Part shown: in pieces, positions 1 to 64,000 of the stretch
Layout: every line of letters begins with the position of its first letter
Position numbering within the stretch: the first letter of the stretch is position 1
Source: Rhizobium sp. Q54
Lineage (GTDB): Bacteria; Pseudomonadota; Alphaproteobacteria; Micropepsales; Micropepsaceae
Direction: 5' to 3'
Assembly (NCBI GenBank): GCA_945882615.1
Contig: CAMCWK010000002.1
Span: 1-64,000, forward strand
DNA length: 64,000 bases
Made by a program: the position numbers and the translations under genes
The notes under the pieces: generated by a model
The model's input: only the letters and a program-made list of their open reading frames with translations
Database searches by the model: none
What the model was told of the DNA's origin: nothing

Positions 1-1
1 G

Positions 2-451
2 CTGCTGTCCATGGTGGTCGCCACGGGTGTGCGCATGCTGGGGCGGGTGCTGGAACGGGTCAGCGACAGCTCTGATCTTGTCATCGGCATTCTCAATACG
101 GGGATTTCCCTGATAATCGTTTCGCTGCTGTTTGCCGGACTCTACAAAATACTGCCCAACCGCAAGCTGGAATGGCGCGACGTGCTTGTGGCCTCGGTGG
201 GCACCGCCATCCTGTTCGAACTGGGCCAGACCCTGATCGGCTATTACCTGGCCAATTTGATCACGGCGAGCATCTATGGCGCGGCCGGCGGCATCATCGT
301 GCTGCTGATATGGGTCTATTATTCGGCACAGATATTCCTGCTGGGGGCGGAGTTCACCAAGGTCTGGGCCCGCCATTACGGCAGCCAGCAGAGCCGCGAA
401 CTCAAAAGGCCGGAAGACGGTTCGCCGACACCAGCGCCGGCAAAGGTGTAA
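2..451 (+). CDS. YihY/virulence factor BrkB family membrane protein, C-terminal part (5' truncated)
   Basis: Only the last 149 codons are visible; the open frame runs off the left edge, so the ATG at 11 is internal. The fragment has at least three hydrophobic helices, and the segments GAAGGIIVLLIWVYYSAQIF and LLGAEFTKVWA are the typical end of the YihY/BrkB (PF03631) family, integral inner-membrane proteins of uncertain function (the old label ribonuclease BN is wrong). The short tail after the last helix is polar and Pro-rich. Its 3' end overlaps the convergent Sel1 gene by 50 nt. Family assignment is good, function unknown. Confidence 0.85.
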   Translation: MLSMVVATGVRMLGRVLERVSDSSDLVIGILNTGISLIIVSLLFAGLYKILPNRKLEWRDVLVASVGTAILFELGQTLIGYYLANLITASIYGAAGGIIVLLIWVYYSAQIFLLGAEFTKVWARHYGSQQSRELKRPEDGSPTPAPAKV

Positions 452-1736
452 AGTCACGCGCCTGGTCGGCGGCGAACGCAGCCTCGGCGGGACTGACCTG
501 GCTTTTGAGGAAATCGGCACGCTCGCGCGCGGGCGCATCGCCGGCCATTGCGGCGATGCCATACCATTTCAAGGCCTGCTTCAAATCCTGTTTCACCCCA
601 AGCCCGCGTTCATACAGCACGCCGAGATCGAAGGCGGAATCGATATAGCCGCGCGCGGCGGCACGGGCGAACCATTCCGCTGCCAGGGCTTCGTCTTTGT
701 CGGTGCCCAGACCTTCGGCATAGGCGATGGCGAGATTGTGCATGGCCTTGAGATTGCCGCCCGCCGCGGCCGCGTTGAACAGGTCCAGGGCGCGAACGGG
801 ATCGGCGGCCACGCCGATCCCCTGCCCGTACAGCGTTCCCAGCACATACTGCGCCACCGGATTCCCGTCCCGCGCCGCCGCCGCGCTCCAGCGCATGGCG
901 GCGATGGAATCCTGTTTCACATCAGCGCCACGCAAGTAGGCCACGGACAAGGCGACCCTCGCCCCTGCATCACCGGCATCGGCCAGTGCGATGGTCCGCG
1001 CCAGCCCGGCCGGCGCGACCTGACGCGATGTGGTGCCGCTGCCGGCCAAATCGGCGGACGTGGCGCGGGCGGTATCCCCCAGGGTGAGGCCGGCGCAAAG
1101 AAACAATGTCATCAGCGACAGCGCCCCGATCGCCAGCCAGCGCAGCCGCGCGCCGGTCCTGGGCCCGGGCGCTTCGGGCACCGGGCGGGCCTTCCCGCGG
1201 GCGGCCTGCAGCACATCCGCCATTTGGGCCCGCGATAGCAGCGGCGTCGGCGCGATTTCCAATGGCGGAAAATCCGGCGCGGCCTTGTCTTCCTGTTGCG
1301 CTTCTGTTTCCTGCGAGACGATCGCGTCTTCGGCATCCTGCGGGACGAATACGGCCGTCTCCGCCGGCACGCTGGCCTGAGCCGCACCCAGGGCGAGCAG
1401 TTTTTCCTCCAGCGCCGCCATGGCGCGGGCCTGATCGCGCGCTGCTGTTTCCGCTTTCACTTCCAGCGTGTTCAAGGCGCGTTCAAACACCCGAAGGCGG
1501 CGTTCCAGCCAGGCGTCGGGCGCGGCGACCGCTGGCTCTGGCGCTGATGACGACGGGGGCGCCATCAGCGCCGCCAGCAGCGCCGCCTTGCCGGTGAAAT
1601 GCTCACGGAAGGCGGTCCGCTCCACCCCGGCCTCAGCACACAGCATGGCGATGGAGAATTTGGTATTGCCGCGCGCCAGCAGAGCCCGTGCGGCTGCCAG
1701 CAATTTTGCCTTATCGTCCAGATCGTTCTGATCCAT
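402..1736 (-). CDS. TetR-like HTH / coiled-coil / transmembrane / Sel1-repeat protein
   Basis: A 444-aa protein with four visible parts. Residues about 8-60 look like a TetR N-terminal helix-turn-helix (KLLAAARALLARGN...FSIAMLCAEAGVERTAFREHF). Residues about 85-120 are charged and heptad-like. After an acidic linker a single hydrophobic helix follows (about 195-217, core LSLMTLFLCAGLTLG). Residues about 250-400 hold four Sel1-type repeats (for example AQYVLGTLYGQGIGV, AMHNLAIAYAEGLGT, SAFDLGVLYERGLGV). With the N-terminus in the cytoplasm the Sel1 part would be periplasmic, as in the polarity protein PodJ of Caulobacter, which lacks the HTH. It could be a membrane-tethered regulator or scaffold. 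The function is not known. Confidence 0.75.
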   Translation of the reverse strand: MDQNDLDDKAKLLAAARALLARGNTKFSIAMLCAEAGVERTAFREHFTGKAALLAALMAPPSSSAPEPAVAAPDAWLERRLRVFERALNTLEVKAETAARDQARAMAALEEKLLALGAAQASVPAETAVFVPQDAEDAIVSQETEAQQEDKAAPDFPPLEIAPTPLLSRAQMADVLQAARGKARPVPEAPGPRTGARLRWLAIGALSLMTLFLCAGLTLGDTARATSADLAGSGTTSRQVAPAGLARTIALADAGDAGARVALSVAYLRGADVKQDSIAAMRWSAAAARDGNPVAQYVLGTLYGQGIGVAADPVRALDLFNAAAAGGNLKAMHNLAIAYAEGLGTDKDEALAAEWFARAAARGYIDSAFDLGVLYERGLGVKQDLKQALKWYGIAAMAGDAPARERADFLKSQVSPAEAAFAADQARDFTPLPALVSANRLPAF

Positions 1737-1845
1737 CGCCGCCCCTTGCCCTGAACACAGGCTACAGACCGGCCGTTACCATCGCGGTGCCGTATTCGGC
1801 GAAATTCAAGGACAAATTTAAGCGACCTTTACGCGGGTGCGCTGC

Positions 1846-3330
1846 TCAGCCCCTGTCACGGCGGCCAAAAAGCAAGGTCACATTGATGCGGCGATTCTCA
1901 TAGCCTTCCTTGAACCGGATGGTATCGGTTTCATGGAACAGGTCAGAATCGAAGATCACCGCCCTGTTGGCGCGATAGGGCACCGTCACCGAAGTGGCGC
2001 CCACGCTTTTCAAAAAGGCGCGGGGCGACTCCACATCGCCATTATACTTGTCGAAGTCCCAGTCCAGCGGCGCGGCCTTGTCCCACACCACCAGCCCGCC
2101 ATGCGCGGGGTCGAGGTTGGCTTCGTCCGGCGTGATCCAGAAATTGACGTTCACCGCCGCTTCGTCGGCATGGATCTGGATGCCGCTCATCGCGGAATCA
2201 TACTTGAACGCCCACAGATAGCGCAGCGGATGCCCGCCGAAGATCGCGGGAAAGGTATCACGGAACTCGTCGGCGATCTGGGCCAGCAGCGGCGCGGCAA
2301 AACCATGCTCGGGAAAGGCCCCCAGATAGCCGTCCTTATAGGCCTGTCGCCAGACATTGGAGCCCAGACAGAAGCGCCGCAGCCGCGACAGCGCTTCGGG
2401 CGTCAGCAGGTTGTCGATTACCACCAGCTGCTGATTGCTGGCACGCCATTCGGTGCAGACCTTTTCGGCATTGGCCGGATTGATCGCGGGCGCGGCGAGC
2501 TTTTCACCGCCGTCCAGGAACAGCGGGCCATCGACGCGGGCGCGCTTGCCCAGCCAGGCCTGCTGCTCGGCATCGTGGCGCGCTTTGTGCGGCAGCATGC
2601 CCGGACCGTTGGCCGCATCGGCATTTTCCGCTGCCTGGCGGAAAACCGCAAAGCCCTCCGCCACCCGGTCGCTTTCACACAACACATGACCGCGATAGTT
2701 CAGCAGTTCGGGACTGCCGGGACGCAAGGACAAAGCGCGGTCGAAACTGGCGAGCGCCTCGCCGAACCGCGTCAGAACCCGCAAAGTGATGCCACGGTTC
2801 TTCCAGGTCTCGGCATTGTTCGAGTTTTGCGCCAGTGCGCGGTCGAAACTGGCCAGCGCCTCGTCCTCGCGTTTGAGTTCGTGCAGGGCATTGCCGCGAT
2901 TGACCAGCGCGCCTTCATGGTCCGGCCGCTGTGCCAGCACCCGGTCATAGCTGGCCACGGCTTCCACCGGGCGCTTCATTTCGCGCAACGCATTGCCGCG
3001 ATTGAACAGCGCATCGGCGAAATCGGGGCGCGCCGCCAGGGCCCGGTCGTAGCTGGCCAGCGCGTCCTCGAAGCGGCCCATATTCTTGAGGACGTTGCCG
3101 TAATTCAGCAGCGCTTCGGGAACGCCGGGGCTAAGCTCCAGCGCGCGGCCGATCAGCGCCAGCGCCTCGGCGTTGCGCCCCTGCTGCGCCCGCACCACGC
3201 CCAACAGGTGGCGCGGTGCAAACGCATCGGGCGCGGCCTCCAGCAACTGAAGATAAAGCCGTTCAGCCTCCGCCAGCTGGCCGCGCTGATGCGCCGCCAC
3301 GGCTTGGGCGTGAAGAGATGACAGGTCCAT
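1846..3330 (-). CDS. TPR-repeat protein with C-terminal 2OG-Fe(II) oxygenase-like domain
   Basis: A 494-aa protein. Residues about 1-240 are six or seven tetratricopeptide repeats spaced 34 residues apart (recurring ALxNRGNALxEMKRxxEAxASYDRALAxxP pattern). The C-terminal ~190 residues carry the Fe-binding facial triad of 2-oxoglutarate oxygenases: H387-x-D389 (IQIHADEAAVNVNFWIT), H466 (DSDLFHETD) and an Arg at about 480 (NRRINVTLLFG) for the co-substrate. Such TPR-oxygenase proteins are usually thought to hydroxylate proteins or peptides; the substrate here is unknown. It starts 106 nt downstream of the TetR gene on the same strand. The ATG at 3330 opens directly into the first TPR helix, so this start is likely right. 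Confidence 0.8.
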   Translation of the reverse strand: MDLSSLHAQAVAAHQRGQLAEAERLYLQLLEAAPDAFAPRHLLGVVRAQQGRNAEALALIGRALELSPGVPEALLNYGNVLKNMGRFEDALASYDRALAARPDFADALFNRGNALREMKRPVEAVASYDRVLAQRPDHEGALVNRGNALHELKREDEALASFDRALAQNSNNAETWKNRGITLRVLTRFGEALASFDRALSLRPGSPELLNYRGHVLCESDRVAEGFAVFRQAAENADAANGPGMLPHKARHDAEQQAWLGKRARVDGPLFLDGGEKLAAPAINPANAEKVCTEWRASNQQLVVIDNLLTPEALSRLRRFCLGSNVWRQAYKDGYLGAFPEHGFAAPLLAQIADEFRDTFPAIFGGHPLRYLWAFKYDSAMSGIQIHADEAAVNVNFWITPDEANLDPAHGGLVVWDKAAPLDWDFDKYNGDVESPRAFLKSVGATSVTVPYRANRAVIFDSDLFHETDTIRFKEGYENRRINVTLLFGRRDRG

Positions 3331-3436
3331 GCCCCGTTTTGGAATCTTGTTTGCCCGAAGACAAGCCCGGCGAAATCAGAAGATATGGGGCTTGCGGTGC
3401 GAACGGCTCAGCCCGCGATGGTGATGAACAACCGGC

Positions 3437-4057
3437 TCAATCCGGCTTCAGGGCGCGGGTGAGGAAACGGGTGAGATTTTCCACCAGGGCGGCGCGCGAG
3501 CGGCCCGTGCGATGGGCTTCACGGCTGGTCTGGTGCAGCGCACCCACAATGGCCTGGCCAATGATGCCAGGATCGAAGGAGCGGCAAGCGCTGCCGTCGC
3601 GTGCCGCCTCGCGCACCATGTCGGCCCATTCGGCGCCCCATTGCGTCAGCAGCGAGCGAAACTCCACCCCTTCGGCGTCGATCACGGCCTCGTCGGTCAT
3701 GGCGGCGCGCAGTACGCCGGGATGATTGTCCGAATAATCGTAGATCGCATGCAGCGTGGCGGAGATGCGCTGCTCCAGCGTCTGACCGGGACGGCGATGG
3801 GCGCCGACATGGGCGTCCAGCTCCAGCCGCGCATCCTCGACAAAGGACAGGAAACAGGCGCGCTTGTCGGGATAATGCAAATAGAACGTGCCGTGACCCA
3901 GGCCCGCTTCGCGCGCGATATCCTGCGGCCGGGTCGCGTCATAGCCGCGTTCCACGAACAATTTTCGCGCCGACTGCTTCAGACGCGCCAGACTTTCCGG
4001 TTTCCGGCGATTGCTGGAAAGCGATGTAGAATCGAGAATGATAGCGTTACCGGACAT
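3437..4057 (-). CDS. TetR/AcrR family transcriptional regulator
   Basis: A 206-aa protein with a standard TetR N-terminal DNA-binding domain (residues about 20-70: LARLKQSARKLFVERGYDAT, DIAREAGLGHGTFYLHYPDK) and an all-helical C-terminal ligand/dimerisation region ending in LTRFLTRALKPD. It lies 76 nt downstream of glpK on the same strand and could be read with it, but its own upstream region holds a palindrome that may be an autoregulatory operator. The effector and targets cannot be deduced. Family confidence is high; role is open. Confidence 0.9.
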   Translation of the reverse strand: MSGNAIILDSTSLSSNRRKPESLARLKQSARKLFVERGYDATRPQDIAREAGLGHGTFYLHYPDKRACFLSFVEDARLELDAHVGAHRRPGQTLEQRISATLHAIYDYSDNHPGVLRAAMTDEAVIDAEGVEFRSLLTQWGAEWADMVREAARDGSACRSFDPGIIGQAIVGALHQTSREAHRTGRSRAALVENLTRFLTRALKPD

Positions 4058-4110
4058 GGACTGACTTCACGCGCCCCGGGGTTGGAAGTCAACGGCTCAA
4101 ATCGGGTAAA

Positions 4111-4118
4111 TGTATACA
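4111..4118. promoter_or_regulatory. candidate TetR operator, palindrome TGTATACA
   Basis: The perfect 8-bp palindrome TGTATACA lies 54 nt upstream of the TetR start, flanked by an inverted pair TAAATGT (4107-4113) and ACATTTA (4130-4136). TetR proteins commonly repress their own promoter through such palindromes. An 8-bp palindrome is expected by chance, so this is only positional inference. Confidence 0.25.
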
Positions 4119-4133
4119 GCACCAAAGAAACAT

Positions 4134-5690
4134 TTATTGCACCTGCGTAACGGCGCGCAGCCAGCCTCGATAAAGCAGATCGCGTTCGCGCTTTTTCATC
4201 GCGGGATGAAACCGCCGGTCGAGCGCCCAGCGGGCGGTGATGTCGTGTTCGCTTTGGAACAGTCCTGCGCCCAAACCCGCCAGATAGGCGGCGCCCAGCG
4301 CGGTGGTCTCCGTCACAACCGGCCGGTCCACCGTCAAGCCGGTGAGGTCGGCCAGGCGCTGGCAGAACCAGTCATTGGCGACCATGCCGCCATCCACCTT
4401 CAATGCTCGCAAGCGCGAAAGACCTGCCGCCGCCATGTCCCGGCGCATCGCCTCCAGAAGATCGCGGGTCTGGTAACAGACAGCATCCAGCGCCGCGCGC
4501 ACGATCTCAGCCCGGCCGATATCGCGGGTCAGGCCCAGAATGGCGCCGCGCGCGCCGGGGTTCCAATAGGGCGCCCCCAGCCCGGTAAAGGCCGGAACGA
4601 AATAGAGCCCGGGCGCCGCTTTCGCGCGCCGTGCCATCGCTTCGCTGTCGGGCGCATGGGCCAGGATACCCAGCTCGTCGCGCAGCCATTGCACCACTGC
4701 GCCAGCGATGAAGATCGAGCCTTCGATGGCGTACTGCGCTTTTCTTACGGGTCGCGCGGCGAGGCGCTTGCTACGCACGCGTTCGCCGCTGCTCCCAGCC
4801 AATGCGGTCGCCAGTAGGCGATTGCGCGAACGCGGCACTTTCTCGCCGGTATTGACCAGCACGAAACAGCCGGTGCCATAGGTGGATTTCACATCGCCGG
4901 CCGCGAAACAGGCCTGGCCGAAACTGGCCGCCTGCTGGTCGCCCGCCACGCCCAGGATGGGAATGGCCGCACCCAGCAACATCGGATCGCTGGTTCCGAA
5001 GTCGCCGCGGCTTTCGCGTACATCTGGCAAGATGGCGCGCGGCACGCCGAACAGCTTGAGCAGCGAAGCATCCCAGGCGCGCGTCTTCAGATTCCACAGC
5101 ATCGTGCGCGAGGCGTTGGTGACATCGGTGGCATGCACCTTCCCGCGGGTCAGATTCCAGATCAGCCAGCTGTCGATGGTGCCGAAGGCGACGTCTTTAT
5201 ATTGGTCGCTCCGGCTCGCGCCGACGCTCCTGCCCTTCAGCCCCTTCACGTTCTTCAGCAGCCATTCCAGCTTGGTGGCTGAAAAATACGGATCGAGCAG
5301 CAATCCGGTCTTGCGCGTAATGCCCGTTTCAAGCCCGCGCTTCTTCAGCGCCGCGCAGCGCGGCGCGCCGCGCCGGTCCTGCCAGACGATGGCATTGTGC
5401 AACGGCGCCCCGGTCTTCTTGTCCCAGATCAGCGAGGTCTCACGCTGGTTGGTGATGCCGATCGCGGCGACGTCACCTGCCTGCAGGCCTTTGAGGACGG
5501 CGCGGGCGCAGGCCAGGGCCGCCTGCCAGATTTCGCGGGCGTCATGCTCCACCCAGCCATTGGCGGGATAGATCTGGCGCAAGGGTATGCCGTGGCTGCG
5601 CACGGGACGCGCCTGGGCATCGAACAGGATCGCCCGGGTCGAGGTCGTGCCCTGATCCAGGGCCAACAGGAAGCTTTTGTGCCGGTTCAT
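4134..5690 (-). CDS. glpK: Glycerol kinase
   Basis: Phosphorylates glycerol with ATP to sn-glycerol 3-phosphate in the cytoplasm. The 518-aa product has the FGGY-kinase marks: N-terminal phosphate loop LALDQGTTSTRAILFD, the substrate region ITNQRETSLIWDK and WQDRR, the central GVAGDQQAASFGQACF and STYGTGCF, and the C-terminal LKVDGGMVANDWFCQ with ETTALGAAYLAGL. Size is slightly above the usual ~500 aa because of a basic insert (about 303-320, SSGERVRSKRLAARPVRK). The frame is open 11 codons further upstream, but the ATG at 5690 (MNRHKSFLLALDQG) fits the family. No glpF, glpD or glpR is nearby. Confidence 0.95.
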   Translation of the reverse strand: MNRHKSFLLALDQGTTSTRAILFDAQARPVRSHGIPLRQIYPANGWVEHDAREIWQAALACARAVLKGLQAGDVAAIGITNQRETSLIWDKKTGAPLHNAIVWQDRRGAPRCAALKKRGLETGITRKTGLLLDPYFSATKLEWLLKNVKGLKGRSVGASRSDQYKDVAFGTIDSWLIWNLTRGKVHATDVTNASRTMLWNLKTRAWDASLLKLFGVPRAILPDVRESRGDFGTSDPMLLGAAIPILGVAGDQQAASFGQACFAAGDVKSTYGTGCFVLVNTGEKVPRSRNRLLATALAGSSGERVRSKRLAARPVRKAQYAIEGSIFIAGAVVQWLRDELGILAHAPDSEAMARRAKAAPGLYFVPAFTGLGAPYWNPGARGAILGLTRDIGRAEIVRAALDAVCYQTRDLLEAMRRDMAAAGLSRLRALKVDGGMVANDWFCQRLADLTGLTVDRPVVTETTALGAAYLAGLGAGLFQSEHDITARWALDRRFHPAMKKRERDLLYRGWLRAVTQVQ

Positions 5691-5733
5691 GAGGCGAAAA
5701 GGCACACCAGTTCGCCCGTCCAAGGCAAGAGAC

Positions 5734-5749
5734 TTAATCGGCTGTTAAC
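5734..5749 (+). promoter_or_regulatory. CtrA-type box TTAATCGGCTGTTAAC
   Basis: Exact match to TTAA-N7-TTAAC, the CtrA recognition sequence of Alphaproteobacteria, in the 153-bp gap between the divergent glpK and DUF2336 genes. It is 95 nt upstream of the DUF2336 ATG and 44 nt upstream of the glpK ATG. A further TTAA stands at 5760-5763. At this GC content I expect fewer than 0.1 exact TTAA-N7-TTAA matches in 64 kb (rough hand estimate), and the window has at least two in promoter regions. Which gene it serves is inference. Confidence 0.55.
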
Positions 5750-5843
5750 AGTCGGCCTGTTAAAAAATGCCCGGAAATGGCCGCAAAAGCGGCTTTGGTG
5801 CAGAAGGCATGGGGGATTTCACGTGGGGCTCACCGCACACGAC

Positions 5844-6920
5844 ATGAGCGACATGGGCCGCCTGGCCCAGCTCGCCATGAATCCGCAATCGGGCGCCAGC
5901 CGCGAGGAGATTTATCTCGCCGTCGCCTCTCTCTACCGCATCCAGGGCGCCGGACTGAACAGCCGCGAGCGCGAACTGATGCGCGAAATTCTCAAGCGCC
6001 TGACCCGGGACGTGGAAATGGCCATCCGTATCGCCCTGGCCGAACGCCTGGCCGAGGATACCACCGCGCCGCATGACCTGATCCTGCTGCTGGTGGACGA
6101 TTCTATCGAAGTGGCGCGCCCGCTGATCATCAACTCGCCGCTGCTGACCGAATCCGACGTGCTGAAGATGATTGCCGAAGCCGGCATCGGCCATCAGACC
6201 GCCGTGGCGGGCCGTCCCAATATCAGCATCCCGGTGACGGACGCGCTGACCAAATGCGATGCGGAATCGGTGCTGGTGGCGCTGGTGCGCAACGCGACCG
6301 CCAAGATTTCCAGCACCGGTTATGAAACGCTGGTCCAGAAGTCGCGCGCCATGTCCGGACTTCAGGAGCCGCTGATCCGCCGCCCCGACCTGCCGCCGCA
6401 GCTCGCCAACAACATGTGCGAATGGGTGTCCGACGCGCTCAAGACCTATATCAAGACCAACTACAAGATCGACGCCAAGGATGTCGATGCGGCCATGTCC
6501 AGGGCCAATGTGGTGCTGAAGAGCGAGCCTCCGGGACCCAAGGACCCGCCGGCCGACAGCGCCCTGAAACTGATCGAGAAAATGGCCGCCAGCGGCCAGC
6601 TCAAGGCTGGCTTCCTGATGCGGGTACTTAGCCAGGGCCAGCTCGACCTGTTCGACCTCGCCTTCGCCCGTCTGCTGGATATCGACCTGCCCCGCTTCCG
6701 CCCGGCCTTTTATGAAGGCGGCCCGCGCCTGGTGGCGCTGTCCTGCCGCGCCGCAGGCATCGATCGCTCCGTGTTTCCCACCGTTTTCAACCTGTCGCGC
6801 CAGGCGCGCGGGTTTCCCGCCAATCTGAACGGGGCGGAAATGCAGACGGCGGATGCCATCTTCTCCGGCTTCACCCGCCAGAGCGCGCTGGACGAACTGC
6901 GCACCGCACTGCCGCAGTAG
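5844..6920 (+). CDS. DUF2336 domain-containing protein
   Basis: A 358-aa, mostly helical cytoplasmic protein. The region from RLAQLAMNPQSGASREEIYL through ILKRLTRDVEMAIRIALAER and HDLILLLVDDSIEVARPLI is the DUF2336 signature (PF10098), found almost only in Alphaproteobacteria, often beside cell-cycle or signalling genes; no biochemical role is established. I chose ATG 5844 (MSDMGRLAQLA). An in-frame GTG at 5823 has a better placed GGGGGA (5811-5816) and may be the true start, adding seven residues. The upstream gap contains an exact CtrA-type box. A strong nested palindrome follows the stop codon. Confidence 0.85.
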   Translation: MSDMGRLAQLAMNPQSGASREEIYLAVASLYRIQGAGLNSRERELMREILKRLTRDVEMAIRIALAERLAEDTTAPHDLILLLVDDSIEVARPLIINSPLLTESDVLKMIAEAGIGHQTAVAGRPNISIPVTDALTKCDAESVLVALVRNATAKISSTGYETLVQKSRAMSGLQEPLIRRPDLPPQLANNMCEWVSDALKTYIKTNYKIDAKDVDAAMSRANVVLKSEPPGPKDPPADSALKLIEKMAASGQLKAGFLMRVLSQGQLDLFDLAFARLLDIDLPRFRPAFYEGGPRLVALSCRAAGIDRSVFPTVFNLSRQARGFPANLNGAEMQTADAIFSGFTRQSALDELRTALPQ

Positions 6921-6939
6921 TTTTCTCCCAACCCCCTCC

Positions 6940-7016
6940 GGTTTCAGCTTCCGCGCAGCTACGCTGCGCTCGCTGAAACCACCTCCCCCTTGTGGCGCTT
7001 CGCGCCAAGGGGGAGG
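6940..7016. repeat. Two adjacent nested palindromes (REP-like)
   Basis: Between the DUF2336 stop and nadK lie two hairpins back to back. The first pairs GGTTTCAGC (6940-6948) with GCTGAAACC (6972-6980) and contains an inner GCGCAGC/GCTGCGC stem. The second pairs CCTCCCCCT (6982-6990) with AGGGGGAGG (7008-7016) around TGGCGC/GCGCCA. No T-run follows, so this is more like an intergenic repeat or mRNA-stabilising element than an intrinsic terminator, though it could end the upstream transcript. Confidence 0.65.
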
Positions 7017-7063
7017 CGGACCTGTGTAGGTGTGCATGTGTGGAACATGCTAGAGTGCCTTCC

Positions 7064-7816
7064 ATGACCAAGCTGCATTTCACTGCTGCTCCCGATGCCG
7101 CCCAGGCGCTGGCCGATATGCGCGCCCGCCATGACGATGCGGGGCCCAAAGACGCTGACGTGATCGTCGCGCTGGGCGGCGACGGCTTCATGCTCCAGAC
7201 CCTGCACACCTTCACCGGCAAGGGAAAACCGATCTACGGCATGAATCTGGGATCGGTCGGATTCCTGATGAACGAATATCGCCAGGAAAACCTGCTGGAC
7301 CGTCTGGCCGCCGCCGAGAAGGCCGAAATCCACCCCCTGAAGATGCAGGCCCACAGCGCCAAGGGCATGACCGAAGCGCGCGCCTTCAACGAAGTCTCAC
7401 TGCTGCGCCAGACCCGCCAGGCCGCCAAGATCCGCATCATGGTGGACGGCAAGCCGCGCATTACCGAACTGATCTGCGATGGGGTGCTGGTTTCCACGCC
7501 CGCCGGGTCCACGGCCTACAATCTTTCGGCCCACGGCCCGATCCTGCCCATCGACGCCGCCCTGCTGGCGCTGACTCCCATATCGGCCTTCCGGCCCCGG
7601 CGCTGGCGCGGGGCGCTGCTGCCCCACCGCGCCAAGGTGCGTTTCGAAATCCTGGAAAACGTCAAGCGGCCGGTCAGCGCCGTGGCCGACGATTTCGAAG
7701 TGCGCGATGTGATCGCCGTCGATGTGGCCGAGGACCGCTCCATCGCCATGACCATGCTGTACGATGCCGGACATAACCTGGACGAGCGCATCCTGTCGGA
7801 GCAATTTTCCGACTGA
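7064..7816 (+). CDS. nadK: NAD kinase
   Basis: Converts NAD+ to NADP+ with ATP. The 250-aa product has the diacylglycerol-kinase-like fold marks: [16 protein letters not shown] with the GGDG motif, [13 protein letters not shown], the NE/D region [10 protein letters not shown], and the conserved Gly-rich [19 protein letters not shown]. Length and the short N-terminus are typical of alphaproteobacterial NadK. The frame is open further upstream (6992), but the ATG at 7064 ([13 protein letters not shown]) begins the first beta strand and lies beyond the palindromes. Confidence 0.95.
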
Positions 7817-7922
7817 TTTGGCGGATTTTCCTGCGCGAACCGCTTTATTTCACTAAGCCTTAACGCCCATTAATGTAATTTGTGCGGGCAGCGCCCCTAT
7901 TGGGGCCGCATGAGTTTGGGTG

Positions 7923-8432
7923 ATGAGCGGCTATCGTTTCGACCGGCTGAAAGTACTCGTCGTGGACGACAATGCGCATATGCGCAAGCTCGTCATCACG
8001 ATCCTGCAGGCGTTCGGCGTCACCCAGATCCACGAAGCCGATAGCGGACAACGCGCCTGGACGGTGCTGCGCGAATCCAATCCCGATGTGCTGGTGCTGG
8101 ATTGGGTGATGGAAGGCATGTCCGGCATTGAACTGGTGCAGATGATCCGCACCAGTCCTCAGACACCAAACCCCTTTGTGCCGGTGATCATGCTGACCGG
8201 CCATACCCATATCGATCATGTGCGCCAGGCCCGCGATGCCGGCGTCAATGAATTCATCGCCAAGCCGGTGTCGGTGAAGACGATGATGTCGCGGCTGGTG
8301 GCGGTGATCGAGCATCCCCGCCCCTATGTGCGCACCAGCGCCTATTTCGGCCCCTGCCGCCGCCGTCGCGGCGCCGACGAATATCGCGGCCCCGAGCGCC
8401 GTGCTGAATCCAAGCAACAGGCAGCGGAGTAA
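7923..8432 (+). CDS. Response regulator, CheY-like receiver with short basic tail
   Basis: A 169-aa protein with one complete receiver domain (residues about 9-128): acidic pocket D15-D16 in VLVVDDN, phospho-acceptor D60 in VLVLDWVM, T92 in IMLTGH and K114 in FIAKPVS. The tail has no output domain but a motif seen after many alphaproteobacterial receivers (YFGPCRRRR and YRGPERR). The Hpt gene starts 4 nt behind its stop, so the two are surely co-expressed and probably exchange phosphate. GTG 7920 and ATG 7923 are adjacent start options; the ATG was taken. Confidence 0.9.
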   Translation: MSGYRFDRLKVLVVDDNAHMRKLVITILQAFGVTQIHEADSGQRAWTVLRESNPDVLVLDWVMEGMSGIELVQMIRTSPQTPNPFVPVIMLTGHTHIDHVRQARDAGVNEFIAKPVSVKTMMSRLVAVIEHPRPYVRTSAYFGPCRRRRGADEYRGPERRAESKQQAAE

Positions 8433-8436
8433 CCCC

Positions 8437-8925
8437 ATGGCCCGCCAGCAACCGATTGAACTGTTCATGCCGCCCAATATGCTCAAGGCCAAGGTCGGCG
8501 GCGGGTTGGGCGGCGTCGACATGGCCGCGATGAAGCGCGCGGAAGGCGCGCTGGATACATTGAAATCCGAATTTGGCGACTGGATCGCCGAGGATGTGAA
8601 AGTCCTGATCGCGGCGCGGGCCCGTTACGCCAAGACCCCTGACGAAGCCTCTCGCGGCGCCCTGATGCGCGCCGCCCATGACATCAAGGGTCAGGCCGCC
8701 ACCTTCAATTTTCCGCTGATCGCGCGCGTCGCCGGATCGCTGTCGCGCCTGATCGGAGAGCTGCCGGAGAGCCAACCTTTGTCGCTCAGCCTGGTGGACG
8801 GGCACGTCAACGCCATCCAGGTGATCCACCGCCAGGGCATCCAGGACACCAATGACAAGATGGCCCAGACACTGTGCGCCGAACTGGATGCGCGGGTGGA
8901 AGAAACCCTGAAGCCTAAGAAGTAG
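8437..8925 (+). CDS. Hpt (histidine phosphotransfer) domain protein
   Basis: A 162-aa helical protein. The Hpt signature is LMRAAHDIKGQAATFNFPLI with phospho-accepting H81, followed by the conserved helix with LSRLI. It contains nothing else, so it is a free-standing phosphotransfer protein that would shuttle phosphate between a histidine kinase encoded elsewhere and the receiver encoded just upstream (4-nt gap). The C-terminal 11 nt overlap the convergent transglycosylase-like gene. The start at 8437 (MARQQPIEL) follows directly on the upstream stop. Confidence 0.85.
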   Translation: MARQQPIELFMPPNMLKAKVGGGLGGVDMAAMKRAEGALDTLKSEFGDWIAEDVKVLIAARARYAKTPDEASRGALMRAAHDIKGQAATFNFPLIARVAGSLSRLIGELPESQPLSLSLVDGHVNAIQVIHRQGIQDTNDKMAQTLCAELDARVEETLKPKK

Positions 8926-9802
8926 ATTTCTTCGAGTCCGAAAACAGGCTCAGCAGGCCGGAACTGAACGACAGCGTCGAACTGGGCGTAGCGCTTGCGC
9001 CCCCCAGACCGAACAGGTTTCCGAACAGGCTCTGACCGCCGCGCGGCTGCCAGTTCATCACACTGGCCAGCAGCATCTGGATTTCGTCATTCTGCGCCGT
9101 CACCACATGGGCGCGCGCCTTGTCCAGCGTCGGCGCGCTCGGCGAAGGTGGCGTGATGTCCGGCAAGGTCGCGATGCGCACCGTATCCTTGGCGCCCGGC
9201 TGGCGCAGCGCCCAATCATAGACTTCGCGCACCGATTTGGCGCGTCCGTCCCCATGATAGAAAACCGACCTGTTGGCGCTCGCGGCCTGGGGGAATTGCG
9301 CCGCCGCGCTGGCGCCGGGATCTTTCTCGGCCAGCCGGATCAACCGGGTGGCGGCATCCGGGCCCAGAAAGTGCGCGGCATAAAGTTCACCGCCGCAAAT
9401 CTCGCGGCCCAGGCTGGCCTGAAGCTGCCCTTGCGTCGACTTGGCATGTTCACCGGCCATCAGGGCGCAAAGCTGCGGATCCTTGCGCAGCGCCAGGATG
9501 GTCTGTTTCACCGACGCATCGGCGCGATAGCGGCCATTGGCGTCGCGGCTGATGGCATTGGCGAGATTGCCGACGCCGTGCTGGGCGCCATGCTCCTTCA
9601 CCAGCCCCAGCCAGGTCTGTTCGATGAACTGGAACAGGCCGGTCGCCGACGAACTGGTGGACTGCGCATTGGGCTTAAGGCTGGATTCGCGCATCGCGGT
9701 GCCCAGCAGGTAATGGAAATCCGATCCCGTGGCGGCCGCCGCATGTTTCAGCGCCGCCAGCACGGATGAACGGTCTGCTGCCCCTGCGCCGTCTGCCTGC
9801 AT
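8915..9802 (-). CDS. Lysozyme/transglycosylase-like protein
   Basis: A 295-aa protein. Residues about 10-110 resemble the SLT/lysozyme fold: GSDFHYLLGTAMRESSLKPN with the probable catalytic Glu in MRESSL, then SSATGLFQFIEQTWL. Further on, GGELYAAHFLGPDAATRLI is shared with alphaproteobacterial transglycosylase-like proteins. The C-terminal ~100 residues are low complexity (Ser/Gly-rich). There is no clear signal peptide, so the export route is uncertain. ATG 9802 is chosen because the upstream open frame overlaps the HIT gene and looks like its shadow. A near-match to a CtrA box lies 24 nt upstream. Possibly it opens peptidoglycan for a trans-envelope structure. Confidence 0.75.
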   Translation of the reverse strand: MQADGAGAADRSSVLAALKHAAAATGSDFHYLLGTAMRESSLKPNAQSTSSSATGLFQFIEQTWLGLVKEHGAQHGVGNLANAISRDANGRYRADASVKQTILALRKDPQLCALMAGEHAKSTQGQLQASLGREICGGELYAAHFLGPDAATRLIRLAEKDPGASAAAQFPQAASANRSVFYHGDGRAKSVREVYDWALRQPGAKDTVRIATLPDITPPSPSAPTLDKARAHVVTAQNDEIQMLLASVMNWQPRGGQSLFGNLFGLGGASATPSSTLSFSSGLLSLFSDSKKSTS

Positions 9803-9825
9803 GGGGCGAATGTCGGGCTTTATGG

Positions 9826-9840
9826 TTAACCGTTCCTTAC
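9826..9840. promoter_or_regulatory. near-match to CtrA box (TTAA-N7-TTAC)
   Basis: TTAACCGTTCCTTAC has one mismatch to TTAA-N7-TTAA; on the minus strand it includes the half-site TTAACCAT. It sits in the 47-bp gap between the HIT stop and the start of the transglycosylase-like gene. One-mismatch sites are expected by chance in a window this size, so weight is low. Confidence 0.25.
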
Positions 9841-9849
9841 CGCAGGCGG

Positions 9850-10257
9850 TTATGCCGGGGCCTGCTTGAGCGCCAATGCCAGAGGCGCTTCGGCGGGCTT
9901 GGGCCAGGAGAGCGCCTCGCTGTGCCCCCAGACCGGCCCAGGCCAGGCGGGATCGCCCTTGCGGCGACCGACGACATGGACATGCAGCTGCGGCACCATG
10001 TTGCCCAGATTGCCGACATTGAGCTTCTCCACCCCCGGCAGGATGCGGATGATTTTGGACAGCCGCACAATCTCGCTCATCAGCTGCGCCTGATCGGGAG
10101 CTTCCAGATCGCACACCTCGATCACGCCGGGACGGCGCGGCACCAACAGGCCCCATTGATAGCGCGCATCATTGTAGAGAAAGACGCGGCTCAGCGGCCA
10201 GTCGGCCAGCTGATGGGTCAATGAGGCGATGACGGGATCCACCACAAAGTCGCTCAT
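9850..10257 (-). CDS. HIT family protein
   Basis: A 135-aa protein of the histidine triad superfamily, small nucleotide hydrolases or transferases. The HxHxHxx signature appears in shortened form as PQLHVHVVGRR near residue 95, preceded by LNVGNLGNMV, which is the usual nucleotide-binding strand-turn. The first triad His is replaced by Gln (QLHVHVV), as in some branches of the family. It ends 9 nt from nothing but lies directly downstream of thiO (9-nt gap) on the same strand, so the two are probably co-transcribed. Substrate unknown. Confidence 0.88.
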   Translation of the reverse strand: MSDFVVDPVIASLTHQLADWPLSRVFLYNDARYQWGLLVPRRPGVIEVCDLEAPDQAQLMSEIVRLSKIIRILPGVEKLNVGNLGNMVPQLHVHVVGRRKGDPAWPGPVWGHSEALSWPKPAEAPLALALKQAPA

Positions 10258-10266
10258 GCACTCTCC

Positions 10267-11325
10267 TCATCCAAATCTTCGGGGATCAAATGCCGGGATG
10301 GTTTTGGTTTTCCCCAGCACAATATCGGCCATCAGTTGCGCGATGGCGGGCGCCAGCAGGATACCATTGCGGAACTGCCCGCCCGCCACAAATATATTGC
10401 CCCTGAGCAGCCCCAGCAGGGGCAGGCCGTCGGGGCTTTTGGGCCTCAGGCCCGCCCAATGGTCGCTCAGCGTCCAATGTTTCAGAGACGGGATCAGGCA
10501 TTGCGCAGCTGCGCGCAGGCGTTCGCGCTCCTGCGGCGACAGGCTGGTGTCAAAACCCGCCTCCCGCATGGTGGCCCCTACCAGCAGCCGTTTTTCCCCC
10601 TCGTGATCCCGCGGCACCAGATACACGCCATTCCCCCAGATCACCGGGCCCGGCAAAGGCTGGTTCGCGGGCGGCATCAGGGCGATGATTTCGCCCTTGA
10701 CCGGGGTGATGGGGATATTGGCCAGCAGCCCGCTCCAGGCGCCTGCCGCGATGACAAAGGCGTCGGCATAATGGCGGCCATAGGGCGTCATCACGCAAGC
10801 CGTGCCGCCCCGTTCCTCGATGGTCACCACCGCTTCCTGGGGGATAAGGATTCCACCAGCCTTCAGGAAGGCGATGGTCAGGACCTCGCCCAGCGCCCGG
10901 TTGTCGACCCGGGCCTCGTCCGCCGCCCAAAGGCCCCCCGCGACATCATCCGCCAGCATCGGAACCAGCGCCCGCGCCCCGGCACCGTCCAGCACCGTGC
11001 CGCGGCTGCGCATCGCTTCCAGCTCGCCAGCGTTCCCGGCCAGGAGCAGCGCACCGCCGCGGACAAAGCCGATACCTACCCCGCTGACCTGTTCGATCTC
11101 TGCGGCGAAGCCGGGCCACAGCGTGTTTGAGTGGAGAGCAAAGGCGCTCTCGGCCTCACCCGCCTCTTCCAGCTCGGCGGTGACCGCCAGCATTCCCGCC
11201 GCCGCCCAGGTCGCCCCCTGCGCCGGCTGGCCCCGATCCAGGATGGTGACCGCCGCGCCGGCCTGCAAAAGCCGCCAGCCAATGGCCAGGCCCGCCACTC
11301 CGGCACCGATGATAACGACCTTCAT
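10267..11325 (-). CDS. thiO: FAD-dependent glycine oxidase
   Basis: ThiO oxidises glycine to iminoglycine for the thiazole half of thiamine. The 352-aa product has the FAD dinucleotide motif VVIIGAGVAGLAIGWRLLQAG, split here as GAGVAGLAIG, then GATWAAAGML, the internal AFVIAAGAWS and the C-terminal WAGLRPKSPDGLPLLG and FRNGILLAP, all typical of ThiO/DAO-type oxidases. ATG 11325 was chosen because it overlaps the upstream stop in ATGA and has GGGAG in front; a GTG at 11331 is also in frame. No thiS/thiG is nearby, so another small amino-acid oxidase role is possible. Confidence 0.85.
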   Translation of the reverse strand: MKVVIIGAGVAGLAIGWRLLQAGAAVTILDRGQPAQGATWAAAGMLAVTAELEEAGEAESAFALHSNTLWPGFAAEIEQVSGVGIGFVRGGALLLAGNAGELEAMRSRGTVLDGAGARALVPMLADDVAGGLWAADEARVDNRALGEVLTIAFLKAGGILIPQEAVVTIEERGGTACVMTPYGRHYADAFVIAAGAWSGLLANIPITPVKGEIIALMPPANQPLPGPVIWGNGVYLVPRDHEGEKRLLVGATMREAGFDTSLSPQERERLRAAAQCLIPSLKHWTLSDHWAGLRPKSPDGLPLLGLLRGNIFVAGGQFRNGILLAPAIAQLMADIVLGKTKTIPAFDPRRFG

Positions 11326-11810
11326 CTCCACTCCCGTGCCACGCCCTGCCCTGCCGAAATAAACACTATGACACCAATGATATAGGCCAGGAGGCTAAAG
11401 TGATCTGGGAAGATGCTGGCGGTCAGGAAAGCCGCCGCGACCAGCCAGGTGACAACAGAAACATGACCCCGTCCCAGCACCGTCAGGACCGTCAGGGCGA
11501 ACATCAAGAACATCGCCGCCAAACCCCGGTCGGGCGCGGCCAGGGCAAAGCCGAACGGAATCGCCAGCAGGCCCAGCGGCAGGACCGGAAGCACCGGTTT
11601 GCCGTCCCGCCGGGCCACCGCCTCGCCTGCCCCCGCGGACAGGGTACCCGCCAGCAACAGCCCGCCGCCCACCCAGGAGTGATGCAGCGCGATGGCCGTG
11701 GTGGCTGCCAGCAGTCCGGCGCCCGCCGCCGTCCGCCATACCCACACGGGCACTTTCGGGAGGTGCAGGGCCAGCCGGTCGAACAGCAGGTCGGGGTTGG
11801 GAAGGATCAT
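11322..11810 (-). CDS. Hypothetical multi-pass membrane protein
   Basis: A 162-aa protein with about five hydrophobic segments (for instance GLLAATTAIAL, GGGLLLAGTLSAG, VLPLGLLAIPFGFALA, AMFLMFALTVLTVL and LLAYIIGVIVFISAG). The first ~25 residues are polar and cytoplasmic. I do not recognise a family. The stop overlaps the thiO start in ATGA, so the two are translationally coupled. The frame is open nine codons further upstream (11837), but ATG 11810 (MILPNPDLLFDRL) is the more plausible start. Confidence 0.65.
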   Translation of the reverse strand: MILPNPDLLFDRLALHLPKVPVWVWRTAAGAGLLAATTAIALHHSWVGGGLLLAGTLSAGAGEAVARRDGKPVLPVLPLGLLAIPFGFALAAPDRGLAAMFLMFALTVLTVLGRGHVSVVTWLVAAAFLTASIFPDHFSLLAYIIGVIVFISAGQGVAREWR

Positions 11811-11889
11811 GGGGCTTCTATAGCGTCCGGGCAGCACTATGTAACGGAATGCGCCCCGAACCGTATTATGGGGTGAGGATCGGAGAGCA

Positions 11890-12399
11890 ATGATGGAAAA
11901 GGCCCCACTTCAAAAAGCAATGTGCGGCGCGGGCTGCTTCTGGGGGGTGGAGGATTTCTTTCTCCAGGTTCCCGGGGTCAGCGATGCCGTCAGCGGCTAT
12001 GCCGGCGGCGCCAGCGACAACCCGACCTATCGCCAGGTTTGCGGCGGCGACACCTATCACGCAGAAGTCGTGGAGGTGACGTTTGACCCGGCGCAGGTGT
12101 CTTATGGGACGCTGGTCGACCTGTTCTTCCGGATGCACAACCCCACCACCCGCGACCGCCAGGGGCCCGATGTCGGCACCCAGTACCGGTCGGTGATCTT
12201 TACCCATGGCGCCGAACAGGCCCGCATTGCCGCCGAGCGCAAGGCGGCCGTGGATGCCTCAGGCAAGTGGAAGGCGCCGGTCGTTACCCAGATCGAGCCC
12301 GCCCCCACCTTCTGGAAGGCCGAGGAAAGCCATCAGCGCTATTTTCAGAAGCATGGCGGATCTTGCCATGTCAGCTATGCGCAGTTGGCTGGCGAATAG
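11890..12399 (+). CDS. msrA: Peptide-methionine (S)-S-oxide reductase
   Basis: Repairs the S-epimer of methionine sulfoxide in proteins. The 169-aa product has the catalytic GCFWGVEDFF motif near the N-terminus, SGYAGG, TYHAEVVEVTFDP, and DVGTQYRSVIF for substrate binding; a second Cys near the end (GGSCHVSY) may be the resolving residue. Size matches the short MsrA class without MsrB fusion. GGAG sits 5 nt before the ATG. Its stop directly abuts the stop of the convergent PCuAC gene. Confidence 0.95.
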   Translation: MMEKAPLQKAMCGAGCFWGVEDFFLQVPGVSDAVSGYAGGASDNPTYRQVCGGDTYHAEVVEVTFDPAQVSYGTLVDLFFRMHNPTTRDRQGPDVGTQYRSVIFTHGAEQARIAAERKAAVDASGKWKAPVVTQIEPAPTFWKAEESHQRYFQKHGGSCHVSYAQLAGE

Positions 12400-12837
12400 T
12401 TACTTGCCGCTGGCACCGCGAACCGCGAAAGTCGCTGCGACGCGCGTGCCGTCCGACAGGTGCAGCACCACCGGCACTTTGCCCCCGATCTTCATCAGCG
12501 CGGTGGGGCGCATGCACATCAGGTGAAGGCCGCCAGGCGCGAAGCTGATTTTGCCGCCCGCCGGCACATCCACCTTATCCACCATTTCCATCCGGCTCAT
12601 GCCGCCGGCGTTGCTGGACTTGTGCATCATCACCGTGCTGCAGCCGTCGGACTGCGCCCCCAGGATGGCGAGATCGCTATTGCCGGTGTTGTGAACATTG
12701 AAATATCCCCCCGCCGGTAGCGTGCCCGGCAAGGCGCGGAACCAGGCATCGGTGACAGTGACCGACGCGGCCGAGGCCGGGGCCGCCCATATCTGAGTCA
12801 GAGCCAGGAGGATCACAAGACTAAGCCGCTGCTTCAC
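12400..12837 (-). CDS. PCu(A)C-type periplasmic copper chaperone
   Basis: A 145-aa protein with a signal peptide (KQRLSLVILLALTQIWAAPA, cleaved near SAA). The mature part matches the PCuAC family (PF04314) that carries Cu(I) to the CuA/CuB centres of cytochrome oxidase. The copper ligands of the H(M)-x10-M-x21-H-x-M pattern are visible as MMHKSSNAGG, MSRMEMV and GLHLMCM. Its start overlaps the end of ctaG by 17 nt, so translation is coupled, and SCO is divergently encoded next door: a small oxidase-assembly group. Confidence 0.9.
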   Translation of the reverse strand: MKQRLSLVILLALTQIWAAPASAASVTVTDAWFRALPGTLPAGGYFNVHNTGNSDLAILGAQSDGCSTVMMHKSSNAGGMSRMEMVDKVDVPAGGKISFAPGGLHLMCMRPTALMKIGGKVPVVLHLSDGTRVAATFAVRGASGK

Positions 12838-13726
12838 GTTCCGCTTTCTCCTCGTTCAGCCGCATGGTCACCAGCACCACGATCATGGCGGCAAAGCTGG
12901 TGAGCGTGCCAGGCAGCCAGATGATCAGCCCGCCATAATGCTGATCGTTAAGCGCGGTCATGTCCATGACCCGGCCGCAGATTTCATAGACCGGATAGAT
13001 GTCGCGTTCGGTCAGGGACAGGATGGCGCCCAGCACCATCTGGGGCAGCTCGATCACCAGGATCAGCAAAGCGCGCATCAGGTGCGACAGGCGCGCCGGG
13101 GGCTTGGCGCGGGAATCCAGGATCAGGGCCCAGAACATCACGCCGTTGATGGCCATGGTCCAGTTCATGAATTCGTAGATCCAGGCGTCCAGCATCACCC
13201 GGGTATGAATCTGGGGGATCAGCCAGAAATAGAGCAGCGCCACGAACAGAAAGGGCGCCATCACCGGATGCTGCAGGAAGGACATCGTAGCCTGCACCGG
13301 GCGCGAGGCGACAAGAGGCTTGAGGAAATCCGGCATCCCGGCCAGCAGCACCGGCCCGCTCATGCCCAGCGCGATGAAGAAAGCACCGAAATGGTGCAGC
13401 ACGAAATGTGCCGCGCGGTGCACGAAGAACATATGCTGGGCGTAGTAATCGATCTGGGTCTGCAGCACGATCCAGAAGCTGAAGATGCCCAGCAAGAAGC
13501 ACAGGCTGCGCCACAGCGGCGGATGCTGTTCCTTGGGCAGCAGTCGAAGTCCGCGCGCGAACCAGCCCAGCGTCAGCCCGGTGGCCAGATAGATCGGCCA
13601 GGAAAATTCCCACGGCATCCAGAATGGCAGGTCGGCGGGGTAGAAGCGGCAGATCCACCAGACCACCGCGCCCAGCGTCAGCAGCGCGCCGTACCAAAGC
13701 CAGTCGGTGGAAAAGCGTCCAATCAT
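12821..13726 (-). CDS. Cytochrome c oxidase assembly factor, CtaG (Bacillus type, PF09678)
   Basis: A 301-aa integral membrane protein with about seven to eight helices. The marks of the caa3_CtaG family are seen in the loops: QHMFFVHRAAHFVLHHFGAF (His-rich helix), HPVMAPFLFVALLYFWLIP, WTMAINGVMFWALILD and the final DQHYGGLIIWLPG. It is thought to help insert copper into CuB of heme-copper oxidases. Upstream in-frame codons exist to 14092, but these lie inside the divergent SCO gene; ATG 13726 (MIGRFSTDWLWYG) is the natural start. Followed by, and overlapping, the PCuAC gene. Confidence 0.88.
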   Translation of the reverse strand: MIGRFSTDWLWYGALLTLGAVVWWICRFYPADLPFWMPWEFSWPIYLATGLTLGWFARGLRLLPKEQHPPLWRSLCFLLGIFSFWIVLQTQIDYYAQHMFFVHRAAHFVLHHFGAFFIALGMSGPVLLAGMPDFLKPLVASRPVQATMSFLQHPVMAPFLFVALLYFWLIPQIHTRVMLDAWIYEFMNWTMAINGVMFWALILDSRAKPPARLSHLMRALLILVIELPQMVLGAILSLTERDIYPVYEICGRVMDMTALNDQHYGGLIIWLPGTLTSFAAMIVVLVTMRLNEEKAEREAAA

Positions 13727-13784
13727 CGCGGGCGAACTTAGCCGCTGGGCCCCGCGCGCCAAAGCGTGATAAGGACGCGGACCC

Positions 13785-14345
13785 ATGAAGATTTTCCGCC
13801 TTTTTCCTGCCCTTATTCTTGCGCTGATCCTGGCCGGCTGCTCCGACACGCCGCCCTGGCACATGACCGACATTTCCGGCGGCATGCCCAAGCTGAAATT
13901 CCATATGACCTCCGGCGGCAAGCCCGTCACGGCGGAGGATTTTCGCGGCAAGGTGGTGGCGCTGTATTTCGGCTTTACCCACTGCCCCGACATCTGTCCC
14001 GGTACGCTGGCCAACCTGACCGATGCGTTCGCCAAGGTGAACAGCCCGGACACGCGCATCCTGTTCGTCACGGTCGATCCGGATCGCGACACCGATCAGG
14101 TGATGGCGGAGTATGCCGCCGCCTTCACGCCGCAGATGGTGGGCTTGCGCGGCGGCCGCAACGAACTGGCCAACCTCGCCCGCACCTGGCGCATCGCCCA
14201 TTCGGTGGACAAGGGTCCGCCCTATGAGGTCAACCATTCCAATGCGGTCTATTTCTTCGACCGCGAGGGCCGCACGCGGCTCGTCACCACCGACACCAGC
14301 AATACAGCTGCGGTGGCGGAAGATGTGAAAAGGTTGCTGAACTAA
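13785..14345 (+). CDS. SCO1/SenC family copper chaperone lipoprotein
   Basis: A 186-aa protein with a lipoprotein signal (LILALILAGCS, lipobox LAGC) followed by a thioredoxin-like fold. The copper site is complete: CPDIC in FGFTHCPDICPGTL and the distal His in EVNHSNAVYFF. SCO proteins deliver copper to, and reduce, the CuA site of cytochrome c oxidase. AAGGA stands 10 nt before the ATG. It is divergent from ctaG with a 58-bp gap that must hold both promoters. Confidence 0.93.
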   Translation: MKIFRLFPALILALILAGCSDTPPWHMTDISGGMPKLKFHMTSGGKPVTAEDFRGKVVALYFGFTHCPDICPGTLANLTDAFAKVNSPDTRILFVTVDPDRDTDQVMAEYAAAFTPQMVGLRGGRNELANLARTWRIAHSVDKGPPYEVNHSNAVYFFDREGRTRLVTTDTSNTAAVAEDVKRLLN

Positions 14346-14352
14346 CCCCGGT

Positions 14353-14470
14353 GTCATGGCCCGCCGGAGTGCGGGCCACCCAGTTGGGGACAGTTGATCG
14401 CGCCAAAGGTGGAACGAGTAGCAAAACCACTACGGCTTCACCTGGGTGGCCCGAATTCGCGGGCCATGAC
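14353..14470. repeat. Inverted doublet of a palindromic intergenic repeat
   Basis: The gap between SCO and lpdA contains two copies of a short palindrome in opposite orientation: GTCATGGCCCGC...GCGGGCCACCCAG (14353-14383) and CTGGGTGGCCCG...CGGGCCATGAC (14442-14470). Each copy is itself a hairpin (GGCCCGC/GCGGGCC and GGCCCG/CGGGCC), so the layout is like a REP doublet. The 58-nt centre shows nothing recognisable. It also lies at the 3' ends of both convergent transcripts. Confidence 0.7.
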
Positions 14471-14478
14471 AGGTGTGG

Positions 14479-15876
14479 TCAGATATGCAGCGCGGCTTTA
14501 TCCGCTGCCAGCACCGCTTCATGCATCATCTCCGACAGGGTCGGATGCGGGAAGATGGTATGGGCCAGTTCCGCGTCGGTCAGTTCGCCCGACTTGGCCA
14601 CCACGTAACCCTGGATCAGCTCGGTGACTTCGGCGCCGATCATGTGCGCGCCCAGAAGCTCGCCGGTGGTCTCGTCGAATATGGTCTTGACCAAGCCCTC
14701 CGGTTCGCCCAGCGCGATGGCCTTGCCGTTGCCGATGAAGGGGAACTTGCCCACCTTGATCTTGCGCCCCTGTTCCTTGGCCTTGGCTTCGGTCATGCCG
14801 ACGCTAGCGACCTGCGGCCAGCAATAGGTGCAGCCCGGCACATTGGCGGTGTTGAGGGGATGCACGCCCTTCACGCCCGCGATCTTCTCGGCCACGATCA
14901 CGCCTTCATGCATGGCCTTGTGCGCCAGCCAGGGGCCGCCGACCAGGTCGCCGATCGCCCAGACGCCGTCCACGCCGGTCTCGCCATACTTGCCGGCGAC
15001 GATGTGGGCTTTCTCGACCTTGATGCCCGCGGCTTCCAGGCCAATGTTCTCGACATTGCCGACAATGCCCATGGCGAGGATCACGCGATCGACCGTGACT
15101 TCCTCGGTCTTGCCGGCCTTGTCCTTCAGGGTGCAGGTGACATTGTCCGCGCCCTTTTTCAGCGCCGTCACGGTGGTGCCGAGCTTGAGCTTCATGCCCT
15201 GCTTGGTGAAGGCTTTGGCGGCCAGCGCCGAAATCTCTTCATCTTCCACCGGCATCACCCGGTCCAGCACTTCAACCACGGTCACGTCGGCGCCGAGCGT
15301 GCGATAGAAGCTGGCGAATTCGATACCGATGGCGCCCGAGCCGACGACCAGAAGCGACTTTGGCATGGAGGGCGGCACCATCGCTTCGCGGTAGGTCCAG
15401 ACCAGCAACCCGTCGGGCTCCAGGCCCGGCAAGGTGCGGGCGCGCGCGCCCGTCGCCAGCACGATGTTCTTGGCGGTGTATTCGCCCGCCTTGCCGTCCT
15501 TGGTCACCGACAGCTTGCCCTTGCCCACCAGCTTGGCCTCGCCCGCGATCACGGTGATCTTGTGCTTCTTCATCAACCCGGCGACGCCATTGGAAAGCTG
15601 CTGCGACACGGCGCGGCTGCGGGCGACGATCTTGGCGATGTCGAACTTGAAATTGTCGGCGCTGATTCCGTACTCGTTCAGCCGGTGCAGCATGTGCCAG
15701 ATTTCGCTGGAACGCAGCAGCGCCTTGGTCGGGATGCAGCCCCAGTTCAGGCAGATGCCGCCCATGCGGTCGCGTTCGACCACGGCGGTCTTCAGGCCGA
15801 GTTGGGCACAACGGATGGCGCAGACATAGCCGCCGGGGCCGCCGCCCACCACGATCACGTCATAAGACTCAGCCAT
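14479..15876 (-). CDS. lpdA: Dihydrolipoyl dehydrogenase (E3 of pyruvate dehydrogenase)
   Basis: Reoxidises dihydrolipoyl groups of the E2 subunit with NAD+. The 465-aa flavoprotein has the FAD motif VIVVGGGPGGYVCAIR, the redox disulfide GGICLNWGCIPTKALL, the NAD motif LLVVGSGAIGIEFASFY, IGDLVGGPWLAHKA and the C-terminal HTIFPHPTLSEMMHEA with the catalytic His-Glu pair. ATG 15876 is preferred over 15885: GAAGGA sits 8 nt before it, and that SD is supplied by the arm of the inverted repeat that separates it from pdhC. Last gene of the pdhA-B-C-lpd run. Confidence 0.95.
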   Translation of the reverse strand: MAESYDVIVVGGGPGGYVCAIRCAQLGLKTAVVERDRMGGICLNWGCIPTKALLRSSEIWHMLHRLNEYGISADNFKFDIAKIVARSRAVSQQLSNGVAGLMKKHKITVIAGEAKLVGKGKLSVTKDGKAGEYTAKNIVLATGARARTLPGLEPDGLLVWTYREAMVPPSMPKSLLVVGSGAIGIEFASFYRTLGADVTVVEVLDRVMPVEDEEISALAAKAFTKQGMKLKLGTTVTALKKGADNVTCTLKDKAGKTEEVTVDRVILAMGIVGNVENIGLEAAGIKVEKAHIVAGKYGETGVDGVWAIGDLVGGPWLAHKAMHEGVIVAEKIAGVKGVHPLNTANVPGCTYCWPQVASVGMTEAKAKEQGRKIKVGKFPFIGNGKAIALGEPEGLVKTIFDETTGELLGAHMIGAEVTELIQGYVVAKSGELTDAELAHTIFPHPTLSEMMHEAVLAADKAALHI

Positions 15877-15885
15877 GACGGCCAT

Positions 15886-15945
15886 CCTTCGACAGGCTCA
15901 GGATGAGGAACGAGCGCGTAACGAAACCCTGAGCTTGGCGAAGGG
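15886..15945. repeat. Inverted repeat filling the pdhC-lpdA gap
   Basis: CCTTCGACAGGCTCAGG (15886-15902) pairs, with two mismatches, with CCTGAGCTTGGCGAAGG (15928-15944). This is the widespread CTTCGACAGGCTCAGG type of alphaproteobacterial intergenic palindrome. It occupies exactly the space between the pdhC stop and the lpdA start, so the operon mRNA carries a long hairpin here, and the lpdA Shine-Dalgarno lies in its arm. Confidence 0.7.
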
Positions 15946-17283
15946 TCATAGCAGCATGGAGGCCGGTTCCTCGATGAAGGTCTTGAGCGTCTGGAGAAAC
16001 TTGGCGCCGGTGCCGCCATCCACCACCCGGTGGTCGGCGGACATGGTCACGGTCATCACCGTGCCGATCTCGATCTTGCCATTCTTGACGATGGCGCGCT
16101 CTTCGCCCGCGCCCACCGCGATGATGCAGCTTTGCGGAGGGTTGATGATCGAAGTGAAATTCTTGATCCCGTACATGCCCAGGTTGGAGACCGAGAAGCC
16201 GCCGCCTTCATACTGGTTGGGCTTGAGCTTCTTTTCCTTGGCCAGCGCGGCGAGCGTCTTCACCTCGTTGCTGATCTCCACCAGACCCTTGGTCTGGGCC
16301 TTGAAGATGATCGGCGTGATCAGACCGAAGTCCAGCGCCACGGCGACACCGACATCGGCATCCTTGTGGCGCAGGATTGCGGTATCGGTCCAGGAGGCGT
16401 TGACGTCAGGATGCTTCATCAGCGCCATGGCCGACGCCTTCATGATGAAGTCGTTGACCGAAAGCTTGTAGGCAGGGACCTTGTCTTTGCCCTTCGGGGC
16501 GGCGGCGTTCATCTTTTCACGCACCGCCATCAACGCATCGAGATTGCAGTCCACCGTCAGGTAGTAATGCGGGATCAGCGTCTTGGCCGATGTCAGGCGC
16601 TTGGCGATGGCCTTGCGCATGGAATCGTGCGGGGTTTCTTCGTAACTGCCCGCCGGATAGAGCAAACGCGCATCGGGCAGCGGCGTGACGCCGGGGATGC
16701 CCGCACCGCCCGCAGGCGCAGCGGCGCCGGCGGCAGGTTTGGGCGCACCGGGTTTGGCATTCTCGACATCGGACTGGACGATACGGCCGCGCGGGCCAGT
16801 GCCGGACAGGGTGGAAAGATCGATGCCCTTACTGGCGGCAAGACGCTTGGCCAGCGGCGAGGCAAAGACGCGCGCGCCATCATTCTTTGTCTGTTGGGCG
16901 GCTCCGCCGACGGGGACCGCAGGCGCGGCGGCTTTCGGGGCGTCGGCTTTCGGCGGGGCAGCGCCAGGCGTTTCCGCTTTCACCGCCGCCTTAATGTCTT
17001 TCATGGCGGTGGAAATGTCGACGGTGGCGCCGGCCTTTTCGCCTTCCGCCAGCAAGACGGCGATGGGCGCATTGACCTTCACCCCTTCACTGCCTTCAGC
17101 GACCAGAATCTTGCCGATGGTGCCTTCGTCCACCGCCTCGAATTCCATGGTGGCCTTGTCGGTTTCGATCTCGGCCAGGATGGTGCCGGACTTGACCACA
17201 TCGCCTTCCTTGACCAGCCACTTGGCCAGCTTGCCCTCCTCCATGGTGGGCGACAGCGCGGGCATCAGGATGTTCGTCGCCAC
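15946..17283 (-). CDS. pdhC: Dihydrolipoamide acetyltransferase (E2 of pyruvate dehydrogenase)
   Basis: Core of the PDH complex, moving the acetyl group from E1 to CoA. The 445-aa protein has one N-terminal lipoyl domain (residues 1-78, lipoyl Lys in [14 protein letters not shown]), an Ala/Pro/Lys-rich linker, the E3/E1-binding domain (about 135-175, [17 protein letters not shown] and [10 protein letters not shown]) and the C-terminal catalytic domain ending with the active-site [16 protein letters not shown]. It starts with GTG 3 nt behind the pdhB stop. Confidence 0.95.
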
Positions 17284-17286
17284 GGC

Positions 17287-18672
17287 CTATTCCTTGTAGC
17301 TGACGGCTTTGACGGCCGCGATCAGGTCATCAACCGTCGGCAAGGCAAGCTTTTCGAGATTGGCGGCATAGGGCATCGGCACATCCTTGCCCGTCACCTT
17401 GGTCGGGGGCGCGTCGAGATAATCGAACGCTTCCAGCGCCACCCGGGCGCAGATTTCCGAGCCGATGGAACAGATCGGCCAGCCCTGTTCGATGGTGACG
17501 ATGCGGTTGGTCTTCTTCACGCTCGCCAACACAGTATCCATGTCCAGCGGACGCAGGGTGCGCAGGTCGATTACTTCGGCGTCAATCCCCTCCTCCGCCA
17601 GTCTGTCGGCGGCTTCCAGCGCCTGACCGACCGTGATGGAGTAGGCGACGATGGTGACATCCGTGCCGGGGCGCACGATGCGCGCCTTGCCGATGGGCAG
17701 GACGAAGTCGTCCAGCTTGGGCACCGGGAAGCTGCGGCCATAAACGATTTCATTTTCCAGGAAGATGACGGGGCTGCCATCGCGGATCGCGGCCTTGAGC
17801 AGTCCCTTGGCGTCGGCGGCGAAATAGGGCGCGATCACTTTCAGGCCGGGAACCGAGGCATACCAGGCCGAATAATCCTGGCTGTGCTGAGCGCCGACAC
17901 GGGCGGCGGCGCCATTGGGACCGCGGAAGACGATCGGGCAGCTCATCTGGCCGCCGGACATGTAACGGGTCTTGGCGGCGGAGTTGATGATTTGGTCCAT
18001 CGCCTGCATGGCGAAGTTCCAGGTCATGAATTCGACGATGGGTTTGAGTCCGTCGAACGCGGCGCCCACGCCAAGGCCGGTGAAGCCATGCTCGGTGATC
18101 GGGGTGTCGATCACGCGGCGGTCGCCGAACTCATCCAGCAGGCCCTGCGAAATCTTGTAGGCGCCCTGATACTGGGCGACTTCCTCGCCCATCAGGAACA
18201 CCAGCTCGTCGCGGCGCATTTCCTCGGCCATGGCGTCGCGCAGGGCGTCGCGCACAGTCTGTGTGACGAACTCGGTGCCTTCGGGGATTTCCGGATCGGC
18301 GGCGACTTCCGTCTTGGGAGCGACAACTTTTTCGGCGCCCTTGTCGGCAACGACCTTGTGATCTTCGCCAGCCGGGACAGGGGCGTCCGCCGTCTTCTTG
18401 CTTTTCTTGGGGGCGGCGCCGGCGCTTTCGCCTTCGGCCAGCAGGGTGGCGATGGGCGAATTGACCTTCACCCCTTCGGTGCCTTCCAAAACCAGAATCT
18501 CGCCGATGGTGCCTTCATCCACCGCCTCGAATTCCATGGTCGCCTTGTCGGTTTCGATCTCGGCCAGGATGGTGCCGGACTTGACGGTGTCGCCGGACTT
18601 CACCAGCCATTTGGACAGCTTGCCCTCTTCCATGGTGGGCGACAGCGCGGGCATCAGAATTTCGGTGCTCAT
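17287..18672 (-). CDS. pdhB: Pyruvate dehydrogenase E1 beta subunit with N-terminal lipoyl domain
   Basis: With PdhA forms the thiamine-diphosphate E1. The 461-aa protein carries an extra N-terminal lipoyl domain (residues 1-78, [14 protein letters not shown]) nearly identical to that of PdhC, then an Ala/Lys linker and the transketolase-type beta fold (about 135-461: [51 protein letters not shown]). This extra lipoyl domain is usual in Alphaproteobacteria. The start overlaps the pdhA stop by one base (TGATG). Confidence 0.95.
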
Positions 18673-19646
18673 CAGGCGTAAATGTCCGTGTAAAGTTCGG
18701 CCAGGCCCGGTTCGGGGCTTTCGGTGGCGAATTCGGCGCTGGCGATGACGATGGCTTTTACCTGCGCGTCCAGCGCTTTCATGTCTTCGGCGTTCATCAC
18801 GCCGCGCTCGATCAGCTTCTTGCCGAAATTCTCGATCGGATCGCGCTTCTCGCGCACCTCGGTCAGTTCTTCCTTGCTGCGGTACTTGGCAGGGTCGGAC
18901 ATGGAGTGACCGCGGTAGCGGTAGGTTTTCATCTCCAGGATGATCGGACCCTTGCCGGCGCGGCAATGGACCATTGCCTCCTCGCCAGCCTTCTGCACCG
19001 CCTCGACATCCATGCCGTCCACCTGGACGCCGGGAATGCCGAAGGAGGCGCCGCGCTTGGAGAAATCGGACACCGCCGAGGAACGCTCGACGCTGGTTCC
19101 CATTGCGTACTGGTTGTTCTCGATCACATAGATGACCGGCAGCTTCCACAGCTCGGCCATGTTGAAGCTCTCATAGACTTGGCCCTGGTTGGCGGCGCCG
19201 TCGCCGAAATAGGTCAGGCAGACGCTCTTGTTGCCGCGATACTTGTTGGCGAAGGCAAGGCCGGTGCCGATCGGCACCTGGGCGCCGACGATGCCGTGGC
19301 CGCCATAGAATTTCTTCTCCGACGAGAACATGTGCATCGAGCCGCCCTTGCCGCGCGACAGGCCGGTGGAGCGGCCCGTCAGTTCGGCCATCACCGCTTT
19401 GGGGTCGATGCCGGCGGCCAGCATATGGCCATGGTCGCGGTAGGCGGTGATCTGCTGGTCGCCTTCCTGGGCCGCGCCCATCAGCCCGACCACCACGGCT
19501 TCCTGGCCGATATAGAGGTGGCAGAAGCCGCCGATCAGGCCCATGCCGTAAAGCTGACCAGCCCGCTCCTCGAAGCGGCGGATCAACAGCATGTCCGCAT
19601 AGAGTTTTTTGAGGGAATCCGAATTGCTTTTGGGGGCGTCGGGCAT
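18672..19646 (-). CDS. pdhA: Pyruvate dehydrogenase E1 alpha subunit
   Basis: Decarboxylates pyruvate with thiamine diphosphate. The 324-aa product has [46 protein letters not shown], the TPP/Mg motif [19 protein letters not shown] and the phosphorylation-loop-like [12 protein letters not shown]. First gene of the pdhA-pdhB-pdhC-lpdA operon. The frame is open to 19775 but the ATG at 19646 ([10 protein letters not shown]) fits the family; its SD is weak. Confidence 0.95.
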
Positions 19647-19750
19647 GGGCGGTTGGGGTACCGTTTTTGATTTTTGAAAGCGAAGGAAACGGTTTGTTGC
19701 AAGCCCGCGCAGCCTTGGCAAGAGCGTTGTTATTTTATTGCGCTGCGAAA

Positions 19751-19765
19751 GCGAACAGTGTTCGC
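19751..19765. promoter_or_regulatory. Palindrome GCGAAC-AGT-GTTCGC between ftsB and pdhA
   Basis: A perfect 6-bp inverted repeat with a 3-nt centre, extended outward by CTGCGAA/TTCGCAG pairs, in the 173-bp gap downstream of ftsB and about 105 bp upstream of pdhA. It may be an operator for the pdh operon or a hairpin at the ftsB 3' end (no T-run). Only the palindrome is seen; the role is guesswork. Confidence 0.3.
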
Positions 19766-19819
19766 AGCCGCGCAATCCTTGGGAAAACGAAGGGGGCCGC
19801 TGCGCAATTTTCGGAAGGT

Positions 19820-20137
19820 TTAGGGCGCGGTTCTTGAAACGGCGACCTGACCGGGCGCCGAGGTCATCAATTCGGTGCGGGCCAGTTCTTCAACCAGATC
19901 GGGATCGGCGCCGTTCTTTTCCATCAGGCCGATACGATGTTCCAGACGGGCGCGGCTGTCCCTCAGTTCGGCCAATCGCTGCTGCTTCAGGCCCAGTTCG
20001 GCATGGGTATTCTGCAACGAAAGAATGCCGCGATTGCCCCAGATGGCGTAGCTGCCGAAATAGCCAACCACCGCCAGGCTGATGGCCGGAACGACGAGAA
20101 CGCCAAAAAAACGGGAGACCGAACGCCTGATTCGCAT
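19820..20137 (-). CDS. ftsB: Septum formation initiator, FtsB/DivIC family
   Basis: A 105-aa bitopic protein: short basic N-terminus (MRIRRSVSRFF), one membrane helix (about 11-30, GVLVVPAISLAVVGYFGSYA), the hallmark IWGNRGILSLQ, then a coiled coil (QNTHAELGLKQQRLAELRDS and following). FtsB joins FtsL and FtsQ in the divisome. The position between eno and pdhA is the standard alphaproteobacterial place for this gene. Confidence 0.9.
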   Translation of the reverse strand: MRIRRSVSRFFGVLVVPAISLAVVGYFGSYAIWGNRGILSLQNTHAELGLKQQRLAELRDSRARLEHRIGLMEKNGADPDLVEELARTELMTSAPGQVAVSRTAP

Positions 20138-20239
20138 TCACACAACGAATCACACACTGATTCGGGACGTCAAGAGGGATTCAGTTAATGATTCAAGGAA
20201 CTTAGAACCAGCGGCGTTAAGACTTGCTATAGCTGCGGC

Positions 20240-20455
20240 ATGCGGGCGGTGGTCGCGATCCTTTGGTTTCTGACAGCGTTCCTGACGGGAGCCGCTCTCT
20301 ACGCCGTCAGCCGGTCTGCTCCCGGGCTACCGGCGCGCTCCATAAGATTTGAGGACAAAGATCTGTTCGATCGCTGCCGTGAGGCCGGCGCCTGCGGAAA
20401 ACCGGACGCACCATCACCAGGGCCACCCTTGCCTGCCGACATGGACCGCGCCTGA
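20240..20455 (+). CDS. Small hypothetical single-pass membrane protein
   Basis: A 71-aa frame with one membrane helix at residues 3-24 (VVAILWFLTAFLTGAALYAV) and a short polar tail with two Cys (DRCREAGACGK) and many Pro. It lies in the 336-bp gap between ftsB and eno, divergent from ftsB. The clear anchor and tail argue for a real gene; no family recognised and no strong SD seen. Confidence 0.45.
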   Translation: MRAVVAILWFLTAFLTGAALYAVSRSAPGLPARSIRFEDKDLFDRCREAGACGKPDAPSPGPPLPADMDRA

Positions 20456-20473
20456 ACGAGAGGCGCGGAACAA

Positions 20474-21760
<1,287 letters not shown>

Positions 21761-21828
21761 TTAGTCTGGCCGGGTTCTAAGCGAGTGCGCAGCGCCAAAC
21801 AAGGCGCGGCGCTTTTGGGGATTAATCT

Positions 21829-22248
21829 ATGAGCCTTGCTGCGCCCGCCACAATCCTGACCGGATTTGTCACCCTGTTGGCGATCCTGATCTCCATCGCA
21901 ATGGCGATTTCGGTCGCCCGCACCCGCGGGCGCACCGGCGTGCGAGCACCGGCCATGTCGGGCGCGCCGGACCTGGAATGCGCTCTGCGGGTGCAGGGCA
22001 ACACCGTGGAGCAGATGACCGTTTTCCTGCCGGCCCTCTGGCTGGCGGCGCTTTATTTTCAGGGCTGGCTGCCGGCCCTGATCGGACTGATCTGGTGCCT
22101 GGGTCGGGTGATCTACATGCTCACCTACGCGCCCGACAAACCCACCAATCGCGCCGTCGGCTTCGCACTTTCCATGCTGTCGGTGATCGCGCTCACCATC
22201 CTGGCGGCGATCGGCCTGCTGGGCGCCTGGACGGCCAGCAGCGTTTAA
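21829..22248 (+). CDS. MAPEG family membrane protein
   Basis: A 139-aa protein with four hydrophobic helices. Helix 1 is TGFVTLLAILISIAMAISVA; the loop ECALRVQGNTVEQMTVFLPA contains the conserved RVQxNxxE of MAPEG proteins (eicosanoid/glutathione metabolism, PF01124), and YAPDKPTNRAVGFALS follows. Bacterial members may have glutathione transferase or peroxidase activity; the substrate is unknown. It interrupts the usual eno-kdsA order and converges on kdsA with a 5-bp gap. Confidence 0.9.
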   Translation: MSLAAPATILTGFVTLLAILISIAMAISVARTRGRTGVRAPAMSGAPDLECALRVQGNTVEQMTVFLPALWLAALYFQGWLPALIGLIWCLGRVIYMLTYAPDKPTNRAVGFALSMLSVIALTILAAIGLLGAWTASSV

Positions 22249-22253
22249 AACGC

Positions 22254-23093
22254 CTACCGCTTTACGATCGCGTCGATTTCAACGAGTTGTTCCAGCAACC
22301 GCGGAAAATCCGCGAGCCTGACCATGTTGGGCCCGTCCGACGGCGCGTGATCGGGATCCTGATGCACTTCCATGAAGACGCAGGCGACCCCTGCCGCGAC
22401 TGCGGCGCGCGCCAGATAGGGCACCATGGTGCGGTCACCGCCCGACTTGTCGCCCTGTCCTCCGGGCTGCTGCACCGAATGGGTGGCGTCGAATACCACT
22501 GGTGCGCCGAAGCCTGCCATGATCGGAAGCGCCCGCATGTCCGACACCAGCGTGTTGTAGCCAAAGGACACACCGCGTTCGGTCACCAGCACATTGGGAT
22601 TGCCGGCGCCGGTGATCTTGGCGATCACATTTTTCATGTCCCAGGGCGACAGAAACTGGCCCTTCTTCACATTGACGCATTTGCCGGTATGGGCGGCGGC
22701 GACCAGAAGATCGGTCTGGCGCGACAGGAAGGCCGGTATCTGCAACACGTCCACGGCCTGGGCCACGGCCGCGCACTGGTCACGCTCATGCACGTCGGTC
22801 AGAACCGGCAAGCCAAACTTGGAACGAATGTCGGCAAAGATCGGCAGCGCGTTCTCCAGCCCGATGCCGCGCGCGGTGGAAGCGCTGGTGCGGTTGGCCT
22901 TGTCGAAACTGGTCTTGTAGATCAGGCCCACGCCCAGCCTGGCGCAGGCTTCCTTCAATGCGCCGGCCATGTCGAAGGCATGGCTGCGGCTTTCCAGCTG
23001 GCAGGGTCCGGCGATGACGGTGAGCTTGTTGGCATTGCCGACCTGGACGGGATTGGTCTCCGGGCCCAGCGTCACGGTGCTGTTGGGGTTCAT
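22254..23093 (-). CDS. kdsA: 3-deoxy-8-phosphooctulonate synthase (KDO-8-P synthase)
   Basis: Condenses phosphoenolpyruvate and arabinose 5-phosphate for the KDO of LPS. The 279-aa product shows VIAGPCQLESRSHAFDMA, YKTSFDKANRTS, PVLTDVHERDQCAAVA, QIPAFLSRQTDLLVAAA, NVKKGQFLSPWDMKNV and VVFDATHSVQQPGGQGDKSG. Seen next to eno and pyrG in the core order. The MNPNSTVTLG start at 23093 is the only sensible one. Confidence 0.97.
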   Translation of the reverse strand: MNPNSTVTLGPETNPVQVGNANKLTVIAGPCQLESRSHAFDMAGALKEACARLGVGLIYKTSFDKANRTSASTARGIGLENALPIFADIRSKFGLPVLTDVHERDQCAAVAQAVDVLQIPAFLSRQTDLLVAAAHTGKCVNVKKGQFLSPWDMKNVIAKITGAGNPNVLVTERGVSFGYNTLVSDMRALPIMAGFGAPVVFDATHSVQQPGGQGDKSGGDRTMVPYLARAAVAAGVACVFMEVHQDPDHAPSDGPNMVRLADFPRLLEQLVEIDAIVKR

Positions 23094-23140
23094 GGCCGCC
23101 CTTATAGAGGCTGCGGCAGGAACGCGAAAGACCGCGGGAT

Positions 23141-24316
23141 TTACGGAATGGCGGCGGCGGCGGCGATGCTCAGCGGGGTGGAGAGCGGGTTCATCAGCTG
23201 CATGGCATCGGCGAACAGGGTAGTATTCACCCGCACCACATCACCTGGAAGGATCTGGGTCGAGCGGTCGACCGGCATCCTCACTTCGGTGTTGCTGGAT
23301 TCGCGGCGGATATAGATCGCGCTTTCCACCGCGCTGGGCGTATAGCCGCCCGCCAGTGCGATGGCGTTCAGCGCGTTCATGTTGTTGACGTAAGGGTATT
23401 CGCCCGGCTTGGCGACGGCGCCGATGATGTAGAAAGGCCGATAGGTGGCCACCTGCACGGAAACACGCGGCTGCTTGAGATAGCCGCGGCTCAGCGAACT
23501 GGCGATGGCGGCCTCCAGCTGCGTCGAATTCAGGCCCGAGGCGCGCACATTGCCGATCAGCGGCAGGCGCACAAAGCCTGCGCCATCGATGGTGTAATCA
23601 CCAGAGAGATCGACCTCCTCGAACACGGTGAGCTTGAGCTTGTCGCCCGGGCCCAGGATATAGTCGGCATTCTCGGGACGGATCTGGGGCTGGTAGTTGC
23701 CACCCTGGTAATAGTTGTACGCGGAGTCCTGCGGCAGCGTAGCGCCTGTCGGGGGCGAGCCATGGCCGGGCCGGTAGCCATAGGGCGTCGCCGCCGCGAC
23801 TTGCGGCTGATAGGCGGGCTGCTGCGCGGCAGGTTGGCGATATGCGGGGGGCTGCTGAAGGGGCTGTGGCTGATATGCCGGCCGCTGATAGACCGGCTGC
23901 GGCTGATAGACGGGCTGCGCGGCATAGCCGGGCGCAGGCGCGGCGCTGCCCGAGGCAGGAACATAGCCGTCCGATGTGGGCTGGGCCGCATAGCCAGTGG
24001 GCGTCGGCGGCGCATAGGGACTGAGCGGCGCGGCGCCATACCCCGGCGCCGGCTGGTAATAGCCGCCGCCGACCGGCGCGGCGTTGTAACTGTTGTTGGC
24101 CGCCGCGGCGGGGCTATAGGCGGGGCCGCTGGGTTCGGGCACCGCCACGCGGCCGTAACTGGAAACCCCACCTGCATTGGAGGGCGCCGGCAACGGCTTG
24201 ATGCCGTAGCCGTCCAGATTCTCGGCGCGTGCGGGCACGAATGCCGCCAGCAGCAGCAGGACCGCCATGACAATGCTGGCGGTACGCACGAGAAACAAAG
24301 ACACGGACTGGCCCAT
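23141..24316 (-). CDS. Polysaccharide biosynthesis/export protein (Wza-like) with Pro/Gln/Tyr-rich N-terminal region
   Basis: A 391-aa protein: signal sequence (about 10-31, ASIVMAVLLLLAAFVPARA), a ~150-residue low-complexity region rich in Pro, Gln, Tyr and Ala with recurring QPVYQPQ/QPAYQPQ units (about 60-195), then the Poly_export domain (NADYILGPGDKLKLTVFEEV, VRLPLIGNVRASGL) and an SLBB domain (FYIIGAVAKPGEYPYV). Such proteins form the outer-membrane pore for exopolysaccharide. There is no lipobox Cys, unlike Wza. An exact CtrA-type box lies 56-71 nt upstream. No polymerase or Wzc-like partner is nearby. Confidence 0.88.
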   Translation of the reverse strand: MGQSVSLFLVRTASIVMAVLLLLAAFVPARAENLDGYGIKPLPAPSNAGGVSSYGRVAVPEPSGPAYSPAAAANNSYNAAPVGGGYYQPAPGYGAAPLSPYAPPTPTGYAAQPTSDGYVPASGSAAPAPGYAAQPVYQPQPVYQRPAYQPQPLQQPPAYRQPAAQQPAYQPQVAAATPYGYRPGHGSPPTGATLPQDSAYNYYQGGNYQPQIRPENADYILGPGDKLKLTVFEEVDLSGDYTIDGAGFVRLPLIGNVRASGLNSTQLEAAIASSLSRGYLKQPRVSVQVATYRPFYIIGAVAKPGEYPYVNNMNALNAIALAGGYTPSAVESAIYIRRESSNTEVRMPVDRSTQILPGDVVRVNTTLFADAMQLMNPLSTPLSIAAAAAIP

Positions 24317-24371
24317 GGGCTGATCCTATAGGCGGGCGTCTTACTTATTTCCTACGCGCTTTAAGGTTGCA

Positions 24372-24387
24372 GTTAAGGAACTGTTAA
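24372..24387 (-). promoter_or_regulatory. CtrA-type box TTAACAGTTCCTTAAC
   Basis: Read on the minus strand this is TTAA-N7-TTAAC, the full CtrA consensus, located 56-71 nt upstream of the export-protein start. A third TTAA (24361-24364) lies 8 nt away. The two sites in this window share nothing else, so this is not a repeat artefact. That CtrA binds here is inference. Confidence 0.55.
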
Positions 24388-24410
24388 GGGGATTTGGCCG
24401 GGCGGAGAGA

Positions 24411-24454
24411 TGGATCCCCTTCCCTCGCCGCTGCGCGGCTCGCCGGGGATGACA
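24411..24454. repeat. 44-nt dispersed palindromic repeat, copy 1
   Basis: TGGATCCCCTTCCCTCGCCG and the following 24 nt match 46091-46134 at 41 of 44 positions. The centre GCCGC-TGC-GCGGC is a hairpin and the ends ATCCCC/GGGGAT pair. It lies in the 145-bp gap between pyrG (3' side) and the export gene promoter, just behind the CtrA-type box. Single-arm copy of the element that forms a doublet at 46027-46134. Confidence 0.75.
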
Positions 24455-24461
24455 GGCGGAA

Positions 24462-26096
<1,635 letters not shown>

Positions 26097-26181
26097 TCAC
26101 CATCATCAAACAGGTACTGCCGCGCAAGCGCAAAACGCGAAAAATCTTCGCGCGCTAACAGGCTTGCGCCAAACGCAGTGC

Positions 26182-26535
26182 TTATTGAGGCTTGGGGACA
26201 GACGGACCCGTGGGCAGCGGCACGGCCGGGGCCGCGGGCTTGGCCGGCGTGGTGGTGGCCGGCACCGAATCAAGGATCGAACGGGTGTCGCGGCCATGCA
26301 GCGCGAGCAGGTTCAGACCGATGCAGGTCAGGAAGAACAGACCGGCCAGTACGGCGGTGGCGCGCGTCATGGTATCGGCCGCGCCGCGCGGGCTGAAAAG
26401 ACCGCCCATGCCGCCGCCGCCACCACTGGCGCCCATGCCCAGGCCGCCGCCTTCGGACCGCTGCAGCAGCACGAAAACAATCAGCGCGATGGCAATAAAA
26501 AGCTCAGCGACAAGCAAAAGGGTCTGCATGGGCAC
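26182..26535 (-). CDS. secG: Preprotein translocase subunit SecG
   Basis: A 117-aa membrane protein of the Sec translocon. Helix 1 (TLLLVAELFIAIALIVFVLL) is followed by the SecG signature QRSEGGGLGMGASGGGGGMG and LFSPRGAADTMTRATAVLAG, which leads into helix 2 (LFFLTCIGLNLLAL). The Pro/Ala-rich C-terminal tail is longer than in E. coli but common in Alphaproteobacteria. Lies between pyrG and tpiA as usual. Confidence 0.93.
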   Translation of the reverse strand: MPMQTLLLVAELFIAIALIVFVLLQRSEGGGLGMGASGGGGGMGGLFSPRGAADTMTRATAVLAGLFFLTCIGLNLLALHGRDTRSILDSVPATTTPAKPAAPAVPLPTGPSVPKPQ

Positions 26536-26631
26536 TTCCTGACTTCCGGACGGGTCTTTAGAACATCGGCCCAGAAATAGGAAGCCGGGCGCGAAAAACC
26601 AGGAAAACCCTGCCAGTGCTGGGGATTTAGC

Positions 26632-27585
26632 CTAGCTGGCCAGCGCCTCGGCCTGGCTGCGGGCTCTTATGATCGTGACCGTGGCGTCAATTTCCGACAA
26701 CTGGTCGGCGGCCGATTTTTCCGGGTGGAAGACCTGATGCAGGCTCAGCGCCCCATGTCCCAGAAGATGCATGGAAGCGTTGCGGTCCACGCCCAGGCTC
26801 AGGCCTTCCGCCGCCGCCAGGACGGATTCGCACCATTCCACCGCCGGCTCGAATTCCGTGTCGCGGCTGCGCACTTCGATGGATTTGGTCAAGGCCTGCA
26901 GCTTGGCGAGATCGGGCGAAACCTGCCCCACAACAATGGTCTGTTCCTGCATCAGCCGCCACAGGATGCAGACCTGAAAGGAATCGCGGCGCAGCTTTTC
27001 ACTGGTCAGTTTCTCGCGCGCCGCCTTCAGGTCGACGTCCAGCTTGCGGGCGATGGCCTCGCTGGACATCTTGTCCTTGGCCTTCATCTTCAGCGAATTG
27101 GGCGGATCGAACAGTTCGGCACTGGCGCCGCGACTGTTGTCCTTGCGGCGGTCCGGACCGACATAGTCGGTGGTGATGACAAAGCTCTTGCGGCGCTCGA
27201 TATGGGTTTCGATGCGCGCACCCAGCTGCGCCGTGGAAAAGGGCCGCAGGATCAGGTCGTCGGCGCCGCTGGACACCACCTTGTTGATCAGGCCGGTGCT
27301 TTTTTCCCAGGCGGTGACGATGATCACAATAAACGGATTGTAGCTGGCCCCGCCCTGGCGCATCTGCTGGATGGTGGCGCACAGCTCTTCGGCTGCGCCC
27401 TGCGCTTCGCACAGCGCGATGTCGGGCGGATTTTTCTGCGCCGCCTCGACAAAGGCGTCGAGGGTGGAAACGGTTTCGGTGCGGCGGAAGCCAAGCGCAT
27501 ACAGCGCCGCGCGCGTCGCGGTGCGGTTCGAAGGCACCGGATCGTAAATCAGGACATCCACACTGTCATAAGACAGTCTGCTCAT
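26632..27585 (-). CDS. Degenerate response regulator (D-to-E pseudo-receiver) with helical C-terminal region
   Basis: A 317-aa protein. Residues 8-125 are a receiver fold, but by alignment with the intact receiver at 7923-8432 the phospho-acceptor Asp is Glu60 (PDIALCEAQG), the switch Lys is Arg114 (LILRPFS) and only one acidic-pocket Asp (D15, VLIYDP) is kept; Thr91 (IVTAWE) is present. After it comes the YVGPDRR motif shared with the other regulator. Residues about 150-317 are helical and unrecognised. A Glu at this site often mimics phosphorylation, so it may be permanently active. ATG 27585 was chosen over GTG 27597. It interrupts the usual secG-tpiA order. Confidence 0.8.
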   Translation of the reverse strand: MSRLSYDSVDVLIYDPVPSNRTATRAALYALGFRRTETVSTLDAFVEAAQKNPPDIALCEAQGAAEELCATIQQMRQGGASYNPFIVIIVTAWEKSTGLINKVVSSGADDLILRPFSTAQLGARIETHIERRKSFVITTDYVGPDRRKDNSRGASAELFDPPNSLKMKAKDKMSSEAIARKLDVDLKAAREKLTSEKLRRDSFQVCILWRLMQEQTIVVGQVSPDLAKLQALTKSIEVRSRDTEFEPAVEWCESVLAAAEGLSLGVDRNASMHLLGHGALSLHQVFHPEKSAADQLSEIDATVTIIRARSQAEALAS

Positions 27586-27660
27586 TACCCACCGCACGCA
27601 TTCTTCTCTTATGGTCTGAGAATGCGCGCCCGGCTATTAACAAAGGGTCGAGTGACTTGG

Positions 27661-28407
27661 TTAAGACGGCCTAAGGCCTTCGATAATGCTCAGGAAATCC
27701 GCCGCCTTGAGACTGGCGCCGCCCACCAAGGCGCCACCCACTTCCGGCAGGTTAAGAATTTCGCCGGCATTGTCCGGTTTCACCGAGCCACCATAGAGGA
27801 TGCGCATCCCCCGGCCTGCCTCGCCCAGCCGCCGCGCCAGCGTGGTTCGGATATGGCCATGCATGGCCGCGATCTCAGCCAAGGTGGGCGTCTTGCCGGT
27901 GCCGATCGCCCAGACCGGCTCATACGCGATCACCGTGTTGGCTGCGAGCGCGCCGCCCGGAACGCTGCCATCAATCTGCTGCGCGCAAATCTGGTTGGCA
28001 TCGCCGGCATAACGCTGCGCCTCGCTCTCGCCGATGCAGATGATGGCGGTGAGGCCCGCGCGCCAGGCCGCTTGTGCCTTGGCCGCGACGTCGCCATCGC
28101 GTTCGCCGTGATTCTGGCGGCGCTCGGAATGGCCGACAATGACAAAAGAGGCGCCAGCGTCCTTGAGCATCTCGGCGGAGATGTCGCCGGTATGGGGGCC
28201 GGAGGGGCGGCTATGACAATCCTGTCCGCCCAGCGCAAAAGCGCCCTGCACGAGGGCGTCGGCCTGGGCGATCAGCGTAGCCGGCGGACAGACCAGCACG
28301 TCGCAAGGCGGGGGAGACGCGGCGAGCGCCTCCTTCAGGCTGGAAAGCTCGGAAAGGCCGCTCCCCAGCCCATTCATCTTCCAGTTTCCCGCCACCAGCG
28401 GACGCAT
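27661..28407 (-). CDS. tpiA: Triosephosphate isomerase
   Basis: Interconverts dihydroxyacetone phosphate and glyceraldehyde 3-phosphate. The 248-aa product has VAGNWKMNG (catalytic Lys), [11 protein letters not shown] (catalytic His), [15 protein letters not shown] (catalytic Glu and start of loop 6) and [17 protein letters not shown]. The frame is open to 28575, but ATG 28407 ([13 protein letters not shown]) is the family start. Divergent from ppiD with a 167-bp gap holding both promoters. Confidence 0.97.
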
Positions 28408-28574
28408 GTATGACCCCCAAGCGTGAGTGAAGGATAAGTGCTTGTAATTCCCCGACTTCGACGGCAAAAGCGGGACGGAACACGGCTTGCCGCCAGCCAG
28501 CCCCCTCCCTATCATCCGCCGCCCGCGGACGCCACAGAAGTGGCGCCACAGAGCCAGCAACGGAAAACTGCCCA

Positions 28575-30467
28575 ATGATTCAATGGATGCACCATCTCTC
28601 CAAGTCCTGGGTCGCGGTGATCCTTATGGGCATGTTGGGCATGAGCTTTGTGGTCTGGGGCATCGCCGACGTCTTCACCGGCGGCTCGCCCAATGCCGTG
28701 ATCACGGTGGGGCGCACCGAAATCAGCCAGCTCGAATTTCAGCGGGTCTATCGCAACTTCCTGCGCAATCAGGGCCAGCAGATGGGCACCGAGATCACGC
28801 CCGACATGGCGCAATCGATGGGCCTGGGCAATGTCGCCCTGCAGCAGCTTGTCAGCCGCACCGCCCTCAACAATGAGGCTGATCGCCTGGGCCTGGTCAC
28901 GCCCGACGCGGCGGTGGCGCAAACGGTGCGCGAGATGGCCCCGTTCCAGGGTCCGATGGGCCAGTTCGACCGCCAGACCTTTGTGCAGGCCATCGCGGGG
29001 GCGGGCTATACCGAGAACCAGTTCATGGGAGAAATCCGCCAGGACATGACCCGTGACCAGCTCACCCAGTCGGTGGAATCCAATTTCGTCGTCCCGCCCA
29101 GCTATGCCCAGGCCCTGTTTCTCTACATCAATGAAAAGCGCGCCGCCGATTATGTGATCGTGTCGCCCGACTCGGTGGGACCGATCGCGCCGCCCAGCGA
29201 GGCGGTGCTGGCGGCCTATGTGAAGGCCAACACCGCGCGTTTCTCGACACCCGAATACCGCTCGGTGGATTTCGCCGCGATTGCGCCGGAGGATGTGACG
29301 GAGGGCATCACCGTCAGCGAGGAGCAGATCAAGCAGGACTATGACGCGCGCCGCACCACCTATGTCGTGCCGGAGCGCCGCGACATTCAGCAGATCGAGT
29401 TCAAGGATCGGGCCGAGGCCACGGCGGCCCGTGCGCGCATTGGTTCGGGCACCAGCTTCGATGCATTGGCGGCCTCGCGCGGGCTCAAGCCCGAACAGTT
29501 GGGGCTGGGCACCCTGGCGCAGAGCGACCTGCCCGATGAAGGCCGCGCCAAGGCGATCTTCTCCCAGCCCCTGAACGAAGTCAGCCAGCCGATCCAGACC
29601 GCCTTTGGCGGCTGGGTGCTGGCGCGCGTCACCAAGATCACGCCTGGCATCACCCGCAGCCTGGACGATGTGCGGGAGGAAATCCGCAAGACCCTGACCA
29701 GCCAGCTTGTGGCCAACCAGATGGCGAATGCGGTCAATAGCTTCACCGAAAGCCGCAGCAATGGCGAGGATCTGAACACGGCGGCCAAGAAATCCGGCAT
29801 GCGGGTGGGCCGCCTTCCGGCGGTGGATTCCAGGGGACTTGCGCCCGGCGGCGCCAAGACCGAAGCGCCCGCCGATCCGGAATTTCTCACCCACGCCTTC
29901 GCCGCCGAAGTCGGCGAGGATGGCGACCCCTTTCCCACCAAGGCGGGCAGCTATTACGCCATCCGGGTCAATGGCGTGACGCCGCCCAAGCTCAAGACCA
30001 TGGATGTGGTGCGCGAAGAGGCGCAGGCCGTCTGGATCCAGGAACAGCGAACCAAGCTGATGGAAGCCAAGACGCGCGCGCTGGTGGCCAGGGCGAACAA
30101 GGAAAAGTCTCTGGATGGCGTGGCGCGCGAATTGAAGGTTTCGGTGCAAAAGAGCCCGGCGCTGAGCCGCGATACCAACGACACCATGTTCTCCGCCCCC
30201 ATCATCACCCAGATTTTTGCCGCTGGCCCGGGTGCGGTCGTATCCGGGTCGCAAGGCCTGTCGGGCAACCACATCATCGCCCGCGTCACCGGCATCGCCC
30301 ATCCCACGCCCAATCCGGGCGATCCTGATTTCATGGGCGGGATGCAGCGTCTGTCGACTTCGGTGGCGGGCGATCTGTCGATCTCGCTGGCCAATGCCGC
30401 GCGCGCGCGCCAGGGTGTGAAGGTGAACCAGCGGCTGATCGATCAGGCAACGGGCCAGGGCCCGTGA
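28575..30467 (+). CDS. ppiD: PpiD-like membrane-anchored peptidyl-prolyl isomerase / chaperone
   Basis: A 630-aa protein that probably helps fold outer-membrane and periplasmic proteins leaving the Sec translocon. N-terminal helix (residues about 10-32, [20 protein letters not shown]), a SurA-type N-domain ([36 protein letters not shown]), one parvulin-like domain (about 255-360, [14 protein letters not shown] and [13 protein letters not shown]) and a C-terminal chaperone region. Stands between tpiA and trpE, its usual place in Alphaproteobacteria. trpE starts inside its stop (GTGA). Confidence 0.88.
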
Positions 30468-31996
30468 TCGAGCCAGCCTTCGAGGCTTTCGCGGCCGAAT
30501 ATGACAAGGGCCGCGGCCAGATTCTCTTTACCCGTCTGGTCGCCGACATGGAGACGCCGGTTTCGGCGTTTCTCAAGCTTGGCTTTTCCCCGGAAGGTGG
30601 GAGTCAGGACAATGCCTTCCTGCTGGAAAGCGTGCAGGGCGGCGAGACCCGTGGGCGCTATTCCATCATCGGGCTGAAGCCCGACCTGATCTGGCGCTGC
30701 CGGGACGGCAAGGCCGAAATCAATCGCACCGCCTTGAATGACGCGAACGCCTTTGTGCCGGAAAGCGCCAGGCCGCTGGAAAGCCTGCGCGCCCTGACCA
30801 AAGAGACACGCATGACCGTGCCGCAGGGCCTGCCGCCGATGGCGACCGGCCTGTTCGGCTATCTGGGCTATGACATGGCCCGCCAAGTGGAAGACCTGCC
30901 CAATCCGCCGCCGGACACGCTGGGCCTGCCCGACGCCATCCTGCTCAGGCCCACCATCACCGCCATCTTCGACAGCGTGAAGGACGAGATCATTCTGATC
31001 ACGCCGGTCTGGCCCGACCGCAAAGTGGATGCAAAGTCCGCCCATGCGCGGGCCACCGCCCGGCTGGATGACGCGGTGGCCTGTCTGGAAAGACCTGCCC
31101 CACCCAGCGCCGAAGTGCCCGCCAACCTGCCGACCGGCGTTGCGGTCGAATCCAACATGACGAAAGACGAATATTTCGACGTGGTGGCGCGGGCCAAGGA
31201 ATATATCGCCGCTGGCGATGTGTTTCAGGTGGTGCCCAGCCAGCGCTTCCGCCGGCCCTTCGCCTTGCCGCCATTTTCGCTGTACCGGGCGCTGCGCCGC
31301 CTGAACCCCTCGCCCTACCTTTATTATCTGGCGATGCCGGGCTTCCAGATCGTCGGCTCCAGCCCGGAAGTGCTGGTGCGGCTGCGCGACAACAAGGTCA
31401 CCATCCGCCCCATCGCCGGCACCCGCTGGCGCGGCAAGACGGCCGAGGAAGACAAGGCGCTGGGCGAAGAGCTGATGAACGATCCCAAGGAACGGGCCGA
31501 GCATCTGATGCTGGTCGACCTGGGCCGCAACGACGTCGGCCGCGTCGCCAAGACCGGCGCGGTGAAGGTGACGGACAGTTTCTTCATCGAGCGCTACAGC
31601 CATGTGATGCATCTGGTGTCGAACGTGGAAGGCGAAATCCGCGACGGGCTGGATGCGGTCGACGCGCTGGCCGCGGGTCTTCCCGCCGGCACGCTGACCG
31701 GCGCGCCCAAGATCCGCGCCATGGAGATCATCGACGAGTTCGAAAAAGAAAAGCGCGGCGCGGCCTATGCGGGCGCGGTGGGCTATTTCGCCGCCGATGG
31801 TTCGATGGACACCTGCATCGTGCTGCGCACCGCGCTGGTCAAGGACGGCACCATGTATGTGCAGGCGGGCGGGGGCGTGGTCGCCGACAGTGTGGCGGAA
31901 TCCGAATATCAGGAGACGATCAACAAGTCCCGCGCCCTGTTCGCCGCCGCGGAAGAAGCGGTGCGTTTCGCCTCAGCGGCGAAAAAAGGACAATAG
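30464..31996 (+). CDS. trpE: Anthranilate synthase component I
   Basis: With TrpG makes anthranilate from chorismate, the first step of tryptophan synthesis. The 510-aa protein has the feedback-site region ESVQGGETRGRYSIIG (LLES-type) near the N-terminus and the chorismate-binding core: QVVPSQRFRR, IVGSSPEVLVRL, PIAGTRWRGKT, LVDLGRNDVGRVA, HLVSNVEGEI, LPAGTLTGAPKIRAMEIID and VQAGGGVVADSVAESEYQET. GTG start overlaps the ppiD stop. Here trpG does not follow; it is 17.7 kb away. Confidence 0.95.
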   Translation: MIEPAFEAFAAEYDKGRGQILFTRLVADMETPVSAFLKLGFSPEGGSQDNAFLLESVQGGETRGRYSIIGLKPDLIWRCRDGKAEINRTALNDANAFVPESARPLESLRALTKETRMTVPQGLPPMATGLFGYLGYDMARQVEDLPNPPPDTLGLPDAILLRPTITAIFDSVKDEIILITPVWPDRKVDAKSAHARATARLDDAVACLERPAPPSAEVPANLPTGVAVESNMTKDEYFDVVARAKEYIAAGDVFQVVPSQRFRRPFALPPFSLYRALRRLNPSPYLYYLAMPGFQIVGSSPEVLVRLRDNKVTIRPIAGTRWRGKTAEEDKALGEELMNDPKERAEHLMLVDLGRNDVGRVAKTGAVKVTDSFFIERYSHVMHLVSNVEGEIRDGLDAVDALAAGLPAGTLTGAPKIRAMEIIDEFEKEKRGAAYAGAVGYFAADGSMDTCIVLRTALVKDGTMYVQAGGGVVADSVAESEYQETINKSRALFAAAEEAVRFASAAKKGQ

Positions 31997-32971
31997 TCAG
32001 CGCGCGGCCAGCGTCAGGCCGCGCGAGGTTTTCTGCCGCATCGCCTCGTCCAGCGGCACCAGCGTTACGCCATGATCCTGGGACAGGAATTTCTTCAGCA
32101 GCGTCAGCGTGGCGTCACGCGGATGACCTATGGCGATGGCGGCGCCCGTGCGCTTGGCCTCGCGCACCAGCGCCTTGAGCTGGGCGGCAACCTCGGCCTC
32201 GCCCGGCATGTCATCCAGGAAAATGTCGCGGCCGGCGCTCATCACCCCCATGTCGCCGGCCACCCGTTCGGCCCGGCTGCCGGGCGAGGTGCGGGAATCG
32301 AAAAAGAACAGCCCTCTGGATTTCAATGCCGCCATCACCGGCGTCAGGCTGGCCGCATGGGCGGTGAAGCGGCTGCCTTCATGATTGTTGATACCGGCAA
32401 TGCCAGGCACCCGCGCCAGATTCCAGTTCAGGCGGCGGGTGATCTCGTCCGCGGTCATGTCGGGATGCAGCGTCATGGGCGCATGGGTGCTGCCGGACAG
32501 CGGCTGCATCGGTACATGCGCCAAAATCAGATGGCCGCGTTTGGCGGCAGCCTCCGCCAGAAAGGGCGTGGTTTCCGGATAGGGCAAAAAAGACAACGCC
32601 ACGTCCTTGGGCAGCATCATGGCGCGATCGGTACCGGCCAGGTCCTCGCCCAGATCATCGATCACGATCGCCATCACCGGACGGCGCGGCACGGCGGGCG
32701 GGCGCGTCAGCCAGTCGGGAAAGGGGTTGGCGGTGACGGGATAAAGCACCTGCGGCGCATAGCGGCTTGGGGCAAAGCCTTCCGCCAGCGAAAAGCGCGC
32801 CACCTGCACGCCCGGATCGGGCGCTGCCATGGCCGCCATGCCCGGCAGCGCGGCTTCCATGAACCTGGGGAGGCCGGCCAGCGCCGCGCTGCCGCCGGTC
32901 GCCACGCCGCCCGCCAGCAGCACCACAAAGGCAGCATCGCATACGCGCCGAATCAGGGATTGCGGGTCCAT
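31997..32971 (-). CDS. Divergent polysaccharide deacetylase family protein
   Basis: A 324-aa exported protein (N-terminal hydrophobic segment about 11-32, AAFVVLLAGGVATGGSAALA). The core matches the divergent polysaccharide deacetylase family (PF04748): VMAIVIDDLGEDLAGT, LSFLPYPETTPFL, GHLILAHVPMQPL, IAGINNHEGSRFTAHA, FFFDSRTSP and AIAIGHPRDATLTLL, with Asp and His placed like NodB-fold metal ligands. Likely acts on a cell-envelope glycan; substrate unknown. Tail-to-tail with trpE without a gap. Confidence 0.88.
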   Translation of the reverse strand: MDPQSLIRRVCDAAFVVLLAGGVATGGSAALAGLPRFMEAALPGMAAMAAPDPGVQVARFSLAEGFAPSRYAPQVLYPVTANPFPDWLTRPPAVPRRPVMAIVIDDLGEDLAGTDRAMMLPKDVALSFLPYPETTPFLAEAAAKRGHLILAHVPMQPLSGSTHAPMTLHPDMTADEITRRLNWNLARVPGIAGINNHEGSRFTAHAASLTPVMAALKSRGLFFFDSRTSPGSRAERVAGDMGVMSAGRDIFLDDMPGEAEVAAQLKALVREAKRTGAAIAIGHPRDATLTLLKKFLSQDHGVTLVPLDEAMRQKTSRGLTLAAR

Positions 32972-33044
32972 GCCGCACTACCGCAACAGGGGGCGGACCT
33001 GTCAATTGCTCCGCAGCCGGATGATTTGGCGCTATGCTGGCGCC

Positions 33045-33308
33045 ATGCCTTCCTTTGTTTACATCCTGGCGGCGCGAAAGGCCGACGGCCGCACCATCAC
33101 CTATGTCGGCTGGACCCTGGACCTGGAGCGGCGGCTGGCCGAGCATAACAGCGCAGCACCCTCCAAAAAGAGTCGAGGGGCCAAGAGCACGCGCGGACGC
33201 GCCTGGGCGCTGGTCTATGCTGAAAAGCATCGTACCCGCAAAGGCGCCATGCGGCGGGAATACAAACTGAAACACGACCGGGCCTTCCGCGCCCTGCTGC
33301 GCGACTGA
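33045..33308 (+). CDS. GIY-YIG domain protein (single-domain endonuclease-like)
   Basis: An 87-aa protein consisting of a lone GIY-YIG domain: VYILAARKADGRTITYVGWT gives the paired motif in the form YIL/YVG, followed by the conserved Arg and His of LDLERRLAEHN and the KHRTRKGAMRREYKLK helix. This is the YhbQ/UPF0213 type. Bacterial members are small nucleases of uncertain role. The frame is open upstream but inside the divergent deacetylase gene, so ATG 33045 (MPSFVYIL) is used. Confidence 0.88.
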   Translation: MPSFVYILAARKADGRTITYVGWTLDLERRLAEHNSAAPSKKSRGAKSTRGRAWALVYAEKHRTRKGAMRREYKLKHDRAFRALLRD

Positions 33309-33345
33309 CGTACCTCTGCTAGCCTTGCGCCATACAGGAGAGTTC

Positions 33346-34596
33346 ATGAACCGCAAATTTGCCCTGACCAGCCTCGCCCTGCTGGCTTTCAGCCTGGCCC
33401 TGCCCGCCCTCGCCCAACCGGTACGCGATGCGCGGGTCCATGCCGCGGTGGAGGCGAACCGGGCCGCGGCCATCGACCTGTTGAAGGAGATCGTCAACAT
33501 CGATTCGGGCACCGGCGACATTGCCGGCGGCAACCGCGTGCTGGAGGTGCTGACGCCGCGCCTGACCGCACTGGGAGCAGAAATTCGCCGCGTGCCCGCC
33601 GAAGCCCCCGAGCTGCCCGACAATCTGGTGGCGACTTTTCGCGGCACCGGCAAGGGCCGCGTCCTTCTGATCGCCCATGTCGACACCGTGTTCGGCCCGG
33701 GCGTCGCGGCCAAGCGGCCGTTCCGCATCGAGGGGGCCCGCGCCTATGGCCCGGGGGTCAGCGATGAAAAAGCCGGCGTGGTCAACGCCATCATGGCGTT
33801 GAAGGTACTGCGCGATGTGGGCTTCCAGAATTTTGCGACCATCACGCTGCTGCTGGAAACCAGCGAGGAACGCGGCTCGCCCGGCACCCAGAAGCTGATC
33901 AAGGCGCTGGCAAGCGAGCATGACGTGGAATTCAACCTGGAGCCGGGCGATCCGCCGGACAATCTGACGGTGTGGCGCAAGGGTTCGGCGCGTATCCATA
34001 TCCGCGTCAAGGGCCGTCCCGCCCATGCCGGCGTGGCGCCGCAGGATGGCCGCAACGCCGCGCTGGAGCTGATCCACCAGATCACGTCCCTGTCGAAAGA
34101 CTTTCCCACTACCGGCGACGGCACCACCGTCAATCTCACGGTGATGAAGGCGGGCGAACGCACCAACATCATTCCCGACGCAGCCGAAGCCATCTACAGC
34201 GCGCGCTATCGCCAGCCCGCGGACCTGGAAAAGATCGTCGCTCGCTTCCGCACTGCCGCGCTAGCGACCAGCGTGGAGGGCACCAGCGCCGAAATTTATC
34301 TGGATTCCGGCCTGCCGCCCCTGATCCAGAATGACGATGTCAACGCGCTGGCGGACCGCGCAAGGTCGATCTATGCCGAATTGGGCAAGACCATCGGCGC
34401 GTCGGGCAATGGCGGGGCGTCGGAATCGGCGGTGGCGCAATCCGTCGGTACGCCGGCGCTGGACGGGCTGGGCTGGGTCGGCGGCGACTTCCACACCGAC
34501 AATGAGTGGGTGGATTTGAACAGCGTGGTGCCGCGCCTTTATCTGCTGACGCGGTTGGTGATGGATGCAGGCATAAACCCGCCGCGCCGGCGCTGA
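33346..34596 (+). CDS. M20 family metallopeptidase, glutamate carboxypeptidase-like
   Basis: A 416-aa secreted protein with signal peptide (FALTSLALLAFSLALPALA). The two-zinc site is complete: H in LLIAHVDTVFGPG, bridging Asp in GVSDEKAG, catalytic Glu-Glu in ETSEERGSPG, Asp/Glu in FNLEPGDP and the distal His in GGDFHTDNEWVDL. The dimerisation domain KGRPAHAGVAPQDGRNA is present. It resembles carboxypeptidase G2. GGAG lies 6 nt before ATG 33346, which beats the earlier in-frame ATG at 33325. Confidence 0.92.
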   Translation: MNRKFALTSLALLAFSLALPALAQPVRDARVHAAVEANRAAAIDLLKEIVNIDSGTGDIAGGNRVLEVLTPRLTALGAEIRRVPAEAPELPDNLVATFRGTGKGRVLLIAHVDTVFGPGVAAKRPFRIEGARAYGPGVSDEKAGVVNAIMALKVLRDVGFQNFATITLLLETSEERGSPGTQKLIKALASEHDVEFNLEPGDPPDNLTVWRKGSARIHIRVKGRPAHAGVAPQDGRNAALELIHQITSLSKDFPTTGDGTTVNLTVMKAGERTNIIPDAAEAIYSARYRQPADLEKIVARFRTAALATSVEGTSAEIYLDSGLPPLIQNDDVNALADRARSIYAELGKTIGASGNGGASESAVAQSVGTPALDGLGWVGGDFHTDNEWVDLNSVVPRLYLLTRLVMDAGINPPRRR

Positions 34597-34808
34597 CGTC
34601 CGCCCGACGGCCTGCGAGTTCGCGCCCTATCTCGACCCTGGCGGCGGCAACCTTGCGCGAACTGCGCTTTAGCTGGCCAATGTCGTTGAAATAGCGACTC
34701 AAATCCCGGGTTCCATACCTATGGGCGAAGCTCGCCGATGTCGCTATGATGGGGGCGGCCATGAGGTGACGGCGTCTGACGCTGTCCCGGAGTGCTGCGG
34801 GGACGCGC

Positions 34809-35747
34809 TTGCCGGGGAAAAAGAACAGCACAAAAGCGCCATCGACCGCGGGTGGTGCCGCAACCGGTGCGCAATCCACTAGCGCCGCCGACGAAATCAG
34901 CAAGATAATCGATACGCCGGTAGCACTGAATGGTGAGGTACTGCGGGGCGATACCCGCCTGACAAGGCGCTGGCAGCATGGCGCGATCCACGATTACCTC
35001 ATAGGCATGAAGGGTCATGTGGTGATGACCTTTTATGGCGCGCCCCGCGCGGTCAGTTGGCGTAGCGGCGCCGCGCGACAGAGCACGCGCACCCGGCCGG
35101 GCTCAATCACCCTGATCCCTGAAGGCCATGACGGGCATTGGGATATTGAAGGATCGTTGGACGTCTCGCATGTCTATCTGACCGAGCAGCGTATGCAGCA
35201 CTGCGCCGATGTGCTGGCGGCTGGACAGCGGATCGAGTTGCTTGACCGGGTCAATTTCGATGACAACGCCACCGCCCATATTCTGGGAATGCTTAGTCAG
35301 TCCGCCGTCACGGGTGATCCGGCCTCGCGTCTGTTTGTCGAGCAGGCGATCGATCTTCTTTGCACCCAGATGGTGCGGGCACATTCCTCGTTCGGCATGC
35401 CGGCGCATGTTGAGCCTCACCGTGGCTTGGCCGACTGGCAGGTCAAACGCGTCACCTCCTATATGCGCGATTTCCTGGACCGGGAAATCGGTCTGGACGA
35501 GATGGCGGGTCTGGTGGACCTCAGCCGCTTTCATTTCTGCACCGCCTTCCGCCTGGCGACCGGTCTGTCGCCACATCACTACCTGACAGAGCTGCGCATG
35601 ACCCAGGCCCGCAAGCTGTTGGCGGAACAGAGCCTGCCAGTCATACAGGTGGCGCTGGCGGTCGGTTACCAGACCCCATCCGCCTTCACGGCGAGCTTTC
35701 GCAAGGTCACCAGCATGACGCCCAGCGCGTTTCGCCGCTCGCTTTAG
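34809..35747 (+). CDS. AraC family transcriptional regulator
   Basis: A ~312-aa protein. The C-terminal ~100 residues are the double helix-turn-helix of AraC/XylS: IGLDEMAGLVDLSRFHFCTA, FRLATGLSPHHYLTELRMTQ, ARKLLAEQSLPVIQVALAVG and YQTPSAFTASFRKVTSMTPS. The N-terminal part is a cupin-like sensor (PGSITLIPEGHDGHWDIEGS). The frame starts with a TTG and its first ~40 residues are disordered, so the true start may lie further in. It directly precedes the epoxide hydrolase and cupin genes and probably controls them. Confidence 0.85.
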   Translation: MPGKKNSTKAPSTAGGAATGAQSTSAADEISKIIDTPVALNGEVLRGDTRLTRRWQHGAIHDYLIGMKGHVVMTFYGAPRAVSWRSGAARQSTRTRPGSITLIPEGHDGHWDIEGSLDVSHVYLTEQRMQHCADVLAAGQRIELLDRVNFDDNATAHILGMLSQSAVTGDPASRLFVEQAIDLLCTQMVRAHSSFGMPAHVEPHRGLADWQVKRVTSYMRDFLDREIGLDEMAGLVDLSRFHFCTAFRLATGLSPHHYLTELRMTQARKLLAEQSLPVIQVALAVGYQTPSAFTASFRKVTSMTPSAFRRSL

Positions 35748-35860
35748 GGCACCGCAAGATCGCGATAGTCGCCACAATCTCCCAACAGAAGCGCGTGCGC
35801 TTCCCTCTTAGGGTCGTTTCGTCGCCATCAAGGCGTCGGAAATCAATCAGGAGAGAGACA

Positions 35861-37174
35861 ATGTCCACAAACCTTACATCCCTTGACCGCCGTGCCCTGC
35901 TCGCCACCGGGGCAGCGCTCGGCGCGGTCAGCCTGGCGCCCACCGCCATGGCGGCCATTGATACCAGCATCCGGCCCTTTCAGGTCCATTTCCCCGATAC
36001 TGCTCTGGCTGATCTGCGCCAGCGAATCGTCATGACCCGTTGGCCGAGCAAGGAGACCGTCGCAGACCGCGCCCAAGGGGCCCAACTGTCCGAACTGCAG
36101 GGGCTGCTGGCCTATTGGGGCGACCGCTATGACTGGCGGAAAGCCGAGGCAAAACTCAATGCCTTGCCGCAATTCACTACCAATATCGACGGGGTGGACA
36201 TTCACTTCATCCATGTTCGTTCCGGACACGCCAATGCCCTGCCCGTGATCATCACCCATGGTTGGCCCGGTTCGATTTTCGAGCAGATCAAGCTCATCGC
36301 GCCCCTTACCGATCCCACCGCCTTCGGCGGCCGGGCGGAAGACGCCTTCGATGTCGTCATTCCCTCTCTCCCGGGCTACGGCTTTTCAGGCCAGCCGGTT
36401 GAGACGGGCTGGGGCTCGGAGCGCATCGGCCTTGCCTGGGACGTGCTGATGAAGCGGCTGGGCTATGCGCGCTACTTTGCTCAGGGCGGCGATTGGGGTG
36501 CGGGTATCGTCCAGGCGATGGGCCGGCAGGCGCCGTCCGGATTGCTGGGCATCCACACCAACCTGCCGGCGACAATACCGAACGAGGTCGGCCCGGCGCT
36601 GGGCGGCGGACCCATCCCGGAAGGCTTGTCCGCTGAGGAGCGCGCCACCGTCGAGGCGCTGCGGAAATTCCTCCAGAATGGCGACCTGGCCTATGTAAAG
36701 ATGATGAACGCGCGACCGCAGGCCGTCGGCTATGGCCTGACGGATTCCCCTGTGGGCCTGGCGGGCTGGATGCTGGTGCATCCCGGCTTCGAGCACTGGT
36801 CTTTCGGCAGGGACCTCAATCAGTCGCCGAGCCGGGACGATGTCCTCGACAATTTCACGCTCTATTGGCTGACCAACAGCGCCACGTCTTCGGCCAGGAT
36901 TTACTGGGAAAATCGTAGCCAGGAACTGATCAGCGCCGGTTCGCAGAAGACAGACCAGATATCCGTCCCGGTGGCGATCACCGTGTTTCCGGAGGAAGTC
37001 TATCGTCCGCCGCTGAGCTGGGCCAAGCGCGCCTTCCGCAACCTGGTCTATTTCCATCAAGCCGATCAGGGCGGGCACTTTGCGGCGTGGGAGTATCCCG
37101 AACTGTTTGCAGGTGAGTTGCGGGCGGCATTCCGTTCGCTTCGCAACAACCCGACACGCGCGGCAGCGCTCTGA
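35861..37174 (+). CDS. Epoxide hydrolase (EHN-type alpha/beta hydrolase) with Tat signal
   Basis: A 437-aa protein. The N-terminus has a twin-arginine signal (LDRRALLATGAALGAVSLAP), so it should be exported folded. Residues about 38-145 are the epoxide hydrolase N-terminal domain (IRPFQVHFPDTALADLRQRI, MTRWPS). The alpha/beta hydrolase part has the oxyanion motif HGWPGS, the nucleophile Asp in GGDWGAGI and the catalytic His region DQGGHFAAWEYPE. GGAG lies upstream of ATG 35861. Follows an AraC gene and precedes a cupin gene; the substrate is unknown. Confidence 0.9.
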   Translation: MSTNLTSLDRRALLATGAALGAVSLAPTAMAAIDTSIRPFQVHFPDTALADLRQRIVMTRWPSKETVADRAQGAQLSELQGLLAYWGDRYDWRKAEAKLNALPQFTTNIDGVDIHFIHVRSGHANALPVIITHGWPGSIFEQIKLIAPLTDPTAFGGRAEDAFDVVIPSLPGYGFSGQPVETGWGSERIGLAWDVLMKRLGYARYFAQGGDWGAGIVQAMGRQAPSGLLGIHTNLPATIPNEVGPALGGGPIPEGLSAEERATVEALRKFLQNGDLAYVKMMNARPQAVGYGLTDSPVGLAGWMLVHPGFEHWSFGRDLNQSPSRDDVLDNFTLYWLTNSATSSARIYWENRSQELISAGSQKTDQISVPVAITVFPEEVYRPPLSWAKRAFRNLVYFHQADQGGHFAAWEYPELFAGELRAAFRSLRNNPTRAAAL

Positions 37175-37180
37175 CCCGGC

Positions 37181-37214
37181 AGGCAGACGGTACGCATAGG
37201 CGTGCCGTCTGCCT
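37181..37214. terminator. 15-bp stem-loop between epoxide hydrolase and cupin genes
   Basis: AGGCAGACGGTACGC pairs with GCGTGCCGTCTGCCT (one G-T pair) around the 4-nt loop ATAG, 6 nt behind the hydrolase stop. There is no T-run, so it is a poor intrinsic terminator; it may stop or protect the hydrolase mRNA and set different levels for the cupin. Confidence 0.5.
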
Positions 37215-37237
37215 CACGGTCCTGAAAGGAGATTGCA

Positions 37238-37627
37238 ATGAAAGCGTTTCAAATCATGGGGGCAGTAATCCTCATTGCCGTCGCACAGACGGCGCAGGCG
37301 CAGCTACCCGGAACCCGGCGCATCGATCTGCAACGGCATGATCTCAGCATCCCCGGCCGTGAGGTCATCCAGTCCCGCGTGGAAATCGATGCAGGCGTGA
37401 CGTCCGCCAAACACCGGCATCCCGGTGAAGAGATCGTCTATGTCATCGAAGGCGTGCTGGAGTATCAACTCGAAGGCATGCCGCCGGTCACGCTGAAGGC
37501 GGGTGAGGTTCTGTTCATCCCGGCCGGAACGGTCCACGCAGCCAGGAATGTCGGCAGCGGCAGCGGTGCAGAACTTGCCACTTATATCGTCGAAAAGGGA
37601 AAGCCGCTGGCTGAGATCGTGCCGTAG
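37238..37627 (+). CDS. Secreted cupin-domain protein
   Basis: A 129-aa protein with a signal peptide (AFQIMGAVILIAVAQTAQAQ). The single cupin barrel has metal-ligand motif 1 as KHRHPGEEIVYVIEG (two His and a Glu) and motif 2 as FIPAGTVHAARN with the last His. Could be a dioxygenase, isomerase or a sensor-like binding protein; small cupins cannot be assigned from sequence. AAAGGAG stands 7 nt before the ATG. Probably works with the epoxide hydrolase upstream. Confidence 0.88.
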   Translation: MKAFQIMGAVILIAVAQTAQAQLPGTRRIDLQRHDLSIPGREVIQSRVEIDAGVTSAKHRHPGEEIVYVIEGVLEYQLEGMPPVTLKAGEVLFIPAGTVHAARNVGSGSGAELATYIVEKGKPLAEIVP

Positions 37628-37731
37628 CAATCGCCCCCGGGAGGGGTGAGGCCAAACGCTTTTGCAGAACAGCGAAGTCTGCTTCGGGTAAAAGCGGCCA
37701 TTCAGCCCAATACGCTACGCTCGGTAGGATT

Positions 37732-38823
37732 TTACTCGGCTGCGATCTGGTTTCTTTTATCGAACTGCGACCACACGCCTTCGCTGCCGTCCCACGAGCC
37801 CTTGGACGCGCCCTTGGAATACTCCGTGGCGCGCTGCTCGAAGAAGTTGGCGTGTTCGACGCCGTTGAGGATTTCCACCAGCCAGGGCAGCGGATGCGCC
37901 TTAAGCTGCTTGTACCCGGTGTCGGTCACTTCGAAATTGCCGAACACCGGTTCCAGCTTGAGCTGGGTCAGTCGCCAGTCGGCGATATAGCGGACATAGG
38001 ATTTGATTTCCTTGGCGGTCATGCCCTGGACTTCGCCCAGGCTGAAGGCCAGGTCGACAAAGCCCTCTTCCAGCCCGACCATGGTGCTGGCGACCTCGCG
38101 GATATCGTTGCGCACCGCCTTGGTGACGCAGCCGGTTTCATCGGCCCAGGCGTGATAGAGCTTGGTGATGCCCTCGCAGTGCAGGCTTTCGTCGCGCACC
38201 GACCAGGACACGATCTGGCCCATGCCGTTCATCTTGTTGAAGCGCGGAAAGTTCATCAGCATGGCAAAGCTGGCGAACAGCGACATGCCTTCGGTGAAGG
38301 CGCCGAACATGGCCAGGGTGCGGGCCACGTCGGCGCAGGTGCCCACGCCGAAGGTGTGCATATAGTCGGCCTTGGCCTTCATTTCCGAATAATTGCGGAA
38401 GGCCTCGAACTCGGTCTGGGGCATCCCCAAAGTCTTGAGCAGCAACGCATAGGCGTCGATATGCACCGTCTCCATGTTGGTGAAGGCGGCCATCATCATC
38501 TGCACTTCCAAGGGCTGGAAGATGGGGATGTAGCGCTTGAGGTAATTGTCGCCGACTTCCACGTCCGACTGGGTGAAGAAGCGGAAAATCTGGGTCAGCA
38601 GGCCCTTCTCCGCATCGGACAGGTGACCGGACTGCCAGTCGCGGATGTCGGAGCCCAGCGGCACTTCCTCGCCCATCCAGTGCGTCTGCTGCTGGCGCTT
38701 CCAGCATTCATAGGCCCAGGGATAGCGGGTGATGTCATAGGTCCCCGTGGCGTTCAAAAGCCCAACGGTGCCCTTGCCGATCAGCGTGCGCGGATCGACG
38801 GCTCCCAAACCTTTTACTGACAT
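37732..38823 (-). CDS. nrdB: Ribonucleoside-diphosphate reductase class I, beta subunit (R2)
   Basis: Provides the tyrosyl radical for reduction of ribonucleotides. The 363-aa ferritin-like protein keeps all expected residues: D87 in QSDVEVGDN, E118 and H121 in NMETVHIDAY, radical Y125, and the second-half Glu and Glu-x-x-His in AFTEGMSLFA and LHCEGITKLYHAW. The spacing D87 to Y125 equals that in E. coli R2. The C-terminus is acidic/aromatic for docking to R1. ATG 38823 (GAGGA 9 nt upstream) is preferred over 38832; it overlaps nrdA by 10 nt. Controlled with nrdA by the cobalamin riboswitch. Confidence 0.96.
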   Translation of the reverse strand: MSVKGLGAVDPRTLIGKGTVGLLNATGTYDITRYPWAYECWKRQQQTHWMGEEVPLGSDIRDWQSGHLSDAEKGLLTQIFRFFTQSDVEVGDNYLKRYIPIFQPLEVQMMMAAFTNMETVHIDAYALLLKTLGMPQTEFEAFRNYSEMKAKADYMHTFGVGTCADVARTLAMFGAFTEGMSLFASFAMLMNFPRFNKMNGMGQIVSWSVRDESLHCEGITKLYHAWADETGCVTKAVRNDIREVASTMVGLEEGFVDLAFSLGEVQGMTAKEIKSYVRYIADWRLTQLKLEPVFGNFEVTDTGYKQLKAHPLPWLVEILNGVEHANFFEQRATEYSKGASKGSWDGSEGVWSQFDKRNQIAAE

Positions 38824-40820
38824 GCCAGGCATTCCTCGTAATCGGTGCGGGGGGCGGTCGAAACGCCCTTCTCTTTTTTCTCAAGCTGGCCGGCGAAACC
38901 AGCACGACTGATGGACTTGGAGCGGCAGTAATAAAGGCTCTTGATGCCGCGCTCCCACGCCGTCCAGTGCAGCATGTGCAGGTCCCACTTGTCGATGTCG
39001 GCGGGCAGGAACAGGTTCAGCGACTGGCTCTGGCAGATATAGGGGGTGCGGTCGGCGGCCAGTTCGATGATCCAGCGCTGGTCGATCTCGAAGGCGGTGC
39101 GATAGACCGCTTTTTCCTCGTCGCTCAGGCAATCCAGATGCTGGACCGAGCCTTCGTGTTCGACGATCGACTGCCAGGTTTCGTCGGTGTTCAGGCCCTT
39201 GGCTTCCAGCAAATCCTGCAGATAGGGGTTACGCACCGAGAAAGCGCCCGACAGGGTCTTGTGGGTGTAAACATTGGCCGGGATCGGCTCGACGCAGGCG
39301 CTGGTGCCGCCGCAGATGATCGAGATCGAGGCTGTGGGGGCGATGGCGATCTTGTGGCTGAAACGGGCCTTCATGCCGCGTTCGCGGGCGTCTTCACAAG
39401 CGCCGCGCTCTTCGGACAAATGATAAGACGCCGCATCCGCTTCGCGGCGTATCTTCTTGAAAATGCGCAGATTCCAGGATTTGGCCATCGCGCTTTCCAT
39501 CGGGATGTTCTTGGCCTGCAGGAAGGTGTGGAAACCCATCACGCCCAGGCCGACCGAGCGTTCGCGCAGGGCGCTGTACTTGGCGCGGTGCATGGAATCG
39601 GGGGCTTCCTCGATGAAGCTGGTCAGGACGTTGTCGAGCATCCGCAGGACGTCTTCGACAAAGCCTTCGGTCTCATTCCACTGGTCCCAGGTCTCGATGT
39701 TCAGCGAGGACAGGCAGCAGACCGCAGTGCGTTCCTTGCCGTCATGGTCGGCGCCGGTCGGCAGGGTGATCTCGCTGCACAGGTTGGAGGTGTTGACCTT
39801 CAGGCCCAGCTCGCGCTGGTGCTTGGGCAGCGCCCGGTTCACCGCGTCGATGTTGAGGATATAGGGCTCGCCGGTCTGCAGGCGGGTTTCCAGGATGCGC
39901 TGCCACAATTCGCGGGCATTGACCTCGCGCAGGACCTGCTGGTCCTTGGGGCTGCGCAGGCCGAACATCTTGCCCTCCTTCACGCAGTCCATGAATTCGT
40001 CGGTGATGTTGATGCCGTGATGCAGGTTCAGGCCCTTGCGGTTGAAGTCGCCCGACGCCTTGCGGATCTCGAGGAACTCCTCGATCTCCGGATGGGTAAT
40101 GTCGAGATAGACCGCCGCCGAACCCCGGCGCAGCGAACCTTGCGAGATGGCCAAAGTGAGCCCATCCATCACATGGATGAAGGGGATGATGCCGCTGGTC
40201 TTGCCGGTCTTCACCTTTTCGCCGATCGAGCGGACCTTGCCCCAATAGGTGCCGATGCCGCCGCCATTGCTGGCCAGGGCGACATTCTCGTTCCAGGTGC
40301 CGACAATGCCGTCCAGCGAGTCCGAAACGTCGTTGAGAAAGCAGGAAATCGGCAGGCCGCGCTTGGTGCCGCCATTGGACAGGATCGGGGTCGCCGGCAT
40401 GAACCAGAGGCGGCTCATATAGTCGTACAGGCGCTGGGCGTGCTGGACGTCGTCGGCATAGGCGCAGGAGACCCGCGCGAACATGTCCTGGAAGCTTTCG
40501 CCCGGCATCAAATAGCGGTCGGTCAGGGTCGCCTTGCCGAACGGGGTCAGCAGGTCGTCACGGCTGCGGTCCAGCACCAGATCGGCGGGCTTGGGCCGGG
40601 GCGCCAGCGGATAGGGCAGCGGCGGCTGGGAAGCGGCAGGCTCGAACAGGTCCTGGGCAACGGGCTGGATGACGGCTTTGGGTGCTTCCACCGGGGTTTC
40701 GGTGACGGTGCGCGTCACCACCACCGAACGCTCGATCACCCGTTCGGCAGGCGACTGCACGACCATCTGGCCGTTGGTGTCGAAATCGCCTTCGATGACG
40801 GGCTTACCGAGTGCTGACAT
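38814..40820 (-). CDS. nrdA: Ribonucleoside-diphosphate reductase class I, alpha subunit (R1), without ATP cone
   Basis: Catalytic subunit of 668 aa. Active-site residues are present: C160 (GLPISCFLND), N346-C348-E350 (NTSNLCSEITLP), C368/C369 (AVCCLSSLN), and the C-terminal redox pair EECLACQ. The first ~80 residues are a Val/Pro/Thr-rich linker instead of the ~90-residue ATP-cone, so dATP shut-off of overall activity is not expected; the core begins at LTPFGKATLTDRYL. Upstream lies a cobalamin riboswitch and an SD-hiding hairpin. nrdB overlaps its 3' end. Confidence 0.95.
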   Translation of the reverse strand: MSALGKPVIEGDFDTNGQMVVQSPAERVIERSVVVTRTVTETPVEAPKAVIQPVAQDLFEPAASQPPLPYPLAPRPKPADLVLDRSRDDLLTPFGKATLTDRYLMPGESFQDMFARVSCAYADDVQHAQRLYDYMSRLWFMPATPILSNGGTKRGLPISCFLNDVSDSLDGIVGTWNENVALASNGGGIGTYWGKVRSIGEKVKTGKTSGIIPFIHVMDGLTLAISQGSLRRGSAAVYLDITHPEIEEFLEIRKASGDFNRKGLNLHHGINITDEFMDCVKEGKMFGLRSPKDQQVLREVNARELWQRILETRLQTGEPYILNIDAVNRALPKHQRELGLKVNTSNLCSEITLPTGADHDGKERTAVCCLSSLNIETWDQWNETEGFVEDVLRMLDNVLTSFIEEAPDSMHRAKYSALRERSVGLGVMGFHTFLQAKNIPMESAMAKSWNLRIFKKIRREADAASYHLSEERGACEDARERGMKARFSHKIAIAPTASISIICGGTSACVEPIPANVYTHKTLSGAFSVRNPYLQDLLEAKGLNTDETWQSIVEHEGSVQHLDCLSDEEKAVYRTAFEIDQRWIIELAADRTPYICQSQSLNLFLPADIDKWDLHMLHWTAWERGIKSLYYCRSKSISRAGFAGQLEKKEKGVSTAPRTDYEECLACQ

Positions 40821-40823
40821 GCC

Positions 40824-40847
40824 ATTCCCCTCTGCTGGCGGGGGAAT
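40824..40847 (-). promoter_or_regulatory. SD-sequestering hairpin of nrdA
   Basis: On the minus strand ATTCCCC (40847-40841), a 10-nt loop and GGGGAAT (40830-40824) form a 7-bp stem whose right arm is the GAGGGGAA Shine-Dalgarno sequence, 3 nt before the nrdA ATG. It is placed as the expression platform of the riboswitch just upstream, so B12 binding should block nrdA translation. Confidence 0.7.
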
Positions 40848-40924
40848 CGGATGGCGTCGGCGCGGATCACATCCCGCGCCGTGCAGCCCCCTGGGACGCC
40901 CCGCCCCAATTGCTCAAACCGTGT

Positions 40925-41075
40925 TCACGGCAGGTCTCCTGGCTCGCGGCTCTTTTTGCGCCCGCCTTCCCGGTTTCCCAGTGGCGTTTGGATGCAAAAT
41001 CAGCCGTTTACAGTTGCGGGGGCAGCCCCGGTTCCAGTCCCACCAGACTGTCCCGAAGTTCCCTTGAATCCCCTA
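40925..41075 (-). ncRNA. Cobalamin riboswitch upstream of nrdAB
   Basis: Read on the minus strand the leader has the complete cobalamin aptamer order: AAGGGAACTT near 41062, GGCTGCCCCCGCAACTG (41027-41011), GCCACTGGGAAACCGGGAAGG (about 40985-40966, 20 shown) and the B12 box GAGCCAGGAGACCTGCC (40945-40929), which is the exact consensus. It lies in the 340-bp gap between btuD and nrdA; the rest of that gap (41076-41160) shows no clear promoter or NrdR box to me. Boundaries are approximate. Confidence 0.93.
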
Positions 41076-41160
41076 TCTAGAGCATTCGAGTAACCATGAA
41101 CGACTACATCTAGGGGGGCATTCGCGGAATCCGTCAAGCCGGAAAACTTTCACACAGGCG

Positions 41161-41931
41161 TCATTTTTCGCTTGGGGACAAAAGTGTGAATCCCCGCGAA
41201 TCTCCCGCGCCACTGGGAAGTGCCCGCACCCCGAAGGCCCTGTGGATAAGTTCCTCTGTGAGCGAATCCGCGTCGCTCAACACCGCTCCATCCACAAGTA
41301 CAATGACGCGGCTGGCATGGCGCGCCGCCAGGGTGAGATCGTGCAGCGATGCAATCACCAGCATGCCTTCGGCGGCAAAACGTGACAGCAACGTCATGCT
41401 GGCCATCGCATGGCGCGGGTCGAGCCCCGTAATCGGCTCGTCCACGATCAATATCTGCGGCATGGAAACGATGGCGCGGGCCAGCATGGCGCGGGCGAAC
41501 TCGCCGCCCGACAGAGTGGTGGCCGGCTGGTCGCGCTGAAGAGTGAGATCGCACAGCTCCAGGGCATTGGTAATGGCGGGCGCAAAGCTTTCGGGCAACT
41601 CCCCCACCGCGGGAAGCCGGGCGGTCAGTCCCAGGGCCACCAGCCGCTCCACCGAGATGGGCCATTCCAGCCGCGGATTTTGCGGCAGGTAGGCGCGGCG
41701 CACCGCCAGCTGTTTCAGCGAAACCCTGTTCAGCGCCTTGGCGTCCAGCAGCACCCGGCCGTAATGAGGTTTGAGCAATCCCGCCAATGCCGACAGCAGC
41801 GTGGACTTGCCCGCGCCATTGGGACCGAGCACGGCGATGAATTCGCCGGCATGGGCTTGGCATGACACCTCGCGCAGGATGGTGCGCCCGCCCTTGGCGA
41901 CACTGATATTTTCCGCCACCAGCATGGTCAT
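41161..41931 (-). CDS. btuD: Cobalamin ABC transporter ATP-binding protein
   Basis: Energises vitamin B12 uptake across the inner membrane. The 256-aa ABC ATPase has Walker A VLGPNGAGKSTLLSAL, the Q-loop RRAYLPQNPRLEW, signature TTLSGGEFARAMLARAI, Walker B QILIVDEPITGLDP and switch His in VIASLHDLTLA. It belongs to the FecE/BtuD type. The ATG at 41931 overlaps the btuC stop. Frames starting further upstream are extensions into btuC. Last gene of btuB-F-C-D. The iron-siderophore alternative is excluded mainly by the B12 riboswitch. Confidence 0.9.
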   Translation of the reverse strand: MTMLVAENISVAKGGRTILREVSCQAHAGEFIAVLGPNGAGKSTLLSALAGLLKPHYGRVLLDAKALNRVSLKQLAVRRAYLPQNPRLEWPISVERLVALGLTARLPAVGELPESFAPAITNALELCDLTLQRDQPATTLSGGEFARAMLARAIVSMPQILIVDEPITGLDPRHAMASMTLLSRFAAEGMLVIASLHDLTLAARHASRVIVLVDGAVLSDADSLTEELIHRAFGVRALPSGAGDSRGFTLLSPSEK

Positions 41932-42902
41932 GGAGCCACCTTGCGGATGCGCACCACCAGCCAGAAGAAGAAGGGCGTGCCCAGCAGGCTGGTGAAGACG
42001 CCAAGCCGAAGCTCGGGATTGGTGTGCACCAGCCGCGCGGCGATGTCGGCGCAAAGCAGCAGCACGGCGCCCGCCAGTGCCGACGGCAGCAGCACACGGC
42101 GCGGCGCGTAGCCGACCAGCGGCCGCACCAGATGCGGCGCCACCAGTCCGATGAAACCGATCGCGCCCACCACCGAGGTGACCGCGCCCACCGACAGCGC
42201 CGTGCCCGCCACCACCAGCGCCGTCAGACGCAGCATATTGATGCCCAGGCTTTGCGCCTGCGCTTCGCCGAGGCTCAGGGCGTCCAGCGCCCTGCCCGTC
42301 ATCGCCAGCAAACCGCACCCCACAGCCGCAAACGGCAGCACCAGCAGAACCTGCGTCCAGCTCTTGTCGGCCAGCGATCCCAAGAGCCAGGACATGATTT
42401 CATAGGCGGCATAGGGATTGGGCGCGAAGTTCAGGGCCAGCGCGATGCCCGCCGCCGTCAGGCTGGACACGGCCGCGCCGGCCAGCACCAGCGCCACCGT
42501 GCCCCCGCGCCCCAACGCAAACGTCAGCGCGCAGGCCGCCAGCGCGCCCACCATGCCCATCAGCGGACCCGTGACCGGCGACAACGCCGCCAGCCCGAAA
42601 TAGATCGCGATCACCGCGCCCAGCGCCGCGCCGCTGGAAACCCCCAGCAGCGCGGGCTCTGCCAGCGGATTGCGGGTGAAGCCTTGCAACACCGCGCCCG
42701 ATAGGCCCAGCACCGCACCCACCACCAGCGCCAAAACGGTGCGCGGCAGTCGGATGTCGCGGATGATGGTGGAAGCCAGGCTTTCGGGCTGGTTGAAAAT
42801 ATCCAACAGCGCTTCAGGCGGCAGCCACACCCTTCCCGCCAGCAGCGACGCGGCACAGGCCAGGATGCCCAGCAGGACCAATGCGACATTGAGCCGGGTC
42901 AC
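41928..42902 (-). CDS. btuC: Cobalamin ABC transporter permease
   Basis: A 324-aa FecCD-family permease with about nine to ten membrane helices. The family marks are LPRTVLALVVGAVLGLSGAV, GFTRNPLAEPALLGVSSGAA, the coupling region LGEAQAQSLGINML, GAIGFIGLVAPHLVRPLVG and the end segment LGVFTSLLGTPFFFWLVV. Starts in the btuF stop (ATGA) and ends in the btuD start (ATGA), so the three uptake genes are translationally coupled. Confidence 0.92.
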   Translation of the reverse strand: MTRLNVALVLLGILACAASLLAGRVWLPPEALLDIFNQPESLASTIIRDIRLPRTVLALVVGAVLGLSGAVLQGFTRNPLAEPALLGVSSGAALGAVIAIYFGLAALSPVTGPLMGMVGALAACALTFALGRGGTVALVLAGAAVSSLTAAGIALALNFAPNPYAAYEIMSWLLGSLADKSWTQVLLVLPFAAVGCGLLAMTGRALDALSLGEAQAQSLGINMLRLTALVVAGTALSVGAVTSVVGAIGFIGLVAPHLVRPLVGYAPRRVLLPSALAGAVLLLCADIAARLVHTNPELRLGVFTSLLGTPFFFWLVVRIRKVAP

Positions 42903-43720
42903 GGTTTGACCGCCTTCAACATATCGGCCTGAAGCTGACGGGTGACGTGCGCGGTCCTGGGCACACCGCAGCCATACAGCGACGCATAGCGGATGCGCCG
43001 TCCGTCATAGCGCTTCATAAGCGCGGGGTGATTGTCCTGGTCCGACCGCAACGTCGCCATGCCGCGATAGGTGTCGCCATAGACCAGCAGGTCGGGCTTG
43101 GCGGCGATCAGCGCCTCCACGTCATAATAGGCCATCGCGCCATTTTCGATGCTGACCGCGCCGGCTGCCTTCAACATGGTGCCCAGCAACCCGCTCGCGC
43201 CCGGCACATAACCGCCATTGCCCCATTCGGCGACGCGGATGGGCTGGGCCGGCCGGTTGGCGGCGATGACGCGAAGATCGGCATCCATCCGCGCGATCAG
43301 CTGTTCGCCGCGCGCCTCAGCGCCCACTTCTTTTGCCACCATCCGGGTGGTGGCACGTATTTGACCAAAATCCTCCGCCGGCGGCACTTCGATGATTTTG
43401 GCGCCGGTCTTCGTCAACAACTGTCGCAGGGACGGCGCCATGAAAGGGTCGGTGAGAATAAGATCGGGCTTGGCAGCGAGAATTTCTTCCGCCGAACCGT
43501 AATTGACTTTGACCTTCGCGCCTTGCGGCCAGTGCCGCAGCGCCGCCGGCTCCTGCGACATGAAGGTGACGGAGGCGATGCGATCCGGGCTGACGAGATC
43601 GAGCAGCAGTTCGTCGGTACAGATTTTGAGCGACATAATCCTTTGAGGCTTGGGTTGCGCGGCCGCGCCCTGCCCCAAGATCAGGAGCAAAGCAGCCGCC
43701 GCGCAAATCCCATGCCTCAT
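42899..43720 (-). CDS. btuF: Periplasmic cobalamin-binding protein
   Basis: A 273-aa protein with signal peptide (CAAAALLLILGQGAAAQ) and the two-lobe BtuF/FepB-type fold: RIMSLKICTDELLLDLVSPD, ILAAKPDLILTDPF, KIIEVPPAEDFGQIRATTRM, and GMATLRSDQDNHPALMKRYD in the second lobe. It hands B12 to BtuCD. It starts 9 nt downstream of btuB. Assignment to cobalamin rather than iron chelates rests on the operon and the riboswitch. Confidence 0.88.
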   Translation of the reverse strand: MRHGICAAAALLLILGQGAAAQPKPQRIMSLKICTDELLLDLVSPDRIASVTFMSQEPAALRHWPQGAKVKVNYGSAEEILAAKPDLILTDPFMAPSLRQLLTKTGAKIIEVPPAEDFGQIRATTRMVAKEVGAEARGEQLIARMDADLRVIAANRPAQPIRVAEWGNGGYVPGASGLLGTMLKAAGAVSIENGAMAYYDVEALIAAKPDLLVYGDTYRGMATLRSDQDNHPALMKRYDGRRIRYASLYGCGVPRTAHVTRQLQADMLKAVKP

Positions 43721-43729
43721 GCCGCGATC

Positions 43730-45631
43730 CTAAAGGTTCGCCTTGATGCCCGCAAAACCGCCGATGCCCGGCCGCAGGAAGCCTTCCGGCGCCTGGTAGC
43801 TGTTGTCGAAGGCGTTCTCCAGCCGGCCGAACAGCGAAAAGGTCTGGGTCAGGCGGTAGCTGGCGGCGAAGTCCATCGTGGCCGTGCCGCCCTTCTTGAA
43901 GCGCGGCACCGAGAAGTCGCGATTGCCGTCGATCTGGGGTCCGACATAAAGCAGGGTCGCATCCAGCAGCAGCTCTTCGGTCGCCTGCCAGTTGGCGTTC
44001 ACGCTGGGCTTGTGGCGCGGCCGACGCAGCAGGGCCAGGTTGGTGCGGTCATCGATCGCGTCGGTGTAGGTGTAGTCGCCGCGCAAGGTCAGCGTATCCA
44101 GCATCTTCCAGGCGATGAAGGATTCCACACCCTGGGTACGGGCACGGCCGATATTGCCCAGCACAAAACCCGGCGCCGGTCCCGACACGATCAGATTCTC
44201 GATGTCGTTGTGGAACCAGGTGACGCCGCCTGTCAGCGCATCGCCCAGCAGACTCTGCTCCACGCCCACGTCATAACCGAAGCTGGTTTCGGGCTTGAGC
44301 AGCGGGTTGCCGCCAAAGGTGCCGAACAGTTGCTGCAGCGAGGGCGCCTTGAAACCGGTGCCCAGGCTGGCCTTCAACCGCGTGCCGGTGCTTTCGATGG
44401 CCCAGCTCGGCGCGAGGCGCCAGGTCACCTTGTTGCCGAAGCGGCTGTTGTCGTCATAGCGGATGCTGGCACTGGTGTGGACGCCATTGCCGAAATCCGA
44501 CTGCAGGCTGCCGAAACCCGCATTTGTGGTGATGCCGCGCGACAGGGTGGTCGGGAAGCCGAACGACAGGCCCGGATGCAGCGCGTCGCGCGCCGTCTCC
44601 GCGCCCAGCACCAGGGTGTGATCGTCAGTCACCGCGATATTGCCTTGCCAGTCCAGCTTGACGCGGTCGCCGATGGCGCGGCTGTCGCCATTGTCGGGAT
44701 CCTGGGTGGCGGTGATTGTGCTGCCGTATGCCAGACCCAGCGTCTGGTCCAGACGGCCGTCCCACAACACCAGATGGGCCGTGGCGCGGCTGTGATAGCC
44801 GATGGATGAAATGCGCGTCTGGGCCGGTGACGGGAAGGACGCAAAGGTGACGAAATCAAAAACGTCGCCGGTGACGCGGCCCAGCGTGTTGTAGTAACGC
44901 GCGACAAGGCCAAGGTCGAAATTGTCGGTCACGTCATAGCCGAGCTTGGTGCTGGCGGTGAGATTGTCGAAATAGTCGTCGTTGCGGCGCTGGCCGGGCG
45001 GCAGCAGGTTCAGCGGCGTCACCGGCGTGGCGCCGGCGTGATGGTGCTGCACCGTCGCGGCATAGCTGAGCTTGCCGTATGATCCCGAGACGCCCGCCGT
45101 CTGATTGAAGGTTTCGAACGAGCCGGCTTCAGCGCTGGCACTGAACCGCGCCGGACCTTCACCCGCCTTGGTGATGATGTTGATCACGCCACCCAGCGCG
45201 TCGGACCCGTATAGCGCGCCCTGGGGGCCACGCAGCACTTCCACCTGCGCGATGTCGCCGGCGAGAAACTTGGAGATATCCGCCGCGCCGCTGGGGGTTG
45301 ACGGATCGGCGATGTCGATGCCGTCCAGCAGCACCTTGACATGACTGGCGTTGGTGCCGCGCATGAACAGCGAGGTCTGTCCGCCAGCGCCACCGGTCTG
45401 GGCGATATTGAGACCCGGCACCTGGCGCAGCACGTCGGGCAGCGAACGGTGCTGCCGGTCTTCGATCTGATCGGCCGTAATGACGGTGACGCTGCTCGCC
45501 ACCTGATCCACCGGCGTGACGATACGGGTGGCGACGACCACCACATTCTCGTCATGCAGGCGCGGCTGGGCGCCGGCCGCCACGCTTAGGGCGGCAAGGG
45601 CAACAGAGGTATAAAGGACGGATTTCAACAT
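43730..45631 (-). CDS. btuB: TonB-dependent outer-membrane cobalamin receptor
   Basis: A 633-aa receptor with signal peptide (VLYTSVALAALSVAAGAQ), a TonB-box-like ENVVVVATR, the plug domain (about 40-160: VITADQIEDRQHRSLPDVLR, LFMRGTNASHVKVLLDGIDI, IAQVEVLRGPQGALYGSDAL, GGVINIITK) and a 22-strand barrel ending in Leu after GFAGIKANL. The plug motif set and length match BtuB. First gene of btuB-F-C-D, preceded by a cobalamin riboswitch and an SD hairpin. Confidence 0.94.
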   Translation of the reverse strand: MLKSVLYTSVALAALSVAAGAQPRLHDENVVVVATRIVTPVDQVASSVTVITADQIEDRQHRSLPDVLRQVPGLNIAQTGGAGGQTSLFMRGTNASHVKVLLDGIDIADPSTPSGAADISKFLAGDIAQVEVLRGPQGALYGSDALGGVINIITKAGEGPARFSASAEAGSFETFNQTAGVSGSYGKLSYAATVQHHHAGATPVTPLNLLPPGQRRNDDYFDNLTASTKLGYDVTDNFDLGLVARYYNTLGRVTGDVFDFVTFASFPSPAQTRISSIGYHSRATAHLVLWDGRLDQTLGLAYGSTITATQDPDNGDSRAIGDRVKLDWQGNIAVTDDHTLVLGAETARDALHPGLSFGFPTTLSRGITTNAGFGSLQSDFGNGVHTSASIRYDDNSRFGNKVTWRLAPSWAIESTGTRLKASLGTGFKAPSLQQLFGTFGGNPLLKPETSFGYDVGVEQSLLGDALTGGVTWFHNDIENLIVSGPAPGFVLGNIGRARTQGVESFIAWKMLDTLTLRGDYTYTDAIDDRTNLALLRRPRHKPSVNANWQATEELLLDATLLYVGPQIDGNRDFSVPRFKKGGTATMDFAASYRLTQTFSLFGRLENAFDNSYQAPEGFLRPGIGGFAGIKANL

Positions 45632-45635
45632 AAGC

Positions 45636-45655
45636 GGTCTCCTGGCTCAGGAGCC
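45636..45655 (-). promoter_or_regulatory. SD-sequestering hairpin of btuB with B12-box-like sequence
   Basis: GGCTCCTGAGCCAGGAGACC (minus strand) folds into an 8-bp stem with a single bulged A and a 3-nt loop; its right arm holds AGGAG, 7 nt before the btuB ATG. The stretch GAGCCAGGAGACC is identical to the core of the B12 box in the nrdA riboswitch. It is the probable expression platform of the btuB riboswitch, 115 nt downstream of the aptamer. Confidence 0.7.
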
Positions 45656-45769
45656 GACATGCGGTATTGAAAAGGGATTTTGGCCCCCTCACGCGCGACT
45701 CCAACTTCGTCGCCGCTGCGGTTCACCCCGCTGCATCCCGCGCACCCCGGCCGGATACAAGACGACAGT

Positions 45770-45920
45770 GCGAGGCAGGTTTCCTGGCTTCCGGGTCGCT
45801 GCTCGGTCCACCTTCCCAAAATCGCCTAGGATTTCAGTGGTTTTGTCGGACTTCGCTCGCCGGCTACAGTTGCGGGGGCAGCCGCGGTGTCAGACCGCGT
45901 TCCCTAACCTTGCACGTGGG
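45770..45920 (-). ncRNA. Cobalamin riboswitch upstream of btuB
   Basis: Read on the minus strand: GTTAGGGAACGCGG near 45910, GGCTGCCCCCGCAACTG (45883-45867), CCACTGAAATCC near 45838 with GGGAAGGTGG, and the B12 box AAGCCAGGAAACCTGCC (45790-45774). This is the standard order of the cobalamin aptamer. The 504-bp gap upstream of btuB holds this riboswitch, the SD hairpin and the palindromic doublet at 46027-46134. Boundaries are approximate. Confidence 0.93.
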
Positions 45921-46026
45921 GCGCTTATCGATCAGCGCCGCGCCTTCGTCAAGCGTTCGGCATGCACGACGGGCGGCTGACAGGCAGGCCAGGCGCGTCT
46001 GACCGCCGAAATATTGCCGACCTCCC

Positions 46027-46134
46027 TGTCATTCCCGGCCGAGCATTGCGTCCGCAATGCGAGGGGAAGGGAATCCATCTTTCCAAAAACTGGATGCCCT
46101 TCCCTCGCCGCTTCGCGGCTCGCCGGGCATGACA
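46027..46134. repeat. Inverted doublet including 44-nt dispersed repeat, copy 2
   Basis: The right arm (46091-46134, beginning TGGATGCCCTTCCCTCGCCG) is 41/44 identical to 24411-24454. The left arm (46027-46077) is an inverted relative sharing both ends (TGTCATTCCCGGC and GGGAAGGGAATCCA) but with a different inner hairpin (GCATTGCG/CGCAATGC). The 13-nt centre is TCTTTCCAAAAAC. It ends 1 nt before the stop of the amidohydrolase gene and so sits at its 3' end. Confidence 0.75.
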
Positions 46135-46135
46135 A

Positions 46136-47089
46136 TCAGAGAGACGGCTGGTTCGCGGCGCGCTTCTTCCACTTGTAGAACTTCAGGGAGTTCTTCCAGA
46201 AGAACTTTTCGGCCTCGGCGCGCGTTCGGGTGGCGAAATAGGCGCGCGCCAGCGTCACGATCTGCGCCGGGGTCGCCACGCCCCAAGTCTCGGGCCAGTT
46301 GGTGCCGAACACCACCCGGTCTTCGCCAAAACAGTCCATCAGCACGTCCAGCCGGTCCTTGACCTGCGTCAGGCCGCGCGCCGGGATATCGCGGTTCTCC
46401 ATGTCGGACAGCTTGCCCCAGATGTTGGGTCTGCTTTTGATTTCCTTGAGCACGGCGTCATAGGCGGCACGCTCTTCCGGCTTGGGGATGTAGTGCATCA
46501 TGTGATCGCACATGATGCGCAGGTTCGGAATCTTGTCGTTCAGCTTCACCATGGTGCTGAGCAGCGCCAGGTTGGGATTGGCGGTGTCCATCACCAGGTC
46601 GGCATCGGCCACGCGGCGCAGCCCATCGATGAATTTGGGATCATCCGCCTGGGCGACGACATTGCGGCCCCAGATTAAACCGCAGCGGATGCCAAGAAAC
46701 ATCGGGTTCTTGCGGAAGCGGTCGAACAGTTCGGCGAAGTCGGGCTTTTCCGGCTCCAGGTCGCCCACCGTGCCGACATAGAGCGTGTCGGTCGCCATCT
46801 GGTCCAGCACCCAGAGATTATCTTCCACCCAAGGACTGGCTTCCAGTTCGATGGCGCCGACAATATTCAGGGGCTCGGACAGCTTGCGATAGGTCGCCGG
46901 CAAGGCCACGCCGCCGGTTTCCGCTTTCCACGCCGCCGAGCCTGCATAGGGCACGCCTTGCGGACGGCGGGCGTCGAACAGATGGATATGGGTGTCGATG
47001 ATCGGAATGTCAGCGAGTGATTGCGCGTCTGCCATGGTCGATGTCACCGCCAAAGCGGTACTCCCTGCAAGAAAATGTCTGCGTTGCAT
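46136..47089 (-). CDS. Amidohydrolase family protein (TIM-barrel, PF04909) with Tat-like signal
   Basis: A 317-aa protein. The N-terminus (QRRHFLAGSTALAV) fits a twin-arginine signal. The metal-dependent hydrolase barrel begins at PIIDTHIHLFDARRPQG with the H-x-H pair; further metal/active residues may be H in MCDHMMHYIPK and D/N in VVFGTNWPETWG. The family includes 2-pyrone-4,6-dicarboxylate and lactone hydrolases. It lies 13 nt downstream of two lactonase-like genes on the same strand, which suggests breakdown of sugar or aromatic lactones. Confidence 0.85.
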   Translation of the reverse strand: MQRRHFLAGSTALAVTSTMADAQSLADIPIIDTHIHLFDARRPQGVPYAGSAAWKAETGGVALPATYRKLSEPLNIVGAIELEASPWVEDNLWVLDQMATDTLYVGTVGDLEPEKPDFAELFDRFRKNPMFLGIRCGLIWGRNVVAQADDPKFIDGLRRVADADLVMDTANPNLALLSTMVKLNDKIPNLRIMCDHMMHYIPKPEERAAYDAVLKEIKSRPNIWGKLSDMENRDIPARGLTQVKDRLDVLMDCFGEDRVVFGTNWPETWGVATPAQIVTLARAYFATRTRAEAEKFFWKNSLKFYKWKKRAANQPSL

Positions 47090-47102
47090 TTAAAACCGTT
47101 CC

Positions 47103-48296
47103 TTAGGGCAGGAAAACCATCACCGCCGGAGCGCCCACCGCCAGGAACTTGCCGGTGAATTTCGGCACGCCCATGGGATCAAGCCGGAAAGTGGCAATGT
47201 TGTTGGCCCGCAGGTTCAGCGAATAGAGGAACTTGCCCGTCGGATCGATGGTCAGGCTGCGCGGGTGCTGGCCTTCCGTCGGGGTGGTTGCAAGCTTGGT
47301 CGCAAGGCCGCCCGGCGCAGTCGCAAAGGTGGCGATGGAATTGTGGGTGCGGTTGGCCGAATAGATGTGTCGGCCATCGGCGGAGACCAGCAGGCGCGAG
47401 GCCGAGCCGCTGCCCTGATAGCCCTCCGGCATGGCTGAGATGCTCTGGCCCTTGGACGTCAGCTTGCCATTTGCGAAGCCGTAGGTCGTCAGACGGATAT
47501 TGAATTCCCCGATCTGGTACAGCGTCTTGCCGTCCGGCGAAAAGCCGAAATGGCGCGGCGCCGAACCGGCCAGCGCGTTGGTGACGGAGACTTGCGTCAG
47601 CTTGCCGGTGCCGGTGTTGAGCCGCCAGACGAAAATCTTGTCGCGCCCCGCATCATCGCCCACCACATACTGGCCGGATGGATCGGTGGCGATCATGTGA
47701 CCGCGCGTGATGCGGTTTGGTTCGGAACGCCCCTGCCCCGGCGGCGCGTCCACCGCGCTGGCGGAATTGGTCGGACCGCCCGGCTTCACGACATCGGTGG
47801 CGTCTCCCAGGCTGCCATCCGCCTTGATGGGGATGACGGAGAAGGTGCCGCCGGTCCAGTTGGCGACAAGCGCAAACCTGCCGGATGGATGGATGCTGAC
47901 ATAGCAGGGAACGGCGCCCCCGGAGCTCACACTGTTGAGCTTCCGGAGCGCGCCGCTCGCCTTGTCGACCGCATAGGCGGTGACCGAACCGCTTTTGTCC
48001 GGGCCATAGCTGTCGGTTTCATTGATCGCGTAAAGAAACCGGTTGTCGGCCGACAGTTCGAACCAGGCCGGCGACCGGTCTTTCGCCACCAGCTTGAGGC
48101 CGGACAGCGCGCCGGTGACATCATCGATATTCGCCAGATAGATGCCTTCGCCGCTGCCATGGGCGTAGACGCTCGGGTCCGCCAGATTGGGCGTGTAAGT
48201 GCCGATATAGGCGCGCGCCGCATGAGCACTGCCGGTGCTTGCCATCAGGCCCGCTGTAAAAGCAGCCAGGGCGGCGGCGCAAAGGCGATTTTTCAT
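47103..48296 (-). CDS. Lactonase family (6-phosphogluconolactonase-like) beta-propeller, secreted
   Basis: A 397-aa protein with signal peptide (CAAALAAFTAGLMASTGSAH) followed by a seven-bladed propeller of the PF10282 type: ARAYIGTYTPN, AIPCYVSIHPSGRFALVANW (first residue differs), NRITRGHMIATDPSGQYVV, APRHFGFSPDGKTLYQIGEF and GQHPRSLTIDPTGKFLYSLN. The ATG at 48296 has GGAG 8 nt upstream; the longer frame to 48326 is not needed. About two thirds identical by eye to the gene just upstream: a tandem duplicate. Being exported, it is unlikely to be the cytosolic Pgl. Confidence 0.88.
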   Translation of the reverse strand: MKNRLCAAALAAFTAGLMASTGSAHAARAYIGTYTPNLADPSVYAHGSGEGIYLANIDDVTGALSGLKLVAKDRSPAWFELSADNRFLYAINETDSYGPDKSGSVTAYAVDKASGALRKLNSVSSGGAVPCYVSIHPSGRFALVANWTGGTFSVIPIKADGSLGDATDVVKPGGPTNSASAVDAPPGQGRSEPNRITRGHMIATDPSGQYVVGDDAGRDKIFVWRLNTGTGKLTQVSVTNALAGSAPRHFGFSPDGKTLYQIGEFNIRLTTYGFANGKLTSKGQSISAMPEGYQGSGSASRLLVSADGRHIYSANRTHNSIATFATAPGGLATKLATTPTEGQHPRSLTIDPTGKFLYSLNLRANNIATFRLDPMGVPKFTGKFLAVGAPAVMVFLP

Positions 48297-48325
48297 GTCA
48301 GATCTCCACCGGCCGCCGCGCCTCA

Positions 48326-49513
48326 TCAGGGAAGAAAGACCATCACGGCCGGGGCGCCCACCGCCAGAAACTTGCCGGTGAAGTGCGGCACGCCCTGGGC
48401 GTCGAAGCGGAAGGTGGCGACATTGTCGGCGCGCTGGTTCAGCGAATAGAGGAACTTGCCTGTGGGATCGATGGTCAGGCTGCGCGGGGTTTCGCCCTCG
48501 GTCGGGGTGGTGGTGACTTTGCTGGCGATGCCGTTCGCCCCCACCGCGAAAGTGGCGATGGAGTTGTGCGTGCGGTTGGCGGAATAGACGTGTCTGCCAT
48601 CGGCTGAGACCAGCAGCTCCGAGGCCGAGCCGCCGCCCTGATAGCCGCTGGGCATCGCCGAGAGGCTGGCACCCTTGGGTGTCAGCTTGCCGTTCGCAAT
48701 GTCATAGGTGGTCAGGCGAATATTGTATTCGCCGATCTGGTATAGCGTCTTGCCGTCCGGCGAGAAGCCGAAATGGCGCGGCGCCGACCCGGCCAGTGTC
48801 TTGGTGACCGAGACCTCGGCCAGCTTTCCGCTGTTCACGTCCAGCTTCCAGACAAAAATCTGGTCGCGTCCGGCATCATCGCCCACCACGAACTGGCCGC
48901 TGGGATCGGGCGCGATCATGTGGCCGCGGGTGATGCGGTTCGGCTGCGACGGCGCCTGTCCCGGCGGGGCATCCACCGCGTTGGCCGAGTTGGTCGGCCC
49001 GCCCGGCTTGATCACGTCTGTGGCCGCGCCCAGGCTGCCATCGGCATTGATGCGGATGACCGCATAGCTGCCACCGGTATAGTTGGCGACCAGCGCAAAC
49101 TTGCCCGACGGATGAATGCTGATGTGGCAGGGAATGGCGCCTTCCGAGCTGACCACGTTGAGCAGCTTCAGCGCGCCGGTGGTGGGGTTCACGGCATAGG
49201 CGCTGACCGAGCCGCTTTTCTGCGGATTAAAACTGTCCACTTCGTTCACGGCGTAAAGAAACTTGCCGTCCTTCGAAAGCGTCATCCAGGTGGGCGACAG
49301 GGTCTTGGCGACCAGACGAACGTTGCCCGGCGCGCCGGTGGCATTGTCCACATCCACCAGATAGATGCCCTCGCCGCGATTGCTGGACGGCGCGCCCGCC
49401 GCGTTCGGCGTGTAGGTGCCGATATAGGCGCGCGCCGCATGGGCGGCACTGGCGCTGGCCAGCAGCCCGGCGGTGAAGGCTGCCAGAGCTATGGTGGGAA
49501 GCAGAATTTTCAC
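48326..49513 (-). CDS. Lactonase family beta-propeller, secreted (tandem paralogue)
   Basis: A 395-aa protein with signal peptide (KILLPTIALAAFTAGLLASA) and the same propeller motifs as its downstream paralogue (ARAYIGTYTPN, AIPCHISIHPSGKFALVANY, NRITRGHMIAPDPSGQFVV, APRHFGFSPDGKTLYQIGEY). GTG 49513 is chosen over ATG 49537: GAGGAG lies 8 nt before it and the signal peptide then has normal length. Likely first gene of the lactonase-lactonase-amidohydrolase operon. A 12-bp palindrome lies just upstream. Confidence 0.88.
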   Translation of the reverse strand: MKILLPTIALAAFTAGLLASASAAHAARAYIGTYTPNAAGAPSSNRGEGIYLVDVDNATGAPGNVRLVAKTLSPTWMTLSKDGKFLYAVNEVDSFNPQKSGSVSAYAVNPTTGALKLLNVVSSEGAIPCHISIHPSGKFALVANYTGGSYAVIRINADGSLGAATDVIKPGGPTNSANAVDAPPGQAPSQPNRITRGHMIAPDPSGQFVVGDDAGRDQIFVWKLDVNSGKLAEVSVTKTLAGSAPRHFGFSPDGKTLYQIGEYNIRLTTYDIANGKLTPKGASLSAMPSGYQGGGSASELLVSADGRHVYSANRTHNSIATFAVGANGIASKVTTTPTEGETPRSLTIDPTGKFLYSLNQRADNVATFRFDAQGVPHFTGKFLAVGAPAVMVFLP

Positions 49514-49536
49514 GGGGTCTTCTCCTCTGGAAGTCA

Positions 49537-49548
49537 TTTGCCGGCAAA
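49537..49548. promoter_or_regulatory. Palindrome TTTGCCGGCAAA upstream of the lactonase operon
   Basis: A perfect 12-bp palindrome 24-35 nt before the GTG start of the first lactonase gene, in the 173-bp gap shared with the divergent trpG. It could be an operator of the LacI type. A dozen or so 12-bp palindromes are expected by chance in 64 kb, so only the position speaks for it. Confidence 0.25.
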
Positions 49549-49686
49549 CGACGCGACACCTGCCGCCCTTTGCCGCTCGTTTCCGTTTATGGCGGGATTC
49601 CTAGCATGGCGGGGGGAGCCTCCCAATACTTGTGCAGCCGCAGCATTTTTCGGTTATGCTGACGGCCATTCCAAGGGTGCGTATCC

Positions 49687-50277
49687 GTGCTTCTGCTCAT
49701 CGATAACTACGACAGCTTTACCTACAACCTCTTCCATTATCTGGGTGAGCTCGGGGCCGAGGTGCGCGTGGTGCGCAATGACGAATTATCGGCGGCCGAG
49801 GCGCTGGCGCTCAAACCCGAGGGCATTGTCCTGTCGCCCGGCCCCTGCACCCCCAATGAAGCGGGCATCTGCCTGGACGTAATCAAACAGGCGGCTGGCT
49901 CCATGCCGATCCTTGGCGTCTGCCTGGGGCATCAGGCCATCGGCCAGGTCTATGGCGGCGCCATTGTGCGCGCGCCCGAGCCGATGCACGGCAAGCTTTC
50001 CCGCGTGCATCACAGCGGCAAAAGCGTGTTCCGGGGGCTCAACAATGATTTCCTCGCCACCCGCTACCATTCCTTGACCATCGATCCGCCCTCCATGCCG
50101 CCGGTGCTGGAAGTCACCGCCACCAGCGATGACGGGGTTATCCAGGGCGTGATGCACAAGACCCATCCGGTGCATGGCGTGCAGTTTCATCCCGAAAGCA
50201 TCGCTTCGGAAAACGGCCACGCCCTGCTGAACAACTTCCTGACCATCGCGCGCGACTTCGCCAAAATCCCGGCATGA
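49687..50277 (+). CDS. trpG: Anthranilate synthase component II (glutamine amidotransferase)
   Basis: Supplies ammonia to TrpE. The 196-aa class I amidotransferase has LLIDNYDSFTYNLFHYLGEL, VLSPGPCTPNEAGI, the nucleophile Cys in LGVCLGHQAIGQVYGG and the catalytic His/Glu in VQFHPESIASENG. Starts with GTG and overlaps trpD by 4 nt. Separated from trpE by about 17.7 kb. Confidence 0.96.
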   Translation: MLLLIDNYDSFTYNLFHYLGELGAEVRVVRNDELSAAEALALKPEGIVLSPGPCTPNEAGICLDVIKQAAGSMPILGVCLGHQAIGQVYGGAIVRAPEPMHGKLSRVHHSGKSVFRGLNNDFLATRYHSLTIDPPSMPPVLEVTATSDDGVIQGVMHKTHPVHGVQFHPESIASENGHALLNNFLTIARDFAKIPA

Positions 50278-51305
50278 GTGTGACAAGCGCCCCGGTGGAT
50301 TTTCATGCCATTTTGGGAACAGCCCAGGCTGGCGAGCCGCTGAGCACGGCCGATACCAGTCAGCTGTTCGACGCCATCTTCACCGGCCGCCTCACAGAAG
50401 ACGAAATCATCGCCTATCTGTCGGCCACCGCGGACCGCAAGCCGACGGTGGACGAGCTGGTGGGCGCCGTCACCTCGATGCGCCGTCACATGCGCTCCCT
50501 CACCGCGCCGGCTGGCGCCATCGATTTGTGCGGCACGGGCGGCGACGGGTTGGGCACTCTTAACATTTCGACCGCCGTATCCTTTGTGGTGGCGGGCGCG
50601 GGCACCCCGGTCGCCAAGCATGGCAACCGGTCCGCCTCGTCCAAGAGCGGCGCCGCCGATGTCCTGGAAGCGCTGGGCGTGAACATCGCCCTGACGCCGG
50701 AAGCGGCACAAAAGGTTCTGGCGGATGTCGGGCTGGTCTTCCTGTTCGCCCAGATCTACCACCCGGCGATGAAGCATGTGGGCAATGCCCGCAAGCAGAT
50801 CGGCCGGCGCACCATCTTCAACCTCCTGGGCCCGCTGGCCTCGCCGGCCAGGGTGACACGCCAACTGGTGGGCGTGTTCTCGTCCGACTGGCTGCTGCCC
50901 TATGCCCAAGCGCTCAAGGCACTTGGCAGCGTTCATGCTCTGGTGGTGCATGGCACCGACGGGCTGGACGAAGTCTCGATCAGCGCCCCAACCCAGATCG
51001 CCCTGCTGGCCGATGGCGCCATCACCACGGCCACGCTCACGCCCGAGGATGCCGGCCTGAAGCGCTGGCCGCTGGGTGAAATCCGGGGCGGCGAAGCGGC
51101 GGAAAATGCTATTGCCCTCACGCGACTGTTTGAGGGAGAAACCGGCGCTTATCGCGATATCGTGCTGCTGAATGCGGCATGCGCCCTTATGGTGGCGGGC
51201 GCCGCAAAAGATGTAAGCTCCGGTGTCACACTGGCGGCGCAAGCTCTGGACAGCGGCGCGGCAAAAAGAAAATTGCAGGCATTGGTTGAAGCGACGAACA
51301 GATGA
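50274..51305 (+). CDS. trpD: Anthranilate phosphoribosyltransferase
   Basis: Transfers phosphoribose from PRPP to anthranilate. The 343-aa product has the PRPP motif [60 protein letters not shown] and [14 protein letters not shown]. Overlaps trpG at its start (ATGA) and trpC at its end (ATGA). Confidence 0.97.
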
Positions 51306-52099
51306 GCATTCTCGACAAAATCCTGGGCTACAAGAAAGAAGAGGTCGCGGCCGCCAAAACCAAGGCGAACACGGCAGATCTCGAAGCGCGCGCCAAGGAC
51401 GTCGAAGCGCCGCGCGGCTTCCTTGCCGCCCTGGACGAAAAGAAGGAGAGCGGCGAATACGGGTTGATCGCCGAGATCAAGAAGGCCAGCCCCTCCAAGG
51501 GCCTGATCCGCGCCGATTTCGATCCGCCCGCTTTGGCGATGGCCTATGAGGAAGGCGGCGCGGCCTGTCTTTCGGTCCTGACCGATACGCCGTCCTTCCA
51601 GGGTGCCCCCGAATTCCTCACCCAGGCCCGTGAAGCCACCCGCCTGCCCGTCTTGCGCAAGGATTTCATGATCGAGCCCTATCAGGTGATCGAGGCGCGC
51701 AGCTGGGGCGCCGATTGCATCCTGATCATCATGGCGATGCTGAATGACGACCAGGCCCGCAAGCTGTTGGACGAAGCGGCGCGCTGGGAGATGGACGCGC
51801 TGGTGGAAGTGCATGACGAAGCCGAACTGGAACGCGCCATCGATCTGGATGCCAACCTGATCGGGATCAACAACCGCAACCTGAAAACCTTCGTCACCGA
51901 CATGGGCACCACCACGCGGCTGGCGCACAAGATCCCGTCGGATATCCATGTCGTGTCGGAAAGCGGGATCTCCGCACCCGCCGATCTCAAGCGCCTGGCC
52001 CAGCACAAGGTCACCACCGTGCTGGTGGGCGAAAGCCTGATGCGGCAGAAGGATGTGCGCGCCGCCACCGCCCTGCTTCTGGGCAATGGATTTCGGTGA
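51302..52099 (+). CDS. trpC: Indole-3-glycerol phosphate synthase
   Basis: Fourth step of tryptophan synthesis. The 265-aa TIM barrel has [16 protein letters not shown] (catalytic Glu/Lys), [66 protein letters not shown] and [13 protein letters not shown]. Overlaps trpD at its start and the following HTH gene at its stop (GTGA). trpF, trpB and trpA are not in the window. Confidence 0.97.
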
Positions 52100-52509
52100 C
52101 GGACAAGGCACCGCCCCTTCGTCGTTCCGCCGGCATGCGCGGCACCCCCAGCAATGACGCGCGCACCTTGCCGCCCGCTCTGCCGGTAAAACCGCGCGCC
52201 CCGACCAGTCATCAGGCCAGCCAGCCAGCCCGCACCGTTTCGTCGCGCTTCGCCAAGCCAAAAGTGCTGATGGGCGAAACCGACGCACCAAAACCGGCCA
52301 AGGGCGAAGCGATCCGGGCCCAGCGCGACGCCCTGCGCGCCTTCATGACCAAACATCATCTGCGCCCCAGCGAATGGGCGCGCGCCGCCGGCGTGGCGCC
52401 GGGCGAGATATTGGGTTTTCTCACGGGCCAGTCGCGCAGCATCGCCCCCGCCACGCTCGCAAAACTCGCCGCCGTGGCGAAGGCATCGCCCAAAGACCTT
52501 TTGGGCTGA
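52096..52509 (+). CDS. Hypothetical protein with C-terminal XRE-like helix-turn-helix
   Basis: A 137-aa protein. Residues 1-75 are basic, Pro- and Ser-rich and probably disordered. Residues about 78-137 resemble a lambda-repressor-type [43 protein letters not shown] and [18 protein letters not shown]. It starts with GTG inside the trpC stop, so it is translated with the trp genes. In many Alphaproteobacteria moaC and moeA occupy this place. Targets unknown; a role in trp regulation is possible but not shown. Confidence 0.7.
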
Positions 52510-52562
52510 AACGAAAACGGCGGTCCCATGGACCGCCGCTTCGTTACGCAACTTGAACTGCC

Positions 52563-52832
52563 TTAGAACGTGATCCAGACGCCGCCACGGCCCCAATAGC
52601 CACGGCGAGGCGGGGCATCGCGCCAGCGATAACGACGGTTATCGCGGGCATGCCAGCGCCAATTGTCATCATAGATGCGCAGGCCCCAATGGGGGCGATA
52701 GTCGTAGCGCGTCGTGGTGCGCCAGCAATCGCCATAGCGGTTGCAGACCACCGCGGCCGATGCCGTTTCCACCGAGGCGACTATCGCGCCGGCGGCCACC
52801 AGCGCACTCAAGGCAAAGGTCTTCAGTTTCAT
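52563..52832 (-). CDS. Small secreted Arg/Trp/Tyr-rich protein
   Basis: An 89-aa protein with a clear signal peptide (MKLKTFALSALVAAGAIVAS, cleaved after ASA). The mature part starts VVCNRYGDCWRTTTRYDYRP and continues rich in Trp, Arg, Tyr and Gly, a type of small exported protein common in Alphaproteobacteria without known function; the two Cys may pair. The longer frame upstream runs into lexA and is a shadow. It is divergent from lexA and shares the intergenic region with the LexA operator (start to operator 90 nt). Confidence 0.75.
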   Translation of the reverse strand: MKLKTFALSALVAAGAIVASVETASAAVVCNRYGDCWRTTTRYDYRPHWGLRIYDDNWRWHARDNRRYRWRDAPPRRGYWGRGGVWITF

Positions 52833-52906
52833 GACGAACTCCGTCGAAGATACCGCCCTTCGGACATAGAAACGGCGCTTGAGGATTTGTGTTCCGCGCC
52901 GATCCG

Positions 52907-52936
52907 TTGACGTCGGGGGTAGAACTAAAGTAGAAC
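52907..52936 (+). promoter_or_regulatory. lexA promoter with overlapping LexA operator
   Basis: GAACTAAAGTAGAAC (52922-52936) is the exact inverted form of the alphaproteobacterial LexA box GTTC-N7-GTTC. A promoter-like TTGACG (52907-52912) and TAGAAC (52931-52936) with 18-nt spacing straddle it, so bound LexA would cover the -10 element. It lies 50 nt before the lexA ATG. Autoregulation of lexA through such a site is established in the class. Confidence 0.85.
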
Positions 52937-52986
52937 GATTCGCCGCGTACCGGCTTTGTTCGCCGCCCTTTTCCGGGAGAGATCTC

Positions 52987-53724
52987 ATGCTGACCCGCAA
53001 GCAATATGAATTGCTGATGTTCATCCATGAACGGGTGCGCGAAAGCGGTGTGCCGCCCTCCTTCGACGAAATGAAGGAGGCGCTGGACCTCAAATCCAAG
53101 TCCGGCATCCACCGCCTGATCACCGCGCTGGAAGAACGCGGCTTCCTGCGCCGGATGGAAAAGCGCGCCCGCGCGCTGGAAGTGCTGAAGCTCCCCGACA
53201 ACATGGCCGAGACCGTGCGTCCCGCCACCACCCGCAGCCAGGTCCAGCGCAGTGCCGCGGGCCGCCATGGCCGCACCGATATCCGCATGGCCGACAGCCG
53301 TTCCCCTGCCCCGCGCCGCAGTTATGGCGAAAATGGCGAAGGCGCCATCAATGTGCCGCTGGTCGGCCGCATCGCCGCCGGCACCCCGATCGAGGCGCTG
53401 CAGAACAAGATGAGCGACATTCCCGTTCCCGGCGGCATGCTGGGCAAGGGCAGCCATTACGCGCTGGAAGTGACCGGCGACTCCATGATCAATGCCGGCA
53501 TTCTGGACGGCGACACCGTCATCATCCAGGAAGCCGACACCGCCAACACCGGCGAGATCATCGTCGCGCTGGTGGACAATGAAGAAGCCACCCTGAAACG
53601 CCTGCGCCGCCGCGGCGACTCCATCGCTCTCGAGGCCGCCAACCCCGCCTATGAAACGCGGCTCTACGGCGCCGATCGGGTCAAGGTGCAGGGCAAGCTG
53701 GTCGGGTTGATCCGGCGTTACTGA
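52987..53724 (+). CDS. lexA: SOS-response repressor LexA
   Basis: A 245-aa repressor that cleaves itself with RecA* after DNA damage. N-terminal winged helix ([40 protein letters not shown]), a ~50-residue linker (about 75-120), the Ala-Gly cleavage site in [11 protein letters not shown], catalytic Ser in [16 protein letters not shown] and Lys in [11 protein letters not shown]. The N-terminal sequence is the alphaproteobacterial type. GGGAGAG precedes ATG 52987. The SIR2-like gene begins 17 nt behind the stop. Confidence 0.97.
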
Positions 53725-53741
53725 AAAGCCCGGTCAGCGGA

Positions 53742-54920
53742 ATGTTTCATACACCGACTGTCTTTATCCTCGGTGCAGGCGCTAGCTGGCATTACGGCTA
53801 TCCTACCGGTGAAGACCTCGTGCCTCAGGTCGTTGCAGCCGCGCAGAAATTGGAACAATTTTTTCGATACGGCGCTGCTCAGATGAGCGGCAACTTCCCC
53901 CTGTTCGCCATACGAAACCTCGAAGGCGATCAACGAACCATTCAGCCTTGGCTCACAGCAGCAGAAGAGGCGAAAGATTTGGCGTCCAGATTGGAGCGCG
54001 GAAATCCTGTACTCATCGACTATTTCTTGGCTCAGAACCAGAAGCTACATGACATTGGTAGATTGGCCATCGCATTGGCGATCCTCGAATGTGAAAAGGC
54101 CGCATTTGTCGCGCGGGGAAACCCCAATCACATCGCGCAGCATAAGCGCCGCGTTCAACAAGGCCTAGCGTCTGGACCCACACCAGTTGTGAGCGCGTTT
54201 AGCAACGATTGGGTGCGCTTCGTGCTCCACAGCCTGACAGTAAAGTGCGAAGAGCCGGGCGATCTTAAGAACAATACGGTCACGTTCGTGACTTTCAATT
54301 ACGACACATCTTTGGAACGACGGCTACATGATGGCTTATCCAGCCTGGAATATTTTAAAGAGAGTGACATAACCGACTTTTTTGCTCGCGACCGCGTGAT
54401 CCATATTTATGGAAAAGTCCGCGAACAGACTGGCGCGGATTGGAAGCCGTTCGAAACTAATTTGTCCATGGGAGCAGGGTTTCACGAGTCTGTAGCGACG
54501 TTGAACGCGATTTATAAGGCGTCGACGGGCATTAGGACCATCGATGGAGATGACAAACTAAAAAACGCAGATGCTATACGCGAAGCGAAAGTGCGAATAT
54601 TCGGTGCCCGGGATTTATATTTGCTGGGCTATGGCTTTGATGCGCAGAACAATGCGCGTCTGGGTCTGGACGAAGTAAAACCAACCGGAAAATTTAATCG
54701 CTCAATATTTTTTACTAACTTTCGCGGACTGGATCGGGTCTCATATGCTGCAGGAAAAGCGTTAGCGAGCAATCAATACAAGTTTGATGACGGCAAAACC
54801 CACGCTACGACTGAGGGATCAGATGGCGCTTACCACAGAAAGATTGATTTCCGAGTAAGTCACAAGAACGTGCATGACGCTCTCGCCGAAGATTTTCAAT
54901 TTAACGATGCAATGAGTTAG
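53742..54920 (+). CDS. SIR2-like (SIR2_2) domain protein, possible NAD+-dependent defence gene
   Basis: A 392-aa protein. Rossmann motif GAGAS (residues 11-15, VFILGAGASWHYGYPTGEDL), a helical insert like that of SIR2_2 proteins (PVLIDYFLAQNQKLHDIGRL, about 89-108), then FNYD (185-188, TFVTFNYDTSLERRL), H221 in IHIYGKV and LLGYGFDAQNN (294-304). The Asn of FNYD and H221 stand where sirtuins bind and cleave NAD+. Related lone SIR2 proteins deplete NAD+ during phage infection; that function here is inference. GC is visibly lower than neighbours (a 60-nt sample near 45 %) and rare codons such as ATA, TTA and AGA occur, suggesting transfer. It lies 17 nt behind lexA and converges on comEC. Confidence 0.82.
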   Translation: MFHTPTVFILGAGASWHYGYPTGEDLVPQVVAAAQKLEQFFRYGAAQMSGNFPLFAIRNLEGDQRTIQPWLTAAEEAKDLASRLERGNPVLIDYFLAQNQKLHDIGRLAIALAILECEKAAFVARGNPNHIAQHKRRVQQGLASGPTPVVSAFSNDWVRFVLHSLTVKCEEPGDLKNNTVTFVTFNYDTSLERRLHDGLSSLEYFKESDITDFFARDRVIHIYGKVREQTGADWKPFETNLSMGAGFHESVATLNAIYKASTGIRTIDGDDKLKNADAIREAKVRIFGARDLYLLGYGFDAQNNARLGLDEVKPTGKFNRSIFFTNFRGLDRVSYAAGKALASNQYKFDDGKTHATTEGSDGAYHRKIDFRVSHKNVHDALAEDFQFNDAMS

Positions 54921-54934
54921 CTATTTGGTCGGTT

Positions 54935-56956
54935 TTATTCATCAGCATTAGGAACCCAGGGTCGCTGCCCGCGCCACTCGCGCACGCTACTTGCTGAGGG
55001 TAGCGACAACAGATTGATGCTCCAGCCCTGACCCTCGGCCGCTTTCTTTTGATCGATCACCACTGCCGGCCCCTTGCATAGCCCTTGCGCTGCGTTGATC
55101 ACCACGACAGCGCGGGCGCAATCCTCCGATAAAGCCTCTGGCCTGAGCCCTGCGGCGATGATGGGAGGGCGGTTCACCACACAACCCAGGCCGTCGCAGC
55201 GCAGGCCGGGGATGCCGATAGCCTCGGCGACCTCGCGTCCGTCGCCGTCGCGTTTCAGCCATTCGCGCGCCACAAAATTGTTCCTGGGCTTGCGGACAAA
55301 GTGCAGCAGGCCGTCATCCCCGCGCACCGCGATGGTGACGGCGTCGCTTGCCACCAGGATGTCGGGCCTGGGCGCGAGGAAAGCCAGGATCACGCCGGCC
55401 AGCATCGGTGCGGCGCCCCACCAGCGCCAACCGCGCCGCCAGATCGCCAGCCACAATCCGCCCAGCGACATCAGTATCAGCGTGGCGAGCGGCATGGCGC
55501 TGACCAGCGACACCGAACCGGGCAGGCCCGACACCCAGCGGCCCATGTCCACCATCACGCCGATGCCCTGCCCCATCAGCTCCAGCGGCAACCGCTCCAG
55601 CCCCAGCGGCATCAGCAGAACGGACAGCGCCGCCGCCGGCATGATCCAGAAGCCCATCACCGGCATGGCAATCAAATTGCCCAGCACCGCGTAATGGGCG
55701 GCGCGCTCGAAATAGAACAGCGTGAAGGGCGCGGTCGCCAGGCTGGCCACCAGGCTGGTCATAAGGATGCCGTGCACATAGCGATACAGCATCCCGCGCG
55801 GGTTCTGACGTTCGCGGCTCTGCTCCCATTCCGCCACCGCCAGAAGCGCCGCGACCGCCGCGAACGACATCTGGAAGCCCGCATCGATGACGACTTCAGG
55901 CCGCGCCAGCAGCAGGATGGCAGCCGCCAGCGCCAGGCTGCGCATGGTCAGGGCTGGGCGGTCGAGCAGCACCGCCGTCATCATGGTGGCCAGCATGACA
56001 AAGGCGCGCACCGCCGGCGGCGCCGCGCCGCTGATCGCCAGATAAAAGGCCGAAGCCAGCAAGGCGGCCACCGCCGCCCATTTCTTGATGGGATAGCGCA
56101 AGGCCACCGCCGGGATCGCCGCCAGAAGCGCGCGCAGCAGCCAGAAAATGCCGCCCCCCACCAGCGCCATGTGCAAACCCGAAATGGACAGCGCATGCGC
56201 CAGGCCCGCATCGCGCAAGGCCGCGTCATCCTCTTCGCTGATGCTGCCGCGGGTGCCGGTGATCAGCGAAGCGGCGATGCCGCCCATGCTGCCGGGCAGC
56301 GCGGCATGGATCCGCGCGGTCATCCGCACCCGCAAGTCTTCCACGCCTTGCGACACGCCGTCCCACAAACCGGGTTCGTGGGCGGGCGCAATGGCGCGCG
56401 CCCGGCCATAGGAAAATCCCGTGGCGCCGATGGAGTTAAAATACAGCCAGCGGCCGAAGTCGCTGGCGCCGGGCGCCACCGGCGCGGACGGCGCATCCAG
56501 CCCGGCTGTCAGACTGATCCAGTTGCCGGGGCGAAACTCCGCGCCACCCGGCACCATCACCCGCACGCGGCGCGGCGTCTGGCCCGGCGCAAAGGCGCCC
56601 GAGCGGACCTCGTCCAGCACCAGCCGCGCGCCACGTTCCCTAGGCTCGATGCTGACGATGCGGGCCGTCAGATGCGCCACGATGGCCTGGTTCAGAACCG
56701 GCGTCGCCACACTGGCCTCGCGCAGTTTGGCCAGGCCGAAACCCAGCAGCAGCGCCGCCAGCAGCGATGCGATGACGCGGGCCGGGCTCAAGGCGGCAAT
56801 GGCGATGGCGACCAGCCCAGCCGTCACCGCCAGCCAGCCGATGGCCAGGCCCGGCTCAACCGGCAGCGCGAAGTAACCGGCGGCCCCGGTGCCCAGCGCG
56901 ACCGGCAGCCACAAGGGCCAGCGATCAGCCTCGAAATATGCCGGAATTGCCCCCAC
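54935..56956 (-). CDS. comEC: ComEC/Rec2-family membrane protein
   Basis: A 673-aa multi-pass protein of the DNA-uptake channel family. N-terminal helices and the DUF4131 region (ARIVSIEPRERGARLVLDEV, WISLTAGLDAPSAP), then the Competence domain (LITGTRGSISEEDDAALRDA, GLAHALSISGLHMALVGGGI, SGAAPPAVRAFVMLATMMTA, LRYPIKKWAAVAAL). The C-terminal ~170 residues lack the HxHxDH metal site of the beta-lactamase-like domain found in Gram-positive ComEC. Start at 56956 (MGAIPAYFEADRW) is 47 bp from the divergent gltX. Confidence 0.85.
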   Translation of the reverse strand: MGAIPAYFEADRWPLWLPVALGTGAAGYFALPVEPGLAIGWLAVTAGLVAIAIAALSPARVIASLLAALLLGFGLAKLREASVATPVLNQAIVAHLTARIVSIEPRERGARLVLDEVRSGAFAPGQTPRRVRVMVPGGAEFRPGNWISLTAGLDAPSAPVAPGASDFGRWLYFNSIGATGFSYGRARAIAPAHEPGLWDGVSQGVEDLRVRMTARIHAALPGSMGGIAASLITGTRGSISEEDDAALRDAGLAHALSISGLHMALVGGGIFWLLRALLAAIPAVALRYPIKKWAAVAALLASAFYLAISGAAPPAVRAFVMLATMMTAVLLDRPALTMRSLALAAAILLLARPEVVIDAGFQMSFAAVAALLAVAEWEQSRERQNPRGMLYRYVHGILMTSLVASLATAPFTLFYFERAAHYAVLGNLIAMPVMGFWIMPAAALSVLLMPLGLERLPLELMGQGIGVMVDMGRWVSGLPGSVSLVSAMPLATLILMSLGGLWLAIWRRGWRWWGAAPMLAGVILAFLAPRPDILVASDAVTIAVRGDDGLLHFVRKPRNNFVAREWLKRDGDGREVAEAIGIPGLRCDGLGCVVNRPPIIAAGLRPEALSEDCARAVVVINAAQGLCKGPAVVIDQKKAAEGQGWSINLLSLPSASSVREWRGQRPWVPNADE

Positions 56957-57003
56957 AAAGCCCCGATTGATATAAGCCCGGCGCTATCCTAAAGCCTCTT
57001 TCC

Positions 57004-58410
57004 ATGTCGCAAAAACCCGTCCTGCGTTTTGCCCCCTCGCCCACCGGCATGCTGCATATCGGCGGCGCCCGCACCGCTTTGTTCAACTGGCTCTATGCCC
57101 GTCACACCGGCGGCACCTTCCTGCTGCGGATCGAGGATACCGACCGCGAGCGTTCCACCCCCGAAGCGGTGGACGCCATCCTGAACGGCATGAAGTGGAT
57201 GGGTCTCGACTGGGACGGCGAGGCTGTCTTCCAGTTCGCCCGTGCCGCCCGGCACCGGGAGGTGGCCGAGAAGATGCTGGCCGAGGGCAAGGCCTATCGC
57301 TGCTATGCCACCGCCGACGAACTCACCCAAATGCGCGAAGAGCAGAAAGCCGCCGGCAAACCGATGCGCTATGACGGACGCTGGCGCGATCGCCAGCCTA
57401 CGTCCGAAGAAGCCGCCAAGCCATCGGTCGTGCGTCTGAAATCCCGGCAGGAGGGCGAAACCATCGTCCATGACCAGGTGCTGGGCGATGTGCGCTTCGA
57501 GAACAGCCAGCTCGACGACATGGTGCTGCTGCGCAGCGATGGCACCCCGACCTATATGCTGGCCGTGGTGGTGGACGACGCCGATATGGGCATCACCCAT
57601 GTGATCCGCGGCGCCGACCATCTCAACAACGCCGCCCGCCAGATCCAGATCATCGAGGCGATGGGCGCGGCCATTCCGGTCTATGGCCATCTGCCGCTGA
57701 TCAACGGGCCCGATGGCGCCAAGCTGTCCAAGCGCCACGGGGCGCTGGCGGTCGAAGCGTACCGCGACATGGGCTATCTGCCCGAGACCATGCGCAATTA
57801 CCTTTTGCGGCTGGGCTGGAGCCATGGCGATGACGAGATCATCCCCACCGCCCAGGCGATCGCATGGTTCAACCTGGAATCCATCGGCAAGAGCGCCGCG
57901 CGGATGGATTACAAGAAGCTGGACAATCTCAACGGCCATTACATCCGCGAGACCGCCAACGACCAGCTGGTGGCCGAAGTGACCGCCTTCCTGGCCCGCG
58001 AAACCCCGCCGCGCATCCTGTCGCTGACCGCCCGCCAGCGGCTGGAATCGGCCATGACCTCGCTGAAGGAACGGGCGAAGACGCTGGTCGAACTTGTTCA
58101 GGGTGCGGATTTTCTGTTCACGGACGGTCCGCGCGACCTGGATGCGGCCGCCGACAAGCTGCTGACGCCCGAAGGGCGCGCCGCCCTGGCCAAGGCGCTG
58201 CCGGCGCTGGAAGCCACGGACTGGACCGGGCCAGCCCTGGAAGCTGCCGCCCGGACGCACGCAGAATCCACTGGCCTCAAGCTGGGTCAGGTCGCCCAGC
58301 CGCTGCGCGCCGCCCTGACCGGAAAAGCCTCCTCACCGCCCCTGTTCGAGATGTTGGCACTGTTAGGCCGGGAAGAATCCCTAACCCGGCTAAGGGCTTA
58401 CGCTGCTTAA
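57004..58410 (+). CDS. gltX: Glutamate-tRNA ligase
   Basis: Charges tRNA-Glu. The 468-aa class I synthetase has the HIGH motif as [40 protein letters not shown], the catalytic-fold [20 protein letters not shown] with [20 protein letters not shown], and KMSKS as [15 protein letters not shown], followed by the helical anticodon-binding part. Full length; conserved place between comEC and gltA. Confidence 0.97.
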
Positions 58411-58515
58411 GGAAATAGAGTGGTGCGGTGCCGCAAAATGGGTGACGGACTATCAAAAGCGTGGCTTTATTGCGGCGCAAGATAAGCCCGGCAGGACCGG
58501 GGCAAGGGGACGAGT

Positions 58516-59826
<1,311 letters not shown>

Positions 59827-59835
59827 GAAGAGCGC

Positions 59836-60993
59836 TCAGCGCTTTTCGACAAAATCCAGAAGAACCCGAGCCGCTCTCAACGAGGGCGGCTCGTCTTTTT
59901 CGCCCAGCAGCGCGGCAAAGTCGTTCATCGCCGAGACCTGCGCGGCGCGCGCTTTTTCATCCGCGAACAGATGCGCCACCGCACCGGCCAGCACTGGCGG
60001 GGTGGCGGCTTCCTGCAGATATTCCGGCACGGCCTCGCGGTCCAGCAGGATGTTGATCAGGGTGAAATGCTTCACCAGCATCATCCAGCGCGACAGGAAA
60101 TAGGTCAGCCCGCCGACCTTATAGGCCACCACCATTGGCGTGCGGGACAGCGCCAGTTCCGCCGTCACAGTGCCTGACGCGGCCAGGGCGATCGTCGCGG
60201 CATTGAAAGCGGCATACTTGTCGGCCTCGCCTTCCAGGATATGCAGCGGCGTGGCCCAGTTCTGCGTGGCTGCGCGGACTTTGGCGGCAACGTGCGGCAC
60301 GGTCGGCAGCACCGTGACCAGGCCCGGAATTTTCTTCGCCAGCAAATCCACAGCTTCCCGGAAGGTGGGAAGAATGAATCGAATCTCGCTGGTGCGACTG
60401 CCCGGCAATAGCGCCAGCAGCGGGACATCCGCCGCGATGCCAAGCCGGGCCCGCAGCGCCGCGCCGCCCGTCATGCGCGCGGCGCGCTCCACCACCGGAT
60501 GGCCAACGAACACGGCCTTCAGGCCATACTTCTCGAAAAACGGCACTTCGAATGGAAACAGCGCCAGCACCAGATCGAAATAGCGCGCCATTGCCCTGGC
60601 GCGATAGGCGCGGCTGGCCCAGACCTGAGGGGCGACATAGTCCACGGTGCGAATGGACGGATCGCGCTTGCGAAGCGCACGCGCCACCCGATGGGTGAAA
60701 TCCGGGCTATCGATCACCACCACGGCGTCGGGCCGGGTCTGGACCGCGAAATCCACCGCCTGTTTCACCCGGCGCAGGATGGCGGGAATGGCGGGCACCA
60801 CTTCGCGCAGGCCCATCACCGCCGTAGCATCCAATGGATAGAGGCTTTTCAACCCTTCGCGCTCCATGGCGAGGCCGCCGACACCGGTGAAGCTGACGCG
60901 ATCCTCGGCCAGCACCTTCAGCCCCGCCATCAGCTGCGCCCCCAGCGCGTCACCGGAAGGCTCGCCGCACACCAGCATCAATCGGATGGTCAC
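59836..60993 (-). CDS. lpxB: Lipid-A-disaccharide synthase
   Basis: Joins UDP-diacylglucosamine and lipid X. The 385-aa GT19 enzyme has LMLVCGEPSGDALGAQLMAG, FTGVGGLAMEREGLKSLYPL, AVMGLREVVPAIPAILRRVK, VVVIDSPDFTHRVARALRKR, DYVAPQVWASRAYRAR, FVGHPVVERA and LLPGSRTSEIRF. GTG 60993 overlaps the lpxI stop as GTGA, which decides it over ATG 60978. Last gene of the lpxD-fabZ-lpxA-lpxI-lpxB operon. Confidence 0.95.
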   Translation of the reverse strand: MTIRLMLVCGEPSGDALGAQLMAGLKVLAEDRVSFTGVGGLAMEREGLKSLYPLDATAVMGLREVVPAIPAILRRVKQAVDFAVQTRPDAVVVIDSPDFTHRVARALRKRDPSIRTVDYVAPQVWASRAYRARAMARYFDLVLALFPFEVPFFEKYGLKAVFVGHPVVERAARMTGGAALRARLGIAADVPLLALLPGSRTSEIRFILPTFREAVDLLAKKIPGLVTVLPTVPHVAAKVRAATQNWATPLHILEGEADKYAAFNAATIALAASGTVTAELALSRTPMVVAYKVGGLTYFLSRWMMLVKHFTLINILLDREAVPEYLQEAATPPVLAGAVAHLFADEKARAAQVSAMNDFAALLGEKDEPPSLRAARVLLDFVEKR

Positions 60994-61826
60994 GGCTTCA
61001 CACCGACGAGGAACAGGCCCAGCCGGTCGGCTTGCGCCGCCACCGCCGTCCTGTCCAGGATCAATGATCCGCCCGCTTCCAGCGCAATACCGGCCAGATG
61101 CGCCGCGGCGGCGCTTCGCACGGTGGCGATCCCGACCACCGGCATGTCGGTGCGGCCGTCCTGGGTAGGCTTCAGTCCTTTGACCAATACACCGCGCGAC
61201 TTTCCCGGGGCGCCGCGCAGGCTTTCGCGCAAGGACGGAATACGGGCCAGCATGGCATCCGTGCCTTCGGCGGCTTCCACCGCCAAGGCCAGACCGTCGC
61301 ACACCACCGCACCCTGCCCGACATCCAGCGCGCCCAGGGCGCGCACGATTTTGAAAGCGGCGGCGATGTCGGCGCGATGTTCCTCATTGGGTGCGATTGC
61401 CCCCAGCACGCCTTCGCCGCACACCAGGCTGGGCGCCGCCTCAGTCACGCTGACGGCCTTCAGTCCTTCATCCTCAAAAATTCCGACCAGGAAACGCAGC
61501 AAGGCGTCGTCGCCCTGCCGCGCCGCCGCCACCGCTTTGGGCAATAGCAGCATGCCCTTGGCGTCGAGTTTCATCTCGGAAAATTTCGGCCGGTCGACCT
61601 TGCCGCAGAGCAGGACTTCGCTCACGCCATGCGCGCTCAGCGCCTTGAGGATGCGTCCCGGTTCGCCCGGCGAAAGGAATTCATGGGGAAACTCGGCGAC
61701 CCAGTCATCGGTCACACTGCCGACCAGCGGCACGACAAAGACATCGCGTCCGCCATCCCGCGCCGCTTTGGCCACCGCGTGCGGCAGGTCGCCCCCGCCC
61801 GCGATCAGCCCCAGAGCGCCACTCAC
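60990..61826 (-). CDS. lpxI: UDP-2,3-diacylglucosamine pyrophosphatase LpxI
   Basis: Cleaves UDP-diacylglucosamine to lipid X; replaces LpxH in Alphaproteobacteria (old name DUF1009). The 278-aa product shows LGLIAGGGDLPHAVAKAARD, GEPGRILKALSAHGVSEVLL, GKVDRPKF, FEDEGLKAVSVTEAAPSLVC, DVGQGAVVCDGLALAVEAAE, GTDAMLARI and KPTQDGRTDMPVVGIATVRS. Starts with GTG overlapping the lpxA stop (GTGA). Confidence 0.95.
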   Translation of the reverse strand: MSGALGLIAGGGDLPHAVAKAARDGGRDVFVVPLVGSVTDDWVAEFPHEFLSPGEPGRILKALSAHGVSEVLLCGKVDRPKFSEMKLDAKGMLLLPKAVAAARQGDDALLRFLVGIFEDEGLKAVSVTEAAPSLVCGEGVLGAIAPNEEHRADIAAAFKIVRALGALDVGQGAVVCDGLALAVEAAEGTDAMLARIPSLRESLRGAPGKSRGVLVKGLKPTQDGRTDMPVVGIATVRSAAAAHLAGIALEAGGSLILDRTAVAAQADRLGLFLVGVKP

Positions 61827-62629
61827 GCCGCGTCTCCGCCGCGCCGGCGCGCCAGACAGAGTTCCTGCTTGGCCTCGGCCAGGATGAAGTCCACGATCTC
61901 GGCCACCTCGACTACGCCAGCATATTTGGTCCTGGCCTCCCGGGCGCGATCGGCCAGGCTGCCGCCGCTGCCATAGAACACACTGCGGAATGTGGCGCGC
62001 ATGGCATTGATGGTATCGCGCGACAGCCCACGGCGCTTGAGGCCGATCAGGTTCAGCCCTGCCAGCTCCGCATGGTCGCCAAAAGCCATGGCATAGGGAA
62101 TGACGTCGCGATTGACCCCGGTCAGGCCGCCGACCATCGCGCCCTTGCCGACCCGGCAGAATTGCTGGACCGCCGACAGGCCGCCAAAGATCACGCCGTC
62201 GCCAATAACCGAATGGCCGCCCAGCGCCACCGAATTGGCGAAGGTGACATCGTCGCCGACGATGCAATCATGCCCGACATGGCTGCCAGCCATGAAGAAT
62301 CCCCGCGCGCCGACCCTGGTGACGCCCTTGTCGCGCTTGCTGCCGACATTCATCGACACCATCTCGCGCAAGGTGCAGGCCTCGCCGATCTCCAGCCGTC
62401 CGTCGGTGAAATCATTGTCCCGGATCTGGCTCATCCCGCCCAGCGCCGCGCCCGGATAGATCTTGCACCCCTTGGCGATGCTGGTGATGCCGGTGATGGA
62501 AACATGCGATAGAAGCGTGACGCCGTCCCCCAGCGTGACACGCGATCCGACATGGCAGAAAGGGCCGATCTCGACGCCTGCGCCCAGTGTCGCGCCGTCT
62601 TCCACCACAGCGGTGGGGTGAACAGCCAT
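61823..62629 (-). CDS. lpxA: UDP-N-acetylglucosamine acyltransferase
   Basis: First acylation of lipid A synthesis. The 268-aa left-handed beta-helix has many hexapeptide repeats (VEIGPFCHVGSRVTLGDGVT, GARGFFMAGSHVGHDCIVGD with the catalytic His, NSVALGGHSVIGDGVIFGGL) and the helical C-terminal domain GLNLIGLKRRGLSRDTINAM. Its ATG overlaps the fabZ stop by one base. Confidence 0.96.
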   Translation of the reverse strand: MAVHPTAVVEDGATLGAGVEIGPFCHVGSRVTLGDGVTLLSHVSITGITSIAKGCKIYPGAALGGMSQIRDNDFTDGRLEIGEACTLREMVSMNVGSKRDKGVTRVGARGFFMAGSHVGHDCIVGDDVTFANSVALGGHSVIGDGVIFGGLSAVQQFCRVGKGAMVGGLTGVNRDVIPYAMAFGDHAELAGLNLIGLKRRGLSRDTINAMRATFRSVFYGSGGSLADRAREARTKYAGVVEVAEIVDFILAEAKQELCLARRRGGDAA

Positions 62630-63084
62630 CAGCCGGCCGCGCCGTCGGAAACCATGGCGCTGAACTCAGCTTCGGCGCACAGCGTGTCGCCCACATAGGC
62701 CTGGCCGGAGAACTTCCACACCGGACCGCGGCTGCGGACCAGGCTGACCGGCATGCGCAGCAAGTCTCCCGGACCGACCGGCTTGCGAAAGCGCGCATTC
62801 TCGATGGTCATGAAATAGACCACGCTGCTGGTCTTGCCCCCCTGGCTGTGCACCACCAGCGCGCCAGCGGTCTGGGCCATGGCTTCCACGATCAGAACGC
62901 CCGGCATCACCGCGCGTTCGGGGAAATGGCCCATGAAAAAGGGTTCGTTGATGCTGACCGCCTTGTAGCCCGTGGCGCTCTGGCCCGGCACGATATCGGC
63001 GAGTTTTTCCACCAGCAGCATGGGGGGCCGGTGCGGCAGCAGTTTCTTGATCTGCTCGACATCCAGAACAACATTGTCGGTCAT
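62629..63084 (-). CDS. fabZ: 3-hydroxyacyl-ACP dehydratase
   Basis: Dehydrates hydroxyacyl-ACP in fatty-acid elongation. The 151-aa hot-dog protein has [20 protein letters not shown], the catalytic His in [20 protein letters not shown], the catalytic Glu in [12 protein letters not shown] and [18 protein letters not shown] 63084 overlaps the lpxD stop (ATGA); longer frames upstream are shadows of lpxD. Confidence 0.97.
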
Positions 63085-64000
63085 TTTTCGTCCTGTGCGC
63101 GGCGCTTCGCCAGTCTGGTCAGGGCGTGAATCTCCCGAGCCCATTCTCTTACAGGTTTCGCCGGGGCCCCGCCATAATCCACGCCGCCCGGCAGCATGAT
63201 GTTCGATCCGGTCCCAGCCCGCGCGCCCAGGCGGGCGCCAGCGCCGATACGGGTGTGATCGCCCAGCCCCACTTGCCCGGCCAGGATCACCCCATCCTCC
63301 AGCACCACGCTGCCGGCCAGGCCGGCCTGCCCGGCGATGATGCAGTGACGTCCGATCTGACAATTGTGGGCGATCTGCACCAGATTATCGATTTTGCTGC
63401 CCTCGCCGATCACCGTATCGCCCACGGCGCCCCGGTCGATGGTAGTGGCCGATCCGATCTCGCAATCATCCTGAATGATGACGCGGCCCAGTTGCGGCAT
63501 CTTGATGAAGCCGCTCGCCCCCGGGGTGAATCCAAATCCCGGCTGGCCGATATGCGCGCCCGGCAAGATGACCACGCGGTCGCCGACATAGGCATGGCTG
63601 ATGGTGGCATTGGCGCCGATCTCGCAATGGCGCCCGATGGCGACGCCCGGACCGATCACCACGCCGGGCGCAAGGCGGGTGCCGTCCCCGATCTCCGCCC
63701 CCGGCCCGATCACCACGCCAGGGGCGATCTGCACATCCGTGCCCAGACGCGCGTCCGGCGAAATCGCCTGAGCCTGCGACCAGACGGCCTGCGAATAATC
63801 CGGATAGAACATCCGCGCCACGGCGGCGAAGGCGGCCTGCACGGATGACGCTTCCACCAACGTCATTCCGGACGGCGCGAGTGCGGCCGCCTGCGCGGCG
63901 GCGGAATGCGGGATCAGGCAGACGCCGGCGCCCGATGCGGCGAAGGCTTCGCGAAGCTGACGGCTGCCGGAGAAAAAGGAGAGATGCGCCGAGGAAGCAC
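63081..64000 (-). CDS. lpxD: UDP-3-O-acylglucosamine N-acyltransferase (5' end outside window)
   Basis: Second acylation of lipid A synthesis. 305 residues are visible and the frame stays open to the window end, so the ATG at 63866 is internal; the extension reads [20 protein letters not shown], the LpxD N-terminal UDP-binding domain. The hexapeptide helix follows ([40 protein letters not shown] with the catalytic His region). The C-terminal helix is SKIDN-distal [16 protein letters not shown]. First visible gene of the lpx run; bamA and others probably precede it. Confidence 0.95.

Follow-up and report, generated by a model that had tools for sequence, protein, structure and literature searches.

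The lexA locus and the gene behind it

The window (the whole 64,000-nt stretch of DNA that was analysed) reads, around the locus described here, trpG-trpD-trpC, a small HTH-like gene, lexA, a 392-aa open reading frame, comEC on the opposite strand, gltX and gltA, with the names of the trp genes, gltX and gltA being taken from their translations and not from profile tests. The identity of lexA is secure, its equivalog score against TIGR00498 being 175.6 bits at a cut-off of 110.95. The 392-aa frame encodes a SIR2-like protein whose immediate neighbours are lexA and comEC, and its stop codon lies 14 nt from the end of the convergent comEC. The features of the locus are as follows.

52907–52912, plus strand: putative -35 hexamer TTGACG of the lexA promoter, read from the sequence
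52922–52936, plus strand: LexA operator GAACTAAAGTAGAAC, an exact GAAC-N7-GAAC, identical in all 30 congeneric lexA loci checked
52987–53724, plus strand: lexA, SOS repressor, 245 aa (TIGR00498 equivalog; PF01726 and PF00717)
53725–53741, plus strand: 17-nt spacer from the lexA stop to the SIR2 start, where no promoter or terminator pattern was found
53742–54920, plus strand: SIR2-like protein, 392 aa, low GC (by alignment, structure and composition; PADLOC SIR2 match weak)
53772–53786, plus strand: GAGAS nucleotide-binding loop, residues 11–15, invariant in 17 of 17 close family members
54297–54305, plus strand: codons of N186-Y187-D188, catalytic motif (N and Y invariant, D in at least 90% of the 17; equivalent to DSR2 N133-Y134-D135 in the part of PMC11263360 available)
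54402–54404, plus strand: codon of H221, catalytic histidine, invariant in 17 of 17 (equivalent to DSR2 H171 and ThsA H152, same part of PMC11263360)
54935–56956, minus strand: comEC (PF03772), convergent neighbour, usually found directly after lexA (synteny in 64 congeners)

An earlier, sequence-only reading of this stretch had pointed to a gene with GAGAS, FNYD and IHIYG motifs beginning 17 nt behind lexA and downstream of an exact LexA operator, had judged its base composition and codons to differ from those of the flanking genes, and had named comEC, just behind it, as the usual neighbour. These observations held: the motifs are at residues 11–15, 185–188 and 220–224 of the protein, and the gene has a GC content of 0.498 and a GC3 of 0.522, compared with 0.603–0.686 and 0.765–0.832 in nine neighbouring genes. 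On its composition the gene looks foreign and would have been acquired horizontally, perhaps recently. Elsewhere in the window, two adjacent, similar genes on the minus strand (47103–49537) encode secreted beta-propeller-like proteins and appear by eye to be a tandem duplication.

A divergent sirtuin of predicted NADase type

Homologs of the SIR2-like protein are sporadic. Matches were found in 9 of 96 genomes of the taxonomic family (here equivalent to the whole order, own genome included), in 11 of 385 of the class, in 23 of 306, 1 of 4, 2 of 2 and 10 of 142 genomes of four other orders, and in 9 of 349 of the phylum. With an alignment as the query the class gave 16 of 385, several of the matched places repeating those of the first class draw, so that this draw is in large part a repetition, and from a genome-contig collection the best 80 of 135 matches were taken; a scan of genome contigs with the single protein gave no match. 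Within the 96 genomes of the taxonomic family, only G031 had a close match besides the genome of the window itself. The close family was defined as 17 proteins, sixteen of them with a score of more than 230 bits to the first alignment (179 for the entry that follows) and one, L195, being added later by hand; left out were L075, split over frames, L058 and L123, both internally deleted, and L048, a piece at a contig end that lies behind nrdA. L058 (8694–9239 in G005) has kept both of its ends and lost its core, leaving 182 aa, and looks like a decaying copy.

All 17 members share GAGAS, YPTG, FNY and the H, Y and G of HxYG, and the window copy is full length and has every residue that is invariant among them. 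In the available part of PMC11263360, the catalytic pocket of DSR2 is given as N133, Y134, D135 and H171 and that of ThsA as N112, Y113, D114 and H152, and it is to this set that N186-Y187-D188 and H221 correspond, the match being one of motif order across the 17 members and not of a residue-level structural alignment. Profile searches gave no Pfam or NCBIfam match for the window protein and a weak match to PADLOC SIR2 (E 0.005–0.02) over approximately the first 35 residues. PF13289 (SIR2_2) likewise did not match the window protein; four of the seven members of alignment A1 matched it at E ≤1 (best 6e-7) and all seven matched PADLOC PDLC04087 (best 1e-9).

An AlphaFold model built from the 17 sequences had a pLDDT of 86.1 and a pTM of 0.86, and an earlier model from seven rows (pLDDT 74.2, pTM 0.77) gave a similar order of VIA-align results. 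The predicted model has a sirtuin fold. Its eight best VIA-align rows carried the titles HerA, PsSIR2 or SIR2-HerA (Z 12.1–14.1, rmsd 3.9–4.9, 236–270 residues), followed by DSR2, ThsA, KomBC and ordinary sirtuins at Z 11–12, and all 50 entries listed were, judging by their titles, sirtuins or sirtuin-containing complexes. Foldseek E-values were weak, there being no match at E ≤0.001 and a best E of 0.66, with ordinary sirtuins making up 14 of the first 15 rows. A search of solved structures by sequence, using the window protein, returned nothing significant. Since both the residues and the predicted fold agree, the assignment of the window protein as a divergent sirtuin, with a predicted sirtuin fold and an NADase-type active site, is well supported.

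Two other affiliations were tried and set aside. Kinship with FAM118B, whose FAM118 group is described in the available part of PMC12700824 as filament-forming sirtuins similar to bacterial antiphage sirtuins, reached only E 0.43 with alignment A1 and did not appear with alignment A2. A label of phage- or plasmid-borne gene was also dropped, as there were no relatives at the tblastn level in phage records, none in viral contigs by an alignment-based scan, and a single weak relative (24%) on a Rhizobium replicon.

The lexA promoter and transcription signals

The bare GAAC-N7-GAAC pattern is weak evidence for an operator, because shuffled sequence is expected to have 1.27 exact boxes and the window has four, a count of four being reached in 3 of 100 shuffles; conservation is the better evidence. 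Among the 64 congeneric lexA loci available, 30 were checked, and every one of them (own included) has the identical 15-mer upstream of lexA, at -56 to -108. Three other alphaproteobacterial genomes likewise have such a box ahead of lexA, in one as the identical 15-mer and in the other two with one and two changes in the N7 part, and TTGACA precedes the box in three other lexA promoters. Another exact box (52555–52569), which lies 352 nt upstream of the putative -35 hexamer of lexA and close to the end of a small open reading frame on the minus strand, is probably due to chance.

As in a unit of the SOS regulon, a LexA operator thus stands before lexA, and by position it would govern the SIR2 gene only if the two are co-transcribed. 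Pattern scans found no plus-strand promoter in 52800–55300 and neither promoter nor terminator in the 17-nt spacer; the terminator-like matches found elsewhere numbered three, which is chance level, and one of them falls within the SIR2 frame, at 54600 on the plus strand. These scans are weak evidence, because lexA's own promoter was also missed, the putative -35 hexamer TTGACG not being picked up by the sigma-70 scan. It is possible that a promoter invisible to so simple a scan lies within the 3' end of lexA. Translation of SIR2 could be low, because the ribosome-binding site ahead of its start looks poor by sequence.

The lexA-comEC gap among congeners

For synteny, 69 congeneric genomes (own included) were searched, 67 gave a LexA match, and 64 had a true lexA (at least 76% identity, one partial) with readable downstream DNA. 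The SIR2 gene was at the lexA tail in 1 of these 64, its own genome, and absent there in the other 63, so that the gene is rare at this site. The usual arrangement is lexA facing comEC, with comEC at most 500 nt away in 51 of the 64 and a median gap of 29 nt. In five congeners comEC follows after 523–1649 nt, and in six (L263, L262, L264, L242, L244 and L246) gltX comes next with no detectable comEC, two of them with 958 and 1169 nt in between; the remaining two are a genome with a different order and the window. In addition, comEC is partial in L007 and in broken pieces in L014, and together these cases suggest that comEC has been lost repeatedly.

Long gaps of low GC (0.49–0.53) were present behind lexA in G039, G056, G055 and G061. 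In G039 (L261, G039:C168), the gap holds a low-GC gene on the minus strand, opposite to lexA, that matched AbiJ_NTD3 (E 6e-19), Abi_C (E 1e-20) and PADLOC AbiJ (1.7e-20), identifying it as an AbiJ-type abortive-infection gene. In G056 (L245, G056:C90) the low-GC DNA spans 1.6 kb; a 172-aa gene, 36 nt past the end of lexA, shares the lexA strand, as does a second open frame that resembles a membrane protein. The 172-aa gene looks PIN-like, but is left unnamed, as Pfam gave no match and PADLOC only E 0.011. In G055 a 152-aa gene with no Pfam match lies 90 nt behind lexA on the lexA strand, and in G061 the low-GC DNA has no open frame longer than 139 codons. The gaps of G054 and G010 contain genes of near-native GC, that of G010 being a solute-binding protein (PF13531) and that of G054 alike by eye. 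No mobile element was seen at the gap in the stretches read. Based on these varied inserts, the lexA-comEC gap is a recurrent landing site and the SIR2 gene one of several arrivals.

Neighbours of the close family

The window protein has its nearest relative, L063, in the same genus (genome G031; 45% identity, 100/100 support in the tree), on a different contig from the lexA of that genome. The genes directly upstream on the same strand include, besides lexA in the window, uvrB for L064 (184 nt) and L065 (3 nt), uvrA for L074, with overlapping stop and start, the ribonucleotide reductase gene nrdA for L080 (82 nt), a higA-like HTH gene for L056/L171, and an SPFH protein gene for L071; Pfam confirmed the UvrA, both UvrB, ribonucleotide reductase, SPFH and HTH neighbours. 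By eye, acs (L068), thiC (L067), rlmH (L069) and a HEPN-like gene (L070/L143) are upstream of others, and mnmG is the divergent neighbour of L195. The frames upstream of L054 and L072 carry no assigned names, and for L063, L066/L144 and L145 no convincing same-strand partner was found. Several recurrences may be recorded in passing: thiC precedes both a close (L067) and a distant (L149) member of the family, nrdA precedes both L080 and L048 in one genus, and G104 has two diverged members, L074 overlapping the end of uvrA and L056 behind the higA-like gene.

Four of the 17 close members, two of them at uvrB, therefore lie directly behind lexA, uvrA or uvrB. They are not one clade, the uvrA copy being outside a supported group of 13 rows that has the lexA copy and both uvrB copies, within which the tree does not settle whether the uvrB pair are sisters. 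The binomial tail for four of 17 is 5e-9, 9e-6 or 1.3e-4 for target sets of three, 20 or 40 genes, and 1e-6, 3e-4 or 2.4e-3 if the uvrB pair is counted as one event (3, n=17), figures that take the gene number as 2500, gene ends as random and cases as independent, with sets picked after the data were seen. Among 128 family or distant entries (a list made with alphaproteobacterial queries that includes split pieces of one gene, searched over at most 2.2 kb upstream), 125 had at least 300 nt upstream, and a lexA, uvrA or uvrB match was found for those four only.

SOS regulation of the family as a whole was considered and rejected, as no GAAC-N7-GAAC box with up to one mismatch was found between -400 and +150 at any of these uvr and nrdA genes. 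LexA is present in the genomes of L064, L065 and L067; no good LexA was found in the uvrA host G104 (best 31%) and none in the genomes of L080 and L071. Of all the leads from the analysis, this link to repair genes is the most surprising, and it is a post hoc one. Its boldest extension would have a branch of single-gene defence sirtuins hitching repeatedly behind lexA, uvrA, uvrB (twice) and ribonucleotide reductase and sharing their transcripts, with the lexA tail as a landing site of the genus that places immune genes under the SOS repressor, and this we regard as a long shot.

Comparison with known systems

The SIR2 subunit of SIR2-HerA (Nezha) resembles the window protein in its length of approximately 390 aa, its sirtuin fold and its catalytic set, and it gave the best VIA-align rows, the first of which is titled 'trimeric HerA' and has a chain presumed to be the SIR2 subunit. 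It differs in that a HerA gene is adjacent, whereas no HerA ATPase gene is among the immediate neighbours of the SIR2 gene here, and in that the window protein is only 13–15% identical to it in the structural alignment. DSR2 and ThsA have N-Y-D and H in the same order and align at Z of approximately 11–12, but their solved chains have approximately 950 and 470 residues compared with 392 aa; this frame lacks the large C-terminal sensor of DSR2, a protein of approximately 1000 aa. Thoeris requires a ThsA with a C-terminal domain and a neighbouring ThsB, and here the protein has 392 aa and its immediate neighbours, lexA and comEC, include no ThsB.

Regarding regulation, the available part of PMC13373217 describes control of immune operons by DNA damage through CapW/BrxR, CapH+CapP and CapK+CapS, regulators that are encoded beside those operons, in contrast to the housekeeping LexA operon that would act here by position. 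AbpAB is activated by DNA damage with neither RecA nor LexA, according to the available part of PMC10732053. The defence hotspots of E. coli, as described in the available part of PMC10121019, resemble the lexA-comEC gap in having diverse cargo at a given chromosomal site, but they are mostly on mobile elements, whereas single genes occupy this gap. In titles and abstract openings, covering few subscription papers, we found no publication that places a SIR2 gene in the transcription unit of lexA.

How the SIR2 gene may be expressed and what it may do

The reading that we favour, and hold to be rather probable, is that a horizontally acquired, single-gene anti-phage sirtuin of NADase type landed between lexA and comEC, where transcripts from the lexA promoter run on into it. 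What can be seen at the locus is the insertion itself, the integrity of the gene, its catalytic residues, the fold of its predicted model and the operator. From these we infer that the gene, inserted into a short convergent gap and retained there with no promoter of its own, would share the lexA transcript. Being autoregulated, lexA should have a basal level of expression. Read-through from its promoter would thus provide a basal level of SIR2 that rises upon LexA cleavage, and the protein would stay latent until an infection cue, when hydrolysis of NAD+ would halt the infected cell. Control by SOS would then follow incidentally from insertion at a permissive site, and might be useful, in that more protein would be made during phage attack or DNA damage.

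The sequence-only reading had gone further, to a defence protein switched on by the SOS response. Its observations are correct and amount to more than chance, and its interpretation was half right: the foreign-looking sirtuin, its catalytic residues (those of known SIR2 defence proteins), its same-strand position suited to read-through behind a lexA with an operator, and its rarity among congeners speak for it, whereas 'switched on' gives way to 'boosted by SOS', because of the basal level expected of lexA, and a dedicated SOS design fits poorly with the mixed contents of the gap, which also weaken the SOS switch as a positional argument. If such a design had been selected, genes at the lexA tail would be kept for LexA control and SIR2 would be an abortive-infection switch triggered by phage damage. 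In its favour are the exact, conserved operator, the 17-nt spacing, the first genes of the G056 and G055 inserts on the lexA strand at 36 and 90 nt and the four family members behind lexA, uvrA or uvrB, and damage-controlled immune operons do exist with other regulators (PMC13373217, available part). Against it, the AbiJ-type insert of G039 faces the other way, the uvrA and uvrB copies lack a box and G104 a good LexA, the nearest kin in G031 is not at lexA, and most members are not behind SOS genes, so that we consider it unlikely. Other low-GC DNA occupies the gap in four relatives, including the AbiJ type on the opposite strand, which suggests that the site is one that tolerates insertions, rather than one under dedicated control by SOS.

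A permissive gap could also receive neutral or selfish arrivals that pass through with no useful regulation and are heading for loss. The varied inserts of the relatives, down to the G061 DNA with no long frame, the sporadic distribution of the family and its damaged members (the 182-aa remnant in G005 and the split L075) would all be at home in such a history, which we give a real if minority chance, but the window copy is of full length with all of the residues invariant in the 17. That the protein is no defence NADase, and is instead a sirtuin deacylase or ADP-ribosyl enzyme of DNA repair or NAD metabolism working alongside the repair genes that it follows, would account for the five of 17 members behind lexA, uvrA, uvrB (two) or ribonucleotide reductase. 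It seems improbable to us, given that the NADases DSR2 and ThsA have N-Y-D and H as their catalytic set (available part of PMC11263360), that the closest folds are entries of the SIR2-HerA system, and that a low-GC, sporadic gene is unlike a repair enzyme.

Returning to the acquired anti-phage sirtuin read through from lexA, its significance depends on the transcript: if it is shared, an immune effector has come under the cell's own SOS repressor by its insertion site alone, with no dedicated regulator, in contrast to the known damage control of immune operons by regulators encoded beside them (PMC13373217, in the part available). The 64-genome comparison also provides a small natural series, comprising short gaps, SIR2, an AbiJ type, unnamed genes and low-GC DNA with no long gene, in which genes can be tracked as they arrive at, and are lost from, a single junction of core genes. 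Position alone may make this SIR2 gene respond to DNA damage.
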